From: Oleomonas cavernae
Lineage (GTDB): Bacteria > Pseudomonadota > Alphaproteobacteria > Zavarziniales > Zavarziniaceae
Length of the DNA stretch: 64,000 nt
Direction: 5' to 3'
NCBI RefSeq assembly: GCF_003590945.1
Contig: NZ_QYUK01000008.1
Span: forward strand, 62,001 to 126,000
Both the position numbers and the translations under genes were made by a program. Below are positions 1 to 64,000 of this stretch, in pieces. Position 1 is the stretch's first letter. Every line of letters starts with the position of its first letter. The notes beneath the pieces were generated by a model. The model was not told the origin of the DNA, made no database searches, and saw only the letters and a program-made list of their open reading frames with translations.

Positions 1-792
1 GGGCGCAAGATCACCGCTACCCTGGCCTCGACCGGCACCCCCGCCCTGTTCGTACACCCGGCGGAAGCCAGTCACGGCGACCTGGGCATGATCACCAAGG
101 ACGATGTCGTCCTGTGCCTGTCCAATTCGGGCGAGACCGGCGAACTGGTCGACATCATCGACTATACGCGGCGCCACGGCATCGCCCTGCTGGCCATCAC
201 CGCCGGCGCCGCCAGCACCCTGGCCGAGGCGGCCGACATCGTCCTGGTCCTGCCGGCCGCGGCCGAGGCCTGCCCGCTCGGCCTGGCGCCTACCACCTCG
301 ACCACCATGCAACTGGCCCTGGGCGATGCCATCGCGGTCGCCTTGATGGCGCGGCGCGGCTTCACCGCCGACCAGTTCAAATCCTTCCACCCGGGCGGCA
401 AGCTGGGCCGCCACCTGGTGCGCGTCAGCGACCTCATGCACACCGGCGGCGAAATCCCCCTGGCCGGCCCCGGCGAGCGCATGGACAAGGTGCTGCTGAC
501 CATCACCTCCGGCCGCTTTGGCTGCGTCGGGGTGGTCGATTCGGCCCGGCACCTGGTCGGGGTCATCACCGACGGCGACTTGCGGCGTCACATGGGGCCG
601 GACCTGCTGCGCCTGGCCGCCGGCGACGTCATGACGCGCACGCCGCGCACCATCCCGTCGCGGGCCCTGGCCTCCGAGGCGCTGCTGATCATGAACGAGC
701 TGTCGATCACCACCCTGTTCGTGATGGACGATGCCCACCGCCCGGTCGGCATCCTGCACATCCACGATCTGCTGCGCGCCGGGGTCGTGTGA
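1..792 (+). CDS. kdsD: Arabinose-5-phosphate isomerase KdsD (5' truncated by window)
   Basis: Converts ribulose-5-phosphate to arabinose-5-phosphate, the first step of Kdo synthesis for LPS, in the cytosol. The frame is open from base 1 (GRKITATLASTG), so the N-terminus lies outside the window. Visible are the sugar-isomerase (SIS) motifs SNSGETGEL and PTTSTTMQLALGDA, then FHPGGKLG, followed by two CBS domains (LMHTGGEIPL to the end). It is followed one base later by lptC in the usual alphaproteobacterial order. Family identity is clear; only the start is missing. Confidence 0.95.
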   Translation, partial: GRKITATLASTGTPALFVHPAEASHGDLGMITKDDVVLCLSNSGETGELVDIIDYTRRHGIALLAITAGAASTLAEAADIVLVLPAAAEACPLGLAPTTSTTMQLALGDAIAVALMARRGFTADQFKSFHPGGKLGRHLVRVSDLMHTGGEIPLAGPGERMDKVLLTITSGRFGCVGVVDSARHLVGVITDGDLRRHMGPDLLRLAAGDVMTRTPRTIPSRALASEALLIMNELSITTLFVMDDAHRPVGILHIHDLLRAGVV

Positions 793-793
793 C

Positions 794-1444
794 ATGGCAT
801 CGCCGCCCAAATCAAGCAGCAGCAGCGTGAGCGCCCCGCGCTCCGGCGGTCTCTACAGCCGTTTCGTCGGATTGATGAAGATCGTGCTGCCGCTGGTTGC
901 CGTCGGCCTGCTGGCCGCTGTTCTGGTCTGGCCCTCAATCGAAGGCAAGCGGGACTTTGCCCTGTCCTACAGCGACGTGGAAGTGCGGGCCGATGGCCTG
1001 GAGATGATCGCCCCGGTGCTGACCGGCGCCGACGACCAGGGCCGGCCCTATGTGATCAACGCCAAGCGCGCCACGGCCGACGGCCTGGAGCCGACCGCCG
1101 TCACGCTCTACGAGATTACCGCCGACCTGGCGCTGGAAGACGGCCGTCCGGTCAAGATCGTCGCCGCCACCGGGCTATATCGCCCGGCCGATAAAATCCT
1201 TACGCTCGACGGCGGTGTTACAGTGACTTTGGCCGACGGACACGTGGTGAAGCTGGAGACGGTCGCACTCGACCTTGCCAAAGGCACCGCTTCGAGCGAC
1301 AAGCGGGTGGAAGGGGCAGGCCCGACCGGGCGCATCGAGGCCGATCGGCTGCGGGCGAGCGACAACGGCCACCTGCTTCGCTTCGAGGGTGACGTCAAGG
1401 CGGTGATCGTGCCGTCGCAAGGGCAAACCGGGGACGGGAAATGA
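794..1444 (+). CDS. lptC: LPS export ABC transporter periplasmic protein LptC
   Basis: Inner-membrane-anchored bridge component that passes LPS from LptB2FG to LptA. The 216-residue product has one transmembrane segment (about residues 26-46, MKIVLPLVAVGLLAAVLVW) and then a periplasmic beta-jellyroll domain. The ATG at 794 sits two bases after the kdsD stop; an earlier in-frame ATG at 731 would overlap kdsD and extend past the usual N-terminus. The gene ends in an ATGA overlap with lptA, so kdsD-lptC-lptA-lptB are probably cotranscribed. Sequence conservation in LptC is low, so the call leans partly on context. Confidence 0.9.
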   Translation: MASPPKSSSSSVSAPRSGGLYSRFVGLMKIVLPLVAVGLLAAVLVWPSIEGKRDFALSYSDVEVRADGLEMIAPVLTGADDQGRPYVINAKRATADGLEPTAVTLYEITADLALEDGRPVKIVAATGLYRPADKILTLDGGVTVTLADGHVVKLETVALDLAKGTASSDKRVEGAGPTGRIEADRLRASDNGHLLRFEGDVKAVIVPSQGQTGDGK

Positions 1445-2031
1445 CGACAGCAATGAGGCCGGGCCGCGTATCAGTTCTGGGCTTTGCCGCGGCGCTTGCG
1501 TTGGGCTTGGCGGCGGCCGGAACGGCCTGGGCGCAAGGCAACGGCGGCGGCCCCACGGGCGGCCCGCCGCGCCTGAGCTTCGACTCCAAGGCGCCGATCG
1601 AGATCTCGGCGGATGCGCTCGAGGTGCAGGACCAGACCTCGCAGGCGGTGTTCACCGGCAATGTCAACGTGAAGCAGGCCGACATGCTGCTGCGGGCCGA
1701 CCGGCTCGAAGTCTTCTATGCCGGCGGCAGCGTCACCGACGTGACCGGCGGCCCCTCGGGGATCAAGAAGATCGAGGCCAAGGGCAATGTCTTCGTCACC
1801 TCGAAGGAAGACAGCGCCCAGGGCGACAGCGCGGTCTACGAGCCCGAGAAGGGCATCGTGACCATGCGCGGCAACGTCATCCTGACCCGCGGCGAGAATG
1901 TCCTCAAAGGCACCGAGCTGGTGGTCAACCTCAATACCGGCCGCAGCGTCATGACGGCGGGCGGCGACGGTGGCCGGGTCAAGGGCCTGATCGTGCCCGA
2001 ACAGCGTCCCGCCGCGCCTCCCGCACAGTGA
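1441..2031 (+). CDS. lptA: LPS transport periplasmic protein LptA
   Basis: Periplasmic OstA-like protein that forms the LPS conduit between inner and outer membranes. The 196-residue product starts with a signal peptide likely cleaved after Ala31 (TAWA/Q). The OstA repeats follow: PIEISADALEVQDQ, AVFTGNVNVKQADM, LRADRLEVFY, and later TMRGNVILTRGENVLKGTEL. The start overlaps the lptC stop (ATGA) and the end overlaps the GTG of lptB (GTGA), typical of translational coupling. Confidence 0.95.
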   Translation: MTTAMRPGRVSVLGFAAALALGLAAAGTAWAQGNGGGPTGGPPRLSFDSKAPIEISADALEVQDQTSQAVFTGNVNVKQADMLLRADRLEVFYAGGSVTDVTGGPSGIKKIEAKGNVFVTSKEDSAQGDSAVYEPEKGIVTMRGNVILTRGENVLKGTELVVNLNTGRSVMTAGGDGGRVKGLIVPEQRPAAPPAQ

Positions 2032-2840
2032 ACGCCTTGACCGCCATAGCCTCCCTCGCCGAGCCCCACCCGGCCGAGTCGACGGCCGAGGACGACAGCC
2101 CTTCGCCCGCCCCGGCCCTGGCGGGGCTGGTCGCGCGGTCGATCGGCAAGATCTATAACAAGCGCCCGGTCGTCCGCGGCGTCAGCCTGCAATTGCAGCG
2201 GGGCGAAGTTGTCGGTCTGCTAGGCCCCAACGGCGCCGGCAAGACCACCTGCTTCTACATGATCTCCGGCCTGGTCGCGCCCGATTACGGCACCATCCTG
2301 CTCGACGGGCGCGATGTCACCGCGCTGCCGATGTATCGCCGGGCACGCTTGGGGATCGGCTACCTGCCGCAGGAAGCCTCGATCTTCCGCGGCCTGACGG
2401 TCGAGGACAATATCCGCGCCGTGCTCGAGATCGTCGAGGCCGAGCGTGACCGCCGCGATGCCATCCTCGACGACCTGCTGGCCGAATTCTCGATCGCCCA
2501 TCTGCGCAATACCTCGTCGGTCGCCCTGTCGGGCGGCGAACGGCGGCGCGTGGAAATCGCCCGGGCGCTGGCCACCGGCCCCAGCTTCATCCTGCTGGAC
2601 GAGCCGCTGGCCGGCATCGACCCCATCGCCGTCGACGACATCCGCCATCTCATCGGGCACCTGAAGGATCGCGGCATCGGCGTGCTGATCACCGATCACA
2701 ATGTCCGCGAAACGCTGGACATGATCGACCGGGCCTACATCATCCACGAGGGCCAGGTGCTGATGGAAGGCTCGCCCGACGAGGTCGTCGCTCACGAAGG
2801 TGTTCGCCGTGTGTATCTCGGCGATCGCTTCAGTCTCTGA
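2028..2840 (+). CDS. lptB: LPS export ABC transporter ATP-binding protein LptB
   Basis: Cytoplasmic ATPase that drives LPS extraction by LptFG. The GTG start overlaps the lptA stop. The 270-residue product is longer than E. coli LptB because of a Pro/Ala-rich N-terminal extension of about 30 residues. Walker A is GPNGAGKTT (about 66-74), the Q-loop region is YLPQEASIF, the signature is LSGGERRR, Walker B is FILLDEP, and the switch His is in TDHN. YLPQEASIF and the LAGIDP loop are characteristic of LptB rather than other ABC ATPases. lptF and lptG are not nearby, as is usual. Confidence 0.96.
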   Translation: MNALTAIASLAEPHPAESTAEDDSPSPAPALAGLVARSIGKIYNKRPVVRGVSLQLQRGEVVGLLGPNGAGKTTCFYMISGLVAPDYGTILLDGRDVTALPMYRRARLGIGYLPQEASIFRGLTVEDNIRAVLEIVEAERDRRDAILDDLLAEFSIAHLRNTSSVALSGGERRRVEIARALATGPSFILLDEPLAGIDPIAVDDIRHLIGHLKDRGIGVLITDHNVRETLDMIDRAYIIHEGQVLMEGSPDEVVAHEGVRRVYLGDRFSL

Positions 2841-2852
2841 CGGATAGGACCG

Positions 2853-4421
2853 ATGGCGATCACGCAACGGCTGGAGCTGAGACAAGGCCAGTCGCTGGTG
2901 ATGACGCCGCAATTGCAGCAGGCGATCAAGCTGCTGCAATTGAGCCAGATCGAACTGGCCTCGTATATCGAGCAGGAGTTGGAACGCAACCCGCTCCTGT
3001 CGCGTGACGAGGGGGCCGGCGATACCGCCCCCGTCGAGGGCGAGTGGAACGAGGGCAGCGACAATGCCGATCCCGCCGCCGGCCGCATCGAGGCGGGTCC
3101 CGTCGGGCTGGACCGCGATATCCAGGACCAGAGCGGCCTGGGCGAACGCGCCGCGAGCCTCGAGGAGGCCTATGACAACGTCTTCGGCGACGATGCCACG
3201 ATCGACAAGGCGGCGCACGAGTCGGCCGGTCCCGACGACCTGACGGCGACGAACTGGAGCGCGCTCGGCCCCGGCGGGCGCAGCGACTTCGACGATGGCG
3301 AGACCTCCGGCGATGCACGGCTGGCCTCGGTCACCTCGCTGCGCGACCACCTGATGGGGCAGATGGCCGAACTGGTGCTGGCCCCGGCCGAGCAACTGAT
3401 TGCGGTCAGCCTGGTCGACAGCCTGGACGAGTCGGGTTACCTGACCGAGAGCGTCGAGGATATCGCCCAGCGCCTGGGGACCGAGGAATCCGAGCTCGAA
3501 GCCCTGCTGCAGTATCTGCAGTCGATGCTGGACCCGCCCGGCGTCTTTGCCCGCTCCCTGCAGGAATGCCTGACCATCCAGTGCCGCGAGGCCGATCGCC
3601 TGGATCCGTCGATGGCGGCGGTGCTGGGGCGCCTCGACCTGGTGGCCCGGCGGGATCTCGGCGCGCTCGCCCGCATCGCCAATGTGGACGAGGAGGAAAT
3701 CCTCGAGATCATCAAGGAAATCCGCACCTTAAACCCCAAGCCCGGCCTGGCCTTCGACACCGCGCCGATCCAGACCGTGGTGCCCGACGTCTATATCAGG
3801 CAGGGCCAGGGCGGCGACTGGCTGATCGAACTCAACGCCGACACCATGCCCCGGGTGCTGATCGATCGGCGCTATGCCGCACGGCTGGGCGCCGGCGGCG
3901 CCGACAAGTCGGACAAGGCCTATCTGTCCGATTGCCTGGCCTCGGCGAACTGGCTGGTGAAGGCCCTGGACCAGCGCGCACGGACAATCCTGAAGGTAGC
4001 CACGTCGCTGGCGCGCCAGCAGGACGGCTTTCTGCGCCACGGCATCAGCCATCTGCGGCCCATGAACCTGAAGGCGATCGCCGAAGAGATCGCCATGCAC
4101 GAATCGACGGTCAGCCGCGTCACCGCCAACAAGTGGATCTGGACGCCGCGCGGCCTGTTCGAGATGAAATTCTTCTTCACCGCGGCGATCGGCTCGACCG
4201 ATGGCTCGGACGCCCATTCCGCCGAAGCCGTGCGCCACCGCATCCGCCAATTGATCGACGGCGAGGCGCCCAAGGCGATCCTGTCGGACGACAAGCTGGT
4301 CGAGTTGCTGAAGCGTGAAGGCATCGATATCGCCCGCCGCACCGTGGCCAAATACCGCGAAGCCATGGGCATCGGCTCGTCGACCGATCGGCGGCGCCAG
4401 AAGGCCCTGGGCAAGCGCTGA
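2853..4421 (+). CDS. rpoN: RNA polymerase sigma-54 factor RpoN
   Basis: Recognises -24/-12 promoters and needs enhancer-binding ATPases. The 522-residue product has Region I (LRQGQSLVMTPQLQQAIKLL), an acidic Region II, the core-binding domain, the HTH (HESTVSRVTANKW), and the invariant RpoN box ARRTVAKYRE at about 494-503. ATG follows GGATAGG by four bases. It lies 12 bases after lptB, the common alphaproteobacterial linkage. A likely target in this window is the Nit1C promoter at 41885-41900. Confidence 0.97.
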   Translation: MAITQRLELRQGQSLVMTPQLQQAIKLLQLSQIELASYIEQELERNPLLSRDEGAGDTAPVEGEWNEGSDNADPAAGRIEAGPVGLDRDIQDQSGLGERAASLEEAYDNVFGDDATIDKAAHESAGPDDLTATNWSALGPGGRSDFDDGETSGDARLASVTSLRDHLMGQMAELVLAPAEQLIAVSLVDSLDESGYLTESVEDIAQRLGTEESELEALLQYLQSMLDPPGVFARSLQECLTIQCREADRLDPSMAAVLGRLDLVARRDLGALARIANVDEEEILEIIKEIRTLNPKPGLAFDTAPIQTVVPDVYIRQGQGGDWLIELNADTMPRVLIDRRYAARLGAGGADKSDKAYLSDCLASANWLVKALDQRARTILKVATSLARQQDGFLRHGISHLRPMNLKAIAEEIAMHESTVSRVTANKWIWTPRGLFEMKFFFTAAIGSTDGSDAHSAEAVRHRIRQLIDGEAPKAILSDDKLVELLKREGIDIARRTVAKYREAMGIGSSTDRRRQKALGKR

Positions 4422-4592
4422 TCGCCGGAAAAGCGCGACCGGCACCGGTCCCCTCTGGAATCCCCGGCCGTTAGCTCGTAGATATGAAGGGACGGGCAAA
4501 CTGTCCGGACGACCAAGGGATCAGAAGCGCCCGCCGGGGCGTGGTCGCAACCGGGCCGATACCCGTCCAAGCGCCCCTTTCCTCAAGCGCAG

Positions 4593-5201
4593 ATGGCACA
4601 CATGAAGCTGATCATTTCCGGAAAACACATCGATGTCGGCGACGCCCTTCGCAGCCACGTGACCGAGCGGTTGGGGCTGGTCGTCGGCAAGTATTATGAC
4701 CGGCCGATCGACGCGACCGTGACGTTTTCCCGCCAGGCTCACCTCTTCCGCACCGATTGCACGGTGCATTTCGGGGCGGGCCTGCTGGTCAATGCCCACA
4801 GCGACGGCACCGAAATCTACGCGAGCTTCGATGGCGCCGCTGAGCGCATCGAAAAACGCCTGCGGCGCTACAAGCGCCGGCTGAAGGATCACCACAACGG
4901 CGCCAAGCGCGCGGTCGAGCCGGCCTTCAACTACACGCTGGCGCCGCACGATGACGACGAGGCCGAGGAGCCGCACGTGGACGGCGCCAACGGCACCCCG
5001 CTGGTGATCGCCGAAAGCGATTCCCAGATCGAGACCCTGACCGTGTCGGAGGCGGTGATGCGCCTGGACCTGGGCGAGCATCCGGCGATGATGTTCCGAA
5101 ATAGCGCCAACGGCGGCCTGAACGTGGTATATCGCCGCCCGGACGGCAACATCGGCTGGATCGAGCCCAATCAGCGGGCCGTCAATGGCGCTCGGGCGTG
5201 A
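4593..5201 (+). CDS. hpf: Long-form ribosome hibernation promoting factor
   Basis: Binds 30S subunits and promotes inactive ribosome dimers in stationary phase. The 202-residue length fits the long form. The N-terminal S30AE domain (about 4-105, KLIISGKHIDVGDALRSHV) and the C-terminal dimerisation domain (about 145-198, ending VYRRPDGNIGWIEP) are joined by a linker. ATG 4593 and ATG 4602 (MKLIIS) are both possible starts; neither has a strong Shine-Dalgarno. It sits between rpoN and ptsN as in many alphaproteobacteria. Confidence 0.92.
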   Translation: MAHMKLIISGKHIDVGDALRSHVTERLGLVVGKYYDRPIDATVTFSRQAHLFRTDCTVHFGAGLLVNAHSDGTEIYASFDGAAERIEKRLRRYKRRLKDHHNGAKRAVEPAFNYTLAPHDDDEAEEPHVDGANGTPLVIAESDSQIETLTVSEAVMRLDLGEHPAMMFRNSANGGLNVVYRRPDGNIGWIEPNQRAVNGARA

Positions 5202-5211
5202 GGCTTATCCC

Positions 5212-5675
5212 TTGGATTTGAGTTCGATCATCGGCCCAGAGGGCGTCATTGCCGGCCTCAAGACGGCCACCAAGAAGCAGGCGCTTCAGGAATTGGCCGC
5301 CCGTGCCGCCGAAATCACCGGCGTGCACGAGCGGACCATTTTCGACATCCTGCTGGAGCGCGAGCGCCTGGGGACGACCGGGGTCGGCCAGGGCATCGCT
5401 ATCCCCCATGGCAAGCTGGCCGAGATCGATCGCCTGTTCGGCCTGTTTGCCCGCCTGGACCAGCCGATCGATTTCGAATCGATCGACGAACAGCCGGTCG
5501 ACCTGATTTTCCTGCTGCTGGCCCCCAGGGCGCCGGTGCCGATCACCTCAAGGCCCTGGCCAAGGTCTCGCGCCTGCTGCGCGACCGCGACACCTGCGAA
5601 AAACTGCGCCACGGCGACTCGGTCGAAGCGATCTACTCGCTGCTCACCGAACCCAGCCAGCCGCACGCAGCTTAA
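5212..5675 (+). pseudogene. ptsN: PTS IIA-like nitrogen regulatory protein PtsN, frameshifted
   Basis: EIIA-Ntr of the nitrogen PTS, a phosphorylated regulator of K+, carbon and nitrogen responses. The N-terminal frame is canonical, with the active-site His motif GQGIAIPHGK, but coding switches frame at the C5 run 5522-5526 inside LLLAP. Adding one C restores QGAGADHLKALAKVSRLLRD and a stop at 5675, giving 154 residues from the TTG at 5212, the usual PtsN length. That TTG follows GTGAGG by a normal distance; ATG 5185 would overlap hpf. As written, the product would lose its C-terminal third and run to 5754. Sequencing error is plausible. Confidence 0.85.
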
Positions 5676-5701
5676 AACACCGAGGGTCCCTCCTCACCCA
5701 A

Positions 5702-5725
5702 CCCTCTCCTCCCAGGAGGAGAGGG
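5702..5725. repeat. GC-rich hairpin, dispersed repeat family A
   Basis: Perfect 11-bp inverted repeat CCCTCTCCTCC / GGAGGAGAGGG with a two-base loop, between the convergent ptsN and DUF1150 genes. A second small hairpin (GGCACCGTGCC) follows. Similar CCCTCTCC/GGAGAGGG elements lie at 24409-24553 and 58687-58793. It may also terminate transcription from either side, but there is no clear T-run. Confidence 0.7.
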
Positions 5726-5824
5726 CTCGGCACCGTGCCCTTAAGGGCCATTGAGGCCCCGCGAAGCTTCAGCGAAGCGAGCCAAGGCGGCGAAGGCCGC
5801 CGCCCGGCGTTTGAGGGCCAACCA

Positions 5825-6049
5825 TCAATGCACGCTGAGCGGCTGCATCTCGTATTGGACGGCGGCGGCGAAGGCCAGTTCGCGGTTGGCGACCAGGGCC
5901 AGGGGCGAGCCGTCGGCGCCGTGGACCGCGACGACCTGCTTGCCGTCGACCTCGACCGGCTTGATGTAGACCAGGGCGCCACCGCCCAGCGCTGCCAGCG
6001 CTTCGGGCGTGATGTGCCGGATATTGGCGTCGTTGTTCTCGATGTTCAC
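5825..6049 (-). CDS. DUF1150 family protein
   Basis: A 74-residue acidic protein of the alphaproteobacterial DUF1150 family, usually encoded directly after an Hsp20 gene as here. The GTG start at 6049 has a strong Shine-Dalgarno, GGAGGTG, five bases upstream, which decides it over longer in-frame starts. Visible are the family-like stretches ITPEALAALGGG, VYIKPVEVDGK and LALVANRELAF. Function is unknown; the linkage suggests a role alongside the small heat-shock protein. Confidence 0.8.
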   Translation of the reverse strand: MNIENNDANIRHITPEALAALGGGALVYIKPVEVDGKQVVAVHGADGSPLALVANRELAFAAAVQYEMQPLSVH

Positions 6050-6090
6050 TTTACACCTCCAGTACGGCGACCGGATAGTCCGACGCACGC

Positions 6091-6555
6091 TCAACGGGCC
6101 TGCTCGGCCCCGTTACGCGGCTCGATGACGCCGTCTTCCAGGGAGGCGTCCGAGTCGATCGGGATGGTGCGCACCACGCTGGCCGGCACGGGCCGGCGCA
6201 GATCGATGTGCAGGAGCCCGTTGTCGAGCCCTGCCCGCACGATCTCGATTCCTTCCGCCAGCACGAAGCTCTTCTGGAACTGCCGTGCGGCGATACCCCG
6301 ATGCAGATAGGTCCGCTTGTTGTCTTCGGCCTGACGGCCCCGGACGATGAGTTGATTCTCTTCGACCGTGACGCTCAGGTCTTCGCGGGCAAAACCGGCC
6401 ACCGCCAGCGTGATGCGCAGCGCATTGGCACCCGTCTGCTCGATATTGTAGGGCGGATAGCCATCCGTGGCCGATTTGGCCACGCGGTCGAGCACCCGCT
6501 CCATGTGATCGAAGCCCAGCAACAAGGGGCTGTTGAATACCGACATCCGCGTCAT
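6091..6555 (-). CDS. Hsp20 family small heat-shock protein (IbpA-like)
   Basis: ATP-independent holdase that binds unfolding proteins. The 154-residue product contains an alpha-crystallin domain (about 38-130) with PPYNIE, ITLAVAGFAREDLSV and IVRGRQ at the start and the C-terminal GLLHIDLRRPVP. The start opens class-A IbpA-like with MSVFNSPLLLGFDHMERVLDR after a short MTR; ATG 6546 is an alternative. DUF1150 follows 41 bases downstream, so both are probably one heat-induced unit. I could not find a convincing heat-shock promoter or thermometer by eye. Confidence 0.93.
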   Translation of the reverse strand: MTRMSVFNSPLLLGFDHMERVLDRVAKSATDGYPPYNIEQTGANALRITLAVAGFAREDLSVTVEENQLIVRGRQAEDNKRTYLHRGIAARQFQKSFVLAEGIEIVRAGLDNGLLHIDLRRPVPASVVRTIPIDSDASLEDGVIEPRNGAEQAR

Positions 6556-6716
6556 CGCCTTGCAACTCCTCGAACCGAGCGAGCCGCCCTTGACCTGAAA
6601 TTATCGGACCTGACGGTCCCGGAAGCGACGTGGCCCTGACGGCACCACACGCCTAGAGATCATCTGGCGATGGCTGACGGAAAATCAAGGGCGCTACCGC
6701 CGCAGGGCGGCCCCGC

Positions 6717-7226
6717 CTAGCCGGGATGGCCGTCGCGAATCGGCGGCTGGAACGACAGGCCCAGGTCCCAGGGAAAATAGATCCAGGTGTCCTGGCTCAC
6801 CTCGGTGACGAAGGTGTCCACCAGCGGCCGGCCCATGGGCTTGGCATAGACGGTGGCGAAATGGGCCTTGGGCAGCATGTCGCGCACGAGGCGGGCGGTC
6901 TTGCCGGTGTCGACCAGGTCGTCGATCAGCAGGATGCGGGTGCCGCCGTCGGCCGTCAGGGCCGCCACCTCGGGCCCGACGCCCTTGAGGATCTGGGCGG
7001 CGCCCTGTTCCTTGTAGTCGTGGTAGGAGGCGATGCAGACCGTGTCGATCAGCCGGATGCCCAGTTCGCGGGCGATGATCAGCGCCGGCACCAGGCCGCC
7101 CCGGGTGATGCAGACGATGGCCTCGAAGCCGCGGTCGCCGGACAGGCGCCAGGACAGGGCACGGGCATCCCGGTGAAACTGCTCCCAGGAAACGGGAAAG
7201 GCTTTCTGGCTGCTGGGCTCGGACAT
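6717..7226 (-). CDS. gpt: Xanthine(-guanine) phosphoribosyltransferase
   Basis: Purine salvage enzyme that transfers PRPP ribose-phosphate to xanthine or guanine. The 169-residue product opens with [14 protein letters not shown]. It carries [20 protein letters not shown], the DTVCIASY stretch, the PRPP loop [14 protein letters not shown], and a C-terminal DTWIYFPWD matching E. coli Gpt. ATG 7226 is preceded by AGGA at a normal spacing. It stands alone between hsp20 and a tetR gene on the same strand. Confidence 0.92.
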
Positions 7227-7291
7227 GCGGCGGGAAATCCTGCTGGGCTGATTCGATTCCGGTACCCGCGCCGAGGCGGGCGTCGGACAGA

Positions 7292-7885
7292 TTATCGATC
7301 TGCCTGCGCGCCGCCCACGCCTGAATCGGCGGCCGTGCGGGCGGGCAGCAGCCCTGCGACCGCAGCCCGCGCGGCTTGCAGAACCTCGGTGCGCCCCTCG
7401 GCGCTTGCCATGGCCCGGGCGATGAGAATGGCACCCGCCGCCTGGGTGATGAGCGCCCAGGCCGAAGCAGCGTTCCCGGTGACGGCCATCAGGTTCTCCT
7501 GGATGCGGCGGATCGTGCGTTCGAAGGTCTCGCGGGTTTCCCGGCTCGCCCGGCCCACTTCTGCCGCCAGGGTGGGCATCGGGCACCCCAACTCGGGATG
7601 GTCGACATGGAAGTCGCTGAGGTAACCGCTGGCGAAGGCCCGGATCCTGTCCACGTCGGGTGTTTCCACGGCCGGCAGCAGCTTGAGGAGTTCATGCTCG
7701 ACGATCGCCTGCAGCAGTTCCGTCTTGGACGTGAACTGCGAATAGAAGGCGCCGGTGGTGACGCCTGCCGCCGACACCAGCGCACTCAACCCCGTCGCGC
7801 CGAAGCCCTCCTTCTTGGCCAGCGCCCCCGCCTTTTCCAGGAGGCGCGCCCGGCTGGTGGGTTTGTGGTGGGGTCCATAACGCAT
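7292..7885 (-). CDS. TetR/AcrR family transcriptional regulator (locus 1)
   Basis: Predicted repressor of the divergent genes at 8008-9836. The 197-residue product has an N-terminal TetR HTH (about 10-55: [22 protein letters not shown]) and a ligand domain of the TetR_C type with [13 protein letters not shown]. Between its start and the divergent gene lie two tandem TTTGTC-N4-GACAAA palindromes (7902-7933), placed for autoregulation. A TetR gene at 25957 sits in the same position in a paralogous locus, although the two TetR proteins are clearly different in sequence. Confidence 0.9.
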
Positions 7886-7901
7886 AGGCGGACATTCCTT
7901 T

Positions 7902-7933
7902 TTTGTCGGTCGACAAATTTGTCAGTTGACAAA
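7902..7933. promoter_or_regulatory. Tandem palindromic operator of locus 1
   Basis: Two abutting 16-bp palindromes, TTTGTCGGTCGACAAA and TTTGTCAGTTGACAAA, lie 17-48 bases upstream of the tetR start. They are the obvious TetR binding candidates. The second contains TGTCA-GT-TGACA, nearly the same as TGTCA-CT-TGACA in front of the second tetR (26612-26623). Binding is inferred from position and symmetry. Confidence 0.75.
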
Positions 7934-7939
7934 GCATAG

Positions 7940-7964
7940 TATAACGATCGGTATTATAACGATC
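7940..7964. repeat. Direct repeat TATAACGATC x2 in divergent promoter region
   Basis: TATAACGATC occurs at 7940-7949 and 7955-7964 with a 15-base period, next to the TetR palindromes and about 45 bases before the 8008 start. It may be a second regulator site or part of the promoter. It is AT-rich compared with its surroundings. No function can be assigned. Confidence 0.5.
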
Positions 7965-8007
7965 ATTATCCTATGCGTTCAACACTGATAATCTTGGGAG
8001 GCATGAC

Positions 8008-8937
8008 ATGGCGACAGCGGTTCAGGCATCGACCGCGACTTGGGAGATCCGCGCCCGGCGGGTGGCCTTCGATTGGACAAATCCGCCGCTGCGCTGGCTG
8101 CCGGAGGATCCCTTCGGCGCCCATTGGGTCAACCAGTTCAGTTTCACCCTGGTGAAGGGCGAGGGGTTCTTCTGCCGGACCTTCACCCAGGCCCTGCCGC
8201 GGATCGGGGATGCGAAATTGCGCCAGGACGTGGAGACCTTCATCCGGCAGGAGGCGATTCATGCCGGCGCCCACAAGGTGTCGATCGAGGAATATCTCTC
8301 CCGCTATGGCACCGACATCGCGGACAACTACCGCCGGTCCGCCCGCCTGTTCGAGCGGACCCTGGCCGAAAAGCCCCTGGGCATCCGGCTGCCGGCCTTC
8401 ATGCAGCGGCGGTGGCTGCTCGTCCGCGTCGGCCTGGTGGCGGCAGCCGAGCATTTCACCTGCGCCCTGGGCCAGTTCGCACTGAAGCAGGCCAATTGGA
8501 AGGCCGGGGGCGACCCGGTCGTCACCGACCTGTTTACCTGGCACTGCGCCGAAGAGGTCGAGCACCGGACCGTCGCCTATGATCTGTATCGCCACCTGGG
8601 CGGCGGCTATCTTCTGCGGGCCGCCCTGATGGCGATCACCGGCCCGGTCCTCGTCTATCTGATGGCGGCGGGGACGGCGCGTTTCGCCCGCACCGACGAG
8701 GGCTTGCCCCGGTCGCAGAAAAGCCTGTTCCGCCGGGGCTTCTGGCAAGCTTGGCGGCGCTCGGCGCGGCTGGACAACATCCCGTCCGTGGGATGGTTCG
8801 CGACCACGGCGCTGCGCTTCTTCAAGCCGGGCTACCACCCGCTGCACGAAGGATCGACGGAACTGGCCCTGGCCTACATCAACCAGTCACCCGGTGTCGC
8901 CGCCTATGAGGCAGCGACGGCGAGGCGCGCATCATGA
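8008..8937 (+). CDS. PF10118 'metal-dependent hydrolase' family protein, diiron-like (locus 1)
   Basis: A 309-residue protein of the family annotated as predicted metal-dependent hydrolase. Its residues instead suggest a ferritin-like diiron site: Glu52, E82xxH85 (QEAIHAGAH), Glu148 (AAEHFTC) and E183xxH186 (AEEVEHRTVA), spaced as in a four-helix bundle. A hydrophobic stretch near 205-230 may be membrane-associated. It is divergent from a TetR gene and ends in an ATGA overlap with an alpha/beta hydrolase, so the two are one transcript. A paralogue with the same ligands is at 28922-29806. Family membership is firm; the enzymatic role (perhaps oxygenation of a lipid or hydrophobic compound) is inference. 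Confidence 0.85.
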   Translation: MATAVQASTATWEIRARRVAFDWTNPPLRWLPEDPFGAHWVNQFSFTLVKGEGFFCRTFTQALPRIGDAKLRQDVETFIRQEAIHAGAHKVSIEEYLSRYGTDIADNYRRSARLFERTLAEKPLGIRLPAFMQRRWLLVRVGLVAAAEHFTCALGQFALKQANWKAGGDPVVTDLFTWHCAEEVEHRTVAYDLYRHLGGGYLLRAALMAITGPVLVYLMAAGTARFARTDEGLPRSQKSLFRRGFWQAWRRSARLDNIPSVGWFATTALRFFKPGYHPLHEGSTELALAYINQSPGVAAYEAATARRAS

Positions 8938-9836
8938 GCAGCCCCAATGCAACTCGAGCCATGCCCGAGCCGCGCTTCGTGCGCAACGACGACGTCGACC
9001 TCGCCACCTACCAATGGGGCGGGCGCGACGGGGACGAGACCATCGTCTTCCTGCACGGCTATCCCGATGCGGCGGCTGTCTGGGCCGACATCGCCGCCCT
9101 GCTGGCCGACCGCTTCCGGGTCGTCGCCTTCGACATGCGCGGCACCGGCCAGTCGACGACCCCGTCCGGGCGTAATGCCTATGGTTTCGACAGGCTGATC
9201 GGCGATCTCGAGGCGGTCCTCGATGCCGTCAGCCCCGATCGGCCGGTCCACATCGTCGGCCATGACTGGGGCGCGCTGCAGGGATGGGAGGCCGTGCTGG
9301 GCGAGCAACTCAAAGGGCGAATCGCCTCCTTTTCCACGGCAGCCCCCAGTCTCGATCACGTCGGCCACTGGTTTCACGGGCAATTGCGGGCCAAGACGCT
9401 GGCCGGCCTCGGCCGCTTCGTTCGCCGGGCGCTGGCCTCGTCCTATATGCTCATGCTTCAGATTCCCGTCATTCCCGAGATGACCTGGCGCCTTGGCCTG
9501 GGACGGCTGTGGCCCCGGCTGGTCTCGCGGCTGGAAAGGCTTCCCGTCGCCGGGCGGCACGGTCAGGTCCGGGATGCGATCAGCGGCCTTGGCCTCTACC
9601 GGACCAATCTCCTGCCGACACTGCGCCGCCCCAGCAGCCGTTCGACCGACCTGCCGGTGCAGTTGCTGGTCATGACCCGGGATCCCTTCGTGCCTGCCTT
9701 CCTGTTCGACGGGATGGAACAGTGGGCGCCTAACCTGCGCCGTACCGCGATCGACAGCGGTCATTGGGGTATACTGGCCCGGCCCGCCGACTTCGCCGGC
9801 CATGTCGCGGATTTCGTAACGCAGCAGCGCAACTGA
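8934..9836 (+). CDS. Alpha/beta hydrolase (epoxide hydrolase-like)
   Basis: A 300-residue alpha/beta-fold hydrolase. The oxyanion-hole motif is HGYPD, the nucleophile is Asp111 in VGHDWGALQGWEA, and the catalytic His is probably His277 in DSGHWG. An Asp nucleophile points to the epoxide hydrolase or haloalkane dehalogenase branch rather than esterases. It overlaps the preceding PF10118 gene by four bases. It resembles the N-terminal half of the fusion protein at 27171-28913, supporting a duplicated locus. Confidence 0.88.
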   Translation: MSSPNATRAMPEPRFVRNDDVDLATYQWGGRDGDETIVFLHGYPDAAAVWADIAALLADRFRVVAFDMRGTGQSTTPSGRNAYGFDRLIGDLEAVLDAVSPDRPVHIVGHDWGALQGWEAVLGEQLKGRIASFSTAAPSLDHVGHWFHGQLRAKTLAGLGRFVRRALASSYMLMLQIPVIPEMTWRLGLGRLWPRLVSRLERLPVAGRHGQVRDAISGLGLYRTNLLPTLRRPSSRSTDLPVQLLVMTRDPFVPAFLFDGMEQWAPNLRRTAIDSGHWGILARPADFAGHVADFVTQQRN

Positions 9837-9844
9837 CGGCCCAA

Positions 9845-9882
9845 AACAAGAAAGGCGACCCTTTCGGATCGCCTTTCTTGTT
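9845..9882. terminator. Bidirectional hairpin terminator
   Basis: A perfect 14-bp stem, AACAAGAAAGGCGA / TCGCCTTTCTTGTT, with a 10-base loop between the convergent hydrolase gene and tRNA-Ala. T/A-rich stem ends suit termination from both sides. Confidence 0.8.
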
Positions 9883-9893
9883 CAGTGGACGGT

Positions 9894-9969
<76 letters not shown>

Positions 9970-10064
9970 GTACCGTCCCTGCCCGCCTGTTTCGCTGCGC
10001 CGTGGCAGCGTCCCCTGCGGAGCGCGGAACTTAGTGAGATCCCGCCCCCCGATCAAGAGGATTT

Positions 10065-10565
10065 TTAGCGATCTTTCTCATCGTCGAGATCGAGATCGGC
10101 ATCGACCACGTCCTCGAGATCCTCGTCGTCGAGATCTTCGTCCTCTTCGAGCAGGACGTCATCCTCCTCGACTTCCTCTTCCTCGACCGCATCGTCGACA
10201 TCGACCAGGGGCTCGCCCTCTTCGTCGGTCGCATCGGCGTCGGCGATGATGTCCTCCTCGTCGCCGCCCAACTCCTCGATGCCGGGATCTTCCTCTTCGT
10301 CCTCGTCATCGACGACGGCGCGGGGCTCGGCATCCTCGTCGACTTCCTCATCGTCGAGTTCGTCGACCACGGCGCCGGCCTTCAGCGCAGCGGCGGCCTT
10401 CAGTTTGGCCTTGGGGTCGGGCCGCACGCGGCGGGCCTTCAACGCGGCTTCGGGTTCAAAGACGGTCTCGCACTTGGGGCACACGATCGGATCGCGGCCC
10501 ATGTCATAAAAGCGCGTCGCGCAGGCGAGGCACTGCCGCTTTGCGCCCCATTCAGGTTTCGCCAA
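10065..10565 (-). CDS. TIGR02300 (FYDLN acid) family protein
   Basis: A 166-residue protein. The first 45 residues form a small zinc-ribbon-like domain with CLACATRFYDMG and CPKC, the FYDLN-type signature. The rest is a low-complexity acidic tail made almost only of Asp, Glu, Ala and Val. The TTG start at 10565 has GGGAG upstream. It is divergent from aroA, a common alphaproteobacterial pairing. Function is unknown; the four Cys suggest metal binding. Confidence 0.88.
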   Translation of the reverse strand: MAKPEWGAKRQCLACATRFYDMGRDPIVCPKCETVFEPEAALKARRVRPDPKAKLKAAAALKAGAVVDELDDEEVDEDAEPRAVVDDEDEEEDPGIEELGGDEEDIIADADATDEEGEPLVDVDDAVEEEEVEEDDVLLEEDEDLDDEDLEDVVDADLDLDDEKDR

Positions 10566-10673
10566 AGTCGTCTCCCACGGGAAAAATCAGGGGGTGGCTT
10601 TGCCACGAAGCGCGCGGTCTGTCAAAGCGAATGGCGCCGTGCTAGTAGCACCCCTCGTCGATTCGGACTTTGA

Positions 10674-12658
<1,985 letters not shown>

Positions 12659-12772
12659 GGCTTGCTGTTGGCCGTGCCGTTCGCCGTTTGAACCGCCCCT
12701 GGGAGGATTAGGGGAAGACCGTCGGAGACAACCGGCAGGCCAGGAATAGAGACTATAGGAGTTTACTGACCA

Positions 12773-14506
<1,734 letters not shown>

Positions 14507-14531
14507 TCTCGTCCATCACGCTTGAAGAAGT

Positions 14532-14559
14532 CGGGGCGCGCTGGCAACAGCGCGCCCCG
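14532..14559 (+). terminator. Rho-independent terminator of rpsA
   Basis: Perfect 12-bp stem CGGGGCGCGCTG / CAGCGCGCCCCG with a GCAA tetraloop, followed by ATGCTTTTGG. It starts 26 bases after the rpsA stop. Confidence 0.88.
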
Positions 14560-14578
14560 ATGCTTTTGGGGGCAGAGA

Positions 14579-15010
14579 TCAATCGTATTGCTTGCCGGTC
14601 CAGACGAAGACGTGACGGCTGTCATCGAAGCTCAGGTCGTGCATCCCCTTATGCACAGCGTCGCGCACAGTCACCCTCTCACCGAAATTCGGAAATTCGA
14701 TGGGCTTGCTAGAAAAGCCCTGCGTCGTCGCGAGAATAGCAAAGGCGGCGCAACCCGAAGACCCGCACCACTCGATGCCTTGCATATGGATGATCAAATC
14801 AGGGCGACCGTCGTCGTTTAGCTCCACAGTTCCAACAAGGAAATCCTCAACACTCGGCATGTCGGTATCTAACGCCTGCTCAATCACCTTCTCGACAGCC
14901 TTTTTTTGGGCGGGCGTCGGGACCTTATCCGGGGCGACCACCGTCTCCGCCGCAGCCGGCAGACAAACCCAAACAGCCAGGAAGGCCGCAGCCATTCTAA
15001 AGGTCTTCAT
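14579..15010 (-). CDS. Hypothetical secreted protein
   Basis: A 143-residue protein I do not recognise. A signal peptide (1-21, MKTFRMAAAFLAVWVCLPAAA) fixes the start at ATG 15010. The mature part has LNDDGRPDLIIHMQG, similar to an FG-GAP/VCBS-type loop, and a likely disulfide pair in EWCGSSGCAAF. It ends in HVFVWTGKQYD. It lies between the rpsA terminator and sppA on the opposite strand, so it is probably monocistronic. Confidence 0.7.
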   Translation of the reverse strand: MKTFRMAAAFLAVWVCLPAAAETVVAPDKVPTPAQKKAVEKVIEQALDTDMPSVEDFLVGTVELNDDGRPDLIIHMQGIEWCGSSGCAAFAILATTQGFSSKPIEFPNFGERVTVRDAVHKGMHDLSFDDSRHVFVWTGKQYD

Positions 15011-15162
15011 CGCTTCCCCATCCCGGCAGGCGGCACGCGCGGTGAAATACCGGGCATCGCACGCATTGATTGAATCCACAAATGCCCCTCACCGGGCAAG
15101 CCCCTTGCGCCGCCGCCTGGGCTGGTTACGCTGCCTGCGTCAACTCCAGGGCGGGCTGTTTC

Positions 15163-16071
15163 ATGAGCATTTCGGGTGGCGGCGAGGATCTGTTGCTGGA
15201 CCGGCGGCTGCTGCGGCGGCGGTTGACGCGCTGGCGGCTGCTGGCGCTGGCGGCGCTGGCCGTCGTCGGGGCGCTGGTCTTTCCCGGTGTGTTCGATGGC
15301 ACCAGCCGGCCGCACATCGCGCGGCTGCCGGTCGAGGGCCTGATCGTCGCCAATGAGGAGCAGGTGGCCCTGATCGATGCCCTGGCCAAGGACGATGACG
15401 TCAAGGCGGTGATCCTGTCGATCGACAGCCCGGGCGGCACCACGGTCGGGGGCGAGGCGATCTATGACGCCTTGCGCCGGCTGGCCGACAAGAAACCGGT
15501 GGTGGCCTCGATCGGCACGCTGGGGACCTCGGCCGCCTATCTGATCGCCCTGGGCACCGACCGTATCTTTGCCTACGAGACCTCGCTGACCGGGTCGATC
15601 GGCGTGCTGATCCAGTCGCCGGAGTTCTCCAAGCTGATGGCCGAGGTGGGGATTTCGGTGAACGAGATCAAATCGGCGCCGCTGAAGGCCTCGCCCTCGC
15701 CCTTCGAGGCGATCTCGCCCGATGCCCGCGCCGCCCTGCAAGGGGTGATCGACGACAGCTTCGCCTGGTTCAAGGACATCGTGGCCGAACGGCGCAAGCT
15801 CTCGCCCGCGGAACTGGCCGCCGTCACCGACGGCCGCATCTTCACCGGCCGGCAGGCCCTGGCCGCCAAGCTGGTCGACGAACTGGGCGCCGAACGCCAG
15901 ATCAGGGCCTGGCTCGAGTCCGAAAAAGGGCTCGAGCCGGACCTGCCCATCCTCAAGGCCGATCCCGAGGGCGAAGTTGATGTTTCAGACATCCTGAGCG
16001 GAAAAGCCTTTGTGCCAAAATGGCTTACCCTTGACGGTTTGACGGCCGTTTGGCACCCTCGCCTCGACTGA
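15163..16071 (+). CDS. sppA: Signal peptide peptidase SppA (short form)
   Basis: Inner-membrane serine protease that digests cleaved signal peptides. The 302-residue product has one N-terminal membrane segment (about 24-44). The S49 protease domain follows with [20 protein letters not shown], Ser123 in [13 protein letters not shown] as nucleophile, [13 protein letters not shown], and Lys175 in [12 protein letters not shown] as general base. The length matches the single-domain form. An upstream in-frame ATG (15070) exists, but ATG 15163 gives the natural membrane-anchor start. ihfB follows. Confidence 0.92.
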
Positions 16072-16100
16072 GGGGCTATGGGCGGGGAGCCAACGGGCCG

Positions 16101-16403
16101 ATGATCAAGTCTGAGCTGATCCTGCGCCTGGCTGCCGCCAACCCCCATTTGTATCAACGCGACGTCGAACGCATCGTCTCCACCATCTTCCAGGAAGTGG
16201 CCGACGCCCTGGCGCGCGGCGACCGGGTCGAAATCCGCGGCTTCGGCGCCTTCTCGGTGAAGAGCCGGCCCGCCCGCACCGGCCGCAACCCGCGCACCGG
16301 CGAGGCGGTGGACGTCTCGGAGAAATTCGTGCCTTTCTTCAAGACCGGCAAGGAATTGCGCGAGCGCCTGAACCCAGGTGGCGGCGACGACTCCGAGGGC
16401 TGA
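16101..16403 (+). CDS. ihfB: Integration host factor subunit beta
   Basis: DNA-bending protein that pairs with IHF-alpha. The 100-residue product is HU/IHF family: [40 protein letters not shown] and [11 protein letters not shown], ending in [12 protein letters not shown]. The ISxxYQRDVE-type N-terminus and the sppA neighbour favour beta over HU. IHF commonly assists sigma-54 promoters, relevant to the Nit1C promoter in this window. Confidence 0.93.
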
Positions 16404-16422
16404 GTCCCCAGGAACATCATCG

Positions 16423-16779
16423 ATGAAGCTGCGCACCCTGCTGATCACCCTGCCCGTCGTCATCGTCCTGGTGGCCCTGGCGCTCGCCAATCGCAGCCCG
16501 GTGCGCCTGTCGGTGGATCCGTTCAACACCACGGCCCCCGCCTGGGCGATCGAACTGCCGCTGTTCGTCGTGCTGTTCCTAGCGATCTTCGTCGGCATCC
16601 TGATCGGCGGCGGCGTCGCCTGGGTCGCGGGGATGCGGCGCCGGGTCGTGCTCAAGCGCGACAACAAGGGCCTGCAACGCGACCTGGCGGCGGCCCAGCA
16701 GTCCGCCCCGGCGCCCACTGCCCCGGCGCCCACCACCCCCGTACCGCACGGTGCCGCCAACCTGCCCGTTCCCCGTTGA
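16423..16779 (+). CDS. LapA (DUF1049) family membrane protein
   Basis: A 118-residue small membrane protein. Two hydrophobic segments (about 4-23 and 45-70) flank NRSPVRLSVDPF, the LapA/DUF1049 hallmark, followed by a basic stretch (GMRRRVVLKRDNK) and a Pro/Ala-rich tail. In enteric bacteria LapA-type proteins partner LapB in LPS assembly control. ATG 16423 is 19 bases after ihfB. Its stop overlaps the next gene's TTG. Confidence 0.85.
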   Translation: MKLRTLLITLPVVIVLVALALANRSPVRLSVDPFNTTAPAWAIELPLFVVLFLAIFVGILIGGGVAWVAGMRRRVVLKRDNKGLQRDLAAAQQSAPAPTAPAPTTPVPHGAANLPVPR

Positions 16780-17726
16780 GTGCAGCGCCTGCCTTCACCC
16801 ACGTCGGGGCCGAAGCCGCCAGCAGCGCCCTGACCTACCCGGCCCTGATCGATGCCTTGGGCGAGGCTTTCGCCGCCGGCCGGATCGAGGCGCCCCTGCG
16901 CGGCCACCATCCCATCCCCGATGGCCAGGGCCACACCAACACCTTCCTGGTCATGCCGGCCTGGGAGCCGGGCGCCTTCACCGGGGTGAAGCTGGTCACC
17001 GTGGCGCCGGGCAACAATGCCCGCGGCCTGGACTCGGTGATCGGCCTCTATGTCCTGTTCGACGCCGTCACGGGCGCCCCGCTGCTCTCGGCCGACGGCA
17101 GCGCGATCACCGTGCGGCGCACCGCCGCCGCCTCGGCCCTGGCCGCGCGCTATCTGGCCCGGGGCGATGCCCGCACCTTGCTCATGGTAGGTGCCGGCAA
17201 CCTCAGCCCCCATCTGGTCGAGGCGCACCGCGCCGTCCGCCCCAACATCGAGCGGGTTCTGGTGTGGAACCGCAATCGCGACAAGGCCGCGGCCGTTGCG
17301 GCGGCGGTGGGCGGCACGGTGGCGGACGACCTCGAGGCGGCGGTCGCCGGGGCGGACATCGTCACCTGCGCCACCATGAGCACCGCGCCCCTGATCAAGG
17401 GCGCCTGGCTCAGGCCCGGCACCCATGTCGACCTGGTGGGCGGCTTTACGCCCGCCATGCGCGAGGTCGACGATACGGCGGTGACCCGGGCGCGGCTGTT
17501 CGTCGATACCCGCGCCGGCGCCCTGCACGAAGCCGGCGACCTGGCCGACCCGCTGGGCCGCGGCGTCATCGCGACGAGCGACGTGGTCGCCGACCTGGCC
17601 GAATTGGCGAGCGGCCGTGATCCCGGCCGCCGCTCGGCCTCCGAAATCACCCTGTTCAAGTCCGTGGGCACGGCGCTGGAAGACCTGGCGGCCGCGGCCC
17701 TGCTGTACCGGAGTTTGCGTGGATGA
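16776..17726 (+). CDS. Ornithine cyclodeaminase/mu-crystallin family protein
   Basis: A 316-residue NAD(P)-dependent enzyme of the OCD/mu-crystallin family, whose members include ornithine cyclodeaminase, ketimine reductases and alanine dehydrogenase. Visible are GVKLVTVAPGNN, RTAAASALAARYLAR, the Rossmann loop MVGAGNLSPHL and VDLVGGFTPAMREVD. The TTG start at 16776 overlaps the previous stop (TTGA), and the stop overlaps the FAD oxidase ATG, so the pair probably acts on one amine or imino acid. Substrate cannot be read from sequence. Confidence 0.85.
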   Translation: MSAAPAFTHVGAEAASSALTYPALIDALGEAFAAGRIEAPLRGHHPIPDGQGHTNTFLVMPAWEPGAFTGVKLVTVAPGNNARGLDSVIGLYVLFDAVTGAPLLSADGSAITVRRTAAASALAARYLARGDARTLLMVGAGNLSPHLVEAHRAVRPNIERVLVWNRNRDKAAAVAAAVGGTVADDLEAAVAGADIVTCATMSTAPLIKGAWLRPGTHVDLVGGFTPAMREVDDTAVTRARLFVDTRAGALHEAGDLADPLGRGVIATSDVVADLAELASGRDPGRRSASEITLFKSVGTALEDLAAAALLYRSLRG

Positions 17727-18829
17727 AACTGGTCGTGGTCGGGGCGGGCCTCTACGGCCTGTCCGTGGCGCGGGCGGCGATCGCCGCCGGCCATGAGGTC
17801 ACCGTTGTCGAACAGGGGCCGGTGCCCAACCCGCTGGGCAGTTCGGTCGACCGCCACCGCCTGATCCGCTACCCCTACGGCGACCGCGACGGCTATGCCC
17901 TGATGGTGCGTGACGCCTTCCCTGCCTGGGAACGGGTATGGGCGGACCTGGGCACACGGCATTTCGTCGAGACCGGCACCCTGGCCCATTGCTTCCGGCC
18001 CGGCGACTGGGGCGCCCTCTCCGCCGCCTCGCTCGACCGCCTCGGCATCGCCTGCGAGCGCCTGTCGACGACGGAACTGGACCGGCGCTATCTCATGCTG
18101 ACGTCCGTCGGGGTCGAGTCGGCGCTGTACCTGCCCAGCGGCGGTGCCCTGCTGGCCGACCGGATCATCGAAGGCCTGGCCGACCTGGTAAGACGCAGGG
18201 GCACGCTGATTGCGCAGATGGCGGTCACCGCGATCGATCCCGCCCGGGGGGCGGCGACCCTGGCCGACGGCCGCATCCTCGAAGGCGACGCCCTGGTGGT
18301 GACCGCCGGCCCCTGGACGACCCGGCTGGTGCCGGGCCTCGCCCCCGTGCTCACCCCCGCCCGCCAGGTTCTGATCTATACCGCCGTGCCTGCGCAATAC
18401 CGGGCGGACTGGGCCAAGGCGCCGATGCTGCTGGAAATCGACCGCGACGAGGGCTTCTACGCCGTGCCGCCGGTCGACGGCTATCACCTGAAGATCGGCG
18501 ACCACCGCATCGACGGCCCCGGTGCCGACCCGGACCTGAACCGGGTGCCCGGCGAGGACGAGTCCGTTCGCATCCTCGCGGCCGCCAAGCGCCGCTTCGC
18601 CGCCTTCGACGATTACCGCATCGTCGAGGCCAAGACCTGCTTCTACACCGTCACCACCGACGAACGCTTCCGCATCGAGGCCGAGGACAAGGCCCTGATC
18701 CTGTCCTGCTGCTCGGGCCACGGCTTCAAGTTCGGCCCCCTGGTCGGCGAGCGGGTGGTCGAATGCCTCGACGGCAAGGCGCCCGTGTCGAAGCTGCAAA
18801 GCTGGGCGGCGGGCCACTCGATTGCGTAA
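17723..18829 (+). CDS. FAD-dependent oxidoreductase, monomeric sarcosine oxidase/PIPOX type
   Basis: A 368-residue flavoprotein of the DAO superfamily. It has an N-terminal dinucleotide-binding motif VVVGAGLYGLSVARAA, then SSVDRHRLIRYPYG, a C-terminal CFYTVTTDERF whose Cys306 matches the covalent flavin attachment position of monomeric sarcosine oxidase, and SGHGFKFGPLVGE. It likely oxidises a secondary amine or cyclic imino acid, releasing H2O2. It overlaps the OCD-family gene (ATGA), suggesting sequential oxidation and reduction of a ketimine. Exact substrate unknown. Confidence 0.87.
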   Translation: MKLVVVGAGLYGLSVARAAIAAGHEVTVVEQGPVPNPLGSSVDRHRLIRYPYGDRDGYALMVRDAFPAWERVWADLGTRHFVETGTLAHCFRPGDWGALSAASLDRLGIACERLSTTELDRRYLMLTSVGVESALYLPSGGALLADRIIEGLADLVRRRGTLIAQMAVTAIDPARGAATLADGRILEGDALVVTAGPWTTRLVPGLAPVLTPARQVLIYTAVPAQYRADWAKAPMLLEIDRDEGFYAVPPVDGYHLKIGDHRIDGPGADPDLNRVPGEDESVRILAAAKRRFAAFDDYRIVEAKTCFYTVTTDERFRIEAEDKALILSCCSGHGFKFGPLVGERVVECLDGKAPVSKLQSWAAGHSIA

Positions 18830-18838
18830 TCCGGTCCA

Positions 18839-19717
18839 TCACCACGGCAAGGCCCGGTAGAGCGCCTCGACCTTCTTGAAACAGGCATCGAAATCCGGCA
18901 GCTTCGGCAATTCGGCCGCCAGCGTTCCCCATTCCGCTCGCGCCCTTGCGACGACAAGCGGATCGTTGATCGAATGGACGCCGGGTGTAATCCCACGCGC
19001 CCGGCACTTCAGTCTGAAGGATTGAAGAATGCTGTGCATTTCCCTGTCGTCGAGGGGGAAATGCGTGACGAGGTAGGCGATGTCGTAGACATCCTGACGG
19101 CGGTAGCGCGGCTGATCACGTTCGGTCTGTTGCAGCAGGGCCCTGAATTTCTCGGCAATCAGATCGGTGAGGGCATAGGCGAACAACGTCGACCCGCGAT
19201 CGTCCAGTCGAACCAACTCGGTTGCATTGATCGATTCATTGAAGCTGATATCCAGGCTTACCACCCTGGGCGATTGTCCGGCTTCGATCCGCCATTCGGA
19301 CCGGTCGCCACGCCGGGCGTAGGCAACCGTTATTTTGAGGGCGGGAAACGACACGTTTGCCCCGCCAAATGGCCGGGGCTTCTCCTTGATCGACTGCACC
19401 GTCAGCACCAGATCGGGATAGCCGAGGCGGGCAGCAATCCGCGGCAGCAGGCGATCCAAATCCCCGCGCAGTTTCTCCCTCAGTCCAGGGACCGGCTCCA
19501 AGTCTGTTGAAAAGTCGATATCGGCGGTCCCGCGCAGGCTGCCGTAGACCACGGCCATCAACATGCCGCCCTTGAGGAAAATGCGGCTGCCATAGTCCGA
19601 CAGCGCACCGATCGTGGTGAGAACGATCTCCGTAGCCTGCCGCTCGGCATAGGCCGCCGGGTCGGGCCTTGCCCGCTCCACCCATCGGCTGATATCGGCG
19701 ATCCGCCCGTCAGACAT
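18839..19717 (-). CDS. AbiEii/AbiGii-family nucleotidyltransferase toxin
   Basis: Toxin of a type IV toxin-antitoxin or abortive-infection pair. The 292-residue product has the nucleotidyltransferase core FLKGGMLMAVVYGS and RGTADIDFSTD (metal-binding Asp pair). Downstream it has the AbiEii-type LTDLIAEKFRALLQQ and RRQDVYDIAYL motifs. ATG 19717 lies inside the end of the antitoxin gene (8-base overlap), the usual coupling. AbiE toxins are reported to block growth on phage infection by nucleotide transfer; the target here is unknown. Confidence 0.88.
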   Translation of the reverse strand: MSDGRIADISRWVERARPDPAAYAERQATEIVLTTIGALSDYGSRIFLKGGMLMAVVYGSLRGTADIDFSTDLEPVPGLREKLRGDLDRLLPRIAARLGYPDLVLTVQSIKEKPRPFGGANVSFPALKITVAYARRGDRSEWRIEAGQSPRVVSLDISFNESINATELVRLDDRGSTLFAYALTDLIAEKFRALLQQTERDQPRYRRQDVYDIAYLVTHFPLDDREMHSILQSFRLKCRARGITPGVHSINDPLVVARARAEWGTLAAELPKLPDFDACFKKVEALYRALPW

Positions 19718-20642
19718 TGATGGAAAGCATCCATTTTTCGGAATGGGCCGTCGCGAAATCCTTCGCCGGATCGAGAACACGGGAGCCCCCGCGCGCCGCG
19801 AAGCGAAGCCAGCCATCGGTTCGCGCGTCGCCCGCACCGATGACCTCGTCCAGCAGATAGCCGGCCCGCACCTTCACGATGGCGGCGTCGCTCTCGTCGA
19901 TGGCGGCAACGATGTCGTCGAGGTAGGTCGGTGCATGTTCCCGCCAGATGTCGATGACATGGGCCATGCCGCCGCATCGTTGCGGCGTGTCCAGCATATC
20001 GAAAAAGGTCTGGCCGATCGTGGCCAGGCGCTCGTGCGTGCCGCGCACCGCAAGCCAACGCCCCAGCCGCGCCTTGCCAATCACATCGATCGGCCGGCCG
20101 CGCACCATCGCAGGGGGACGGATAAACATCAGCTTCACGGCTGACCCGGCGGGCATTTCCGGGAAGGGTTGACCGTAGTCGGCCATCATCCGCGCGTCGA
20201 CATAGGCCCGTGCCGCGCTCGGCGTCGGCATGGTCAGGTGCAGGGCCTCCGGCCGCCGCTCGGTAAGACCCCACCGCTGCATGGCCGACAGATGGGAAAC
20301 ATAACCGAAGGGGTTGACCAGCGCGCAGACAGCCTCGGCACTGCCGCCGCCGACACTCGGCACCCGGTAGACACCCCGGCCATAGTCGGGGTCGACATCG
20401 AGCCCGAGCGTCCCGATCAGATTGTCGATGACGCGCCGCAATTGGTCGGCGGGCGGCGTCGCCGGGCGAATATAAAGCTTTCGCCCGCTTTCCTCGGCCA
20501 TCAGCCCCCGCATGAGATGAAAAAGGGCATAGGCTGTTGTGACCGGCAGGACTTCAGCCTCCAGTTCCGCAAGTACAGCCGCCACCAAACGCGTTCGTTT
20601 GGCGGGCATGGGCACAACCGGGCCTGAGACAAATCTTGCCAT
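19710..20642 (-). CDS. AbiEi-family antitoxin/transcriptional regulator
   Basis: Antitoxin partner of the downstream AbiEii protein. The 310-residue product has an N-terminal winged-HTH-like region (MPAKRTRLVAAVLAELEAEV...VTTAYALFHLMRGL). A longer domain with PFGYVSHLSAMQRWGLTERRPE follows, a typical AbiEi stretch. It is longer than the smallest AbiEi proteins. ATG 20642 has AGG seven bases upstream; TTG 20645 and ATG 20609 are alternatives. A perfect 22-bp inverted repeat just upstream (20668-20714) fits AbiEi autoregulation. Confidence 0.85.
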   Translation of the reverse strand: MARFVSGPVVPMPAKRTRLVAAVLAELEAEVLPVTTAYALFHLMRGLMAEESGRKLYIRPATPPADQLRRVIDNLIGTLGLDVDPDYGRGVYRVPSVGGGSAEAVCALVNPFGYVSHLSAMQRWGLTERRPEALHLTMPTPSAARAYVDARMMADYGQPFPEMPAGSAVKLMFIRPPAMVRGRPIDVIGKARLGRWLAVRGTHERLATIGQTFFDMLDTPQRCGGMAHVIDIWREHAPTYLDDIVAAIDESDAAIVKVRAGYLLDEVIGAGDARTDGWLRFAARGGSRVLDPAKDFATAHSEKWMLSINV

Positions 20643-20667
20643 CAACCTGCGTCGAGAAAATTCAACC

Positions 20668-20714
20668 CAGTATGCGTTACCAAGCGTCCTGAGGACGCTT
20701 GGTAACGCATACTG
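20668..20714. promoter_or_regulatory. Perfect 22-bp inverted repeat between abiEi and trpF
   Basis: Arms CAGTATGCGTTACCAAGCG-TCC (20668-20689) and their exact complement (20693-20714) are separated by TGA. It begins 26 bases upstream of the AbiEi start. AbiEi proteins are known to repress their own operon by binding inverted repeats, so this is the natural operator candidate. It could alternatively be a terminator-like hairpin insulating the divergent trp operon. Confidence 0.7.
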
Positions 20715-20788
20715 CTGATTATATTGCGAGGGACACTTCTGTCAAGGCTTGCGGCGCGCCGAATAACGATCTGCTATAAACCCGCCCC

Positions 20789-21433
20789 ATGTCCATTCGT
20801 GCCAAGATTTGCGGCCTGAGCACCCCCGAGGCGGTCGATGCCGCCGTTGCCGGCGGCGCCAGCCACGCGGGCTTTGTGTTCTATCCACCCTCGCCCCGCA
20901 ACCTGACGCCGGCCGCCGCCGCCGGCCTGATCGCGCGCCTGCCCGGCCATGTCACGCCGGTTGCCCTGGTGGTCGATGCCGACGATGCGGCGATTGAGGC
21001 GATCCTGGCAGCGGCGCCGGTGAAGATCATCCAGGCCCATGGCCGCGAGACGCCGGAACGGGTGGCGGCGATCGGCAGCCGCTTCGGCCTACCCGTGATG
21101 AAGGCGGTCGGGATCGCCGGCCCGGAGGATGTGGCGATCGCGCACGCCCACGAGGTGGTGGCCGACCTGTTGCTCCTCGACGCCAAACCGCCTAAGAAAG
21201 GCCTTCCCGGGGGGAATGGCCTGGTTTTCGACTGGCAGCTTATTGCCGGCGAGGCCTGGAAAAAGCCCTGGTTCCTGGCTGGCGGCCTGACGCCCGACAA
21301 TGTCACCCTGGCGATCCGCACGGCGGGCGCCCCGGCGGTGGACGTGTCGAGCGGCGTCGAGCGTGCCCCGGGGGTGAAGGATCTCGACCTGATCGCGGCA
21401 TTCCTGGCCGCGGTCGCGTCCGTTGAAGGATGA
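20789..21433 (+). CDS. trpF: Phosphoribosylanthranilate isomerase
   Basis: Amadori isomerisation of PRA to CdRP in tryptophan synthesis. The 214-residue TIM barrel contains the catalytic Cys in [35 protein letters not shown] (usually QLHG), [21 protein letters not shown] and [15 protein letters not shown]. It begins the trpF-trpB-trpA-accD-folC operon and is four bases from trpB. TATAAA at 20775-20780 is very close to the start, so promoter position is uncertain. Confidence 0.95.
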
Positions 21434-21437
21434 TTTG

Positions 21438-22664
21438 ATGGCCAAGGCGCCCCTGACGACGCCCAATTCCTACCGTGAAGGCCCCGACGAGCAGGGTCAC
21501 TTCGGCATCTATGGCGGCCGTTATGTCGCCGAGACCTTGATGCCGCTGATCCTGGACCTGGAGAAGGCCTACGAGACCGCGCGCCACGATCCCGCCTTCC
21601 GCAGCGAACTCGACTATTTCCTGGAACATTACGTCGGCCGGCCCAGCCCGCTCTATTTCGCACAGCGCCTGACGGAGCACTTCGGCGGCGCCAAGATCTA
21701 CCTGAAGCGCGAAGAGCTGAACCATACCGGCGCGCACAAGATCAACAATTGCATGGGCCAGATCCTGCTGGCCCGGCGCATGGGCAAGACGCGCATCATC
21801 GCCGAGACCGGGGCCGGCCAGCACGGCGTCGCCACCGCCACCGTGGCCGCCCGCTTCGGCCTGCCCTGTACCATCTACATGGGCAAGACCGACATCGAGC
21901 GGCAAAGCCCCAATGTCTTCCGCATGAAGCTGCTGGGCGCCGAGGTGATCCCGGTGACCAGCGGTTCGCAGACCCTGAAGGACGCCATGAACGAGGCGTT
22001 GCGCGACTGGGTCACCCGCGTCGACGAGACCTTCTACATCATCGGCACGGTCGCCGGCCCTCACCCCTACCCGGCCATGGTGCGCGATTTCCAGGCGGTG
22101 ATCGGCACCGAGGCCAAGGCCCAGATGTTCAAGGCGGAAGGCCGCCTGCCCGATACCCTGGTCGCCTGTGTCGGCGGCGGTTCCAATGCCATCGGCCTGT
22201 TCTATCCCTTCCTGGACGACAAGACGGTGGCAATCGATGCCGTCGAGGCCGCCGGCCACGGTATCGAGACCGGCAAGCACGCCGCCTCGCTGGCCGCCGG
22301 GCGGCCGGGCGTGCTGCACGGCAACCGCACCTATCTGCTGCAGGACGACGACGGCCAGATCATCGAGGCGCATTCGATCTCGGCCGGGCTCGACTATCCC
22401 GGCATCGGCCCGGAACATTCCTGGTTGCACGACATCGGCCGGGTGAATTTCGTCTCGGCCACCGACATGGAGGCGCTGGACGCCTTCCAGCTCTGCGCCA
22501 AGCTCGAAGGCATCATCCCGGCGCTGGAATCGGCCCATGCCCTGGCCCATGTCGGCCGCATCGCGCCCAAGCTGCCCAAGGACCACATCATCCTGGTCAA
22601 CCTGAGCGGCCGGGGCGACAAGGACATCTTCACCGTCGCCAGCGCGCTTGGAGCGAAATTGTGA
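21438..22664 (+). CDS. trpB: Tryptophan synthase beta chain
   Basis: Condenses indole with serine using PLP. The 408-residue product has the PLP Lys in [28 protein letters not shown], the phosphate loop [12 protein letters not shown], and [13 protein letters not shown] 21438 follows AAGGA by nine bases; ATG 21423 would overlap trpF. It overlaps trpA by GTGA, matching the alpha2beta2 complex stoichiometry. Confidence 0.97.
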
Positions 22665-23497
22665 CCGTCGCCCGTATCGATGCCCGTTTCGCTGCCCTGA
22701 AGGACGAAGGCCGCCCCGGCCTGGTGGTGTTCGTGACCGCCGGCGACCCGGACCTGGAAACCTCGCTGGAGGTGATCAAGGCCCTGCCCGCGGCAGGGGC
22801 CGACGTGATCGAGATCGGCATGCCCTTCACCGATCCCATGGCCGACGGCCCGGCGATCCAGGCCAGCGGCCTGCGGGCCCTGGGCGGCGGGCAGACCCTG
22901 CGCAAGACGCTGGACCTGGTGCGGCGTTTCCGCGAGGGCGACAAGGCCACGCCGATCATCCTGATGGGCTACTACAACCCGATCTATTCCTATGGCGTGC
23001 CGAAGTTCCTGGCCGATGCCAACGCCGCCGGCATCGACGGGCTGATCGTGGTCGACCTGCCGGCCGAGGAAGACGACGAGTTGTGCCTGCCGGCGCTGGC
23101 GGCAGAGATCGCCTTCATCCGCCTGGCGACGCCCACCACCGACGACAAGCGCCTGCCCACGGTGCTGACCAATACCAGCGGCTTCGTCTACTACGTCTCG
23201 ATCACCGGCATCACCGGCGCGGCCAGCCCCGATGCCACCAAGGTGGGGGCCGCGGTCGCGCGCATCCGCCGCCATACCGACCTGCCGATCGCGGTGGGCT
23301 TTGGTATCAATTCGCCCGAGCAGGCGGCAGCGATCGTCGAATATGCCGACGCGGCGGTGGTCGGCAGTGCCGTGGTCTCGCTGATCGGCAAGGCCGCGGC
23401 GGAAGGTGTTTCGGGCGCGCCGGTGGCGGCCCGGGTCAGTGAATTCGTGGCGCGTCTGGCCGCCGGCGTGCGCGGCGTGAAGCGCAACGCCGCCTAA
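22661..23497 (+). CDS. trpA: Tryptophan synthase alpha chain
   Basis: Cleaves indole-3-glycerol phosphate and channels indole to TrpB. The 278-residue TIM barrel has the catalytic Glu in [16 protein letters not shown] with the nearby Asp, [35 protein letters not shown] and [11 protein letters not shown]. The GTG start overlaps the trpB stop. Confidence 0.97.
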
Positions 23498-23515
23498 CAG
23501 TTCGAGGATCCAAGC

Positions 23516-24400
23516 ATGGCGAATTGGCTGAACGACGTCGTCCGTCCCAAGATCCGGGCCGCCTTCGTCAAGCGCGACACGCCCGACAACCTGTGGACCA
23601 AGTGCCCCGGTTGCGGCCAGATGCTGTTCCACCGCGAACTGGCCGAGAACCTGAACGTCTGCCACCATTGCGGTCACCACATGCGCTTTGGCCTGAGCGA
23701 GCGCATCGAGCTGATCCTCGACCCCGGCTTCACCCTGGTGCCGATCCCCGAGGTCCAGCTCGACCCGCTGAAATTCCGCGATGAGAAGCGTTACACCGAC
23801 CGCCTGAAGGACGCCCGGGCCAAGACCGGGCAGAACGATGCCATGGCGGTGGCCTATGGCACGGTCAACGGCCTGGGTGCCGTCCTGGCGGTACAGAATT
23901 TCGCCTTCATGGGCGGCTCCATGGGTCTGGCGGTGGGCGAGGCCCTGATCGCCGCGGCCGAACGGGCCGTCGATCACGGCGTGCCCCTGATCGTGGTTAC
24001 CGCGGCCGGCGGCGCCCGCATGCAGGAAGGCATTCTCTCCCTGATGCAGATGCCGCGGTCAACCGTCGCGGTCGAAATGCTGCGCGATGCGAAGCTGCCC
24101 TATATCGTGGTGCTCACCGATCCGACCACCGGCGGCGTGACAGCGTCGTTCGCCATGCTGGGCGACATCCAGATGGCCGAGCCGGGTGCCCTGATCGGCT
24201 TTGCCGGCCAGCGCGTGATCGAGCAGACCATTCGCGAGAAACTGCCCGAAGGCTTCCAGCGTGCCGAATACCTGCTGGAACACGGCATCATCGACATGGT
24301 GGTGCCGCGCAAGGAAATGAAGGAACGGCTGACCAAGGTGGTCTCGCTCCTGATGAACCGGCGGCCGCCGCCAGCGGTGAAGCTGCCGGCGCGGGCCTGA
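23516..24400 (+). CDS. accD: Acetyl-CoA carboxylase carboxyltransferase subunit beta
   Basis: Transfers the carboxyl from biotin to acetyl-CoA in fatty acid synthesis. The 294-residue product starts with [14 protein letters not shown]. It has a four-Cys zinc finger (CPGCGQM and CHHCGHHM) and the crotonase-fold parts [36 protein letters not shown] and [15 protein letters not shown]. It lies 18 bases after trpA and before folC, as in many alphaproteobacteria. Confidence 0.97.
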
Positions 24401-24408
24401 CCAAAAAA

Positions 24409-24553
24409 GCCCTCTCCGCCCTTCAGGGGGGAGAGGGTTGGGTGAGGTGGGTCGACGGCGTAGAGCTCACTCGTTCCACCCACCACCTCACCCTTCCCAT
24501 CGCCTACCGGCGATGGGCCCCTTCCCTCTCCCCCGCAAGCGGCGGAGAGGGAT
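24409..24553. repeat. Dispersed repeat family A between accD and folC
   Basis: An imperfect inverted repeat with outer arms AGCCCTCTCCGCC and GGCGGAGAGGG, and inner hairpins such as CCCATCGCC/GGCGATGGG and GGTGAGGTGGG/CCCACCACCTCACC. It fills most of the 166-base gap inside the operon. Related elements are at 5702 and 58687. Confidence 0.75.
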
Positions 24554-24566
24554 TTTACGGGTTACC

Positions 24567-25832
24567 ATGACCTCCGACCTCGTCCTTGAACGCCTGACCC
24601 GGCTGCATCCCAAGAAGATCGACCTGTCGCTGGGGCGGATGGAGCGGCTGCTGGCGCGCCTGGGGCATCCCGAGCGCGACCTGCCGCCGGTGATTCATGT
24701 CGCCGGGACCAACGGCAAGGGCTCGACCGTCGCCTATCTGCGCGCGATCGGGGAGGCGGCGGGCCTGCGGGTCCATGCCTATACCTCGCCCCACCTGGTG
24801 CGCTTCCACGAGCGCATCCGGCTGGCCGGGCAGTTGATCGACGAGGCGGCGCTGATCGCCCTGCTGGAGGAATGCGAGCGGGCCAATGGCGAGGCGCCGA
24901 TCACCTTCTTCGAGGTGACCACCGCCGCGGCCTTCCTGGCTTTCGCGCGCAATCCCGCCGACCTGCTGCTGCTCGAGGTCGGCCTGGGCGGGCGGCTGGA
25001 TGCGACCAATGTGGTGGCGCGGCCGCACTTGAGCGTGATCACACCGGTCGACCTCGACCATCGGGAGTTCCTGGGCGACGACATCAAGGCAATCGCCGCC
25101 GAGAAGGCCGGCATCCTGAAGCCCGACGTGCCCGCCGTGATCGGCCCGCAGCCGGCCGAGGCCCTGGGCGTGATCGCGGCGCAGGCGGACCTGCTGGACG
25201 CGCCGCTGATCATTGCCGGCATCGATTTCCAATATGCCGCGACCGACGAGGGCTTCCGCTTCGCGCGGCCGGGACAGCCGGCCTGGCACCTGCCACGGCC
25301 CAGCCTGGCCGGGCCGCACCAGATCGCCAATGCCGCGACCGCCGCCGCCGCTGCCCTGCTGCTGGACCTGCCGGCGCCGGCGATCGAGGCCGGGATTGCC
25401 GGTGCGCAGTGGCCGGCCCGGCTGCAACGCCTGAAAACCGGGCCGCTGGTCGCGCTGATGCCGGCGGGCGGCGAGCTGTGGCTGGACGGCGGGCACAATC
25501 CCCATGCCGCCCGCGCCCTGGCCGCGGCACTGGCGGCCATGGATGCGCGGCCGCTGGTCCTGGTCACCGGCCTGCTCTCGACCAAGGATGCAGCGGGCTA
25601 TTTCGGCGCGTTCCGCGACCTGGCGCCGAAGGTGGTGACCGTCACCATTCCCGGCGAAGCGGCGGCGCGCCCAGCCGAGGAGATCGCCGCGGCGGCGATC
25701 GAGGCGGGCCTGTCGGCGACGGCGGCACCGGACCTTGCCAGTGCCGTCGCCCAGGCGGCCCGATTGGGTACCCGGGTGATGATCTGCGGCTCGCTCTATC
25801 TCGCCGGCCGGGTCCTGGCCGACAACGGCTGA
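24567..25832 (+). CDS. folC: Bifunctional folylpolyglutamate/dihydrofolate synthase
   Basis: Adds glutamate to dihydropteroate and folates. The 421-residue Mur-ligase-like product has HVAGTNGKGSTVAYLRAI (ATP loop), YTSPHLVRFHERI, FFEVTTAAAFLAF, LEVGLGGRLDATNVV, ITPVDLDHREFLGD and LDGGHNPHAARAL. ATG 24567 gives the usual MxSDLVLERLTRLHP-type start; an upstream extension would be translated repeat. It ends the trpFBA-accD operon. Confidence 0.95.
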   Translation: MTSDLVLERLTRLHPKKIDLSLGRMERLLARLGHPERDLPPVIHVAGTNGKGSTVAYLRAIGEAAGLRVHAYTSPHLVRFHERIRLAGQLIDEAALIALLEECERANGEAPITFFEVTTAAAFLAFARNPADLLLLEVGLGGRLDATNVVARPHLSVITPVDLDHREFLGDDIKAIAAEKAGILKPDVPAVIGPQPAEALGVIAAQADLLDAPLIIAGIDFQYAATDEGFRFARPGQPAWHLPRPSLAGPHQIANAATAAAAALLLDLPAPAIEAGIAGAQWPARLQRLKTGPLVALMPAGGELWLDGGHNPHAARALAAALAAMDARPLVLVTGLLSTKDAAGYFGAFRDLAPKVVTVTIPGEAAARPAEEIAAAAIEAGLSATAAPDLASAVAQAARLGTRVMICGSLYLAGRVLADNG

Positions 25833-25845
25833 CAACACCCCAATT

Positions 25846-25950
25846 CGTCATTCCGGCGAAGGCCGGAATCCATTGCGCCGGCAGGCGAGACCTTCCAGAA
25901 GTAATCTCCCTTGGCAGGCCCATAGATCCCGGCCTTCGCCGGGATGACGA
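25846..25950. repeat. Dispersed palindromic repeat family B
   Basis: Outer arms CGTCATTCCGGCGAAGGCC and the complementary GGCCTTCGCCGGGATGACG flank about 60 bases of less symmetric sequence, between the convergent folC and tetR genes. A near-identical element forms the 3' end of nitC (40321-40414), and a half copy is at 43716-43745. Confidence 0.85.
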
Positions 25951-25956
25951 CAGAGG

Positions 25957-26589
25957 TTATATAGATCCCAGTTCCCGACGCACCACGCCGATCAGGGCAT
26001 CGAGGACATTCAGGGCCATGCGCTCGGTCTCTTCGAGGCTGATGCCGGGGGTGGCGAGCCACCATTCGGCGCCGGATTCGGCGGCCCCCATCAGGGCATA
26101 GGCATAGGGCGTAACCCGCGCCCGGGCCGTGGCTGCAGCAAGACCCGGAGGGCGGAAGTCGGCGAAGGTCATCGCCGTGATGTCCAGCACCGCCCGGCGA
26201 AATCCCATGATCTGCTGGGCCAGTTCGCTTTCCCCTTTCATGGCGGAAAAGGCAATCTGCCACCTTGCTGTATCACGGTAGAGGAAGCCGACCAGCATGG
26301 TCACGGTCCGCGCCAGCCTGGTGCGCGGGTCAGGCTCGGTGCTCACCGCCATCAAGGCATTGATCAGGAAGGTGCCGGTGCGCTCGACAATCGCCGCGCG
26401 CAGGCCCGGCTTGGAGCCGAAATAGCTGTAGAGCATGGGCTTGGTGACACCGCAGGCGGCGGCGATGTCGTCCATGCTGGTGGCGTGGAAGCCCCTTTCG
26501 GCGAACATTTCCGCCGCGACGTCCAGCATCTGGACCTCACGCTCGGCCCGGGGCCGGCGCTTGGCGCGCGCCACAGTCTGTACGGTCAC
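25957..26589 (-). CDS. TetR/AcrR family transcriptional regulator (locus 2)
   Basis: Predicted repressor of the divergent genes at 26691-29806. The 210-residue product has an N-terminal HTH (about 15-65: MLDVAAEMFAERGFHATS, AACGVTKPMLYSYFGSK) and a TetR_C domain. GTG 26589 has an excellent Shine-Dalgarno (AAGGAGGGG), which fixes the start. Its upstream region has TGTCA-CT-TGACA and TTACT-GGCA-AGTAA palindromes. It mirrors the TetR gene of locus 1 in position. Confidence 0.9.
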   Translation of the reverse strand: MTVQTVARAKRRPRAEREVQMLDVAAEMFAERGFHATSMDDIAAACGVTKPMLYSYFGSKPGLRAAIVERTGTFLINALMAVSTEPDPRTRLARTVTMLVGFLYRDTARWQIAFSAMKGESELAQQIMGFRRAVLDITAMTFADFRPPGLAAATARARVTPYAYALMGAAESGAEWWLATPGISLEETERMALNVLDALIGVVRRELGSI

Positions 26590-26611
26590 GGCCCCTCCTT
26601 TTGTCACTTGA

Positions 26612-26647
26612 CATAATATTACGCATTGGTAACTTACTGGCAAGTAA
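26612..26647. promoter_or_regulatory. Two palindromic operators of locus 2
   Basis: TGTCA-CT-TGACA (26612-26623) and TTACT-GGCA-AGTAA (26634-26647) lie between the divergent tetR and SRPBCC genes. The first matches the core of the locus 1 operator (TGTCA-GT-TGACA). They are plausible TetR sites by symmetry and position. Confidence 0.7.
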
Positions 26648-26690
26648 CAAACATAAGTCCGCCTCTCCCGGGAGGATAGTGGGTTTCGCC

Positions 26691-27155
26691 ATGGCCATAT
26701 CCGTCGATATCAAGCGCCAGAATCGGGAAACCGTCCCCGCCGCCTTCGAGCGGGTGGTGGCGCTCCTGGAAGATGTCGAGGCGACCCTGGCGCATTTCCC
26801 CAGCCTGCGCTCGTTCGAGCCGCTGGGCGACAGTGTCTATCACTGGCGCCTGGCGCCCTTGGGCCCGGTCACCCACAAGACCCGCATCGATTTCGCCACC
26901 CGCTTCAGCATCGACAAGGTGGCCGGCGTGGTCGAGTTCAAGCCGGTCCCGAAGATCGGCAATGCCAGCATCGGCGGCCGGATCGAGATCAAGGCGAAAG
27001 CCGCCAGCCACAGCGACATCGCCATCAATGTCGCGGGCAAGGTCGAGGTGCCGGTGTCGTGGCTGCTGAAGGCCGTGGCGACGCCGATCGTGATGCGTGA
27101 GTTCAACGGCCTGGTCGACGGCTTCGTCGCCAACCTCAAGAACAACTACCTCTGA
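26691..27155 (+). CDS. SRPBCC/START-like family protein
   Basis: A 154-residue protein with the pattern of a polyketide-cyclase/CoxG-like SRPBCC fold. It has VPAAFERVVALLEDVEATLAHFP, then alternating beta-strand segments (SVYHWRLAPLGP, TRFSIDKVAGVVEF), and a C-terminal amphipathic helix EFNGLVDGFVANLKNNYL. Such proteins bind hydrophobic ligands in a cavity. It is first in the locus 2 transcript, with no counterpart in locus 1. GGAGGA is somewhat far from the ATG, so the start is moderately sure. Confidence 0.7.
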   Translation: MAISVDIKRQNRETVPAAFERVVALLEDVEATLAHFPSLRSFEPLGDSVYHWRLAPLGPVTHKTRIDFATRFSIDKVAGVVEFKPVPKIGNASIGGRIEIKAKAASHSDIAINVAGKVEVPVSWLLKAVATPIVMREFNGLVDGFVANLKNNYL

Positions 27156-27170
27156 GAGGATTTGCCTCGC

Positions 27171-28913
27171 ATGACCGGAACCTTCCGCATCCCCTCGGGC
27201 GAGGTCGAACTCGCCGCCCGCGTCCGGGGCGAGGCCGGCCGGCCGACGGTCGTGCTGCTGCACGGCTATCCCGACGACAGCACGGTGTGGGACGGGGTGG
27301 CACAGGATCTGGCGCAGGATCACCGGGTCGTGACCTATGACGTTCGCGGCGCCGGGGCTTCCACCGCCCCCGCCTCGGGCCGGGACTATCGCCTGGACCA
27401 GTTGATGGGCGACCTGGCCGCCGTGCTCGACGCCACGGTGCCGGGGGCCAAGGTGCATCTGGTCGGCCACGACTGGGGCTCGATCCAGGGCTGGGAGGCG
27501 CTGGTCGACCTGCGCCTGAAGAACCGGATCCTGTCCTATACCTCGATGTCCGGCCCGTCCCTGGACCTCGCCGGCCTGTGGCTGCGCGACCGCTTGAAGG
27601 CGGGCGCCCTGCTGCCCCTGCTGGGGCAGTTGGTGCGGTCCTGGTACGTCATGCTGTTCCACCTGCCCTTCCTGGCGCCCTTGCTGTGGCGGATGGGCCT
27701 GGCCAAGGCCTGGCCGCGCCTGCTGCGGCGAAGCGAGGGCGTGAAGGTCGCGCCACGGCCGACCCAGCTTGCCGACAGCATCAACGGCATCAACCTCTAC
27801 CGGGCCAATTTCCACCGCCACGTGGGGAAACCCGGCCGGTTCCAGATCGACCTGCCGGTACAGGTGCTGGTCGCCCTGCGCGACCGCTTCGTCAGCCCGC
27901 GATTGTACGAGGGCCTGGTGAAGTACGTGCCCAAACTCGCACGCCACGATCTGGCCATCAGCCATTGGGTGCCGCTGTCGCAGCCCGCCCTGGTCGCCGG
28001 CCACGTCCGCCGCATGGTCGCCGAGGTCGACAGCGGCATCGAGAGCGCCGTGACCCGCCGCGCCCGCCAGCGCGCCACCAACACTGGCAAGCGGCCCTTC
28101 GCCGGCCAGCAGATCCTGGTCACCGGGGCCGGTGGCGGCATCGGCCGGGCCACGGCGCTGGCCTTTGCGCAGAAGGGCGCCGACGTCATCGCCGTCGACA
28201 TCAACGAGGCGGCGGCGGAACACACCGCCGTGCTGGCCCGCCAGGAAGGCTTGCAGGCCCAGGCCCGGCGCGCCGATGTGACCGATGCCGCGGCCATGGA
28301 AGCCCTGGCCCAATGGGTCGACGAGGCCTGCGGCCCGGTCGACATCGTGGTCAACAATGCCGGCATCGGCATGGCCGGCGGCTTCCTCGAGACCTCGGTC
28401 GCCGACTGGCAGAAGATCCTGGGCGTGAACCTGTGGGGTGTCATCCACGGCGCCCGCCTGTTCGGCCAGCGCATGGCGCAGGACAGGCGCCAGGGCCACA
28501 TCGTCAATGTCGCCTCGGCCGCGGCCTTCATGCCCTCGCGCAGCTTCGCCGCCTATGCCACCACCAAGTCGGCCGTGCTGATGATGACCAATTGCCTGCG
28601 GGCCGAACTGGCCGGCAGCGGCATCGGCGTCACTGCCGTGTGCCCCGGCTTCGTCGAGACCGGCATTGCCCAGGCCACCGTCTATGTCGGCGTCAGCGCC
28701 GACGAGCAGGCCCGCCGCCGCGACAAGGCCGCCGTGATGTACCATCGCCGGGGCTTCACGCCGGAACAGGTCGCCAAGTCGATCGTCAAGGCCGTGGCCA
28801 GGGACCGGGCAGTGGCCCTGGTCGGCGCCGAGGCGGTGATCGGTTCGGCTCTGTCGCGCCTCTCGCCCGGCCTCGTGCGCCGGATCGCCCGCATCGAACT
28901 CGCGCCGAAGTGA
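27171..28913 (+). CDS. Alpha/beta hydrolase-short-chain dehydrogenase fusion
   Basis: A 580-residue two-domain enzyme. Residues about 1-290 are an alpha/beta hydrolase with HGYPDDSTVW and Asp nucleophile 101 in VGHDWGSIQGWEA, resembling the stand-alone hydrolase at 8934. Residues about 310-580 are a classical SDR with LVTGAGGGIGRA (about 316-327), NNAGIGMAGGF, NVASAAAF and the catalytic Y462xxxK466. Coding is continuous through the basic linker, so the fusion is not an annotation error. It probably couples hydrolysis to oxidation or reduction of the product. It lies 15 bases after the SRPBCC gene and 8 before the PF10118 gene. Confidence 0.88.
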   Translation: MTGTFRIPSGEVELAARVRGEAGRPTVVLLHGYPDDSTVWDGVAQDLAQDHRVVTYDVRGAGASTAPASGRDYRLDQLMGDLAAVLDATVPGAKVHLVGHDWGSIQGWEALVDLRLKNRILSYTSMSGPSLDLAGLWLRDRLKAGALLPLLGQLVRSWYVMLFHLPFLAPLLWRMGLAKAWPRLLRRSEGVKVAPRPTQLADSINGINLYRANFHRHVGKPGRFQIDLPVQVLVALRDRFVSPRLYEGLVKYVPKLARHDLAISHWVPLSQPALVAGHVRRMVAEVDSGIESAVTRRARQRATNTGKRPFAGQQILVTGAGGGIGRATALAFAQKGADVIAVDINEAAAEHTAVLARQEGLQAQARRADVTDAAAMEALAQWVDEACGPVDIVVNNAGIGMAGGFLETSVADWQKILGVNLWGVIHGARLFGQRMAQDRRQGHIVNVASAAAFMPSRSFAAYATTKSAVLMMTNCLRAELAGSGIGVTAVCPGFVETGIAQATVYVGVSADEQARRRDKAAVMYHRRGFTPEQVAKSIVKAVARDRAVALVGAEAVIGSALSRLSPGLVRRIARIELAPK

Positions 28914-28921
28914 GGTTCGCC

Positions 28922-29806
28922 ATGACCAGCCTGCCGCAAGAAACCCATACCATTACGCCCCGCCGCGTGAAATTCGACTGGCAGGACACGCCCATCCAGT
29001 GGGTCGCCGGCGATCCCTTCACCTCGCATTTCTACAACGCCCTGCACCTGATCTTCCCGCCGATCGAGGCGTGGTTCTGCCAGGTCTTCAAGCAGGCCCT
29101 GCCCCTGGTGACCGACGAGAAGCTGCGCCAGGACGTGATCGGCTTCATGCGCCAGGAAGCCATTCATGGCGGCGCACACGGCTTGGTGCTGGAGCATTTC
29201 CAGGCCCATGGCATCGACAGCAACCGCTACATGGCCTTCCTGCGGCGCCAGATCGACCGCGCGCTGGGCGACCGGATCTTCGGGATTCCGGCCCGGCGCC
29301 TGGGACTGGAACGCTGGTGGCTGAACACCCGCATCGGCATCATCGCGGCCGGCGAACACTTCACCTGCATGTGGGGCAAGTTCGCGCTGGAGGCCACCAA
29401 CATCGAATCCTGGAATGCCGACCCGACCATGCTGGACCTGTTCCGCTGGCACGCGGCCGAGGAGGTCGAGCATCGCACGGTGGCCTTCGACCTCTATCGC
29501 CACATCGCCCCGGCCGGCTTCTTCCACCGCCTGTTCCTGATGACCGGGGTGGTGCCGATCCTGGTGCTGCATTGGACCATGGCCATGCGCTTCCTGATGA
29601 GGCACGACCCCAACCTGGCCCGGCGGCCAAGCCTGTTCCGGGAATGGCCGCGTGCCGTCCGCGCCGGCCGCCTGCTGTCGCTGCGCAAGATCGCCGGGGC
29701 CAGTTGGCGCTTCCTGCTGCGCGGCTATGACCCGCGGACGGAAGCCGATACCTCGCTGGCGCTGGACTACATCGCCCGCTCGCCCGCGGCCAGCACCGCC
29801 CGCTAG
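28922..29806 (+). CDS. PF10118 'metal-dependent hydrolase' family protein, diiron-like (locus 2)
   Basis: A 294-residue paralogue of the protein at 8008-8937. It shares RRVxFDW, LRQDV, F-RQEAIH-GAH, AA-EHFTC and AEEVEHRTVA-DLYRH. Putative diiron ligands are conserved: Glu49, E79xxH82, Glu145 and E181xxH184. It follows the hydrolase-SDR fusion and its stop overlaps the convergent lysE stop. Family name aside, the ligand pattern suggests a ferritin-like oxidative enzyme; the substrate is unknown. Confidence 0.85.
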   Translation: MTSLPQETHTITPRRVKFDWQDTPIQWVAGDPFTSHFYNALHLIFPPIEAWFCQVFKQALPLVTDEKLRQDVIGFMRQEAIHGGAHGLVLEHFQAHGIDSNRYMAFLRRQIDRALGDRIFGIPARRLGLERWWLNTRIGIIAAGEHFTCMWGKFALEATNIESWNADPTMLDLFRWHAAEEVEHRTVAFDLYRHIAPAGFFHRLFLMTGVVPILVLHWTMAMRFLMRHDPNLARRPSLFREWPRAVRAGRLLSLRKIAGASWRFLLRGYDPRTEADTSLALDYIARSPAASTAR

Positions 29807-30426
29807 TCCTTGCGGGCGAAGGCCAGGCCCACGGCGCCCAGGCAGAAGGCGGCCCCGGTCAGGCGGTTGGCGATGACCGCGGCTTTCAGGCTGGGGGCGG
29901 CGCGGCGGAACCAGGCGGCGGCGCTGCCATAGATGAAGGCGGCGAACCATTCCAGCACCAGGAAGGTCGCGCCGATCACCCACATCTGGGCATCATAGTC
30001 GCGCGCCGGGTCGATGAACTGCGGAAAGGCCGCGGTGAAGATCAGGATCGCCTTGGGATTGCCGATCGCCACCATCGCCTCGCGCCGCATCATCGCCTTG
30101 AGGCCGACGGCGGTGACGACCGGCGCCTGGGCGGCGGCGGTCGGCTTGGCCATCCAGGTCTGGATGCCCAGCCAGGCGAGATAGACAACGCCCAGCCACT
30201 TGATCACGGCGAACGCCACTTCGGACGCCGCCAGGATGGCACCCAGGCCCAGCGCCGTGATCAGGATCATGCCGGCAAAGGTGACGATCCGCCCGGCCAC
30301 CGCCAGCAGGGCCGGGGTCAGCCCGAAACGCACCGAATGGCTGGCCACCAGCACATTGCTGGGGCCGGGCGCGACCGCCATGAGGAAAGCGGCGGGCAGG
30401 AAGATGAGCCAGGCGTCCAGGGTCAT
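29803..30426 (-). CDS. LysE/RhtB family translocator
   Basis: A 207-residue inner-membrane exporter of amino acids or similar small molecules. About six hydrophobic segments are visible, with the family signature AVAPGPSNVLVASHSVRFG at the N-terminus and GNPKAILIFTAAFPQF in the middle. ATG 30426 opens with MTLDAWLIFLPAAF. It is convergent with, and its stop overlaps, the locus 2 PF10118 gene. Substrate not predictable. Confidence 0.88.
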   Translation of the reverse strand: MTLDAWLIFLPAAFLMAVAPGPSNVLVASHSVRFGLTPALLAVAGRIVTFAGMILITALGLGAILAASEVAFAVIKWLGVVYLAWLGIQTWMAKPTAAAQAPVVTAVGLKAMMRREAMVAIGNPKAILIFTAAFPQFIDPARDYDAQMWVIGATFLVLEWFAAFIYGSAAAWFRRAAPSLKAAVIANRLTGAAFCLGAVGLAFARKD

Positions 30427-30504
30427 GGCGGGGTCCTCAGCGAGTGCCTGATACTGAAATACAGGCACCGACGGCTGGCAATACCCCGGCCTGCATAGCC
30501 ATCC

Positions 30505-30615
30505 TGCGTCCTTCGAGACGGCCCTGCGGGCCTCCTCAGGATGAGGAGATTTGTTCTGGCATGAAGATTCTCCTCATCCTGAGGAGCCACCGAAGGTGGC
30601 GTCTCGAAGGACGCA
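30505..30615. repeat. Dispersed palindromic repeat family C
   Basis: A long imperfect hairpin. Outer arms are TGCGTCCTTCGAGACG and CGTCTCGAAGGACGCA; inner arms are CTCAGGATGAGGAGA and TCTCCTCATCCTGAG. It occupies most of the 209-base gap between lysE and puuA. A diverged copy is at 47146-47228. Confidence 0.85.
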
Positions 30616-30635
30616 CAATGCCAGTCCAACGCACC

Positions 30636-32025
30636 TCACAAATGATCGAGGTACCAGGCGTGGTCGAGGGGGTTCACCTCGGCTTCGTAGCGCTCGAATT
30701 CGGCGCGGCGCAGGCGGCCGTAATGCTGGTGGTAACGCTCGCCGAAATAGCGCGGCAGGATCAGGCCGTCGTCGTAGGTGTCGAGCGCGTTCGACCAGTG
30801 GCGCGGCAGGCTGGGTGCCACCGCGTCATAGGCATTGCCTTCGATCGGCGGGCCGGGGTCGATTTCCTTGGTCAGGCCGTAATGCATGGCGCCCAGGATC
30901 GCCGCCACCGCCAGGTAAGGGTTGGCATCGGCGCCGCAGACCCGGTGCTCGATGCGCCTGGCCTGGCCGTCGCCGCCCGGCACGCGCAGCGACACGGTGC
31001 GGTTCTCGAAACCCCAGGTGGGTGCCACCGGGGCATAGGAGCCGAGCTGGAAGCGGCGATAGGAATTGGCATTGGGCGCGAACACGGCGATCGATTCCGG
31101 CATCGCCGCCATCAGCCCGCCCACCGCATGGCGCAGGCGCTGGTCGGCATGCGGATGGCCGGTCGCCAGGACGTTGCGGCCCTTCTCGTCCACGAGGCTG
31201 ATATGGACATGCAGGCCCGAGCCCGAAATGTTGCCATAGGGCTTGGCCATGAAGGTGGCATCGTGGCCGTGATGGCGGGCGACCGCGCGCACCGCCCGCT
31301 TGAACAGGATGGCATGGTCGCAGGCGGCCTGGGCATCGGCGACATGATGCAGGTTGATCTCGAACTGGCCCGGCGCGTACTCGCTCAAGGCACCCGTGGC
31401 GGGCACGCCCTGGGCCTCCAGCGCCTCGGCGATTTCGGTCAAGAGGGCACGGTGCGCGTCCATGTCTTCCAGCGACAGGACCTGGGTGGTCCAGTCGCGC
31501 CGCCCGGTGAAGGGGGACGGCACGGGTTGCGGGCCGCCCTTGGCGTCGCGCGCATTGTCGATCAGGTAGAATTCCAGTTCGCAGGCCACCACCGGGGTCA
31601 GGCCCAGGGCCTTGAACTTGGCCAGGACATCGCCCAGCACCTGCCTTGGATCGGCGAAGAAGGGCGAGCCGTCCTCGTCCAGCAGGGTCAGGTGCATCTG
31701 GGCGGCATCAGGCCCGGCCCACAGCATGGGCAGGATGCGGCCGTCGATGGGCACACCGATCTGGTCGCGGTCGCCGGTCGCCATGCCAAGGCCCGTCTCC
31801 TCGACATTGTCGCCGTGGATGTCGAGGCCGAAGACCGAGCCGACCAGTTTCAGCCCATGCTCGATCACCTCCAGCGCCTCGCCCCGGGTCGCCCGCTTGC
31901 CGCGGCAGACCCCGTTGGTATCGGCGATGAAGAGGTCGATGAAGCGGATCTCGGGCCGCGTCTCCAGGAAGTGGCGGGCCGCCGCGACGGGATCGTGCGG
32001 ATCACCCCCTGGCCCGCCGGGGCAT
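30636..32025 (-). CDS. Glutamine synthetase family protein, gamma-glutamylputrescine synthetase-like (apparent frameshift)
   Basis: Ligase related to PuuA, which couples glutamate to putrescine. The body shows FGLDIHGDNVEETGLG, CELEFYLID, EYAPGQFEINLHH, AKPYGNISGSGLHVHISL, NRTVSLRVPGGDG and RVCGADANPYLA. The uninterrupted frame starts at GTG 31868, but upstream codons still read as family sequence (HDPVAAARHFLETRPEIRF). No start exists in that frame. Removing one base from the C5 run 32005-32009 joins it to ATG 32025, giving 462 residues, the usual length. The same correction restores the stop of the overlapping HTH gene. Confidence 0.82.
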
Positions 32026-32203
32026 AGAAATCGCCGGGCGAGACGTGGTTGTTGGAGGCCTCGGCCAGGCGGCGCATGGCCTCGGGACGGGGGATCTGCT
32101 GACCGCTGATATAGCGGCTCATGGCCGCGACGGAAACGCCGGCACGCCGGGCAAATTCGGTCAGGGTGAGGTGTTCTCGGGCAAGGTAATCAATGATTTT
32201 CAC
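31865..32203 (-). CDS. Small lambda-repressor-type HTH protein (3' end probably frameshifted)
   Basis: DNA-binding protein with LTEFARRAGVSVAAMSRYISG as helix-turn-helix and the YLxREHLTLTEFA-type opening. As written it reads 112 residues, but only the first 66 look native (to FYAPAGQG); the Arg/Ser/Pro-rich rest lies over the puuA start in another frame. Correcting the C5 run at 32005-32009 ends the gene at 32002 with 66 residues and an overlap with puuA. GTG 32203 is the likely start. It probably regulates the putrescine-type ligase downstream. A palindrome covers its start. Confidence 0.72.
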   Translation of the reverse strand: MKIIDYLAREHLTLTEFARRAGVSVAAMSRYISGQQIPRPEAMRRLAEASNNHVSPGDFYAPAGQGVIRTIPSRRPATSWRRGPRSASSTSSSPIPTGSAAASGRPGARRWR

Positions 32204-32233
32204 GATGCCCCAAGCCTAGGGGGCATCGTGAAA
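32198..32233. promoter_or_regulatory. 14-bp inverted repeat overlapping the HTH gene start
   Basis: TTTCACGATGCCCC and GGGGCATCGTGAAA are separated by eight bases (AAGCCTAG). The element spans the GTG start and leader of the HTH gene, 36 bases after cbtA. It is either an autoregulatory operator or a hairpin that hides the ribosome site or terminates cbtA. There is no T-run. Confidence 0.6.
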
Positions 32234-32268
32234 TCGGGCAAGGGGGGTGGTTCCCCTCCCCCTGAGCG

Positions 32269-32976
32269 TTATGCGGCGACCGGCTCGGGGCGGATAAGGC
32301 GCTGGGCCAGGAAGCCGGCGATGGCACCGGGGATGACCCAGGCCAGGAACTGGACGACCAGCGAGGCCCCGGCGAATTCCGCCGCGACTTCGGCCGGCAC
32401 GCGGCTTTCGGGATCGGGCGGCACCGGCGCGCCGATGATGTGCGGCAGCACGATCAGCACCAGGGCGGCGACGATCCACAGCGGGTTGCGGCTGAAGGCG
32501 ATCAAGGCGATGCCGACGGCGGTCGCCAGGGCCGTACCGGCCCACCACAGTTGCCTTGCATCGAGATCCGCCGCGGCCGAGCCCGGCAGTTCCGGCGCCA
32601 GGCCCAGGGACGGGGCCAGCCCGGTGGCGACGAAGGCCGCGATCGCCCAGGGCAGGATGCTGCGCGCGGTGATCGCCGCACCCTTCAGGTACATGGCCGA
32701 CAGCAGGATCCAGCCATAACCGATGGCGCAGACCACCGTCATGATCGAGGTCATGAACAGGCGCGTGGTGTCATAGCCGTCGGCATGGGCAACCGCATCA
32801 CTGGCCGTGCCATGGGCGTGCGCGAGGATGATACCGGCGGCGTCCGCGACCTCGTGTACCTCGAACAGTTCGGCGTGGAGGATAAGGGGGGTGGTGGTTA
32901 CCGCCTGGATGGCCGCCACAAGGCAGCCGCCGAGGATCCCGCCGGCAAGGCCGCAGGCCGCAAGACGTCCGAACAT
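32269..32976 (-). CDS. cbtA: CbtA family cobalt transporter subunit
   Basis: Predicted cobalt-uptake membrane protein. The 235-residue product has about five membrane segments, beginning LAACGLAGGILGGCLVAAIQ, with HAELFEVHEVAD and the DGYDTTRLFMTS region; His residues could bind metal. It is seven bases after cbtB and both lie downstream of a cobalamin riboswitch, the classic CbtAB arrangement. ATG 32976 is the natural start. Confidence 0.92.
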   Translation of the reverse strand: MFGRLAACGLAGGILGGCLVAAIQAVTTTPLILHAELFEVHEVADAAGIILAHAHGTASDAVAHADGYDTTRLFMTSIMTVVCAIGYGWILLSAMYLKGAAITARSILPWAIAAFVATGLAPSLGLAPELPGSAAADLDARQLWWAGTALATAVGIALIAFSRNPLWIVAALVLIVLPHIIGAPVPPDPESRVPAEVAAEFAGASLVVQFLAWVIPGAIAGFLAQRLIRPEPVAA

Positions 32977-32983
32977 GGCAACC

Positions 32984-33166
32984 TCAGTGGCAGGGGAACG
33001 AGAGACCGTGGCGGGTGTCGTGCGCGGCATCGTGCAGCGACTGCGGGTGCGAGAACCCCACCAGGAAGACGAAGCCGACGCCCATCGCAAACAGGCTGGC
33101 GGCAACGGCCAGGCGCGAGCGCGGAACGGCAACGGTTTGGGGTAGGGAGGCAGCCTTGGTCGTCAT
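32984..33166 (-). CDS. cbtB: CbtB cobalt transporter subunit
   Basis: A 60-residue protein with one membrane helix (about 19-40) and the characteristic His-rich C-terminus HDAAHDTRHGLSFPCH. It partners CbtA in cobalt import. The riboswitch lies immediately upstream. Confidence 0.93.
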   Translation of the reverse strand: MTTKAASLPQTVAVPRSRLAVAASLFAMGVGFVFLVGFSHPQSLHDAAHDTRHGLSFPCH

Positions 33167-33217
33167 GATCTCTTACTCTTTCTGCCGCTCCACCGGCGGC
33201 GCAGTTGGTGTTCCGGT

Positions 33218-33368
33218 CGGATCGGCAGGTCTCCTGGCTCGCGCCCTGCTCCGCCCTCCCCCTTCCCGGCAGAGGCCAGTGGGACTCGGAAGGCAGCGTC
33301 GGCGCCTACAGTTGCGGGGACAGCCGCGGTATTCGACCGCGTTCCCTCTTAGCCCTTGCGGGACCAAT
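33218..33368 (-). ncRNA. Cobalamin (AdoCbl) riboswitch
   Basis: Read on the minus strand the leader shows, in order, GGGAACGCGGT, the core CGGCTGTCCCCGCAACTGTA, a B12-box-like CCCACTGGC segment, GGGAAGG, GGCGGAGC, and the 3' core GAGCCAGGAGACCTGCCGA. This order is that of AdoCbl aptamers. It ends about 50 bases before cbtB, so it probably represses cobalt uptake when cobalamin is plentiful. Boundaries are approximate. Confidence 0.93.
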
Positions 33369-33409
33369 CCAGCGGCGACGCTAACGCAATTGCCACAAAC
33401 AATCGAGCG

Positions 33410-34057
33410 TCATTTGACCGAAAGCCGGGTCGACAGCGGCGTGCGCCCCTGCCAGCCGTGGCGTTCCAGCTCCGGATCCTCGTGCTCCTCGACCGGGTAG
33501 CCGACGCACAAATAGGCCACCAGATGCCAGCCGGGCGGACAGTCCAGCAGGGTGTTGATCTCGTCGGGATCGAGGATCGAGACCCAGCCGACGCCGACGC
33601 CGAAGGCCCGCGCCGCCAACCAGAAAGTGTGCACCGCCGTGGTCGCGGAATGCTCGATGGTTTCGGGCATGGTCTGGCGGCCCAGGCCGAAACCTTGCGC
33701 CGGGTTGAGGTCGGCGAAGACCGCCAGGTGCACCGGGGCATCGTCGAGGCCTGAGAGCTTCAGGCTGGCATAGAGCCGCGCCCGCTCGCCCTGGTAGTTG
33801 TCCAGGGCGGCGGCATTGGCAGCCTGGAAATTGGCCCGCACGGCGGCGCGGACGCCTGAATCCTCGACCACCACGAAGCGCCAGGGCTGGCAATTGCCGA
33901 CCGAGGGCGCCAGGTCCGCCAGTTCCAGCAACTGGTGCAGCAGGCCCGGCGCCAGCGGCTCGCGGCGGAAGCGGCGGACGTCGCGGCGCCAGCGCAGCAA
34001 TTCCTCGAAATGGCGGCGGAAGTCCGCATCGAAGACAGGCGGGGCCTGGCCGGTCAT
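33410..34057 (-). CDS. bluB: 5,6-dimethylbenzimidazole synthase BluB
   Basis: Oxygen-dependent fragmentation of FMNH2 to the lower ligand of vitamin B12. The 215-residue nitroreductase-fold protein has RRDVRRFRREPL, LADLAPSVGNCQPWRF, ARLYASLKLSGLDDAP, TMPETIEHSATTAV and GVGWVSILDP. This is the BluB pattern. ATG 34057 overlaps the cobC stop. Its presence implies aerobic synthesis of authentic B12. Confidence 0.95.
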   Translation of the reverse strand: MTGQAPPVFDADFRRHFEELLRWRRDVRRFRREPLAPGLLHQLLELADLAPSVGNCQPWRFVVVEDSGVRAAVRANFQAANAAALDNYQGERARLYASLKLSGLDDAPVHLAVFADLNPAQGFGLGRQTMPETIEHSATTAVHTFWLAARAFGVGVGWVSILDPDEINTLLDCPPGWHLVAYLCVGYPVEEHEDPELERHGWQGRTPLSTRLSVK

Positions 34058-35088
34058 CGCAGGGCCTCCTCGAGGCGCGCCCAGGATGCCTTGTCGCCGG
34101 GAAGCCCCAGGCGCAGCCAATCGGGCTGGTAGTCGAAGGGGCGCACCAGAATGCCGGCCTTGCCCAGTCGCTCGAACCATGCGGCCGCCTCGTCGTGGCG
34201 ATAGAGGCGGAACAGCCTGGTCCCGCCCAGGGCGTCAAAGCCGGCCCGGCCATGAGCCGGTCCAGGTCCAGGGCATCGGCAGAACAGCGCGCCGCCGACG
34301 CTTCGAGCCAAAGCCGGTCGGCCAGGGCCGCCGTCCCCACGGCGATGGCGGGGCCCGAGACCGCCCAGGGCCCCAGGGCGGCGCGAATCTCGGCCGCGAT
34401 ATCGGCCGGGGCCAGGGCGAAGCCCAAGCGCAGGCCGGCCAGGCCATAGGTCTTGCCGAAGGAGCGGAGCACCACGATGCCCGGCCGCGGCAGGCGCGAA
34501 CCCAGGCTGAACGTGCCCGCCTCCAGGTCGGCAAAGGCCTCGTCCACCACCAGCAGGCCGCCCCGGGCGTCGAGCGCCGCGCCCAGGGCCAGCAGGTCGG
34601 CCGCCGCCAGGATGCGGCCATCGGGGTTGTTGGGATTGACCACCACGGCAACCTTGGCCTGCCGCAAGTCGTGCAGGTAGCGGGCGCTGCGCAGCCGGTG
34701 GCCGGCCCGCAGCCAGCCAGGCCCATGCTCGCCGTAGGTCGGCCCAGCACGGCGACATCGGCCGGCGGCAACAGCCGGGGCAGCAGGTCGATCAGGATCT
34801 GCGTGCCGGGTGCCGCCACCACCAGCGACGGATCGGCGACGCCATAGGCCCTGGCCGCCGCGGCCTCCAGTGCCGCCAGGGCGGCCGGGTCCGGCAGAGC
34901 GGTGAAGACCGCCGGGGACAGGGCCGGGAGGGGATAGGCAATGGGTTGATCCCGGTCGACAGGTCGAGCCAGGGTTGGGGGGCGCCTGGAAAGCGGGCCT
35001 GCGCGGCCGAGCGATGGCCGCCGTGCGTCGACAAGGGATCTGCCCTGCCTGGCGCTTTCGTGCTAGCTGTGGCGCCCTCCATGAGCAT
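34054..35088 (-). pseudogene. cobC: Threonine-phosphate decarboxylase CobC, three apparent frameshifts
   Basis: PLP enzyme making (R)-1-amino-2-propanol phosphate for the corrin side chain. Three frames must be joined: THGGHRSAAQARFPGAPQPW and LDLSTGINP, then VVAAPGTQILIDLLPRLLPP, then VVVNPNNPDGRIL and the PLP region RSFGKTYGLAGLRLGFAL, then RLFRLYRHDEAAAWFERLG. One base is missing near 34943-34945, 34741-34745 and 34245-34251, all in C/G runs. With these restored the gene is 345 codons from ATG 35088, or 327 from TTG 35034. No other damage is visible, so read error is plausible. It ends overlapping bluB. Confidence 0.82.
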
Positions 35089-36066
35089 CGAGCCCCCCCT
35101 CCTGATCTTATTGGCCGCCCTGGGCTGGAGGCCGCTTTCGGCTATCCGCAACGCCTGATCCCGCTGATCGGCCACCCGGTCATCTGGATCGGCGCGCTGA
35201 TCAGCCGACTCGACCGCAGCCTCAACCGCGCGACCATGCCGGACAGTGCCCGCCGGCTCAATGGGGTCGCGGCCTTGGGCGCCCTGCTGGCCTTGACCAT
35301 GCTACCCGCCTGGGGCCTGCAATACCTGATCCTGCTTTACCTGCCCTGGGGTGCCGGCATCGTCGTGCTGGCGATCCTGGCCTCGACCCTGATCGCCCAG
35401 CGCAGCCTCGATGCCCATGTCGTCGCCGTAGCCACGGCGCTGGAAACCCAGGGCCTGGCGGGCGGCCGCCGGGCCGTCGCCATGATCGTGGGCCGCAACA
35501 CCAGCACCCTGGACGAGGCCGGCGTCGCCCGGGCGGCGATCGAGAGCCTGGGCGAGAATTTCTCCGACGGCATCGTGGCGCCGGCCTTCTGGTGCGCCCT
35601 GCTGGGCCTGCCCGGCATCGTCGGCTACAAGGCGATCAACACCGCCGACAGCATGATCGGCCACAAGACGGCGCGCCACCAGGCCTTCGGCTGGGCCGCC
35701 GCGCGCACCGACGATGTCGTGAACCTGCCCGCCTCGCGCCTCAGCGCCCTGTGGCTGGCCGCCGCCGCCCTGATCGCGCCCGGCGCCGACGCGAGGGCCG
35801 CGTTGCGGGCGGCCTGGCGGGATGCGCGGCAGCACAAGTCGCCCAATGCCGGCTGGCCGGAAGCAGCCATGGCCGGCGCCCTGGACTTGGCGCTGAACGG
35901 CCCCAAGGTCTACGGTGACACACTCAGCAGCGATGCCTGGATGGGCACCGGCCGGCCACAAGCGACCGCCAGGGACATCCGCCGGGCACTGGCGCTCTAC
36001 CGCCGGGCCTGCGCGATCGAGATCGGCGTCGTGGCGGTGCTCGCCGGCATAGGCTGGATGCTCTGA
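35081..36066 (+). CDS. cobD: Adenosylcobinamide-phosphate synthase CobD/CbiB (one apparent frameshift)
   Basis: Membrane enzyme attaching the aminopropanol arm to cobyric acid. The body has GYPQRLIPLIGHPVIWIG, VGRNTSTLDEAGVARAAIES, LGENFSDGIVAPAFW, NTADSMIGHKTARH, and SPNAGWPEAAMAGALDLALNGP. The N-terminal MSIEPPLLILLAALG lies in another frame. Adding one C in the GGGC at 35122-35125 joins them into 328 residues from ATG 35081. Its ATG overlaps that of the divergent cobC (CATG), leaving no promoter room, so at least one start is probably further downstream. Confidence 0.87.
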
Positions 36067-36075
36067 GGGCCGGGA

Positions 36076-37343
36076 CTAGCCCGCGGCCCGCAATGCCGGC
36101 TTGGCCTGGTGGCCGAGGATCTGCTCGGCGAGAAAGCCCGCGTCGCGGGCGACGCCGGAGAAGCGGCCGGAGCCCCAGGTGTAGAGCCAGGGCAGCCCCA
36201 GGAAATACAAGCCCGGAACGCTGCTCACCCCGCGCTTGTGGGTGGGGTAGCCGCGGCCGTCGAAGGCGGGGATTTCGACCCAGGTGAAGTTGGAGCGAAA
36301 ACCGGTGGACCAGATCACCGTGGTGATGTTTTCCGCGATCAGGTCGATGGCGGCCGGCTCGCTCGCCGGCGTCCACAGCGGGACATAGGGCGCCTCGACC
36401 GGCGCCTCGATCCCGTTGGCCGCGATATGGGCGTCGATGCCGGCCTTGATCCGTTCCGCCGTGGCATCGGCGCCGTCGAGGTTGCGGACAAGGTCGGGCG
36501 CGAAGCGCAACTCGCTGCCCTGCGCCGCGCCCAGGCGGCCATAGAGCTTCATGCCCTCCAGGGCGAACTTGCGCAGGTCGATGTCGCGGCCGCCGTCACG
36601 GCCGGTGACATAGTGATTGGCCTTGCCGCGCACCTTCTCCTTCAGGGGATGCTGGTCGATCGGCATGTCGTAATGGCCCATGTCGTGCAGCCATTCGACC
36701 ACATCCTTGCCCCGGTAGCGGCGGGTGACGCGGGGCGCGCTGCCGACGCACAGATGGGTCTGGCGCCCGGCCAGGTGCAGGTCCTCGGCGATCTGGCAGC
36801 CCGACTGGCCGGAACCGACCACGAGGACGGCACCGGGGGGCAAAGCCTCGGCGTTGCGGTATTCCGACGAATGGAGCTGGCGGATCGGGGTCGGCAGGCG
36901 TTCCGCGATGCGCGGGATCGAGGGGATGTGATAGCCCCCACGGCCAGCACCACCTGGTCCGCCGTATAGGTGCCGGTCTGGGTCTCGAGTTCGAAGCCCG
37001 CACCCAGGCGGCGCAGGGCTTTCACCTCGACACCTTCCAGCAGGGGCGGCTGGACCAGGTCCACATAGGCATCGATATAGGCCAGGATCTCGTTTTTCTT
37101 CATGAAACCCAAGGGGTCGCTGCCGTTGTAGGGGAAGCCCGGCAACTGGCATTGCCAGTTGGGCGTGACCAGGCAGAAGCTGTCCCAGCGTTCGCTGGAC
37201 CAGATATGACCGCGGCGATGCTTCTCGAACACCAAGTGGTCGATGCCCTGCTGCTTCAGGCAATAGCTCATGGACAGGCCGGCCTGGCCTCCCCCGATGA
37301 CGAGGACGGGATAGTGGCGGCGGGCGGGATCGATCTTGGTCAT
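36076..37343 (-). CDS. nitH: Nit1C flavin-dependent monooxygenase NitH (MSMEG_0569 type, apparent frameshift)
   Basis: FAD/NADPH monooxygenase of the Nit1C cluster. The N-terminal frame has [20 protein letters not shown] (FAD) and [20 protein letters not shown]. Coding then moves frame at the C5 run 36935-36939 and continues with [29 protein letters not shown] (NADPH) and [15 protein letters not shown]. One extra base there gives 422 residues from ATG 37343, restoring AVGGYHIP. It is the last gene of the minus-strand cluster, ten bases after nitG. Confidence 0.88.
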
Positions 37344-37353
37344 GGGCGGGGTC

Positions 37354-37641
37354 CTATATCTCGAAGCCTTCGACGACCACGGTGGCGTCGGGCCGATGGG
37401 CGAAAGTGGCGGCGGTTGCCTCGATGCGGGCGAGCTGGCCCAGGGCGCGGGAACAGGGGAAGCCGTATTTCTGGCGCACCCGCTCGCTGGCGGCGGCGAG
37501 TGCCGTGCGGCTGATCTCCAGGAATTGCGCCAGGGGATAGGGCGTGCCGGGATCCAGATGGTCGGCGATCACCGAGGATGGCGAATAGCAGGACTCGGTC
37601 GCGCCATCGGGCCAGCGGACGCGGAAGCGCAGTTCAGGCAT
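37354..37641 (-). CDS. nitG: Nit1C small protein NitG (MSMEG_0570 family nitrogen starvation response)
   Basis: A 95-residue protein matching the MSMEG_0570 family: MPELRFRVRWPDGATESCYSPS, LARTALAAASERVRQKYG-like stretch (residues 45-60) and FPCSRALGQLARIEATA near the end. Its start overlaps the nitF stop by eight bases. Biochemical function unknown; the family is found almost only in Nit1C clusters. Confidence 0.88.
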   Translation of the reverse strand: MPELRFRVRWPDGATESCYSPSSVIADHLDPGTPYPLAQFLEISRTALAAASERVRQKYGFPCSRALGQLARIEATAATFAHRPDATVVVEGFEI

Positions 37642-38611
37642 GGCGGGCGAACTCCTCGCGCGGCGGGCCGCAGCCGATCAGCGGCGAGGCCGCGAAATCC
37701 CACAGGGGAACCGCACCGGTTGCGTCGCTGAGGCGGACCAGGCCGCTGGCGTTGGTGGTGCCGAAGGCGGCGCAGGCGATGCCCGCCTGGGCGAAGCGCG
37801 CCTCTACGGCAGCAACCTTGTTCGGCGCCACGCTGAAGATATAGCCGAAGCTGGGGAAGGAGATCAGCCAGCGCTCCAGCGCCACGCCCTCGGGCCGGGG
37901 AATCCGGGCCGGGTCGAGATCGGCGCCCAGGCCGGAACATTCGAGCAGCATCAGGGCGGTGCCGACCGCGCCGGCCATGCTGATATCCTTGGCGGCGCGG
38001 GCGAGGCCCGCCTCGGCGATCGCCGGCAGCAGTTCGATGTCGGCGCGCAGGCGGGCGCCGGGGGCGCCGCTGCTGGCATCCCAATAGGGGTGCGGCTCGC
38101 GGTAGCGGCCGCGCAGGTCGATCGCCGCCAGCAGTACCTCGCCGGGCCTCGCATCGAAGCTGGTGAGGAGAGACTTGGCCCGGCCCAGGATCGCCACCGA
38201 CAATTGCTCGCCCGTATTGCGGGTGTTGCTGTGGCCGCCGACGATGGGCACGCCGTAGGCGGCGGCCCCGGCCGCCAGGCCCTCCATCAAGGGGCGGGCA
38301 TGGGCGGCATCCCGGCTCCACAGGGCATCGACCACGGCGGTGGGGCGGCCGCCCATGGCGGCAATGTCGCTGACATTGACCATGACGCCGCAGTAACCGG
38401 CGAACCACGGCTCCGCCGCCACGAAGTCGTTGATGAAGCCTTCGATCGCCAGCAGCAGGAAGCCGTCGCCATCGGGGATGGCGGCGCAATCGTCGCCCAC
38501 CGCGATGGCGCCGGCACCAAGACCAAGGCCCGACACGACCGCGTCGATATCGCGCTTGTGGGCCAGGCCGCGGCTGTCCTGGATATGGCGGGCGAGGTCG
38601 ACGAGGCTCAT
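37634..38611 (-). CDS. nitF: Nit1C AIR synthase-related protein NitF (sll0787 family)
   Basis: A 325-residue PurM/SelD-like protein. It has the ATP-binding pattern AIAVGDDCAAIPDGDGF, VMVNVSDIAAMGGRPTAVV, GVPIVGGHSNT and AAKDISMAGAVGTALML, as in AIR synthases. The sll0787 family lies in Nit1C and presumably phosphorylates or activates an intermediate. ATG 38611 overlaps the nitE stop (ATGA). Confidence 0.9.
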   Translation of the reverse strand: MSLVDLARHIQDSRGLAHKRDIDAVVSGLGLGAGAIAVGDDCAAIPDGDGFLLLAIEGFINDFVAAEPWFAGYCGVMVNVSDIAAMGGRPTAVVDALWSRDAAHARPLMEGLAAGAAAYGVPIVGGHSNTRNTGEQLSVAILGRAKSLLTSFDARPGEVLLAAIDLRGRYREPHPYWDASSGAPGARLRADIELLPAIAEAGLARAAKDISMAGAVGTALMLLECSGLGADLDPARIPRPEGVALERWLISFPSFGYIFSVAPNKVAAVEARFAQAGIACAAFGTTNASGLVRLSDATGAVPLWDFAASPLIGCGPPREEFARHA

Positions 38612-39150
38612 GCCGCCCGCCGGATCATGGTAACGAAGCCGGTCTCGCCCGCGCCGAAGGGCGGGTAATGGTCGAGGTCGGCTTCCATGAAATGATGGGG
38701 CAGGCCGTGGAGGGTGATCTCCTCCAGGGTGCGCCAGTGCAGGCGGTGAAACAGCTCGGCATTGCGCGCCTGGACCTGGGCCAGGAAGCGGTGGCAGCCG
38801 CGGGCATGGGCGGAGGACACTGCCAGCCGGATCAGGCCGGTGCCGATGGCGCCCATGCGGCGATAGCTGAGATCGACCGCCAGGCGCGAACCGGCCCAGA
38901 CGCCGGGTGCGTCTTCGTGAATGCGCACGGTCCCCACCACATGGTCGGGCACGCCGAAGATCGGGGCCAGCGCCACCAGGGTGATGGCGCGGGCGTCGGT
39001 CGCGTCGCGGTCGTCCCCCTCGAAGATGCGCTGTTCGCGGCAGAACACTTGGGCCCGCAGGGCCATGGCCCCTGCCCGCTCCCAATCCGCGGTGGCGAAT
39101 TTCACCGTGCATTCGCCGGCGAGGTAGGGCAGGACCGGCTCGAACAGCAT
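38608..39150 (-). CDS. nitE: Nit1C GNAT acetyltransferase NitE (MSMEG_0567 type)
   Basis: A 180-residue N-acyltransferase of the Nit1C cluster. It has FCREQRIFEGDDRDATDARA, VVGTVRIHEDAPGVWAGSRL and RRMGAIGTGLIRLAVSSA as the acetyl-CoA region. The ending includes LHGLPHHFMEADLDHYPPF. In some genomes NitE and NitF are one fused protein; here they are separate and overlapping. Confidence 0.88.
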   Translation of the reverse strand: MLFEPVLPYLAGECTVKFATADWERAGAMALRAQVFCREQRIFEGDDRDATDARAITLVALAPIFGVPDHVVGTVRIHEDAPGVWAGSRLAVDLSYRRMGAIGTGLIRLAVSSAHARGCHRFLAQVQARNAELFHRLHWRTLEEITLHGLPHHFMEADLDHYPPFGAGETGFVTMIRRAA

Positions 39151-39154
39151 GGCC

Positions 39155-40252
39155 CTAATCCTCGAAGCTGGAGAGGGCGGAACAGGCCCCGCACTTGCCG
39201 CAGCCGGCCTTGATGTCGGCCGAGCGCAGCGCGGCGGATTTCAGCATGGCGCCCAGGGGCGCCAGGATCTCGCGCATGAAGGCCGGCGACGGGGCGGGAT
39301 GATCTTCCAGCGGCGTGCCCGAGATCGGCACGAAGGGCACCACGAAGGGATAGACGCCCAGGCCGATCAAGGTTTGCGAGATTTCCAGGATCGCTTCCCT
39401 GGTATCGCCCAGGCCGGCCAGGATATAGGTCGAGACCTGGCCCCGGCCGAAGACGGGCACCGCCACCTTGAAGGCGTCCAGGTAACGGGAAATCGGCACG
39501 CTGGCCTTGCCCGGCATGATGCGCGCCCGCACCTCCGGCGTTACCGCTTCCAGGTGCATGCCCAGCGCATCGACGCCGGCCGCCTTCAACCGCTGGAACC
39601 AGATGTCGTCGTCGGGCGGCTCGCACTGGGCCTGGATCGGCAGGTCGACGGCGGCCTTCACGGCAAAGGCGCTGTCGCACAGGATCTTGGCGCCGCGGTC
39701 GGTGGCATTGGGCGTGCCCGTGGTCATCACCATGTGCTTGACCCCGTCCAGCAACACGGCGGCACGGGCGACTTCCGCCAGTTGCTCCGGCGACTTGTGG
39801 GCGATCGTCCGGCCGGCCGCCAGCGACTGCCCGATCGAGCAGAACTGGCAGGTCTTCTTGCGGCTGCCGTAGCGGATGCAGGTTTGCAGCACCGTGGTGG
39901 CCAGTACGTCACGGCCGTGCAGGACCGCGATCTTGGAATAGGGAATGCCGTCGAAGGTCTGCAGGGCATAGAAGCGCGGGGACAACGGGAACGACACCCG
40001 GCCGACATCGACACCGTCGCGCGCGATCGTGCTGTAACCCTCCGCGTCCGGGCGGCTGGCGACGTAGGGCGAGGCGAAGGCGCCGGCGGTATGCACCGGC
40101 ACCATCACGGTGCGGCCCTCGACCGTCATCGCCTTGTGATCCGACGGCCCCGCGCCGCCGCGCCGGCTGGCGGCGCCGGCGCTGGGATCAGCCAGCCGAA
40201 CCCCGAAGGACTGCAATTCGGTGATCAGGGATTGGGTCGCTGTCGGTTTCAT
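39155..40252 (-). CDS. nitD: Nit1C radical SAM protein NitD (MSMEG_0568 family)
   Basis: A 365-residue radical SAM enzyme. The cluster-binding cysteines are in [15 protein letters not shown], spaced CX9CX2C instead of the canonical CX3CX2C. A second Cys group, CGKCGACS, lies at the C-terminus and may bind another cluster. [14 protein letters not shown] and PIQAQCEPP follow. ATG 40252 has AAGGAG seven bases upstream; GTG 40258 is an alternative. It lies between nitC and nitE. Confidence 0.9.
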
Positions 40253-40263
40253 GGACACACTCC

Positions 40264-41346
40264 TTAAAACGAACGGCCTTGGGCCTTGACCTCGGCAGGG
40301 CGGACACGATCTTCCTGACCGTCATCCCGGCGAAGGCCGGGATCCACTGTCGTGGAGTACTGGGACGGACCCGTATCGCCCCCGCCGTGGATCCCGGCCT
40401 TCGCCGGGATGACGGTGTTGTGAGTGGTGACGACCGGGCTGGTGGCACGGTTGTCGTGGTTGAGGCTGAGCAGTTCGGGCCGGGCGTAGTGGCCGACCGA
40501 ATCCATCATGCGTTTGCGCTTGGTGATCAGGCGCATGTCGAGGTCGGCGACCAGGATGCCCTCGCCTGAGGTCAGCGGCGGCACCAGGTGGCTGCCCTCG
40601 GGCGAGACAATGGCGGTGTGACAGCCGCCGCGCAGGCCCTTCTGCAATTTGGGATCGGGTGTGATCGCGTCGATCTGCGCCTCGCTCAGCCAGCCGGTGG
40701 CATTGACCACGAAGCAGCCCGATTCCAGCGCGTGATGGCGGATCGTCACCTCCATCTGTTCGCCGAAAATCGGCCCGACCATCGAGCCGGGGAACTGGCT
40801 GGCGTGAATTTCCTCGTGCTGGGCCATCAGCGTGTAGCGGGCCAGCGGGTTGTAATGCTCCCAGCAGGCGAGCGCGCCGACCCGGCCCACGGCGGTCTCG
40901 ACCACGGCCAGGCCTGAACCGTCGCCCTGGCCCCAGATCATCCGTTCGTGGAAGGTCGGCGTGATCTTGCGGCGCTTGAGGGCCAGCGTGCCGTCGGCAT
41001 CGAAGATGAGCTGGGCATTGTAGAGCGAGCCGTAATCGCGCTCGTTCACCCCCAGCACCACGACGATGCCGTGGGCGCGGGCCGCGGCCGCCACCGCCTG
41101 GGTCACGGGACCCGGGACGGTGACGGCATGCTCGTACAGGCGCAGATGGTCCTGGCCTGTCGAGACCGGCGGATGGACGAAGGAGAAATAAGGGTAGTAG
41201 GGCACGAAGGTCTCGGGGAAGACCACGAATTGGGCGCCCTTCCCCGCCGCCTCCGCGATGGCATTGCAGACCCGTTCGAGCGTGCGCGCGGGCTGCTCGA
41301 TATCGGGGGCGATCTGAACCGCCGCTGCCCTGACGACCCGTGACAT
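40264..41346 (-). CDS. nitC: Nit1C nitrilase NitC (sll0784 family) with repeat-derived C-terminus
   Basis: Carbon-nitrogen hydrolase, 360 residues. The catalytic triad is Glu in [12 protein letters not shown], Lys in [13 protein letters not shown] and Cys in [15 protein letters not shown]. The native domain seems to end near residue 310 after [12 protein letters not shown]. Residues about 311-343 (VIPAKAGIH ... [10 protein letters not shown]) are the translation of palindromic repeat B, so the tail is acquired. In other bacteria Nit1C is linked to growth on cyanide as nitrogen source, with this nitrilase essential. It is one base from the nitB gene. Confidence 0.93.
40321..40414. repeat. Palindromic repeat family B inside the nitC 3' end
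   Basis: Arms GTCATCCCGGCGAAGGCC and the complementary GGCCTTCGCCGGGATGAC enclose a 94-base element within the last 30 codons or so of nitC, in frame. The same family lies in intergenic sequence at 25846-25950 and, as a half copy, at 43716-43745. Confidence 0.88.
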
Positions 41347-41347
41347 C

Positions 41348-41830
41348 TCAAAGCGTCCAGGTGTTCAGGATGAAGGCGCCATCGGCCCGGTGCAGCAGGA
41401 TCAGGTCCAGCACGTCGAGCGGGCTGATCGGGGTGATGCCCGGGATCAGCGAGGGCTCGCCGTGGCCGTAGAGCGCCTGGAGCGCGAAGCGGCAGGCGAA
41501 GACCTTGCCGCCCTCGCCCATGAACTTGACCACCTGGTTGTTCATCGCCAGGTGGCCGGGGAAGGCCTCGTCGCCCAGGGTGGGGAAGCCGCGTTGCACG
41601 CCAAGGGTCACACCCGGGCCATAGAGCAGGACCGAGGTCTCGAAGCCCTTGCGCAGCAGGCGGGTGGCCTGGAGCAGGTTGACGAGGCCGATCGAGCCTT
41701 CGAAGGCCACGGTGTGGAAGGTGACCAGGGCCTTTTCGCCCGGCTTGGCCTTCACGTCCTCGAACAGCTTCTGCTCGTAGTCGACGAAGAAGTCGCCCTT
41801 CTGGTGGGCTGGCTTGGTAACGGCAGGCAT
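41348..41830 (-). CDS. nitB: Nit1C protein NitB (MSMEG_0572/sll0783 family)
   Basis: A 160-residue protein and first gene of the cluster. [45 protein letters not shown] and [20 protein letters not shown] match the family found at the head of Nit1C clusters; the fold is probably DsrE-like (inference). Its function is not known. A consensus sigma-54 promoter lies 55 bases upstream and should drive nitBCDEFGH. Confidence 0.9.
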
Positions 41831-41884
41831 TGCATCTCTCCCAGGTTGTCAGGCGAGCACCGTAAGGGTGGTCGTCGGAGAAAT

Positions 41885-41900
41885 TGCAAACGCCGTGCCA
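41885..41900 (-). promoter_or_regulatory. Sigma-54 promoter of the Nit1C cluster
   Basis: On the minus strand the bases read TGGCAC-GGCGT-TTGCA, an exact match to the -24/-12 consensus (TGGCAC-N5-TTGCA). The predicted transcription start is about 40 bases before nitB. Nitrogen control through RpoN and an NtrC-type activator fits a nitrogen-scavenging cluster. No clear NtrC enhancer site was found by eye in 41901-42240. Confidence 0.88.
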
Positions 41901-42241
41901 GTCAAGTTTCTGCACAATCGATAGTCAGAATCGAAAAAATGCGATCAATTTTTCCAGTCAATGACCGGATTCCGCCCGAAAAGCGCCGGATCACTTTTTG
42001 GGCACTGCGACTCATTTAGGCGGGCCGCAGTTCATTTTCTGTGCAGCGCCCCTCCTCCCGCAGAACCGCGAGAAAGCCCCGGAAAGCCGCCGGAAGGCCC
42101 CGGGAAAGCCTTTCGGGCTCTGGCGCGGCCGCCATTCCAAGTTTTCTTGCGCAGCGCAGCAATCGGGTGTTTCATAAAGTCATCCAACGGCGGTAATGCG
42201 GCCAAGCCTGGGCCGAGACGCAGGGTGCGACCGAGATCAAG

Positions 42242-42281
42242 ATGCAGTCAATTGAACCTGAAATGATCAAATTGACTGCAT
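42242..42281. promoter_or_regulatory. 12-bp inverted repeat upstream of the MocR-type gene
   Basis: ATGCAGTCAATT (42242-42253) and AATTGACTGCAT (42270-42281) form a perfect inverted repeat with a 16-base spacer, ending 20 bases before the MocR start. It is the likely autoregulatory operator. The 471-base gap 41831-42301 otherwise holds the Nit1C sigma-54 promoter and nothing else recognisable. Confidence 0.72.
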
Positions 42282-42301
42282 TCAAGTTTGGGCATTGATC
42301 G

Positions 42302-43699
42302 ATGGGGCGCAAACTGGTCGGCTGGATCCCGCAGATCGGCAAGAGCATCGGGCCGCACTACCAGGCCATCGCCGACGCGATCGAGGCCGACATCCGCATC
42401 GGCCGCCTGGCCCCGGCCGACCGCCTGCCGCCGCAGCGGGTCCTGGCCCAGCAACTGGGCCTGAACTTCACCACCGTCGCCCGCGCCTATGTCGAGGCGC
42501 AGCGCCGGGGCCTGATCGAGTCCCGCGTCGGCGCCGGCAGCTTCGTGCGCGGCGAGGCGACCGCCAGCCCCAAGCCCGCCCGCCGCCGCGACCTGGTCGA
42601 CCTGACCATGAACCTGCCGCCCGAGCCCGAAGACCCGGTGCTGCTGGAGCGCATGCGCCTGGGGCTGGAGGAGATCGGCACCAACCTGACCGCGCTGCTG
42701 CGCTACCAGGGTTTCGGCGGCGCGCCGGCGGACAAGGACGCGGCGGTGACCTGGCTTGCCCGGCATCATCGCCTGGAGGTGCCGCGCGACCGGGTGCTGG
42801 TCTGCCCCGGCGCCCACAGCGCCCTGCTGGCAACCTTAAGCGTGCTTGCCAAGGCGGGCGACGTGGTCTGCTGCGAGGACCTGACCTATCCCGGCATCCG
42901 CGCGCTCACCGCGCAACTGGGGCTGCAACTGGTGGGCCTGGCCCAGGACGGCGAGGGCATCAGCGCCGATGCCTTCGAGGAGGCGTGCCGGCGCCATGCC
43001 CCCAAGGCGCTCTATTGTAACCCCACCCTGCTCAACCCGACCACGGCGACGATCTCGGCGCGCCGGCGCGCGGCGCTGATCGCGGTGGCCCGCCGGCATG
43101 GCGTGAAGATCATCGAGGACGATGCCTATGGCAGCGTGCCGGTGGCCCCGCCCCCGCCGTTCGCTGCCCTGGCCCCCGATATCACCTATTACGTGGCGGG
43201 CCTCGCCAAGTGCCTGGGTGCGGGCCTGCGCGTCGCCTATCTGGCGGCACCGGACAATCGCAGCGTCTGGCCCCTGGCCGCGTCCCTGCGCGCCGCCACC
43301 GTCATGGCCTCGCCGATCACGGTGGCGATCGCCAGCCACTGGATCATCGAAGGGATAGCCGAGGATGTGCTGGCCGCGATCCGCCAGGAGTCGCGCGCCC
43401 GCCAGGGCCTGGTGCGCGAGATCCTGCCGGCCGGCAGCTACCTGACCGACCCGGAAGCCTTCCACCTCTGGGTTTCCCTGCCCACACCCTGGAGCCGCTC
43501 GAGCTTTGCCGATCACATGCGCTCATCCGGCATGGGCGTGGTGGTGAGCGACGCCTTCGCCGTCTCCCGCCCGCCGCCCGAAGCCGTGCGCGTCTGCCTG
43601 GGCGGCGTCGTCGGCCGCCAGGAGACGAGGCACGCGCTGGAATTCCTGGCCGACGCGCTCGCCCACCCCTCGCCCGCGGTGGCGTCGGGGATTATTTGA
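42302..43699 (+). CDS. MocR/PdxR-type GntR family regulator with aminotransferase-like domain
   Basis: A 465-residue transcription factor. The N-terminal GntR winged HTH (about 15-85) has LPPQRVLAQQLGLNFTTVAR. The C-terminal fold-type I PLP domain (about 100-460) has YCNPTLLNPTTATIS, IIEDDAYG and Lys in YVAGLAKCLGAGLRVAYL as the PLP anchor. It is divergent from Nit1C across 471 bases and preceded by a perfect inverted repeat, so it may control itself, the nit genes, or both. Its effector is presumably an amino acid or amine bound as a PLP aldimine. Confidence 0.92.
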   Translation: MGRKLVGWIPQIGKSIGPHYQAIADAIEADIRIGRLAPADRLPPQRVLAQQLGLNFTTVARAYVEAQRRGLIESRVGAGSFVRGEATASPKPARRRDLVDLTMNLPPEPEDPVLLERMRLGLEEIGTNLTALLRYQGFGGAPADKDAAVTWLARHHRLEVPRDRVLVCPGAHSALLATLSVLAKAGDVVCCEDLTYPGIRALTAQLGLQLVGLAQDGEGISADAFEEACRRHAPKALYCNPTLLNPTTATISARRRAALIAVARRHGVKIIEDDAYGSVPVAPPPPFAALAPDITYYVAGLAKCLGAGLRVAYLAAPDNRSVWPLAASLRAATVMASPITVAIASHWIIEGIAEDVLAAIRQESRARQGLVREILPAGSYLTDPEAFHLWVSLPTPWSRSSFADHMRSSGMGVVVSDAFAVSRPPPEAVRVCLGGVVGRQETRHALEFLADALAHPSPAVASGII

Positions 43700-43715
43700 A
43701 GGCTACTGTCTCGAC

Positions 43716-43745
43716 GCCCGGATCCCCTTTCGCCGGGATGACGAA
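43716..43745. repeat. Half copy of palindromic repeat family B
   Basis: The stretch GCCCGGATCCCCTTTCGCC then GGGATGACGAA corresponds to one arm of the family B element seen at 25846 and 40321. It occupies most of the 59-base gap between the MocR gene and the DNA-alkylation-repair gene. Confidence 0.65.
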
Positions 43746-43758
43746 TGGTGGAAATCGG

Positions 43759-44448
43759 ATGAGCAGCGACCAGACCCAAGCCGTCGTCGATTGGCTCAAA
43801 AGCCAGGGCACCAAGGCCGCGCGCGACGGCATGGCGCGCTTTGCCATCCCGTCCGACAGGGCCTTCGGGGTTTCCGTCGGGACCATGCGGAAAGAGGCCA
43901 GGCGGCTGGGGCGCGATCACGATCTTGCCCAGGCGCTGTGGGGAACAGGCTGGTACGAGGCGCGCATGATGGCGATCTTCCTCGCCGAGCCGGCATGGGT
44001 CACACCGGCGCAGATGGAGCGCTGGGCCGGCGATTTCGACAATTGGGCGGTCTGCGACACCGCCTGCTTTCACCTGTGGGACCATACGGCCCATGCCTGG
44101 GCCAAGGCCGAGCAATGGGCGGACCGGCCCGAGGAATTCGTCAGGCGCGCGGCTTTCGCCCTGATCTGGGCATTGAGCGTGCACGACAGGAAGGCTGCCG
44201 ACGCGCCCTTCGTCCAGGGCCTGGCCCGCATCGAGGCCGCAGCGACCGACGAGCGCAATTTCGTCAAGAAAGCCGTCAACATGGCCCTGCGCGCCATCGG
44301 CAAGCGCAACCCGGCACTCAATGCCGCGGCGGTGGCGTCGGCACGGCGGCTGGCAGCGTCGACGGATACCACGGCACGCTGGGTGGGCAAGGATGCCCTG
44401 CGGGAGTTGACCGGTGCCGCCGTGACCAAGCGGCTGGCGGCGCGCTAG
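43759..44448 (+). CDS. DNA alkylation repair protein (AlkD-like HEAT repeat)
   Basis: A 229-residue HEAT-like-repeat protein of the AlkC/AlkD family. FGVSVGTMRKEARRLGRDHDLA, ALWGTGWYEARMMAIFLAEP, WAGDFDNWAVCDTACFHLW and RRAAFALIWALSVHD are typical. AlkD relatives excise alkylpurines or, in non-catalytic members, bind nucleic acid. The conserved DNWAVCD loop fits an active member. ATG 43759 is the natural start after the repeat. Its stop overlaps that of the convergent 44445 gene by four bases. Confidence 0.88.
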   Translation: MSSDQTQAVVDWLKSQGTKAARDGMARFAIPSDRAFGVSVGTMRKEARRLGRDHDLAQALWGTGWYEARMMAIFLAEPAWVTPAQMERWAGDFDNWAVCDTACFHLWDHTAHAWAKAEQWADRPEEFVRRAAFALIWALSVHDRKAADAPFVQGLARIEAAATDERNFVKKAVNMALRAIGKRNPALNAAAVASARRLAASTDTTARWVGKDALRELTGAAVTKRLAAR

Positions 44449-44777
44449 GAGCGACTGGCTCTGGTGATGACCAGGGCGATTTCGTCGCCGTTGCGCTGCA
44501 GGCGCTTGGTCGCCATGGCGGGCAGCGGAATGCTGCGGTTGATGCAGTAGAAAACCAGGGCGGCGGCCAGGGTCTCGCTGGTCAGGGTGAAGTCGACCGG
44601 CTCCGCCTCGTCGTCGGGGCGGATCGACAGCGTGGTCTGGATATTGGGCGCCTCGGTGAAGGAAATGCCCAGGACCTTGCCCTTGGGGATCGGCAACTTG
44701 CGCCGGGCATGAAAATCGCCGATCGCCGCGACGATCTCGTGCGGGCGAAAGCTGATATGGCGGGTTTCCGTGGGCAT
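44445..44777 (-). CDS. Hypothetical protein
   Basis: A 110-residue protein I do not recognise. It has no signal peptide or membrane segment. The pattern is mixed alpha/beta, with RPHEIVAAIGDFHARRKLPIP, an acidic middle (IRPDDEAEPVDFTLTSE) and a basic C-terminus (TKRLQRNGDEIALVITRA). It is convergent with the alkylation-repair gene and follows the P1 peptidase gene on the opposite side of a 27-base gap. Coding looks real by codon use. Confidence 0.65.
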   Translation of the reverse strand: MPTETRHISFRPHEIVAAIGDFHARRKLPIPKGKVLGISFTEAPNIQTTLSIRPDDEAEPVDFTLTSETLAAALVFYCINRSIPLPAMATKRLQRNGDEIALVITRASRS

Positions 44778-44804
44778 GGTGGCACCAGCATGCCGCCCGC
44801 GACC

Positions 44805-45893
44805 TTAATTTTCTGCAAACAGCGCGGCCACCCGCTCGGGATCGAGCGCCGGCACCACCCGGCCGTCGCGGCCGGTCATGGTTTGCGCCGCCAGCATGGC
44901 GTTGACCACCGCCTCCTCGACGCTTTCGACCACCGCCAGGTAGAGCGCGTCGAGATCGTCGTTGGTGACGGCCTCCAAGCGCAGCAGCGGTGGCTCGGGC
45001 AAGGGACCGGGATCATTGGCGGTCGAAAAGGCCAGGAAGATGTCGCCGGATGAATTGCCCGAGGGCGTGCCGTTGCGGCCGATGCCGATGGCGGCACGGC
45101 GGGCCAGGCGCTCGAGCTGCGAGGGCAGCAAGGGCGCATCGGTGGCCAGGATCACGATGATCGAGCCGGTCTCGCGGGTCCAGATCGGCCGGGGCGGCAG
45201 CTTCTCGCCCACCCGCACCCCGCAGATCTCCAGCCAGGGGCCGCGGCCGTGGTTGGCCTGGACCAGGGCCCCCACGGTAAAGGTGCCGGCGCGCACGCTG
45301 GCCCGGCGCGAGGCGGTGCCGGTGCCACCCTTGTATTCATAGGCGATCATGCCGGTGCCGCCGCCGACATTGCCCTCCGCCACCGGGCCGCCCCTGGCCG
45401 CCTCGAGGGCGGCGATGACATCGCCCTCGGTCACATGCAGGCCTTCGATGTCGTTCAGCCAGCCGTCATAGGTCTCCCCCACCACGGGCAGGAGCCAGAG
45501 CGAGCGGGTGATCTCGTCGCGGAACCGCGACAGCATCCAGCGGATGGTGGCGTGATGGGCGACGCCCACCGACAGGGTGTTGGTGATGGTGATCGGCCCG
45601 GTGAACCAGCCGCCGTCACGCACCCAGTGCGAGCCCGTCAGTTCGCCATTGCCGTTCATCGAAAAGACGCCCGCCCAGACCGGGTGCAGCAGGTCGCCGG
45701 CCGGGCGCGGCAGGATCGCGGTGACGCCGGTGCGGATGGGCGCGTTCTCGTCGATCAGGGTGGTGAAGCCCACGGTCACGCCGGGCACATCGGTGATGGC
45801 ATTGTCCGGCCCGGGGGTGCCGCGGAAGGGGATATTCAGGCCCCGGCCACGCTTGCGCCCGTTGGGACTGGTCAGGTGGCTGTCGGCGGTCAT
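44805..45893 (-). CDS. P1 family peptidase (DmpA-like, self-processing)
   Basis: A 362-residue Ntn-type hydrolase related to D-aminopeptidase DmpA and beta-peptidyl aminopeptidases. It has RGLNIPFRGTPGPDNAITDV, GVFSMNGNGELTGSHW, GGGTGMIAYEYKGGTGTASR, and the GNSSGDIFLAFST segment holding the nucleophilic Ser at the autocleavage site. No signal peptide is seen. It follows the Rrf2 gene by nine bases and probably belongs to the same transcript. Confidence 0.9.
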   Translation of the reverse strand: MTADSHLTSPNGRKRGRGLNIPFRGTPGPDNAITDVPGVTVGFTTLIDENAPIRTGVTAILPRPAGDLLHPVWAGVFSMNGNGELTGSHWVRDGGWFTGPITITNTLSVGVAHHATIRWMLSRFRDEITRSLWLLPVVGETYDGWLNDIEGLHVTEGDVIAALEAARGGPVAEGNVGGGTGMIAYEYKGGTGTASRRASVRAGTFTVGALVQANHGRGPWLEICGVRVGEKLPPRPIWTRETGSIIVILATDAPLLPSQLERLARRAAIGIGRNGTPSGNSSGDIFLAFSTANDPGPLPEPPLLRLEAVTNDDLDALYLAVVESVEEAVVNAMLAAQTMTGRDGRVVPALDPERVAALFAEN

Positions 45894-45902
45894 GGGGCGA
45901 CC

Positions 45903-46361
45903 TTAGATGTGGTACATCAGGTTGTCGACGGTGGAGCCGCCGGTGCCGTCGCGCAGATCGGCCAGGGTGGTTTTGTCCAGCACGCTGGCGATGGCATCGC
46001 GCACCTGCAGCATCAGGGCGCGCACGCCGCAGGTATAGACGTCGGGGCAATCGTCGCAGGCCTTGAAGGACGATTTGCTGGCGCAGGCGATGGGGGCCAG
46101 CGGCCCGTCCAGCGTGCGCACCACGTCGCCTAAGCGGATCTGGTAGGCGGGCTGGCCCAGGGAGTAGCCGCCGCGCGGGCCCTTCTTGCTGTTGACCAAG
46201 CCGGTCTTGCGCAGGTCGACCAGGATGCCGTCGAGGAATTTCTTGGGGATCTGGTTGGCCTGGGCGATATCCACCCCCTGCGCCGTTTCACCCGCGGGCA
46301 GGCGGGCCAGATGGACCAGGGCCTTGATGCCGTATTTGCCCTTGTTGCTCAACATCGACAT
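45903..46361 (-). CDS. Rrf2 family transcriptional regulator
   Basis: A 152-residue winged-HTH protein: NKGKYGIKALVHLARLPAG, IPKKFLDGILVDLRKTGLV and KKGPRGGYSLGQPAYQIRLG are Rrf2 hallmarks. Four cysteines in ACASKSSFKACDDCPDVYTC could hold an Fe-S cluster, as in IscR/NsrR, although spacing is not identical. It starts three bases after yehW, so it is probably cotranscribed with the transporter and may sense redox or cysteine status. Confidence 0.88.
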   Translation of the reverse strand: MSMLSNKGKYGIKALVHLARLPAGETAQGVDIAQANQIPKKFLDGILVDLRKTGLVNSKKGPRGGYSLGQPAYQIRLGDVVRTLDGPLAPIACASKSSFKACDDCPDVYTCGVRALMLQVRDAIASVLDKTTLADLRDGTGGSTVDNLMYHI

Positions 46362-46364
46362 GGA

Positions 46365-47126
46365 TCAGCCTTGGGGTGGCAGGCGGCGTTGGAGACGGCG
46401 GTCCAGCCGCTCGAAGACAAGGTCGACCAGGATGGCGAACAGGCCGACCACGATCGCCCCTTGCAGGACATAGGCGGGGTTGGACCCGGCCAGCCCCTCG
46501 ATGATCGGCGAGCCCAGGGTGAGCGCCCCCACCGTCGAGCCGATGGTGGCGGTGCCGATATTGATCACCACCGAGGTGCGCACCCCGGTCAGGATGATGG
46601 GCGCGGCCAGCGGCAATTCGACCTGGAGCAGGCGGCCCAGCGGGGTCAGCCCCAAGCCGTCCGCACTGTCCTTCACCCCGTCGGAGACGGAGCGCAGCCC
46701 GGCGATGGTGCTGTCCACCACCGGCAGCAGGCCGTAGAGGCTGAGCGCGATCAAGGTGGGCACGGCGCCATAGCCGGCGATGGGCACGCAGATCGCCAGC
46801 ACCGCCGACGGCGGCAGGGTCTGCCCCACGGCGGTGACGGTGTCGACCACGCCGCGGAATTCCTGGCCGGCGGGCCGCGTGACGAAGGTGCCGATGGCGA
46901 TGCCGGCGCCGACCACGACCAGGCTGGAGACGGCGACCAGGCCGGCATGGGACAGGGTCAGTTCCAGGAACGTCGCCCTTGTGTACATCGGCCGGTCCAG
47001 CTCGGGGAACCACCAGTGGAACACCGGCTCGGCCTGCTGCAGGCCGATGACCAGCACCAGGAAGGCCGTGCCCACCAGCAGCAGCGGCCAGGGCGATGCC
47101 GGCCGGGACACGGCGGCGATGCTCAT
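46365..47126 (-). CDS. yehW: Osmoprotectant ABC transporter permease YehW-like
   Basis: Inner-membrane permease of an OpuC/Yeh-type glycine-betaine importer. The 253-residue product has about six hydrophobic segments and the OpuBC signature ALSLYGLLPVVDSTIAGLRSV with GLGLTPLGRLLQVELPLAAP. It is the last transporter gene; 118 bases holding repeat C separate it from the ATPase. Order ZYXW matches E. coli yehZYXW. Confidence 0.88.
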   Translation of the reverse strand: MSIAAVSRPASPWPLLLVGTAFLVLVIGLQQAEPVFHWWFPELDRPMYTRATFLELTLSHAGLVAVSSLVVVGAGIAIGTFVTRPAGQEFRGVVDTVTAVGQTLPPSAVLAICVPIAGYGAVPTLIALSLYGLLPVVDSTIAGLRSVSDGVKDSADGLGLTPLGRLLQVELPLAAPIILTGVRTSVVINIGTATIGSTVGALTLGSPIIEGLAGSNPAYVLQGAIVVGLFAILVDLVFERLDRRLQRRLPPQG

Positions 47127-47145
47127 GGCGCCCTGCCCTTCCGCC

Positions 47146-47228
47146 CTGCGTCCTTCGACAGGCTCAGGATGAGGAAAGTCTTTTTGGCATAAAGATTCTC
47201 CTCATGGTGAGCCTGTCGAACCACGCAG
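47146..47228. repeat. Dispersed palindromic repeat family C (copy 2)
   Basis: Arms CTGCGTCCTTCGACAGGCTC and the imperfect complement ending CTGTCGAACCACGCAG, with inner CAGGATGAGGA/TCCTCATGG. It lies inside the yeh operon between yehX and yehW. The related copy is at 30505-30615. Confidence 0.8.
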
Positions 47229-47244
47229 GATGCCTGTCCCGCCC

Positions 47245-48180
47245 TCATGCCGCCGCCCTCAGGACCAGGTCCTCGAGCCGGACGATGCCCAGCACGGCAC
47301 CGTTGTCATCGGCCACCGCCAGGGCGGTGCGGCTTTGGGCGATCATCTGGGCCAGGGCATCGTCGAGCGCGGTGGAGGCTGGCACGGGGACGCCGTCGGG
47401 CACCGGCCCGGCCTGCACCAGGTCGCCGACGGCGGAGACCTTGAGCAGCCGCAGGCCGCGCCTGGTGCCGCCGACGAATTCGCGCACGAAGCCGTCGGCC
47501 GGGTTGGCGAGGAGGTCGCGCGGGCGGCCCTGCTGGACGATCCGGCCGAGATCCATCACCGCGATCTGGCTGGCGAGGCGGATCGCCTCGTCGATGTCGT
47601 GGGTGACCAGGACGATGGTCTTGGCGGTGGCGGCATGGATGCGCAGCAATTCGCTTTGCAGGCTGTCGCGGGTGACCGGATCGACGGCGCCGAAAGGCTC
47701 GTCCATCAGCAGCACGTCGGGATCGGCGGCGAGCGCCCGGGCAAAGCCCACCCGCTGCTGCTGCCCGCCCGAAAGCTGATGGGGCGAGCGATCGCGGTAG
47801 ATCGCGGGATCGAGGCCGACCAGGGCCAGCAACTCATCCACCCTTGCGTTGGCTTTGGCCGCGGGCCAGCCCAGCAGGGCGGGCACGGTCGCGACATTGC
47901 GCGCCACGCTCCAGTGCGGGAACAGGCCGATCGACTGGATGACATAGCCGATGCGCCGGCGCAGTTCGACTACCGGCTGGCTGTCGACATCGACGCCGTC
48001 GATGCGGATGGTGCCCGCGTCCTTCTCGATCAGGCGGTTGATCATGCGCAGGGTGGTGGACTTGCCGCTGCCCGAGGTGCCGACCAGGGCGCAGATCTCG
48101 CCCCGGGCGACGTTGAGCGACACCTGGTCGACCGCGGCGCGGTCGCCGAAGTGCTTGGTCACGCCGGACAATTCGATCAT
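47245..48180 (-). CDS. yehX: Osmoprotectant ABC transporter ATP-binding protein YehX-like
   Basis: A 311-residue ATPase. Walker A is GTSGSGKSTTLRMINRL, the signature is [16 protein letters not shown], and Walker B is VLLMDEPFGAVDPVTR. The stretch RRIGYVIQSIGLFPHWSV is typical of the ProV/OpuA-like branch. The C-terminus has CBS-like LAVADDNGAVLGIVRLEDLV. It overlaps yehY by four bases. Confidence 0.92.
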   Translation of the reverse strand: MIELSGVTKHFGDRAAVDQVSLNVARGEICALVGTSGSGKSTTLRMINRLIEKDAGTIRIDGVDVDSQPVVELRRRIGYVIQSIGLFPHWSVARNVATVPALLGWPAAKANARVDELLALVGLDPAIYRDRSPHQLSGGQQQRVGFARALAADPDVLLMDEPFGAVDPVTRDSLQSELLRIHAATAKTIVLVTHDIDEAIRLASQIAVMDLGRIVQQGRPRDLLANPADGFVREFVGGTRRGLRLLKVSAVGDLVQAGPVPDGVPVPASTALDDALAQMIAQSRTALAVADDNGAVLGIVRLEDLVLRAAA

Positions 48181-49391
48181 CTCAAGCCCTCCTTACGCAA
48201 AGCCAAGGTCACCACCCGCAACACGATATCCGCGAACAGGGCCAGCGCGATGGTCGAGACCGCGCCCAGCAGCACCAGGTCGGTCGCCGTCTGGCCCAGG
48301 CCCTGGAACACGAAGGTGCCAAGCCCGCCGGCCCCGATCAGCGCGGCGACCACGGTCAGGCCAATCAATTGCACCAGCACGATACGCAAACCTGACAGCA
48401 GCACGGGCATGGCCAGCGGCAGCGAAACGCGCCGCAGCACCTGGCCCCCGGTCATGCCCATGCCCCGCGCGGCATCGATCACCGAGGGCGAGACCTGGCG
48501 GAAGGCGGCATGGGTACTGCGCGCCACCGGCAGCAGGGCATAGAGCACCAGGGCGACCAGGGCGGGGGCTGCACCGATGCCGCCTACGCCGATGCTGCGC
48601 AGGCCCGGCACCACATCGGCCGCCCAGGTCAGCGGCCCGATCAGCAGGCCGAACAGGGCGATCGAGGGAATCGTCTGGACCAGGTTCAGCCCGGCGAACA
48701 GCCCGGGCGCCACGCCCGGCCGGCGCAGCGCCAGCAGGCCCAGGGGCACGCCGGCCAGCACCGCCGGCACCAGGGCGCCAACCACCAGCACCAGGTGACG
48801 GCCCAGTTCGGCGGCATAGGCCTCGCGCCGGTTGGCCCATTCGCGCACCAGCGACAGGTGATCGAAGTGCCCGCCCAGCGCCAGGACAATCAGGAAGGCG
48901 AGCACCAGGCCCAGGGCGCCGAAGCGCCACCAATGGCCACGGGCAAGGCGGCCCAGGGCATCGCTGGCCGCCAGGGCCGCCGCCAGCAGCAGCACCCAAA
49001 AGGCGCCGCCCAGGGAGACCCGCGCCGCCGGGCTGGGTGCTGCCGCCGTCAAGCCGGTCGCGACGTCACCGGCCACCCATAGGGTTACGACCAGCAGGGC
49101 CACGGCGCCGACGCCCGAGACAATGTTGCGCAAGGGATGGGGCGGTGCCAGGGCCCCCGCCAGCAGCGTGAGGCCGGCCAGCGCAAAGCCGGCCGCCCCC
49201 GGCGTGTCCACCACCTCCCACAGGGCCAGGCTCTTGCCGGTCAGGATGCGGTTGGGCGAGAAGCCGACGAAGCCCAGCGCCAGGACACCGCCCAGGGCGG
49301 CAAGGGTCAGCGTCGCCTGCACCACGCCGGGGCGCCAGGCGAGTGCCGCCCGGTGCCCCAGAAAATGCGGATCGGCGACGCCGCTGGTCAC
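48177..49391 (-). CDS. yehY: Osmoprotectant ABC transporter permease YehY-like
   Basis: A 404-residue permease with about ten hydrophobic segments. The extra N-terminal half (about 1-190) carries several membrane spans not found in the shorter permease, as in E. coli YehY. The transport domain has FAGLNLVQTIPSIALFGLLI and YALLPVARSTHAAFRQVSP. Starts and stops overlap yehZ and yehX by four bases each. Confidence 0.9.
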   Translation of the reverse strand: MTSGVADPHFLGHRAALAWRPGVVQATLTLAALGGVLALGFVGFSPNRILTGKSLALWEVVDTPGAAGFALAGLTLLAGALAPPHPLRNIVSGVGAVALLVVTLWVAGDVATGLTAAAPSPAARVSLGGAFWVLLLAAALAASDALGRLARGHWWRFGALGLVLAFLIVLALGGHFDHLSLVREWANRREAYAAELGRHLVLVVGALVPAVLAGVPLGLLALRRPGVAPGLFAGLNLVQTIPSIALFGLLIGPLTWAADVVPGLRSIGVGGIGAAPALVALVLYALLPVARSTHAAFRQVSPSVIDAARGMGMTGGQVLRRVSLPLAMPVLLSGLRIVLVQLIGLTVVAALIGAGGLGTFVFQGLGQTATDLVLLGAVSTIALALFADIVLRVVTLALRKEGLR

Positions 49392-50314
49392 TTCAGCAGG
49401 CCTGCCTTGGTCAGGTAATCCTTGGCCACCGTCTTGGCATCGATGCCGTCGAGCGCCACCGCGGCATTGAGCTTCTGCAAGGTTTCCAAGGTCAGGGTCT
49501 TGAACGCCGGCTCCAGCGCCGTGGCGATGGCCGGGAACTTCTCCAGGGTCGCCGCGCGCACCACCGGGGCCGGGGCATAGACCGGCTGCACGCCCTTGGG
49601 ATCGGTCAGGGCGGTCAGCCCCAGGGCCGCCAGCGCGCCGTCGGTGCCATAGGCCATGGCGGCGTTGACGCCCGAGGTCTGCTCGGCTGCTGCCTTGATC
49701 GTCGCCGCGGTATCGCCGCCCGAAAGCACCAGGAGCTGGTCATTGGTCAGCTTGAAGCCATAGGCCTTCTGGAACGCCGGCAGGGCCGCCGGGCTTTCCA
49801 CGAACTCGGCCGAGCCGGCCAGCTTCACCTTGGCGCCGCCGCTGACCCACTTGCCGAAATCCTCCAGGCTGACCAGCTTGGCCTCGGTGGCGATCTCGCT
49901 GCGCACCGCGATCACCCAGGTGTTGTTGGCGGGCGCCGGGGTCAGCCAGACCAGCTTGTTGGCGGCAAGGTCCAGTTCGGCAGCCTTCTTGTAGCCGGCA
50001 TCGAAATTGCTCCAGGCCGGATCTTCGGGCACGCTGAAGAAGAAGCCGGCATTGCCGGTATATTCGGGATAGATATCGATCTCGCCGGCGATCAGCGCGC
50101 CGCGCACGATCTTGGTAACGCCCAGCGATACCTTGTTCTCGACCGGCACGCCCGCCTGCTCGAGCAGCAGGACGATGATATTGCCCAGCACCGCGCCTTC
50201 GGTGTCGATCTTGGAGGCGACCACCACCTTGTCGGCCGCCTGCGCGCCGGAGACCGCCAGGGCACCTGCCAGGGCAAGGCCTGCGACAATCCGCTTCAAT
50301 CCACTGAATGCCAT
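49388..50314 (-). CDS. yehZ: Glycine betaine/osmoprotectant-binding protein YehZ (OsmF)-like
   Basis: Periplasmic binding protein, 308 residues, with a signal peptide cleaved near residue 26 (SGAQA/ADK). It has VVVASKIDTEGAVLGNIIVL, GEIDIYPEYTGNAG and WLTPAPANNTW, as in OpuBC-type receptors. As the first gene of the minus-strand yehZYXW-rrf2-peptidase run it sets the start of the transcript. The 119-base divergent region upstream holds two TAGACTA repeats. Confidence 0.92.
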   Translation of the reverse strand: MAFSGLKRIVAGLALAGALAVSGAQAADKVVVASKIDTEGAVLGNIIVLLLEQAGVPVENKVSLGVTKIVRGALIAGEIDIYPEYTGNAGFFFSVPEDPAWSNFDAGYKKAAELDLAANKLVWLTPAPANNTWVIAVRSEIATEAKLVSLEDFGKWVSGGAKVKLAGSAEFVESPAALPAFQKAYGFKLTNDQLLVLSGGDTAATIKAAAEQTSGVNAAMAYGTDGALAALGLTALTDPKGVQPVYAPAPVVRAATLEKFPAIATALEPAFKTLTLETLQKLNAAVALDGIDAKTVAKDYLTKAGLLK

Positions 50315-50391
50315 TTCCCTGCTCCTATGGTGTGATATAGGCCCAATATCCGAAGTGTGGCCTTTATCCTGCTTGAACCCAACCCGGATAA

Positions 50392-50414
50392 TAGACTATA
50401 AAATCGGTAGACTA
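50392..50414. promoter_or_regulatory. TAGACTA direct repeat in the yehZ/desaturase divergent region
   Basis: TAGACTA occurs at 50392-50398 and 50408-50414 (16-base period) in a strongly AT-rich stretch that also holds CTATAGGACC before the desaturase ATG. It is a candidate promoter/operator for one or both divergent genes. No regulator can be named. Confidence 0.45.
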
Positions 50415-50433
50415 AATACACTATAGGACCATC

Positions 50434-51363
50434 ATGGGCGCCACCGCGCCGTTGACCAAGGGCTCCGTTCCCGGGCTTCCCCGCAAAACCGAATGGCCGA
50501 CCGTGGCCGTGGGGCTCCTGATTTATGGCGGCTTCCTGGGCGCGACCTGGTTCTGGCGCGAGATCCCGCTTTGGCTCCTGCCGGTCATCGGCGCCTGGCT
50601 GATCGCCTGGCACGGCTCCTTCCTGCACGAGATCATCCACGGCCATCCGACGCCCTGGCGGGCACTGAACCGTGCCCTGGCCTTGCCGCCGCTGGCCCTG
50701 TGGCTGCCCTTCGACATCTACCGCGCCGATCACATCAAGCATCATTACGAGCCGGACCTGACCGATCCGCGGGAAGATCCCGAAACCGCCTATGTAACGC
50801 CGGCGGCGTGGGCGCGGCTGGGCCGGGTCATGCGCTGGCTCCTGCGGGCCAACACGACGCTGGCCGGCCGCCTGACCGTCGGCCCGTTTCTGAGCATCAG
50901 CTATTTCCTGCGCAGCGAGGCCCGCCGGCTGTGGGCCGGACAAGCGGGGCGACGCGGCATCTGGGCTCGCCATGCCATCGCCGCCGCCCTGGTGATCGTG
51001 TGGGTGAGCGTGATCTGCGGCATGCCGCTGTGGCTGTACCTGGCAGCCTTCGTCTACACCGGTGCCGCGCTGACCAGCCTGCGCTCCTTCGCCGAACATC
51101 GCTTTGCCGAGGATGCCACCCACCGCACGGCAATCGTCGAACGGGCCGGCCTGTTCGGCCTCCTGTTCCTGCACAACAACCTGCATGTGCTGCACCATAT
51201 GCGCCAGCACGAGCCCTGGTACCGCCTGCCGGCGCTTTATCGAGCCGAGCGGGGGGCCTTGCTCGAGCGCAACGGCGGGCTGGTCTATGCCGGTTACGGC
51301 GAGGTGGCGCGGCGCTTCCTGTGGCGTGCCCACGACAAGCCGGTCTATCCCAGTATCGGGTAA
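50434..51363 (+). CDS. Fatty acid desaturase family protein
   Basis: A 309-residue membrane diiron desaturase. The three His boxes are HEIIH, HIKHH and HNNLHVLHH, separated by four or so membrane segments (LLIYGGFLGATWFW, PVIGAWLIAW, HAIAAALVIVWVSVI, PLWLYLAAFVYTGA). The substrate could be a fatty acyl chain or a carotenoid-like lipid. Its last 19 bases overlap the end of the convergent phosphonate-binding-like gene. Confidence 0.9.
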   Translation: MGATAPLTKGSVPGLPRKTEWPTVAVGLLIYGGFLGATWFWREIPLWLLPVIGAWLIAWHGSFLHEIIHGHPTPWRALNRALALPPLALWLPFDIYRADHIKHHYEPDLTDPREDPETAYVTPAAWARLGRVMRWLLRANTTLAGRLTVGPFLSISYFLRSEARRLWAGQAGRRGIWARHAIAAALVIVWVSVICGMPLWLYLAAFVYTGAALTSLRSFAEHRFAEDATHRTAIVERAGLFGLLFLHNNLHVLHHMRQHEPWYRLPALYRAERGALLERNGGLVYAGYGEVARRFLWRAHDKPVYPSIG

Positions 51364-52151
51364 CCCAGGCGCGCCGCCTCGGCCTCGAGGTCCAGGATCG
51401 CCTGGTAGCGCTCCGGCGGCACCTGCGCAAAGCCGACAAGCCCCAGGGCGGCACGCGCCGGCGCGAGTGTGGGTTCCGCGATCACGCCGTCCAGGGCGGC
51501 CCGCAGGGTTGCGACCAGATCGTCCGGGGCATCTGGCCGGGTGACCAGGGGCAGGCCGGGGACGGACGGGCTTTGCGTCAGGATCCGCAGGCCGGCCACC
51601 AGGTCGGGCCGGTGCCGGGCCGTCAGGGTGAAGGTAACCCCGTCGATCGCGGCCACGTCGGCCTCGCCCGCGGCGACCGCGGCCATGCTGGCGATATGGG
51701 CGCCGGTATAGCGGACGGTGCTGAAGAACCGCCCCCGGCGCGCCAAGGGGGCGACCACCGCGCGCAGGAAGTTCATGCCGCTGTTGCTGGTGGCCTCGTT
51801 CACCGCGGCGCGGGCGCCGCGCAGGCCGGCGAGCGAGATCGGACCGCCATCGGCCCGCACGACGATGACACTGCGATAGTCCGGCCCGTCGGTATAGGGC
51901 GTGTCATAGCAGGGCGTCGCCACCATGCGCACCCGGCCCGCCAGGAAAGTCACCAGCGGATAGCCGCAGGTCTGGCCCAGCAACAGGTCGGGATCGAGCC
52001 AGATCTCGCCCAGCGTGCGCGTGCGTTCCAAGCGGCCGGGCGCCGCCACGCCCAGAAGGCGCAATTGCCGCGCCAGCACGGCCCAGATCGCATCATTGGC
52101 TTGTTGCAGCCAGGGCTGGTCGTACATCCCCAAACTGGCCAGCAATCCCAT
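51345..52151 (-). CDS. PhnD-like phosphate/phosphonate-type binding protein without signal peptide
   Basis: A 268-residue protein of the PhnD/PF12974 group: LLGQTCGYPLVTFLAGRVRMVATP, RGARAAVNEATSNSGMNFLRA, YTGAHIASMAAVAAGEADVAAIDG and ILTQSPSVPGLPLVT. The family is usually exported, but no signal peptide is seen from ATG 52151, which has GGAGG upstream. It may be a cytosolic sensor, or the true start may be missed. No phosphonate transporter genes are adjacent. Confidence 0.82.
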   Translation of the reverse strand: MGLLASLGMYDQPWLQQANDAIWAVLARQLRLLGVAAPGRLERTRTLGEIWLDPDLLLGQTCGYPLVTFLAGRVRMVATPCYDTPYTDGPDYRSVIVVRADGGPISLAGLRGARAAVNEATSNSGMNFLRAVVAPLARRGRFFSTVRYTGAHIASMAAVAAGEADVAAIDGVTFTLTARHRPDLVAGLRILTQSPSVPGLPLVTRPDAPDDLVATLRAALDGVIAEPTLAPARAALGLVGFAQVPPERYQAILDLEAEAARLGYPILG

Positions 52152-52283
52152 CGCCTGATTTCCTCCCCCACCCTGTGCTGCGAACCCTAGGCGGCAAACC
52201 GGCCCCAGCCAAGGGGCCGTGACACCGCTCCCTGCCGGTGCCAGAGTGCGCAACCAGTCCGGCGACAGGCCGAGGAGGTTGTC

Positions 52284-53033
52284 ATGGGCGAACCCGGCTT
52301 TGGCTATCGACCGCCGCGGATCCGGCTGTTCGATGCCCAGTTGAAGCTCGATCCGTCGATCGAGCAGATGATGCTGGAACTTCAGGCCAAGATGGCCGGC
52401 CCGCAGATGACGCAGCAATGGCTGCAACCCAATTTCCAGCTTCTCCTGCCGCATTGGGAGGCGATCCTGGGGCCCGGCCCCAATCCCGTCTTCCTGCCCG
52501 TGCCGCCCCCGGCCTATACCCCGACAGCCGGCCCCGGCTTCCAGCCGATCGGGCCGCCGGCGCCCGCCTACACGCGGGGCGACGGCCCGGCCACGGCCAA
52601 GCCGGGCGAACTGTCCGATGTGCTGAAGGCGATCTACAAGCTGCCGGCCGTCCAGGAACTCGCCAAGCAGGCCAAGGACCAGGGCGAGCGCCAGTTGAAG
52701 GAACTGCACAGCGAATGGCAGAGTGCCGGCACCGCCGACCGGGTGCTGATGATTTCGGTCACCGGTGTCGTGGTCGGCGGCATGGTGACCACCATCCTGG
52801 CCAACGAGCCGACGCGCAACCTCGCCTTCGGCTTCATCAAGAACAAGGATATTCCCATCCCCGGGGTAAAGGGCCTGTCCTTCAAGATCATGGACGGCGG
52901 CGCCGGGGCGACCGTGCCCCTGGGCGTGCCCGGCCTGTCGGCCAAGGGCTATTACACCGCGCCGGACGGCAAGGCGCCGGACTATGGCGCCACCGTCACC
53001 TTCGACGTGATCGAGTTCCTGAAGAAAAAATAG
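52284..53033 (+). CDS. Hypothetical protein with Pro-rich middle and amphipathic C-terminal domain
   Basis: A 249-residue protein I cannot assign. About 1-65 is helical (LDPSIEQMMLELQAKMAGPQ). Residues 66-100 are a Pro-rich linker (VPPPAYTPTAGPG). About 110-155 is a charged helix (LAKQAKDQGERQLKELHSEW), then a hydrophobic span VLMISVTGVVVGGMVTTIL. The C-terminus is Gly-rich beta sequence, LPGVKG-like loops, ending TFDVIEFLKKK. It has its own space between two other units and codon use like its neighbours. Confidence 0.7.
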   Translation: MGEPGFGYRPPRIRLFDAQLKLDPSIEQMMLELQAKMAGPQMTQQWLQPNFQLLLPHWEAILGPGPNPVFLPVPPPAYTPTAGPGFQPIGPPAPAYTRGDGPATAKPGELSDVLKAIYKLPAVQELAKQAKDQGERQLKELHSEWQSAGTADRVLMISVTGVVVGGMVTTILANEPTRNLAFGFIKNKDIPIPGVKGLSFKIMDGGAGATVPLGVPGLSAKGYYTAPDGKAPDYGATVTFDVIEFLKKK

Positions 53034-53126
53034 CGGCCGCAACTCGACCAAGGCAGGGGGTGGCAAGGGATTTTGCCGCGTGCCATGCTGCCGCTTTGCG
53101 ATCGCGAGACTGGACAACAACAACAA

Positions 53127-54239
53127 ATGGCGGAGAGCGGGCCGATCGTCGCCTTTCGGGGTGTGCGCAAGACCTATGATGGCCGGTCCCTGGTCGTCAA
53201 AGACCTGAACCTCGATGTGATCAAGGGCGAGTTCCTCACCCTGCTGGGGCCGTCCGGCTCGGGCAAGACCACGTCGCTGATGATGCTCGCGGGCTTCGAG
53301 ACGCCGACGCAAGGCGACATCCTGCTGGCCGGGCAATCCATCGCCCGCACCCCGCCGCACAAGCGCAACATCGGCATGGTGTTCCAGAACTATGCCCTGT
53401 TTCCCCACATGACCGTGGCCGAGAATGTCGCCTTCCCCCTGTCGGTGCGGGGCGTGCCCAAGGCCGAACGGGAAACGCGCGTCACCCGCGCGCTGGACAT
53501 GATCAAGCTGGGCAATCTGGGCGGACGCAAGCCGGCGCAACTCTCGGGCGGGCAGCAGCAACGTGTGGCGCTGGCCCGCGCCCTGGTGTTCGAGCCGGCG
53601 ATCGTGCTGATGGACGAACCGCTGGGCGCACTCGACAAGCAGTTGCGCGAGCACATGCAGATCGAGATCAAGCACCTGCACGAGCGTTTGGGCGTGACCG
53701 TGGTCTATGTCACCCACGACCAGGACGAGGCCCTGACCATTTCCAATCGCATTGCCGTGTTCAACGACGGCGTCATCCAGCAGCTGGACACGCCGACCAG
53801 GCTCTACGAAGCGCCCCGGAACAGTTTCGTCGCCTCCTTCATCGGCGAGAACAACGCCATTCCGGCACGGATCGTCGCCCTCCAGGACGGCATCGCGCAG
53901 GTCTGCCTGCCCGACGGCAGCAGCATTGCGGCCCAGGCGGTGGCGGCACTCGAGCCCGGCGCGGCGACCTCGATCTCGATCAGGCCCGAGAAGATCCTGC
54001 TCGAAGGGGTGGCGCCGGGCGGCCCCAACACGGTCGAGGCGACCACGGTCGAGACCATCTATCACGGCGATCACATGCGGGTGCGGGCCGATACCGGTTA
54101 CGCCGCCCTGACCATCAAGATGCGCTTCCGGGCCGGCCGGCCGGTGCCCCAGGCAGGGGAACGGCTGTGGCTTGAACTGCCGACTGCGGATTGCCGGGCC
54201 CTGGATGCGGCACCGGCGATGGCCAACTCCGGCCTATAA
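53127..54239 (+). CDS. Polyamine-type ABC transporter ATP-binding protein (PotA-like)
   Basis: A 370-residue ATPase. Walker A is [18 protein letters not shown], signature [15 protein letters not shown], Walker [18 protein letters not shown]. The C-terminal TOBE domain has [13 protein letters not shown]. The length and [20 protein letters not shown] pattern fit PotA/PotG types. ATG 53127 lacks a strong Shine-Dalgarno; an upstream in-frame ATG at 53073 exists. It opens a four-gene importer operon. Confidence 0.9.
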
Positions 54240-54265
54240 GAACCTGATATAACAGGAGAGGTTTC

Positions 54266-55315
54266 ATGACGACGACAATGATGAAGAAACTGACCGGCCT
54301 TGCCGCCGGCCTGGCGGTGGCGGCCTTCTCGGCCCAAGCCATGGCCCGCGACCTGAGCATCGTGTCCTGGGGCGGCGCCTATCAGGACGCCCAGAAGAAG
54401 ATCTATTTCGAGCCGTTGAAGGCCGCCGGCGTCGCCCTGACCGACGAATCCTGGGACGGCGGCATCGGCGTGCTGCGGGCCAAGATCGAAGGCGGCCAGA
54501 CGCCGTGGGACGTGGTCCAGGTCGAGTCCGAGGAACTGGTGCTGGGCTGCGAGGAAGGCCTATTCGAGAAACTGGACTTCGCCAAGATCGGCGGCAAGGA
54601 CGCCTATCTGCCGGCGGCCGTGCACGACTGCGGCGTCGGCGCGATCGTCTATAATTTCGTGCTGGGCTACGACAAGGACAAGCTGAAGGACAAGGCCCCG
54701 ACCGGCTGGGCCGATTTCTTCGACACCAAGACCTTCCCGGGCAAGCGCGGCCTGCGCCAGGGGCCCAAGACCACCCTGGAAATCGCCCTGATGGCCGATG
54801 GCGTGGCCCCGGCCGATGTCTACAAGGTGCTGGCAACGCCTGAAGGCGTCGACCGCGCCTTCAAGAAGCTGGACGAGATCAAGGCCGAGATCGTGTGGTG
54901 GAAGGCCGGCGCCCAGCCGCCGCAACTGCTCGCCGCGGGCGAAGTGGTGATGACCTCGGTCTATAACGGCCGCATCGACGCCGCCAACAAGGAAGGCCGG
55001 CACTTCGGCATCGTCTGGAACGGCTCGCTTTACACGATCGACAGCTGGGTGATCATGAAGGGCAGCCCGAATGTCGACGCGGCCTACAAGTTCCTGGCCT
55101 TTGTCGGCAAACCGGAGAACCAGGCCAAGCTGCCGCTGGCCATTGCCTACGGTGTGACCAATCCGGCCGCCTCGCCCCTGATCCCGGCCGAGCGCCTGAA
55201 GGAACTGCCGACCGATCCGGCCAACCTGGGCGTCTCGATCGAACTGTCGACCGCGTTCTGGATCGAGAACGTCGACCGCCTGACCGAGCGGTTCAACAAA
55301 TGGGCAGCGAAGTAA
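54266..55315 (+). CDS. Polyamine-type ABC transporter substrate-binding protein
   Basis: A 349-residue periplasmic receptor of the PotD/PotF group. The signal peptide ends near Ala27 (AQAMA/RD). It has LSIVSWGGAYQDAQKK, GVGAIVYNFVLGYDKDKL, and [26 protein letters not shown] precedes the ATG. Ligand unknown: polyamine, or related amine. Its end overlaps the first permease gene. Confidence 0.9.
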   Translation: MTTTMMKKLTGLAAGLAVAAFSAQAMARDLSIVSWGGAYQDAQKKIYFEPLKAAGVALTDESWDGGIGVLRAKIEGGQTPWDVVQVESEELVLGCEEGLFEKLDFAKIGGKDAYLPAAVHDCGVGAIVYNFVLGYDKDKLKDKAPTGWADFFDTKTFPGKRGLRQGPKTTLEIALMADGVAPADVYKVLATPEGVDRAFKKLDEIKAEIVWWKAGAQPPQLLAAGEVVMTSVYNGRIDAANKEGRHFGIVWNGSLYTIDSWVIMKGSPNVDAAYKFLAFVGKPENQAKLPLAIAYGVTNPAASPLIPAERLKELPTDPANLGVSIELSTAFWIENVDRLTERFNKWAAK

Positions 55316-56568
55316 CCGCCACCCCACAAACAACCGCATCGCGGGGCGACACCGTCGCCTCGCGGGCCCTGCTGCGCCAGTTGCGGCGGGCCGAGCGGCG
55401 GCGGCAATGGGGTGCCTTCGCCCTGGTGGCGCCCTTGGTGCTGTTCCTGATCGTGGCCATGGTCCTGCCCATCGGCGACATGCTGCGCCGCGCGGTCGAC
55501 GACCCCGAAATCGCCGACGTCCTGCCCCAGGTGACAAGAGCCTTCGATGACTGGACCGATCACGGCCAGTTGCCGCCCGACTCGGTCTTTGCGGCGCTGG
55601 CCGCCGACATGGCGAGTGCGCGTGCCGCCGGCACCCTGCCGATCGCGGCCCGGCGCCTGAACTACGCGGTCGACGGCGGGCGCAGCCTGCTGGTCAATAG
55701 CGCCCGGCGCCTGCCCGAGACGGCGCCGAACTGGCGCGACACCCTGATCGCCGCCGACCCCCGCTGGGGCGAGCTGGATGTATGGGCGGCGCTGTACCAG
55801 GCGCGCGGCCCCCTGACCGATTTCTTCCTGCTGGCGGCGATCGACATGCAGCGCGACGCCCAGGGTGACCTGACTGCGACTCCGGCCGACCGGGCGATCT
55901 ATCGCGATGTCCTGGCGCGCACCTTCGAGATCGCCGGGGCGGTCACCCTGCTGTGCCTGCTGCTGGGCTTTCCCGTCGCCTACCTGCTGGCCAACCTGCC
56001 GCCGCGCCGGTCGAACCTCCTGATGATCCTGGTGCTGCTGCCGTTCTGGACCTCGCTGCTGGTGCGCACCGCGGCCTGGGTGGTGCTGTTGCAGGAAAAC
56101 GGCCTGGTCAACCAGGTGATGATGATGCTGGGCGTGACCGAGGCGCCGGTGCGCCTGGTCTACAACCGCATCGGCGTCTATATTGCCATGACCCATGTCC
56201 TGCTGCCGTTCATGATCCTGCCGATCTACAGCGTGATGCGCGGCATCTCGCCGGTCTATCGCAAGGCGGCACTCAGCTTGGGCGCCACGCCCACCACCGC
56301 CTTCCTGCGGGTCTACCTGCCGCAGACCCTGCCGGGCCTGGCCGCGGGCGTGCTGCTGGTCTTCATCATGGCGCTGGGCTACTACATCACGCCCGCCCTG
56401 ATCGGCGGCGCGGGCGACCAGATGGTCAGCTATTTCATCGCCTTCTATACCACCGACACGGTGAACTGGGGCATGGCCGCGGCCCTGGGTGCCGTGCTGC
56501 TGTCGGCGACCCTGCTGCTCTACTGGGTCTACAATCGCCTGGTCGGCGGCGGCGTGAGGCTGGGTTGA
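55300..56568 (+). CDS. Polyamine-type ABC transporter permease (PotB-like)
   Basis: A 422-residue inner-membrane permease. After the first membrane helix (about 45-65) a periplasmic stretch of about 140 residues is inserted, so it is longer than E. coli PotB. The transport domain has FPVAYLLANLPPRRSNLLMI, YSVMRGISPVYRKAALSLGA and MALGYYITPALIGGAGDQM. Its ATG overlaps the receptor gene by 16 bases; its stop touches the next ATG. Confidence 0.9.
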   Translation: MGSEVTATPQTTASRGDTVASRALLRQLRRAERRRQWGAFALVAPLVLFLIVAMVLPIGDMLRRAVDDPEIADVLPQVTRAFDDWTDHGQLPPDSVFAALAADMASARAAGTLPIAARRLNYAVDGGRSLLVNSARRLPETAPNWRDTLIAADPRWGELDVWAALYQARGPLTDFFLLAAIDMQRDAQGDLTATPADRAIYRDVLARTFEIAGAVTLLCLLLGFPVAYLLANLPPRRSNLLMILVLLPFWTSLLVRTAAWVVLLQENGLVNQVMMMLGVTEAPVRLVYNRIGVYIAMTHVLLPFMILPIYSVMRGISPVYRKAALSLGATPTTAFLRVYLPQTLPGLAAGVLLVFIMALGYYITPALIGGAGDQMVSYFIAFYTTDTVNWGMAAALGAVLLSATLLLYWVYNRLVGGGVRLG

Positions 56569-57392
56569 TGACCACCACCCGCACCTGGCCCGAACGGCTG
56601 TGGACCTGGGTCCTGTACCTGTCCTGCGGCCTCGTCTTCGTGTTTCTGCTGGGGCCGATCCTGGCGATCGTGCCCTTGTCGGTGAACGACAGCAATTTCC
56701 TGACCTACCCGCTCACCGGCTTTTCCACCCGCTGGTACGGCGAGTTCTTCACCAGCGAGAAATGGACGCGGGCGCTGATGAACACCGCGATCATCGGCAT
56801 CGCCTCCACCATCCTGGCGACGACCTTGGGCACGCTCGCCTCATTCGGCCTGGCCAAGGCGCGGTTCCCGGGCCGCGGCCTGATCATGGCCCTGGTGATG
56901 AGCCCGATGATCGTGCCCGTGGTCATCGTCGGCGTCGGCTTCTACCTGTTCTTCGCGCCGCTGGGCCTCACCCAGAGCTACCTGGGCCTGATCATGGCCC
57001 ACACCGCCCTGGCCGCCCCCTTCGTGGTGGTCACGGTTTCCGCAACGCTCGCAGGGCTCGACCCCAGCCTCGCCCGCGCCGCCGCCAGCCTGGGTGCGGG
57101 GCCGCTGACCACCTTCTTCCGGGTAACCCTGCCGGTTATTGCGCCGGGCATGGCCTCGGGCGCCCTGTTCGCCTTCGCCGCTTCGCTGGACGAGGTGGTC
57201 GTCGTGCTCATGGTGGCCGGCCCCGAGCAGCGCACCCTGCCGCGCGAGATGTTCTCCGGCATCCGCGAGAACATCAGCCCGACCATCACCGCGGCGGCGA
57301 CCGTGATGATCGTCGCCGCGGTCGCCCTGCTGATCGCGCTCGAACTCCTGCGCCGCCGGGCGGAACGGATGCGCACCGGCGCCGAGGGGTGA
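56568..57392 (+). CDS. Polyamine-type ABC transporter permease (PotC-like)
   Basis: A 274-residue permease with six membrane segments. It has IVPLSVNDSNFLTYP, TLGTLASFGLAKARFPGRG, ARAAASLGAGPLTTFFRVTLP and AASLDEVVVVLMVAGPEQ (EAA loop region). ATG overlaps the previous stop by one base (TTGATG). It completes the ATPase-receptor-permease-permease operon. Confidence 0.9.
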   Translation: MTTTRTWPERLWTWVLYLSCGLVFVFLLGPILAIVPLSVNDSNFLTYPLTGFSTRWYGEFFTSEKWTRALMNTAIIGIASTILATTLGTLASFGLAKARFPGRGLIMALVMSPMIVPVVIVGVGFYLFFAPLGLTQSYLGLIMAHTALAAPFVVVTVSATLAGLDPSLARAAASLGAGPLTTFFRVTLPVIAPGMASGALFAFAASLDEVVVVLMVAGPEQRTLPREMFSGIRENISPTITAAATVMIVAAVALLIALELLRRRAERMRTGAEG

Positions 57393-57404
57393 GGTGCGGC
57401 CGGC

Positions 57405-57800
57405 TCAAGCTCCCGCGTCGTGGCGGGGCAGATCGTCCGCCACCTCGAACCAGGGAAGGCGATGAGCGGTGAAGATATGCCGGGCGGGCGGGATCGCGCC
57501 CGGCTCGTCGAGTGTCGCGATATTGATCGAGACGCTGGTCGGCGCCTCCCGGTCGCGATAGTCGATCTGGGCGCCGCAGGTGCCGCAGAAGCGCCGCTCG
57601 CCCCACGCGCTGGAGCGGTAGACCGAGGGCGTGCCGGCAACATAGGCGACCCCTTCGATCGGGATCGAGGCCCAGGCCAGAACCGGGGCGCCGGTGGTGC
57701 GCTGGCACAGCAGGCAGTGGCAATAGCCGGCGTCGATCACGGCCGCCCGCACCTGGTAGCGCAGCGCGCCGCAGGCGCAGCCCCCCGTCAAGATCTGCAT
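57405..57800 (-). CDS. GFA (glutathione-dependent formaldehyde-activating) family protein
   Basis: A 131-residue zinc protein with the GFA cysteine set: GGCACGALRYQV, YCHCLLCQRTTGAPV and FCGTCGAQIDYR. The family includes Gfa, once assigned to S-hydroxymethylglutathione formation; most members are uncharacterised. ATG 57800 starts at MQILTGGC; TTG 57809 is possible. Convergent with the transporter operon. Confidence 0.88.
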   Translation of the reverse strand: MQILTGGCACGALRYQVRAAVIDAGYCHCLLCQRTTGAPVLAWASIPIEGVAYVAGTPSVYRSSAWGERRFCGTCGAQIDYRDREAPTSVSINIATLDEPGAIPPARHIFTAHRLPWFEVADDLPRHDAGA

Positions 57801-57896
57801 TTCACCCAACCCTGCCCCCTCCTGCCGGCGGCACGCCGGCCTTGCCGGCGGCGATCAGACGCGATCACTATGGCGGAAACTTGTCGGAAGTTGTCC

Positions 57897-58670
57897 ATGA
57901 CCGCCTTGCCCATTGCCGACCGCTGGTTCGAGATCCAGCGCATCAGCGACGACATCACCCTGCTGTGGGAGCCCCATGTGGTGCCCCTCATGCGCTGCAA
58001 TATCTGGCATGTGCGCGGGCGCGACCGCGACCTGTTCGTCGACACCGGCATGGGCGTGGCCAGCCTGCGCGAGGCGGCCAAACACTTGCTGGACAAGAAG
58101 GTAACGGCGGTGGCGACTCACACCCACAACGACCACATCGGCGGCCATTCGGAGTTCGAGTGCACCCTGGTGCACGAACTGGAAGCCGACTGCCTGTGCC
58201 ACCCCAGGGACCGCGGCGCCCTGCTGGCCAAGGATTTCCCGCCCGGCGCCCTGGAGAAATATGCCAGTTGGGGTTACCCGATCGAGGAAGGGCTGATCAC
58301 CGCCATTCCCTACGAAGGCTACAATCCGTCGTCCTACCGCGTGCATGATTCGGTTGCGACCGAGATTGTCACCGAGGGCGACATCGTCGACTTAGGGAAC
58401 CGGCATTTCGAGGTCTTCCACCTGCCCGGCCATTCGCCCGGCAGCATCGGCCTGTGGGAAGCGGCGACCGGCACCCTGTTCTCGGGCGATGCGATCTATG
58501 ACGGCCCCTTGCTGGACGAGATCGGCGGCGCCGACATCCCCACCTACGTCCGCACCATGAAGCGCCTGCGCGACCTGCCGGTCCAGGTCGTCCACGCCGG
58601 CCACGACCCCAGCTTCGGCCGCGAGCGGCTGATCGAGCTGGCGGATGCCTATCTGGCCAAGCGGGGGTAA
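57897..58670 (+). CDS. MBL-fold metallo-hydrolase
   Basis: A 257-residue metallo-beta-lactamase-fold enzyme. The metal motif is ATHTHNDHIGGHSEF (HxHxDH), with a further His in HLPGHSPGS and Asp in LFSGDAIYDGP, then HAGHDPSFG. No signal peptide. Substrate unknown; glyoxalase II-like and quorum-lactonase members share this pattern. ATG 57897 is chosen; ATG 57870 is in frame. Confidence 0.87.
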   Translation: MTALPIADRWFEIQRISDDITLLWEPHVVPLMRCNIWHVRGRDRDLFVDTGMGVASLREAAKHLLDKKVTAVATHTHNDHIGGHSEFECTLVHELEADCLCHPRDRGALLAKDFPPGALEKYASWGYPIEEGLITAIPYEGYNPSSYRVHDSVATEIVTEGDIVDLGNRHFEVFHLPGHSPGSIGLWEAATGTLFSGDAIYDGPLLDEIGGADIPTYVRTMKRLRDLPVQVVHAGHDPSFGRERLIELADAYLAKRG

Positions 58671-58686
58671 CCGCCCGCGCCACCCG

Positions 58687-58793
58687 GCCCCCTCGCCCCC
58701 ACCGGGGGAGAGGGATGGGGTGAGGGGCATTGGAACATCTCGGACGGCCCCGGCCCCCCTCACCCTGCCCTCTCCCCCGGTGGGGGCGAGGGT
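58687..58793. repeat. Dispersed repeat family A between MBL gene and modA
   Basis: Outer arms CCCCCTCGCCCCCACCGGGG and the complementary CCCCGGTGGGGGCGAGGG with inner GGGATGGGGTGAGGGG/CCCCTCACC. Lies between convergent genes, so it may also help termination. Related to the elements at 5702 and 24409. Confidence 0.78.
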
Positions 58794-58803
58794 ACTTATC
58801 GCT

Positions 58804-59604
58804 TCAGTTCGTCTTGGGCGCGTCCAGCACGGTGAAGCCCTGGCCTTCATAGACCGGGCGGGCGGTGGCACTTTCCAGGAAGGCCAGCACCGCCGCGGCG
58901 TCCGGGTTGGTCGAGGCGTCGAGCAGGGCGATCGGGTAGACGATCGGGTCGTGGCTGTCGGCCGGGAAGGTGCCGACCACCTTGACGCCCGGGTCGGCCC
59001 GGGCATCGGTCGCGTAGACGATGCCCAAAGGCGCCTCGCCGCGGGACACCAGGGCCAGGGCGGCGCGGACGTTTTCGGCCTGGGCCAGCCTGTCCTTCAC
59101 GCTGTCCCACACCCCGAGCGAGGTCAGCGAGGCCTTGCCGTAGACGCCGGCGGGGACCGAACTCACCTCGCCCATGGCCAGGCGGCCGTCGCCCAGCAGG
59201 GCGGCCAGGTCGAAACCCTTTTCGATCGTGGCGGTCACGGTCGAGTCCTTGGACGCCACCAGGACCAGTTCGTTGCCCAGCAAGGGCCGCTCGGTCTCCT
59301 TCTTCGTCAGGCCCTTGCCCGAGAGATAAGCCATCCATTTCAGGTCGGCGGAAATGAAGATGTCGGCCGGCGCGCCGCCCTCGATCTGCTTGGCCAGGGC
59401 CGAGGACGCGGCATAGGAGACCTGGATGGTCTTGCCGGTTTCCTTGGTATAGGCGGCGGCCAGCTCGTCGACCGCGTTCTTCAGGCTGGCCGCGGCGAAG
59501 ACCAGCACCGGCTTGTCCTCGGCGCGGGCCGGGGCAAGGACGGCGGCGGCCAGCATGACGCCGGCGGTGAGAGACTGGAGCCAGCGGCGCCGGTTGATGA
59601 GCAT
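58804..59604 (-). CDS. modA: Molybdate ABC transporter substrate-binding protein ModA
   Basis: Periplasmic oxyanion receptor, 266 residues. The signal peptide ends near Ala28 and carries a twin-arginine-like NRRRWLQSL. It has LVFAAASLKNAVDELAAAY, YAASSALAKQIEGGAPADIFIS, GNELVLVASKD, and VSRGEAPLGIVYATDA. It follows modE by 11 bases. The usual modB and modC are not downstream, where convergent unrelated genes lie. Confidence 0.93.
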   Translation of the reverse strand: MLINRRRWLQSLTAGVMLAAAVLAPARAEDKPVLVFAAASLKNAVDELAAAYTKETGKTIQVSYAASSALAKQIEGGAPADIFISADLKWMAYLSGKGLTKKETERPLLGNELVLVASKDSTVTATIEKGFDLAALLGDGRLAMGEVSSVPAGVYGKASLTSLGVWDSVKDRLAQAENVRAALALVSRGEAPLGIVYATDARADPGVKVVGTFPADSHDPIVYPIALLDASTNPDAAAVLAFLESATARPVYEGQGFTVLDAPKTN

Positions 59605-59615
59605 GGGTCTTGTCC

Positions 59616-60410
59616 TTACTCGACGGCCAGGATGATGTGGGAAGCCTTGATCACCGCATAGGCGGGCTCGCCCGGCTCAAAACCCAGCTCTTCCGCGCTG
59701 ACCTTGGTGATCACGGCGGTGATGGTCTTGCCGCCGCCGATATCGAGGTCGATCTCGCTGGAGACCGCGCCGGGATCGTGGGCGACGACCGTGCCTTTCA
59801 GCACATTGCGCGCCGAAGTCCGCCCCGGCTCGCCGACGCCGAGGATGACGAAGCTCGACTTGATCAGGGCGATCACCGGCCTGCCCGGCACCAGTTCCAG
59901 CGCCTCGACGCTGGGCCGGGTCACGGTTGCCGCCAGGTGCTGCCCCTGGCCGAGCGAAATGATCACTTCGGCGTTCACCGCCCCATCGGTCACCTTTTCG
60001 ACGGTACCGCGCAAGGCATTGCGGGCGCTGGTCTTCATTGCATAACTCCAGAATAAGGGTGAGATGGCCCCGCTATCGCCAAGGCGACGTTCCAGTGTGC
60101 CGAGAAAGCCGGCCAGTTCGCTGCGGATCATCGAGAAGGCCTGGATGACCGCCTCGCCGGCCGGTGTGATCACCGTGCCGCCGCCACTTCGCCCGCCGGT
60201 CTGCGCCTCGACCAGCGGTTGGGCGAAAAGATTGTTGAGCGCCTTCACGCCGTCCCAGGCCGCCTTGTAGCTCAAGCCGACGGCACGGGCGGCGGCGGCG
60301 ATCGAGCCGTGCTCGCGGATCGCCAGCATCAGCGCCAGGCGCTGATCCTCCACCGGCAGCGAACCGCCGCGGCGCAAGGAGAATCGGGCATCGAGATCGG
60401 TGGAAGGCAT
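59616..60410 (-). CDS. modE: Molybdate-responsive regulator ModE
   Basis: A 264-residue regulator. The N-terminal LysR-like HTH (about 20-85) has LMLAIREHGSIAAAARAVGLS and YKAAWDGVKALNNLF. Two Mop domains follow (about 128-195 and 200-264), with SARNALRGTVEKVT and SARNVLKGTVVAHD. This is the full-length E. coli-type ModE. A perfect palindrome matching the ModE box lies nine bases upstream, so it should repress itself and modA when molybdate is bound. Confidence 0.93.
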   Translation of the reverse strand: MPSTDLDARFSLRRGGSLPVEDQRLALMLAIREHGSIAAAARAVGLSYKAAWDGVKALNNLFAQPLVEAQTGGRSGGGTVITPAGEAVIQAFSMIRSELAGFLGTLERRLGDSGAISPLFWSYAMKTSARNALRGTVEKVTDGAVNAEVIISLGQGQHLAATVTRPSVEALELVPGRPVIALIKSSFVILGVGEPGRTSARNVLKGTVVAHDPGAVSSEIDLDIGGGKTITAVITKVSAEELGFEPGEPAYAVIKASHIILAVE

Positions 60411-60418
60411 CGGACCGC

Positions 60419-60453
60419 CACAGCGTTATATAGATCGACTATATAACGCTGTG
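60419..60453. promoter_or_regulatory. ModE operator palindrome
   Basis: CACAGCGTTATATAG (60419-60433), spacer ATCGA, and CTATATAACGCTGTG (60439-60453): perfect 15-bp arms. The core CGTTATATAG...CTATATAACG resembles the E. coli ModE site. Position nine bases before modE points to autoregulation. Confidence 0.88.
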
Positions 60454-60471
60454 GCGGCGGCACGAAAGTGT

Positions 60472-61449
60472 CTATCCCTGCGTCGGCTTGCCCCAGGTCT
60501 GCTTCAGGGCCCGACTGTCGACGCCGCTGAGCTTGAGCCGGATCGCGGCGCGGGCATTGTCCAGGAGCGAGCCCACCATCTTGGCCGGCATCGGCTTTTC
60601 CGGCCGGGCGCGGAGTGCCCGCTCCGCCGGATCGCAATCCGGCAGGATACGGGGGAAAGCCGCGCCGCGCAGGGGGCCGCCGACAGCCGACTCATGGCGG
60701 AAATGAACCGGCATGCGCTTGGCCGAGGGCTGGTAGGTCACGTCGTCGCCGGTCCAGCGCAGGGCCAGGGCCCGGCGCCGGCGGGTGCGCGAGGCGTTGC
60801 CGTAGGAGCCGTGCAGGGTCAGCGGGTGGAACATCAGGATGTCGCCCGGCTCCATGTTCCAGTCGACCAGGTCGTATTTCTCCGGTGCCGCATTGATGTC
60901 AGGGATGTCGTCCATCTTCTCGTCGATGATGGCGGCGACATAGTCGGGCGAGATCGCCTTGAAGCGCTGGGGCCACTTGTGCGAGCCGCGGACATAGAGC
61001 AGGCCGCTGTTCTCTTTCGTCACGGGGTCGAGCGGGATCCAGAAGGAGCAGATCTGCTCGCCCCGGATCGGCCAGAAGCTCAAGTCCTGGTGCCAGGGGG
61101 TGGGCGCGTCGGTGCCCGGTTCCTTCACGAACATCTGGTCGTAGAAGAAGCGCACCTCCTTGGCACCCATCAATTGCTGGGCCCAGCGGGCGAAGGGCCC
61201 GTAGTAGATCGCATCGCGGATCTGGTCGATGCGCTTCCACAGGAAGATGTCCATCTGGTAGCCGCCGACCTTGCGGGACATGAAGCGGCCCAGCAGGGAC
61301 ATGTCGCCCCGCCCCTGCTCCAGCCCGGCCTCGATCAGGTCCAGCCAGTTCCGGTCGATCGCGCCCTTGATCATGATCACGCCGTCGTCGCGGTACTGCT
61401 GGATTTCGGCGTCCGTCAACTTGCGAGTGGGAAAGGCCGGGAAGCTCAT
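60472..61449 (-). CDS. Phytanoyl-CoA dioxygenase (PhyH) family protein
   Basis: A 325-residue Fe(II)/2-oxoglutarate-type oxygenase. The metal triad is His120 and Asp122 in PTPWHQDLSF with His213 in FHPLTLHGSYGN; Arg beyond it could bind 2-oxoglutarate. The longer N-terminus has YQMDIFLWKRID. Its ATG overlaps the FAH-family stop (ATGA). It probably hydroxylates an intermediate of the catabolic operon. Confidence 0.87.
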   Translation of the reverse strand: MSFPAFPTRKLTDAEIQQYRDDGVIMIKGAIDRNWLDLIEAGLEQGRGDMSLLGRFMSRKVGGYQMDIFLWKRIDQIRDAIYYGPFARWAQQLMGAKEVRFFYDQMFVKEPGTDAPTPWHQDLSFWPIRGEQICSFWIPLDPVTKENSGLLYVRGSHKWPQRFKAISPDYVAAIIDEKMDDIPDINAAPEKYDLVDWNMEPGDILMFHPLTLHGSYGNASRTRRRRALALRWTGDDVTYQPSAKRMPVHFRHESAVGGPLRGAAFPRILPDCDPAERALRARPEKPMPAKMVGSLLDNARAAIRLKLSGVDSRALKQTWGKPTQG

Positions 61450-62402
61450 GCCCGTTCCTCCACCACGCGGTTGCGCTGAAGCCCCAAATCGATCGTGCCG
61501 TCGGCGCTGGCGATGCGCGCCTCGACCACGTCACCGCCTTTGAGGTACTGCGGGCGACCCGCCTGCACCTTCATGAAGGCGCGCCATTTCACCGCCTCGG
61601 GCAGGAGGGCGCCGATCTTCTGCTTGGCGGGGGATGGAATGCTCAAGGCGCAGCCGGCGGGCGTGCCGGTGGCGATGAGGTCGCCGGTGTAGAGGTCCTG
61701 CACGCCCGAGAGTTCGGTCAGGGTTTCGGCCGGGCCATAGACCAGGTTGGCGGTGCTGTCCTGCTGGCGCACCTGGCCGTTCACGGTCAGCTTCAGGTCG
61801 AGCCGCTTCAGCAGCGAGAAATCCTTGGGTTCCAGCAGGCACAGGTAAGGGCCAACGGGGCCGAAGGTGCGATAGCTCTTGCCCTTGTAGAACTGCATCT
61901 GGGGGATCTGGATATCGCGGGCGGAGTAGTCGTTGACGATGACCAGGCCGGCGATGAAACCGGGCAGGTCGGCATCGGTTACCGCCACCTTGCCCGTCAC
62001 GTCGCGCTTCATCACCAGGCCCAGCTCGATCTCATAATCCAGGAACCGCACATGGGCCGGCTTGACCAGGTCGCTGTCAGCCGGGCAGATGCAGCTCTGC
62101 GCCTTGGTGAAGATCATGTTGAAGGTCTTGGCATCCGGATCCATGCCGGATTCGACCATGTGCTGGCGATAGTTGGCACCCTGGCAGACGAACTGCTGGT
62201 TGGCCGTCACCGGCGACAGCCATTTGACCGCGGCCTCGGCGATCGTCTCGCCGGACAGGGCCGACAGGCTGGCCACGCTGTTGGCCCGGATGAAATCGGC
62301 CGTGGTCGAGAAATCGCCCGGCACCGGGGTGATGGCACCGTTGCGCACGACGCCCCAGCGGGTGAGGCCCTGATGCGAGAAACGCAGAATGTTGATCGCC
62401 AT
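61446..62402 (-). CDS. Fumarylacetoacetate hydrolase family protein
   Basis: A 318-residue member of the FAH family, which includes beta-diketone hydrolases, acylpyruvases and decarboxylases of aromatic breakdown. Visible: CQGANYRQHMVESGMD, LDYEIELGLVMKRD with metal-binding acids, VVNDYSARDIQ and GDLIATGTPAG. In operon with a VOC dioxygenase and monooxygenase, it likely cleaves a ring-opened product. Confidence 0.9.
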   Translation of the reverse strand: MAINILRFSHQGLTRWGVVRNGAITPVPGDFSTTADFIRANSVASLSALSGETIAEAAVKWLSPVTANQQFVCQGANYRQHMVESGMDPDAKTFNMIFTKAQSCICPADSDLVKPAHVRFLDYEIELGLVMKRDVTGKVAVTDADLPGFIAGLVIVNDYSARDIQIPQMQFYKGKSYRTFGPVGPYLCLLEPKDFSLLKRLDLKLTVNGQVRQQDSTANLVYGPAETLTELSGVQDLYTGDLIATGTPAGCALSIPSPAKQKIGALLPEAVKWRAFMKVQAGRPQYLKGGDVVEARIASADGTIDLGLQRNRVVEERA

Positions 62403-62429
62403 GACTGCTTCTTTCGTGAGGGGGGACGG

Positions 62430-63503
62430 TCAGCCGAACAGCTTGGCCAGGGTGATCAGCTTCGAGAGGCTGATATCCGGGCTGCGCCGCAGGTTGCGAA
62501 TGATCGTCAGGATCATTGCCGGGGTAAGCTTGGGCTTGGTGAAACTGCGCGGCATAACCTGACCCCACTGCGCCATGGCCTCGCGCGAGACCGCATGGAT
62601 GCCGGTCGGCCGGCTGCTGGTGAACAGGTCGCCGTCGCAATAGTGCTCGTGCTTGTCACCGAACGGGTCCTGCCAATAGTCGAAGATCTGGCTGCCTAAG
62701 ATATGCCGGCCGATGCCCCAGGCGTGGCACCAGCCCTTCTCGCGCAGCACCCGCTGGCCCATGCCCACGGCATCGGCGTCCACCACCTCGAAGGCGCTGT
62801 GGCTGTAGAGCGGGGCAAAGCCCTGGGCCATGGCCAGGGTGTGGTGATCGGCCGGGGTATTCCCTAAGTCCAGGCGGAAGAAGGTAACCGCGGGCGAACC
62901 GTCGGGCAGCACCTGGACGTCGCTGGGAATCAGGCCGAAATGCCGCGTGTACCAGGCGGCGGTCGCCTGATAATCGGCGACCTCGATCACCACATGGCCC
63001 AGGCGGATCACCTCGGGCGGGGCCACCGGCGGGCGCTGGGTGTCGTTGATGCGAGGGTGCCGGTCGGCATTGTTGAGCGGCAGCGGGGCACGATGGGCCA
63101 GCCCTTCGGCCGCGGCCCGGCCGAACACGGCCTCGACCTCGAAGCCCGACGGATCGACCAGGCGGACCCGCTCGCCGCCGCCGGGCCAGGTCATCGCCTC
63201 GATGCCCGAGGCGCCGGGCAGGGCGGCGAGCTTGCGCAGGTCGTCCCGCGTCGCAACCTCCAAGCCGAAGCCGACGAAACGCGGCCGCGCCGCCTTTCGC
63301 GCGACATAGCAATAGGGGGCGGGGCCGGTGCCGCGCAGGAACAGGGCGCCGTCCTGCCGGGCCGCCACGCGCAGGCCGAAATCGGTCAGGAACTGCTCGG
63401 CCCGGGCCAGATCCGGCCGGTCGAAGATCAGATAGGCCAGGCCCGCGGCCTTCACCGTCGGATCGGGGTGGCGGGCCGGCTGCGACGTGCGGAGTTGCGA
63501 CAT
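62430..63503 (-). CDS. Two-domain VOC family protein, extradiol-dioxygenase-like
   Basis: A 357-residue protein with two vicinal-oxygen-chelate domains (about 20-135 and 165-300). Candidate Fe ligands in the second domain are His in LGHVVIEVADY, His near SHSAFEVVDAD, and Glu in DKHEHYCDG, the type I extradiol pattern. AAGGA precedes ATG 63503. It is followed by the FAH-like hydrolase, fitting meta-cleavage of a catechol-like ring. A C-terminal extension (RSFTKPKLTPAMIL) is unexplained. Confidence 0.85.
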   Translation of the reverse strand: MSQLRTSQPARHPDPTVKAAGLAYLIFDRPDLARAEQFLTDFGLRVAARQDGALFLRGTGPAPYCYVARKAARPRFVGFGLEVATRDDLRKLAALPGASGIEAMTWPGGGERVRLVDPSGFEVEAVFGRAAAEGLAHRAPLPLNNADRHPRINDTQRPPVAPPEVIRLGHVVIEVADYQATAAWYTRHFGLIPSDVQVLPDGSPAVTFFRLDLGNTPADHHTLAMAQGFAPLYSHSAFEVVDADAVGMGQRVLREKGWCHAWGIGRHILGSQIFDYWQDPFGDKHEHYCDGDLFTSSRPTGIHAVSREAMAQWGQVMPRSFTKPKLTPAMILTIIRNLRRSPDISLSKLITLAKLFG

Positions 63504-63513
63504 GGTGGTTCCT

Positions 63514-64000
63514 TCAGGAAGCAAGGGCCGGGGCCGGGACGGCGACCGGGTCGCCGGGCCCCAAGACGCCCAGGCCTTCGTGGACAATGCGCTCGACCGC
63601 GGCGATGGGGCCGTCGTGCAGGATGGTACGGTCGGGCCGCACCAGGGCGACCCAGCCGAAGGGCACGGTGGGCAGGAAGGCATTGGCCAGATCCTCCCAG
63701 CCCGGCGCCGCCGCCGCGCGGTGCAGGCGCTGGCCGCGATGGCAGATCTGCACCACTTCCCCGCCCGCCGCCGCCAGGGCCTGCAAGGCGGCAGAGCTGA
63801 GATGGCTGCGGGGGTCAAGGCCGAAGCCGACCAGGGACAGGCCGGGGCCCAGGACATCGTCGCTGAGCCGGACCTCGCCGCTCACGCTCCGTAACCAGCC
63901 CTGTGGCAGCAGGCCGCCGCGGGTGAGGTGCGAGCGGCCGCGCACAAACAGGCCGCGGCCGAACCGGTTTTTCGGCTTGATGCCCAGGTCGTCGAAATGG
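63514..64000 (-). CDS. FAD-dependent aromatic monooxygenase C-terminal part (MhpA-like; truncated by window)
   Basis: The 3' part of a larger gene; the frame is open to the window end (HFDDLGIKPKNRFGRGLFVRG). The visible 160 or so residues match the C-terminal segment of MhpA/3-(3-hydroxyphenyl)propionate hydroxylase-type flavoproteins, a thioredoxin-like domain ending WVALVRPDRTILHDG. The FAD domain is outside the window, so substrate class is an inference from operon context. It lies ten bases upstream of the VOC gene. Confidence 0.75.
   Translation of the reverse strand, partial: HFDDLGIKPKNRFGRGLFVRGRSHLTRGGLLPQGWLRSVSGEVRLSDDVLGPGLSLVGFGLDPRSHLSSAALQALAAAGGEVVQICHRGQRLHRAAAAPGWEDLANAFLPTVPFGWVALVRPDRTILHDGPIAAVERIVHEGLGVLGPGDPVAVPAPALAS

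Follow-up and report, generated by a model that had tools for sequence, protein, structure and literature searches.

A predicted, conserved sigma-54 promoter with phased MocR-type repeats upstream of the nit1C operon of Oleomonas cavernae

The nit1C operon of Oleomonas cavernae, which serves the use of nitriles and cyanide, is preceded by an exact -24/-12 element that is very probably a functional sigma-54 promoter, and direct repeats, predicted to be bound by a divergently encoded MocR-type regulator, lie upstream of it at intervals fixed to the -24 element and not to the start codon. Taken as a whole, it is reasonably likely that the operon is activated through NtrC and sigma-54 and that this activation is modulated by MocR on the phased repeats. 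The original prediction, which concerned the promoter and its tie to nitrogen status, had missed both the divergent mocR gene and the phased repeats. All features discussed below (Table 1) are located in a 64,000-nt stretch of contig NZ_QYUK01000008.1, referred to here as the window.

Table 1. Features of the nit1C locus and its wider surroundings, in window coordinates
Feature	Position	Strand	Basis or remark
Sigma-54 -24/-12 element, TGGCACG-GCGT-TTGCA	41885..41900	-	Exact match; conservation before nitB loci
MocR-type repeat, promoter-proximal, AATTGATCGCATTT	41937..41950	-	Matrix score 17.3; 48 nt upstream of -24 T
MocR-type repeat, distal, CATTGACTGGAAAA	41950..41963	-	Matrix score 14.3; 61 nt upstream of -24 T
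Repeat near mocR, AATTGACTGCATCT	42240..42253	-	Matrix score 17.4; one arm of inverted pair
Repeat near mocR, AATTGACTGCATTC	42270..42283	+	Matrix score 18.0; 18 nt from its end to mocR start
Candidate sigma-70 promoter	TTGATC 41948-41943, GACTAT 41926-41921		Spacer 16; -35 inside proximal repeat
MocR-type regulator, 465 aa, GntR winged helix and aminotransferase class I/II	42302..43699	+	PF00392, PF00155
nitB, MSMEG_0572/Sll0783 family nitrogen starvation response protein	41348..41830	-	TIGR04044, 279.4 bits, cut-off 109.85
nitC, Nit6803-family nitrilase	40264..41346	-	TIGR04048 above cut-off
nitD, MSMEG_0568-family radical SAM protein	39155..40258	-	TIGR04043 above cut-off
nitE, GNAT acetyltransferase	38608..39150	-	TIGR04045 above cut-off
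nitF, AIR-synthase-like protein, start approximate	37634..38605	-	TIGR04049 above cut-off
nitG, MSMEG_0570 family	37354..37641	-	TIGR04042 above cut-off
nitH, flavin-dependent oxidoreductase, two frames	36076..37343	-	TIGR04046 1-136 and 127-400, each below cut-off
rpoN	2853-4421		
PTS EIIA-2 gene in ptsN place	5185-5754		
ihfB-like ORF	about 16101-16403		Recognised by eye from translation

Sigma-54 promoters carry GG at -24 and GC at -12 with a standard spacing, the consensus being TGGCACG-N4-TTGCW. Both dinucleotides occur at that spacing in TGGCACGGCGTTTGCA (41900-41885, minus strand), which has 0 mismatches to TGGCACGNNNNTTGCW and is the sole exact match to it in the window. The element had been predicted to be exact and to stand at a suitable distance from nitB, and both statements hold: 54 nt separate its end from the nitB ATG, and the geometry of the -24/-12 element predicts a transcription start at 41874. 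When up to two mismatches are allowed, the pattern has 8 matches in the window versus 11.7 expected; with no excess of near-matches, the promoter claim depends here entirely on exactness and place. The same lack of excess would suit a match arising by chance, with the operon read from another promoter, but this explanation is rendered very improbable by the recurrence of the site in relatives (see below) and by the genome-wide counts, in which TGGCAYGNNNNTTGCW is found at 7 places in 5.64 Mb, 5 of them with C at Y, versus 0 for the reversed pattern. Another of the genomic places precedes a gene with hydrogenase small-subunit matches below the cut-offs, and an activator gene is located nearby (L112, L008).

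Downstream of the element, nitBCDEFGH form one operon-like row, as in other Nit1C clusters; nitB through nitG exceed their NCBIfam cut-offs, and nitH is split into two pieces below cut-off by either a frame break or an assembly error. The cluster is reportedly essential for the growth of Pseudomonas CECT5344 on cyanide. The genome itself groups in one genus with G058, G185, and G282. The occurrence of rpoN, ptsN, and ihfB in the same window had also been taken to support nitrogen control. An rpoN gene, a PTS EIIA-2 gene, and an ihfB-like ORF are indeed present, but they are ordinary neighbours 25-39 kb away, rpoN-hpf-ptsN and rpsA-ihfB being standard housekeeping neighbourhoods, and their proximity was rejected as evidence for sigma-54 control on the grounds of housekeeping synteny.

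Comparison with other nitB loci bears out the sigma-54 reading of the element. From at least 386 nitB relatives, the best 80 were kept and split by record title into 32 cyanobacterial loci and 48 others, and a promoter was scored if it lay no more than 300 nt upstream, had at most three mismatches, and kept both GG and GC unchanged. Among these best 80, a like site precedes nitB in 45/48 non-cyanobacterial loci and in 0/32 cyanobacterial loci, and the 45 sites have 0, 1, 2, or 3 mismatches in 11, 17, 12, and 5 cases, respectively, two of the three-mismatch sites (L057 and L063) being doubtful. RpoN was present in 14/14 non-cyanobacterial genomes tested and in 0/2 cyanobacterial ones, and the site was found in hosts with RpoN and not in hosts without it, except in three sphingomonads (L019, L023, and L030); these are the three misses among the 48, and they have RpoN in the genome but no sigma-54 site. 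In a phylum-wide sample, 18/398 genomes matched nitB, 16 of them over the cut-off, and the site was present in 15 of the 16, L126 being the miss and the oddly placed site of L120 being doubtful. The loci left after pruning are still partly relatives, so none of these counts represents independent events. In a collection of plasmids, 515 records (374 of them from Klebsiella) were found to have a nitB relative, and the one Klebsiella plasmid stretch that was read contains a sigma-54 site and a MocR match.

The gene divergent to nitB encodes a regulator of the MocR type, with both its GntR winged helix and its aminotransferase class I/II domain scoring over cut-off. Its Lys303 stands in the place of the aminotransferase lysine and aligns with a lysine of MppQ that we take to have a PLP role, making it a candidate PLP-binding lysine by alignment. 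Identity with the ectoine regulator EhuR was considered and rejected (NF052286, 432.5 bits versus a cut-off of 480). NitA-type loci have an adjacent gene for an AAA+ sigma-54 activator; the divergent gene here is instead mocR, the product of which has no AAA+ domain. Moreover, none of the genome's matches to PF00158, the sigma-54 activator domain, is located inside the window, and tblastn searches with eight activator proteins other than NtrX gave no match near nitB.

This linkage of mocR to nitB is widespread. A MocR relative is divergent to nitB in 44/48 non-cyanobacterial loci among the best 80 of at least 386 nitB relatives; three of the four exceptions are Rhizobium genomes with a 56%-identical mocR copy elsewhere, and the fourth is a Sorangium locus (L034) with an activator gene upstream of nitB in place of MocR. 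In a class-wide sample, nitB was present in 9/289 genomes, and the adjacent divergent gene was the genome's best MocR match in 9/9, while the phylum sample has a divergent mocR at 15/16 nitB genomes and an activator at L129. By the 44/48 and 15/16 counts, the MocR-type layout is commoner than the NitA type among the sampled nitB relatives. In a MocR tree of 73 rows, from which the duplicates L133, L134, and L136 and fragments of 380 residues or fewer were left out, 58/59 nit-linked rows and three relocated rows group together with a support of 94/86, below the tool's star. The MocR of L158, from Acetobacter, falls outside the nit group on a long branch; in this locus, which is on an Acetobacter pasteurianus plasmid, the MocR-type gene is annotated in the same direction as nitB, and there is no sigma-54 site. 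Some MocR-linked loci (L019, L023, L030, L108, L126, L158, and L159) have no sigma-54 site, so MocR is not dependent on sigma-54. The three sphingomonad loci among them retain both MocR and the repeats described next.

A direct repeat, ATTGAnYGCAT, emerges de novo upstream of nitB, and a random-seed motif search yielded ATTGAnTGcAT, on either strand, as its leading motif. The core, TTGANYGNA, has 96 matches versus 2.7 expected in 49 upstream regions and is not enriched in the 32 cyanobacterial regions (1 versus 1.3 expected). With relatives included, the distances of the repeats upstream of the -24 T centre on 26.5, 37.3, 48.8, and 60.8 nt. In a set of 54 loci, compiled by omitting 11 near-identical loci and the activator-type L034 and L129, at least one repeat is present 20-70 nt upstream of -24 in 49 loci and none in the other five sigma-54 loci. 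On an 11.5-bp lattice, the repeats of these 54 loci reach a concentration (R) of 0.85 when distances are taken from -24 and of 0.38 when they are taken from the ATG, and random offsets per locus gave a maximum of 0.41 in 2000 trials; the lattice follows the -24 element, not the start codon. Many loci also show a further group of MocR-type repeats, ~100 nt beyond the first and thus some 143-160 nt upstream of -24 (relatives included), which is perhaps used for mocR itself or for looping.

In the window, the two promoter-side repeats are 13 bp apart, and the proximal one is preserved in outline in L014-L016. The interval between nitB and mocR holds 6 of the 13 matrix matches in the whole window at the threshold used, and two weaker matches, with scores of 11.8 and 10.2, are also located in this interval. 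A strict tandem operator pattern has no match in the genome, and the window's own pair likewise misses that pattern. Between the repeats and the promoter, TCTGACTATCGATTGTGCA (41911-41929, minus strand) is largely conserved among Zavarzinia-type sequences. The plus-strand repeat next to mocR is a probable autoregulatory site of that gene, and three relocated, closely related rhizobial mocR genes retain a repeat copy at -35 of their own start. Together, the phasing and these relocated copies link the repeats, as candidate binding sites, both with MocR and with the promoter, and MocR very likely binds them.

It is conceivable that NtrC, NtrX, or a similar activator occupies the repeats instead, since a place some 50-90 nt ahead of the start could be suitable for one and MocR binding is a prediction made from sequence. 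The repeats go with MocR, however: they have a copy near relocated mocR genes, occur in sphingomonads that have no sigma-54 site, are not enriched in cyanobacteria, are missing from 8/9 NitA-type loci, and are accompanied by a separate NtrC-like motif upstream; this reading is quite improbable. Another means by which MocR could act is through mainly controlling an overlapping sigma-70 promoter, the sigma-54 element being a second promoter. A candidate with its -35 in the proximal repeat is conserved in outline across four Zavarzinia-type sequences, and loci with no sigma-54 site retain MocR and, in part, the repeats. On the other hand, the candidate matches the consensus at 7/12 positions in the window (9/12 in L014, by eye), a sigma-70 scan of 41000-43000 gave no site at the tool's threshold, and throughout the family the repeat lattice keeps step with -24, all of which makes a dominant sigma-70 promoter unlikely.

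The NtrC site has the consensus TGCACYN5RGTGCA, and this was fixed before the region 100-200 nt upstream of -24 was scanned. NtrC-like sites with up to three mismatches occur there in 29/54 loci versus 8.2 in shuffles (maximum of 200 shuffles, 14), and sites with up to two mismatches occur in 10/54 loci versus 0.96 expected, with no excess at either 70-100 nt or, in 41 loci, 200-300 nt upstream of -24. After removal of 11 near-identical loci, sites with up to two mismatches were found in 10/64 non-cyanobacterial upstream regions versus 2.7 expected, as compared with 0/32 cyanobacterial regions (0.7 expected) and 0/39 coding stretches (2.3 expected). An unseeded palindrome search also returned TGCACCAnnnTGGTGCA-like motifs, with a best score of 83.7 from 150 starts versus 31-38 for six shuffled sets of 40 starts each. 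Finally, an NtrC matrix built from 34 loci and applied to 17 held-out loci (L105, L108, and L109 being left out, and some test loci being relatives of training species) gave a combined Fisher p of 1.2e-4, with 4/17 passing 0.05 singly.

The original prediction had tied the cluster to nitrogen status, and for the locus family this is supported by the NtrC-like sites at the usual distance. It does not extend as readily to the window, which has no adjoining activator gene and which, like L014-L016, has no NtrC-like site with up to three mismatches 100-200 nt upstream of -24. The best weak candidate lies at about 41988-42004; its p-value comes from a matrix whose training set comprised these very loci and is biased. 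The genome encodes both NtrC and NtrX. The exact NtrC palindrome occurs at one place in the genome, and around it there is 1 match to the -24/-12 pattern versus 2 by chance, so it supplies no local standard for NtrC. NtrC is probably the activator across the family; because neither the window nor L014-L016 has a convincing site, the NtrC step in this genome is something that we infer with modest confidence.

An arrangement in which the regulator has been exchanged is provided by the NitA-type loci. In the family of G474, nitB was found in 9/198 genomes. All nine NitA-type loci (L129, L162-L169) combine a divergent AAA+ gene with a sigma-54 site of no more than two mismatches, and none of the nine has a MocR match beside nitB or, in the region 100-200 nt upstream of -24, an NtrC-like site. 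The MocR-type repeat is absent from 8/9 of these loci, the exception being L165, where a match resembling the repeat (score 12.2) lies 35 nt upstream of -24, near a lattice position. In its place, TACGAN4TCGTA palindromes, candidate NitA binding sites, occur in 9/9 NitA-type loci and in 0/74 other loci. The promoter is thus retained when the regulator is exchanged, and the regulator's sites for the most part change with it; one promoter under two unrelated regulators constitutes a natural comparison.

An unlinked activator that resembles NitA and has PAS and AAA+ domains (G000, contig C11, 4001511-4003412; L170:8509-10413), the gene for which adjoins a methyl acetate hydrolase gene, could conceivably drive nit1C in trans, leaving MocR a secondary role. 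Over nearly its full length, the protein shares 55-56% identity with the activators encoded beside nitB in G840, G474, and G719, and the window's lack of an NtrC-like site would be in keeping with such a role. A full-length homologue was found in just 8/25 MocR-type genomes searched, however, for which reason this activator was rejected as a general partner; the 99% complete genome of Z. aquatilis has none and yet keeps the promoter. Add to this the confinement of the palindromes to NitA-type loci, and control of nit1C by this protein appears improbable.

The preferred reading, with NtrC as the activator and MocR on the phased repeats, can be put as a sequence of steps. Sigma-54 polymerase would be held as a closed complex at 41885-41900 until an AAA+ enhancer-binding protein opens the complex, and in proteobacterial relatives with the same layout the opener would most likely be NtrC, which would act when nitrogen is limiting and from sites that lie another 100-200 nt upstream. 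The divergent MocR would bind the head-to-tail repeats on one helix face, in register with -24, and would also occupy sites at its own promoter, thereby controlling its own gene. In this way MocR would complement the nitrogen signal with a second one, a small-molecule signal that is probably PLP-linked, which suggests an operon that answers both nitrogen shortage and a second cue. As to how MocR affects the operon, repression that a ligand relieves is favoured. More tentatively, MocR, sitting on repeats along one face of the helix between enhancer and promoter, could be an in-loop gate of the NtrC-sigma-54 enhancer, with a nitrile- or amino-acid-related ligand setting the probability of looping.

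Several known systems resemble parts of this arrangement. For example, two nitB-type genes are described as being under nitrogen control, both of them in other phyla and with other regulators: MSMEG_0572, for which a nitrogen-starvation study lists 17.72 in its transcriptome table and which has upstream DNA bound by GlnR (PMC4222082), and sll0783, which is described as upregulated under nitrogen starvation (PMC3901256). The words promoter, GntR, and sigma are absent from the main text of the original Nit1C paper (PMC1199592). The nit1C cluster of Pseudomonas pseudoalcaligenes/oleovorans CECT 5344 is described as the same operon with a divergent NitA, a putative Fis-family sigma-54-dependent regulator (PMC11049912, PMC6368324), whereas the divergent regulator of the window is a MocR with no AAA+ domain, and the NitA-type loci sampled here have TACGAN4TCGTA palindromes in place of window-type repeats. 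Another MocR has been suggested, partly from the authors' unpublished data, as a repressor of the cio/nit4 cluster in CECT 5344 (PMC8567248).

Direct and/or inverted repeats are described as the majority of operator motifs for MocR regulators such as GabR, TauR, and PdxR (PMC5320631), and the GntR and aminotransferase-like domains of those proteins recur in the window's regulator. The word nitrilase is absent from the main text of that source, and the window-type tandem boxes differ from the GabR, TauR, and PdxR operators in being 11-13 bp apart and in register with a sigma-54 -24 element. No report of MocR repeats phased to a nit1C sigma-54 promoter was found in the MocR, nitrilase, sigma-54, and NtrC literature, represented mostly by titles and abstracts. 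ArgR, acting with NtrC at astC, is another factor placed inside an NtrC-sigma-54 loop. In synthetic NtrC-sigma-54 enhancers, factors within the loop are described as acting by helical phase (PMC4740811), and there, too, a non-AAA+ factor is located between the NtrC site and the promoter. Unlike these constructs, the case proposed here, predicted from sequence, would be natural and conserved and would employ a PLP-type sensor. If the in-loop gate is real, it would match the synthetic quenching enhancers with a case that is natural and conserved, and it would offer sigma-54 transcription a new means of responding to a metabolite signal.
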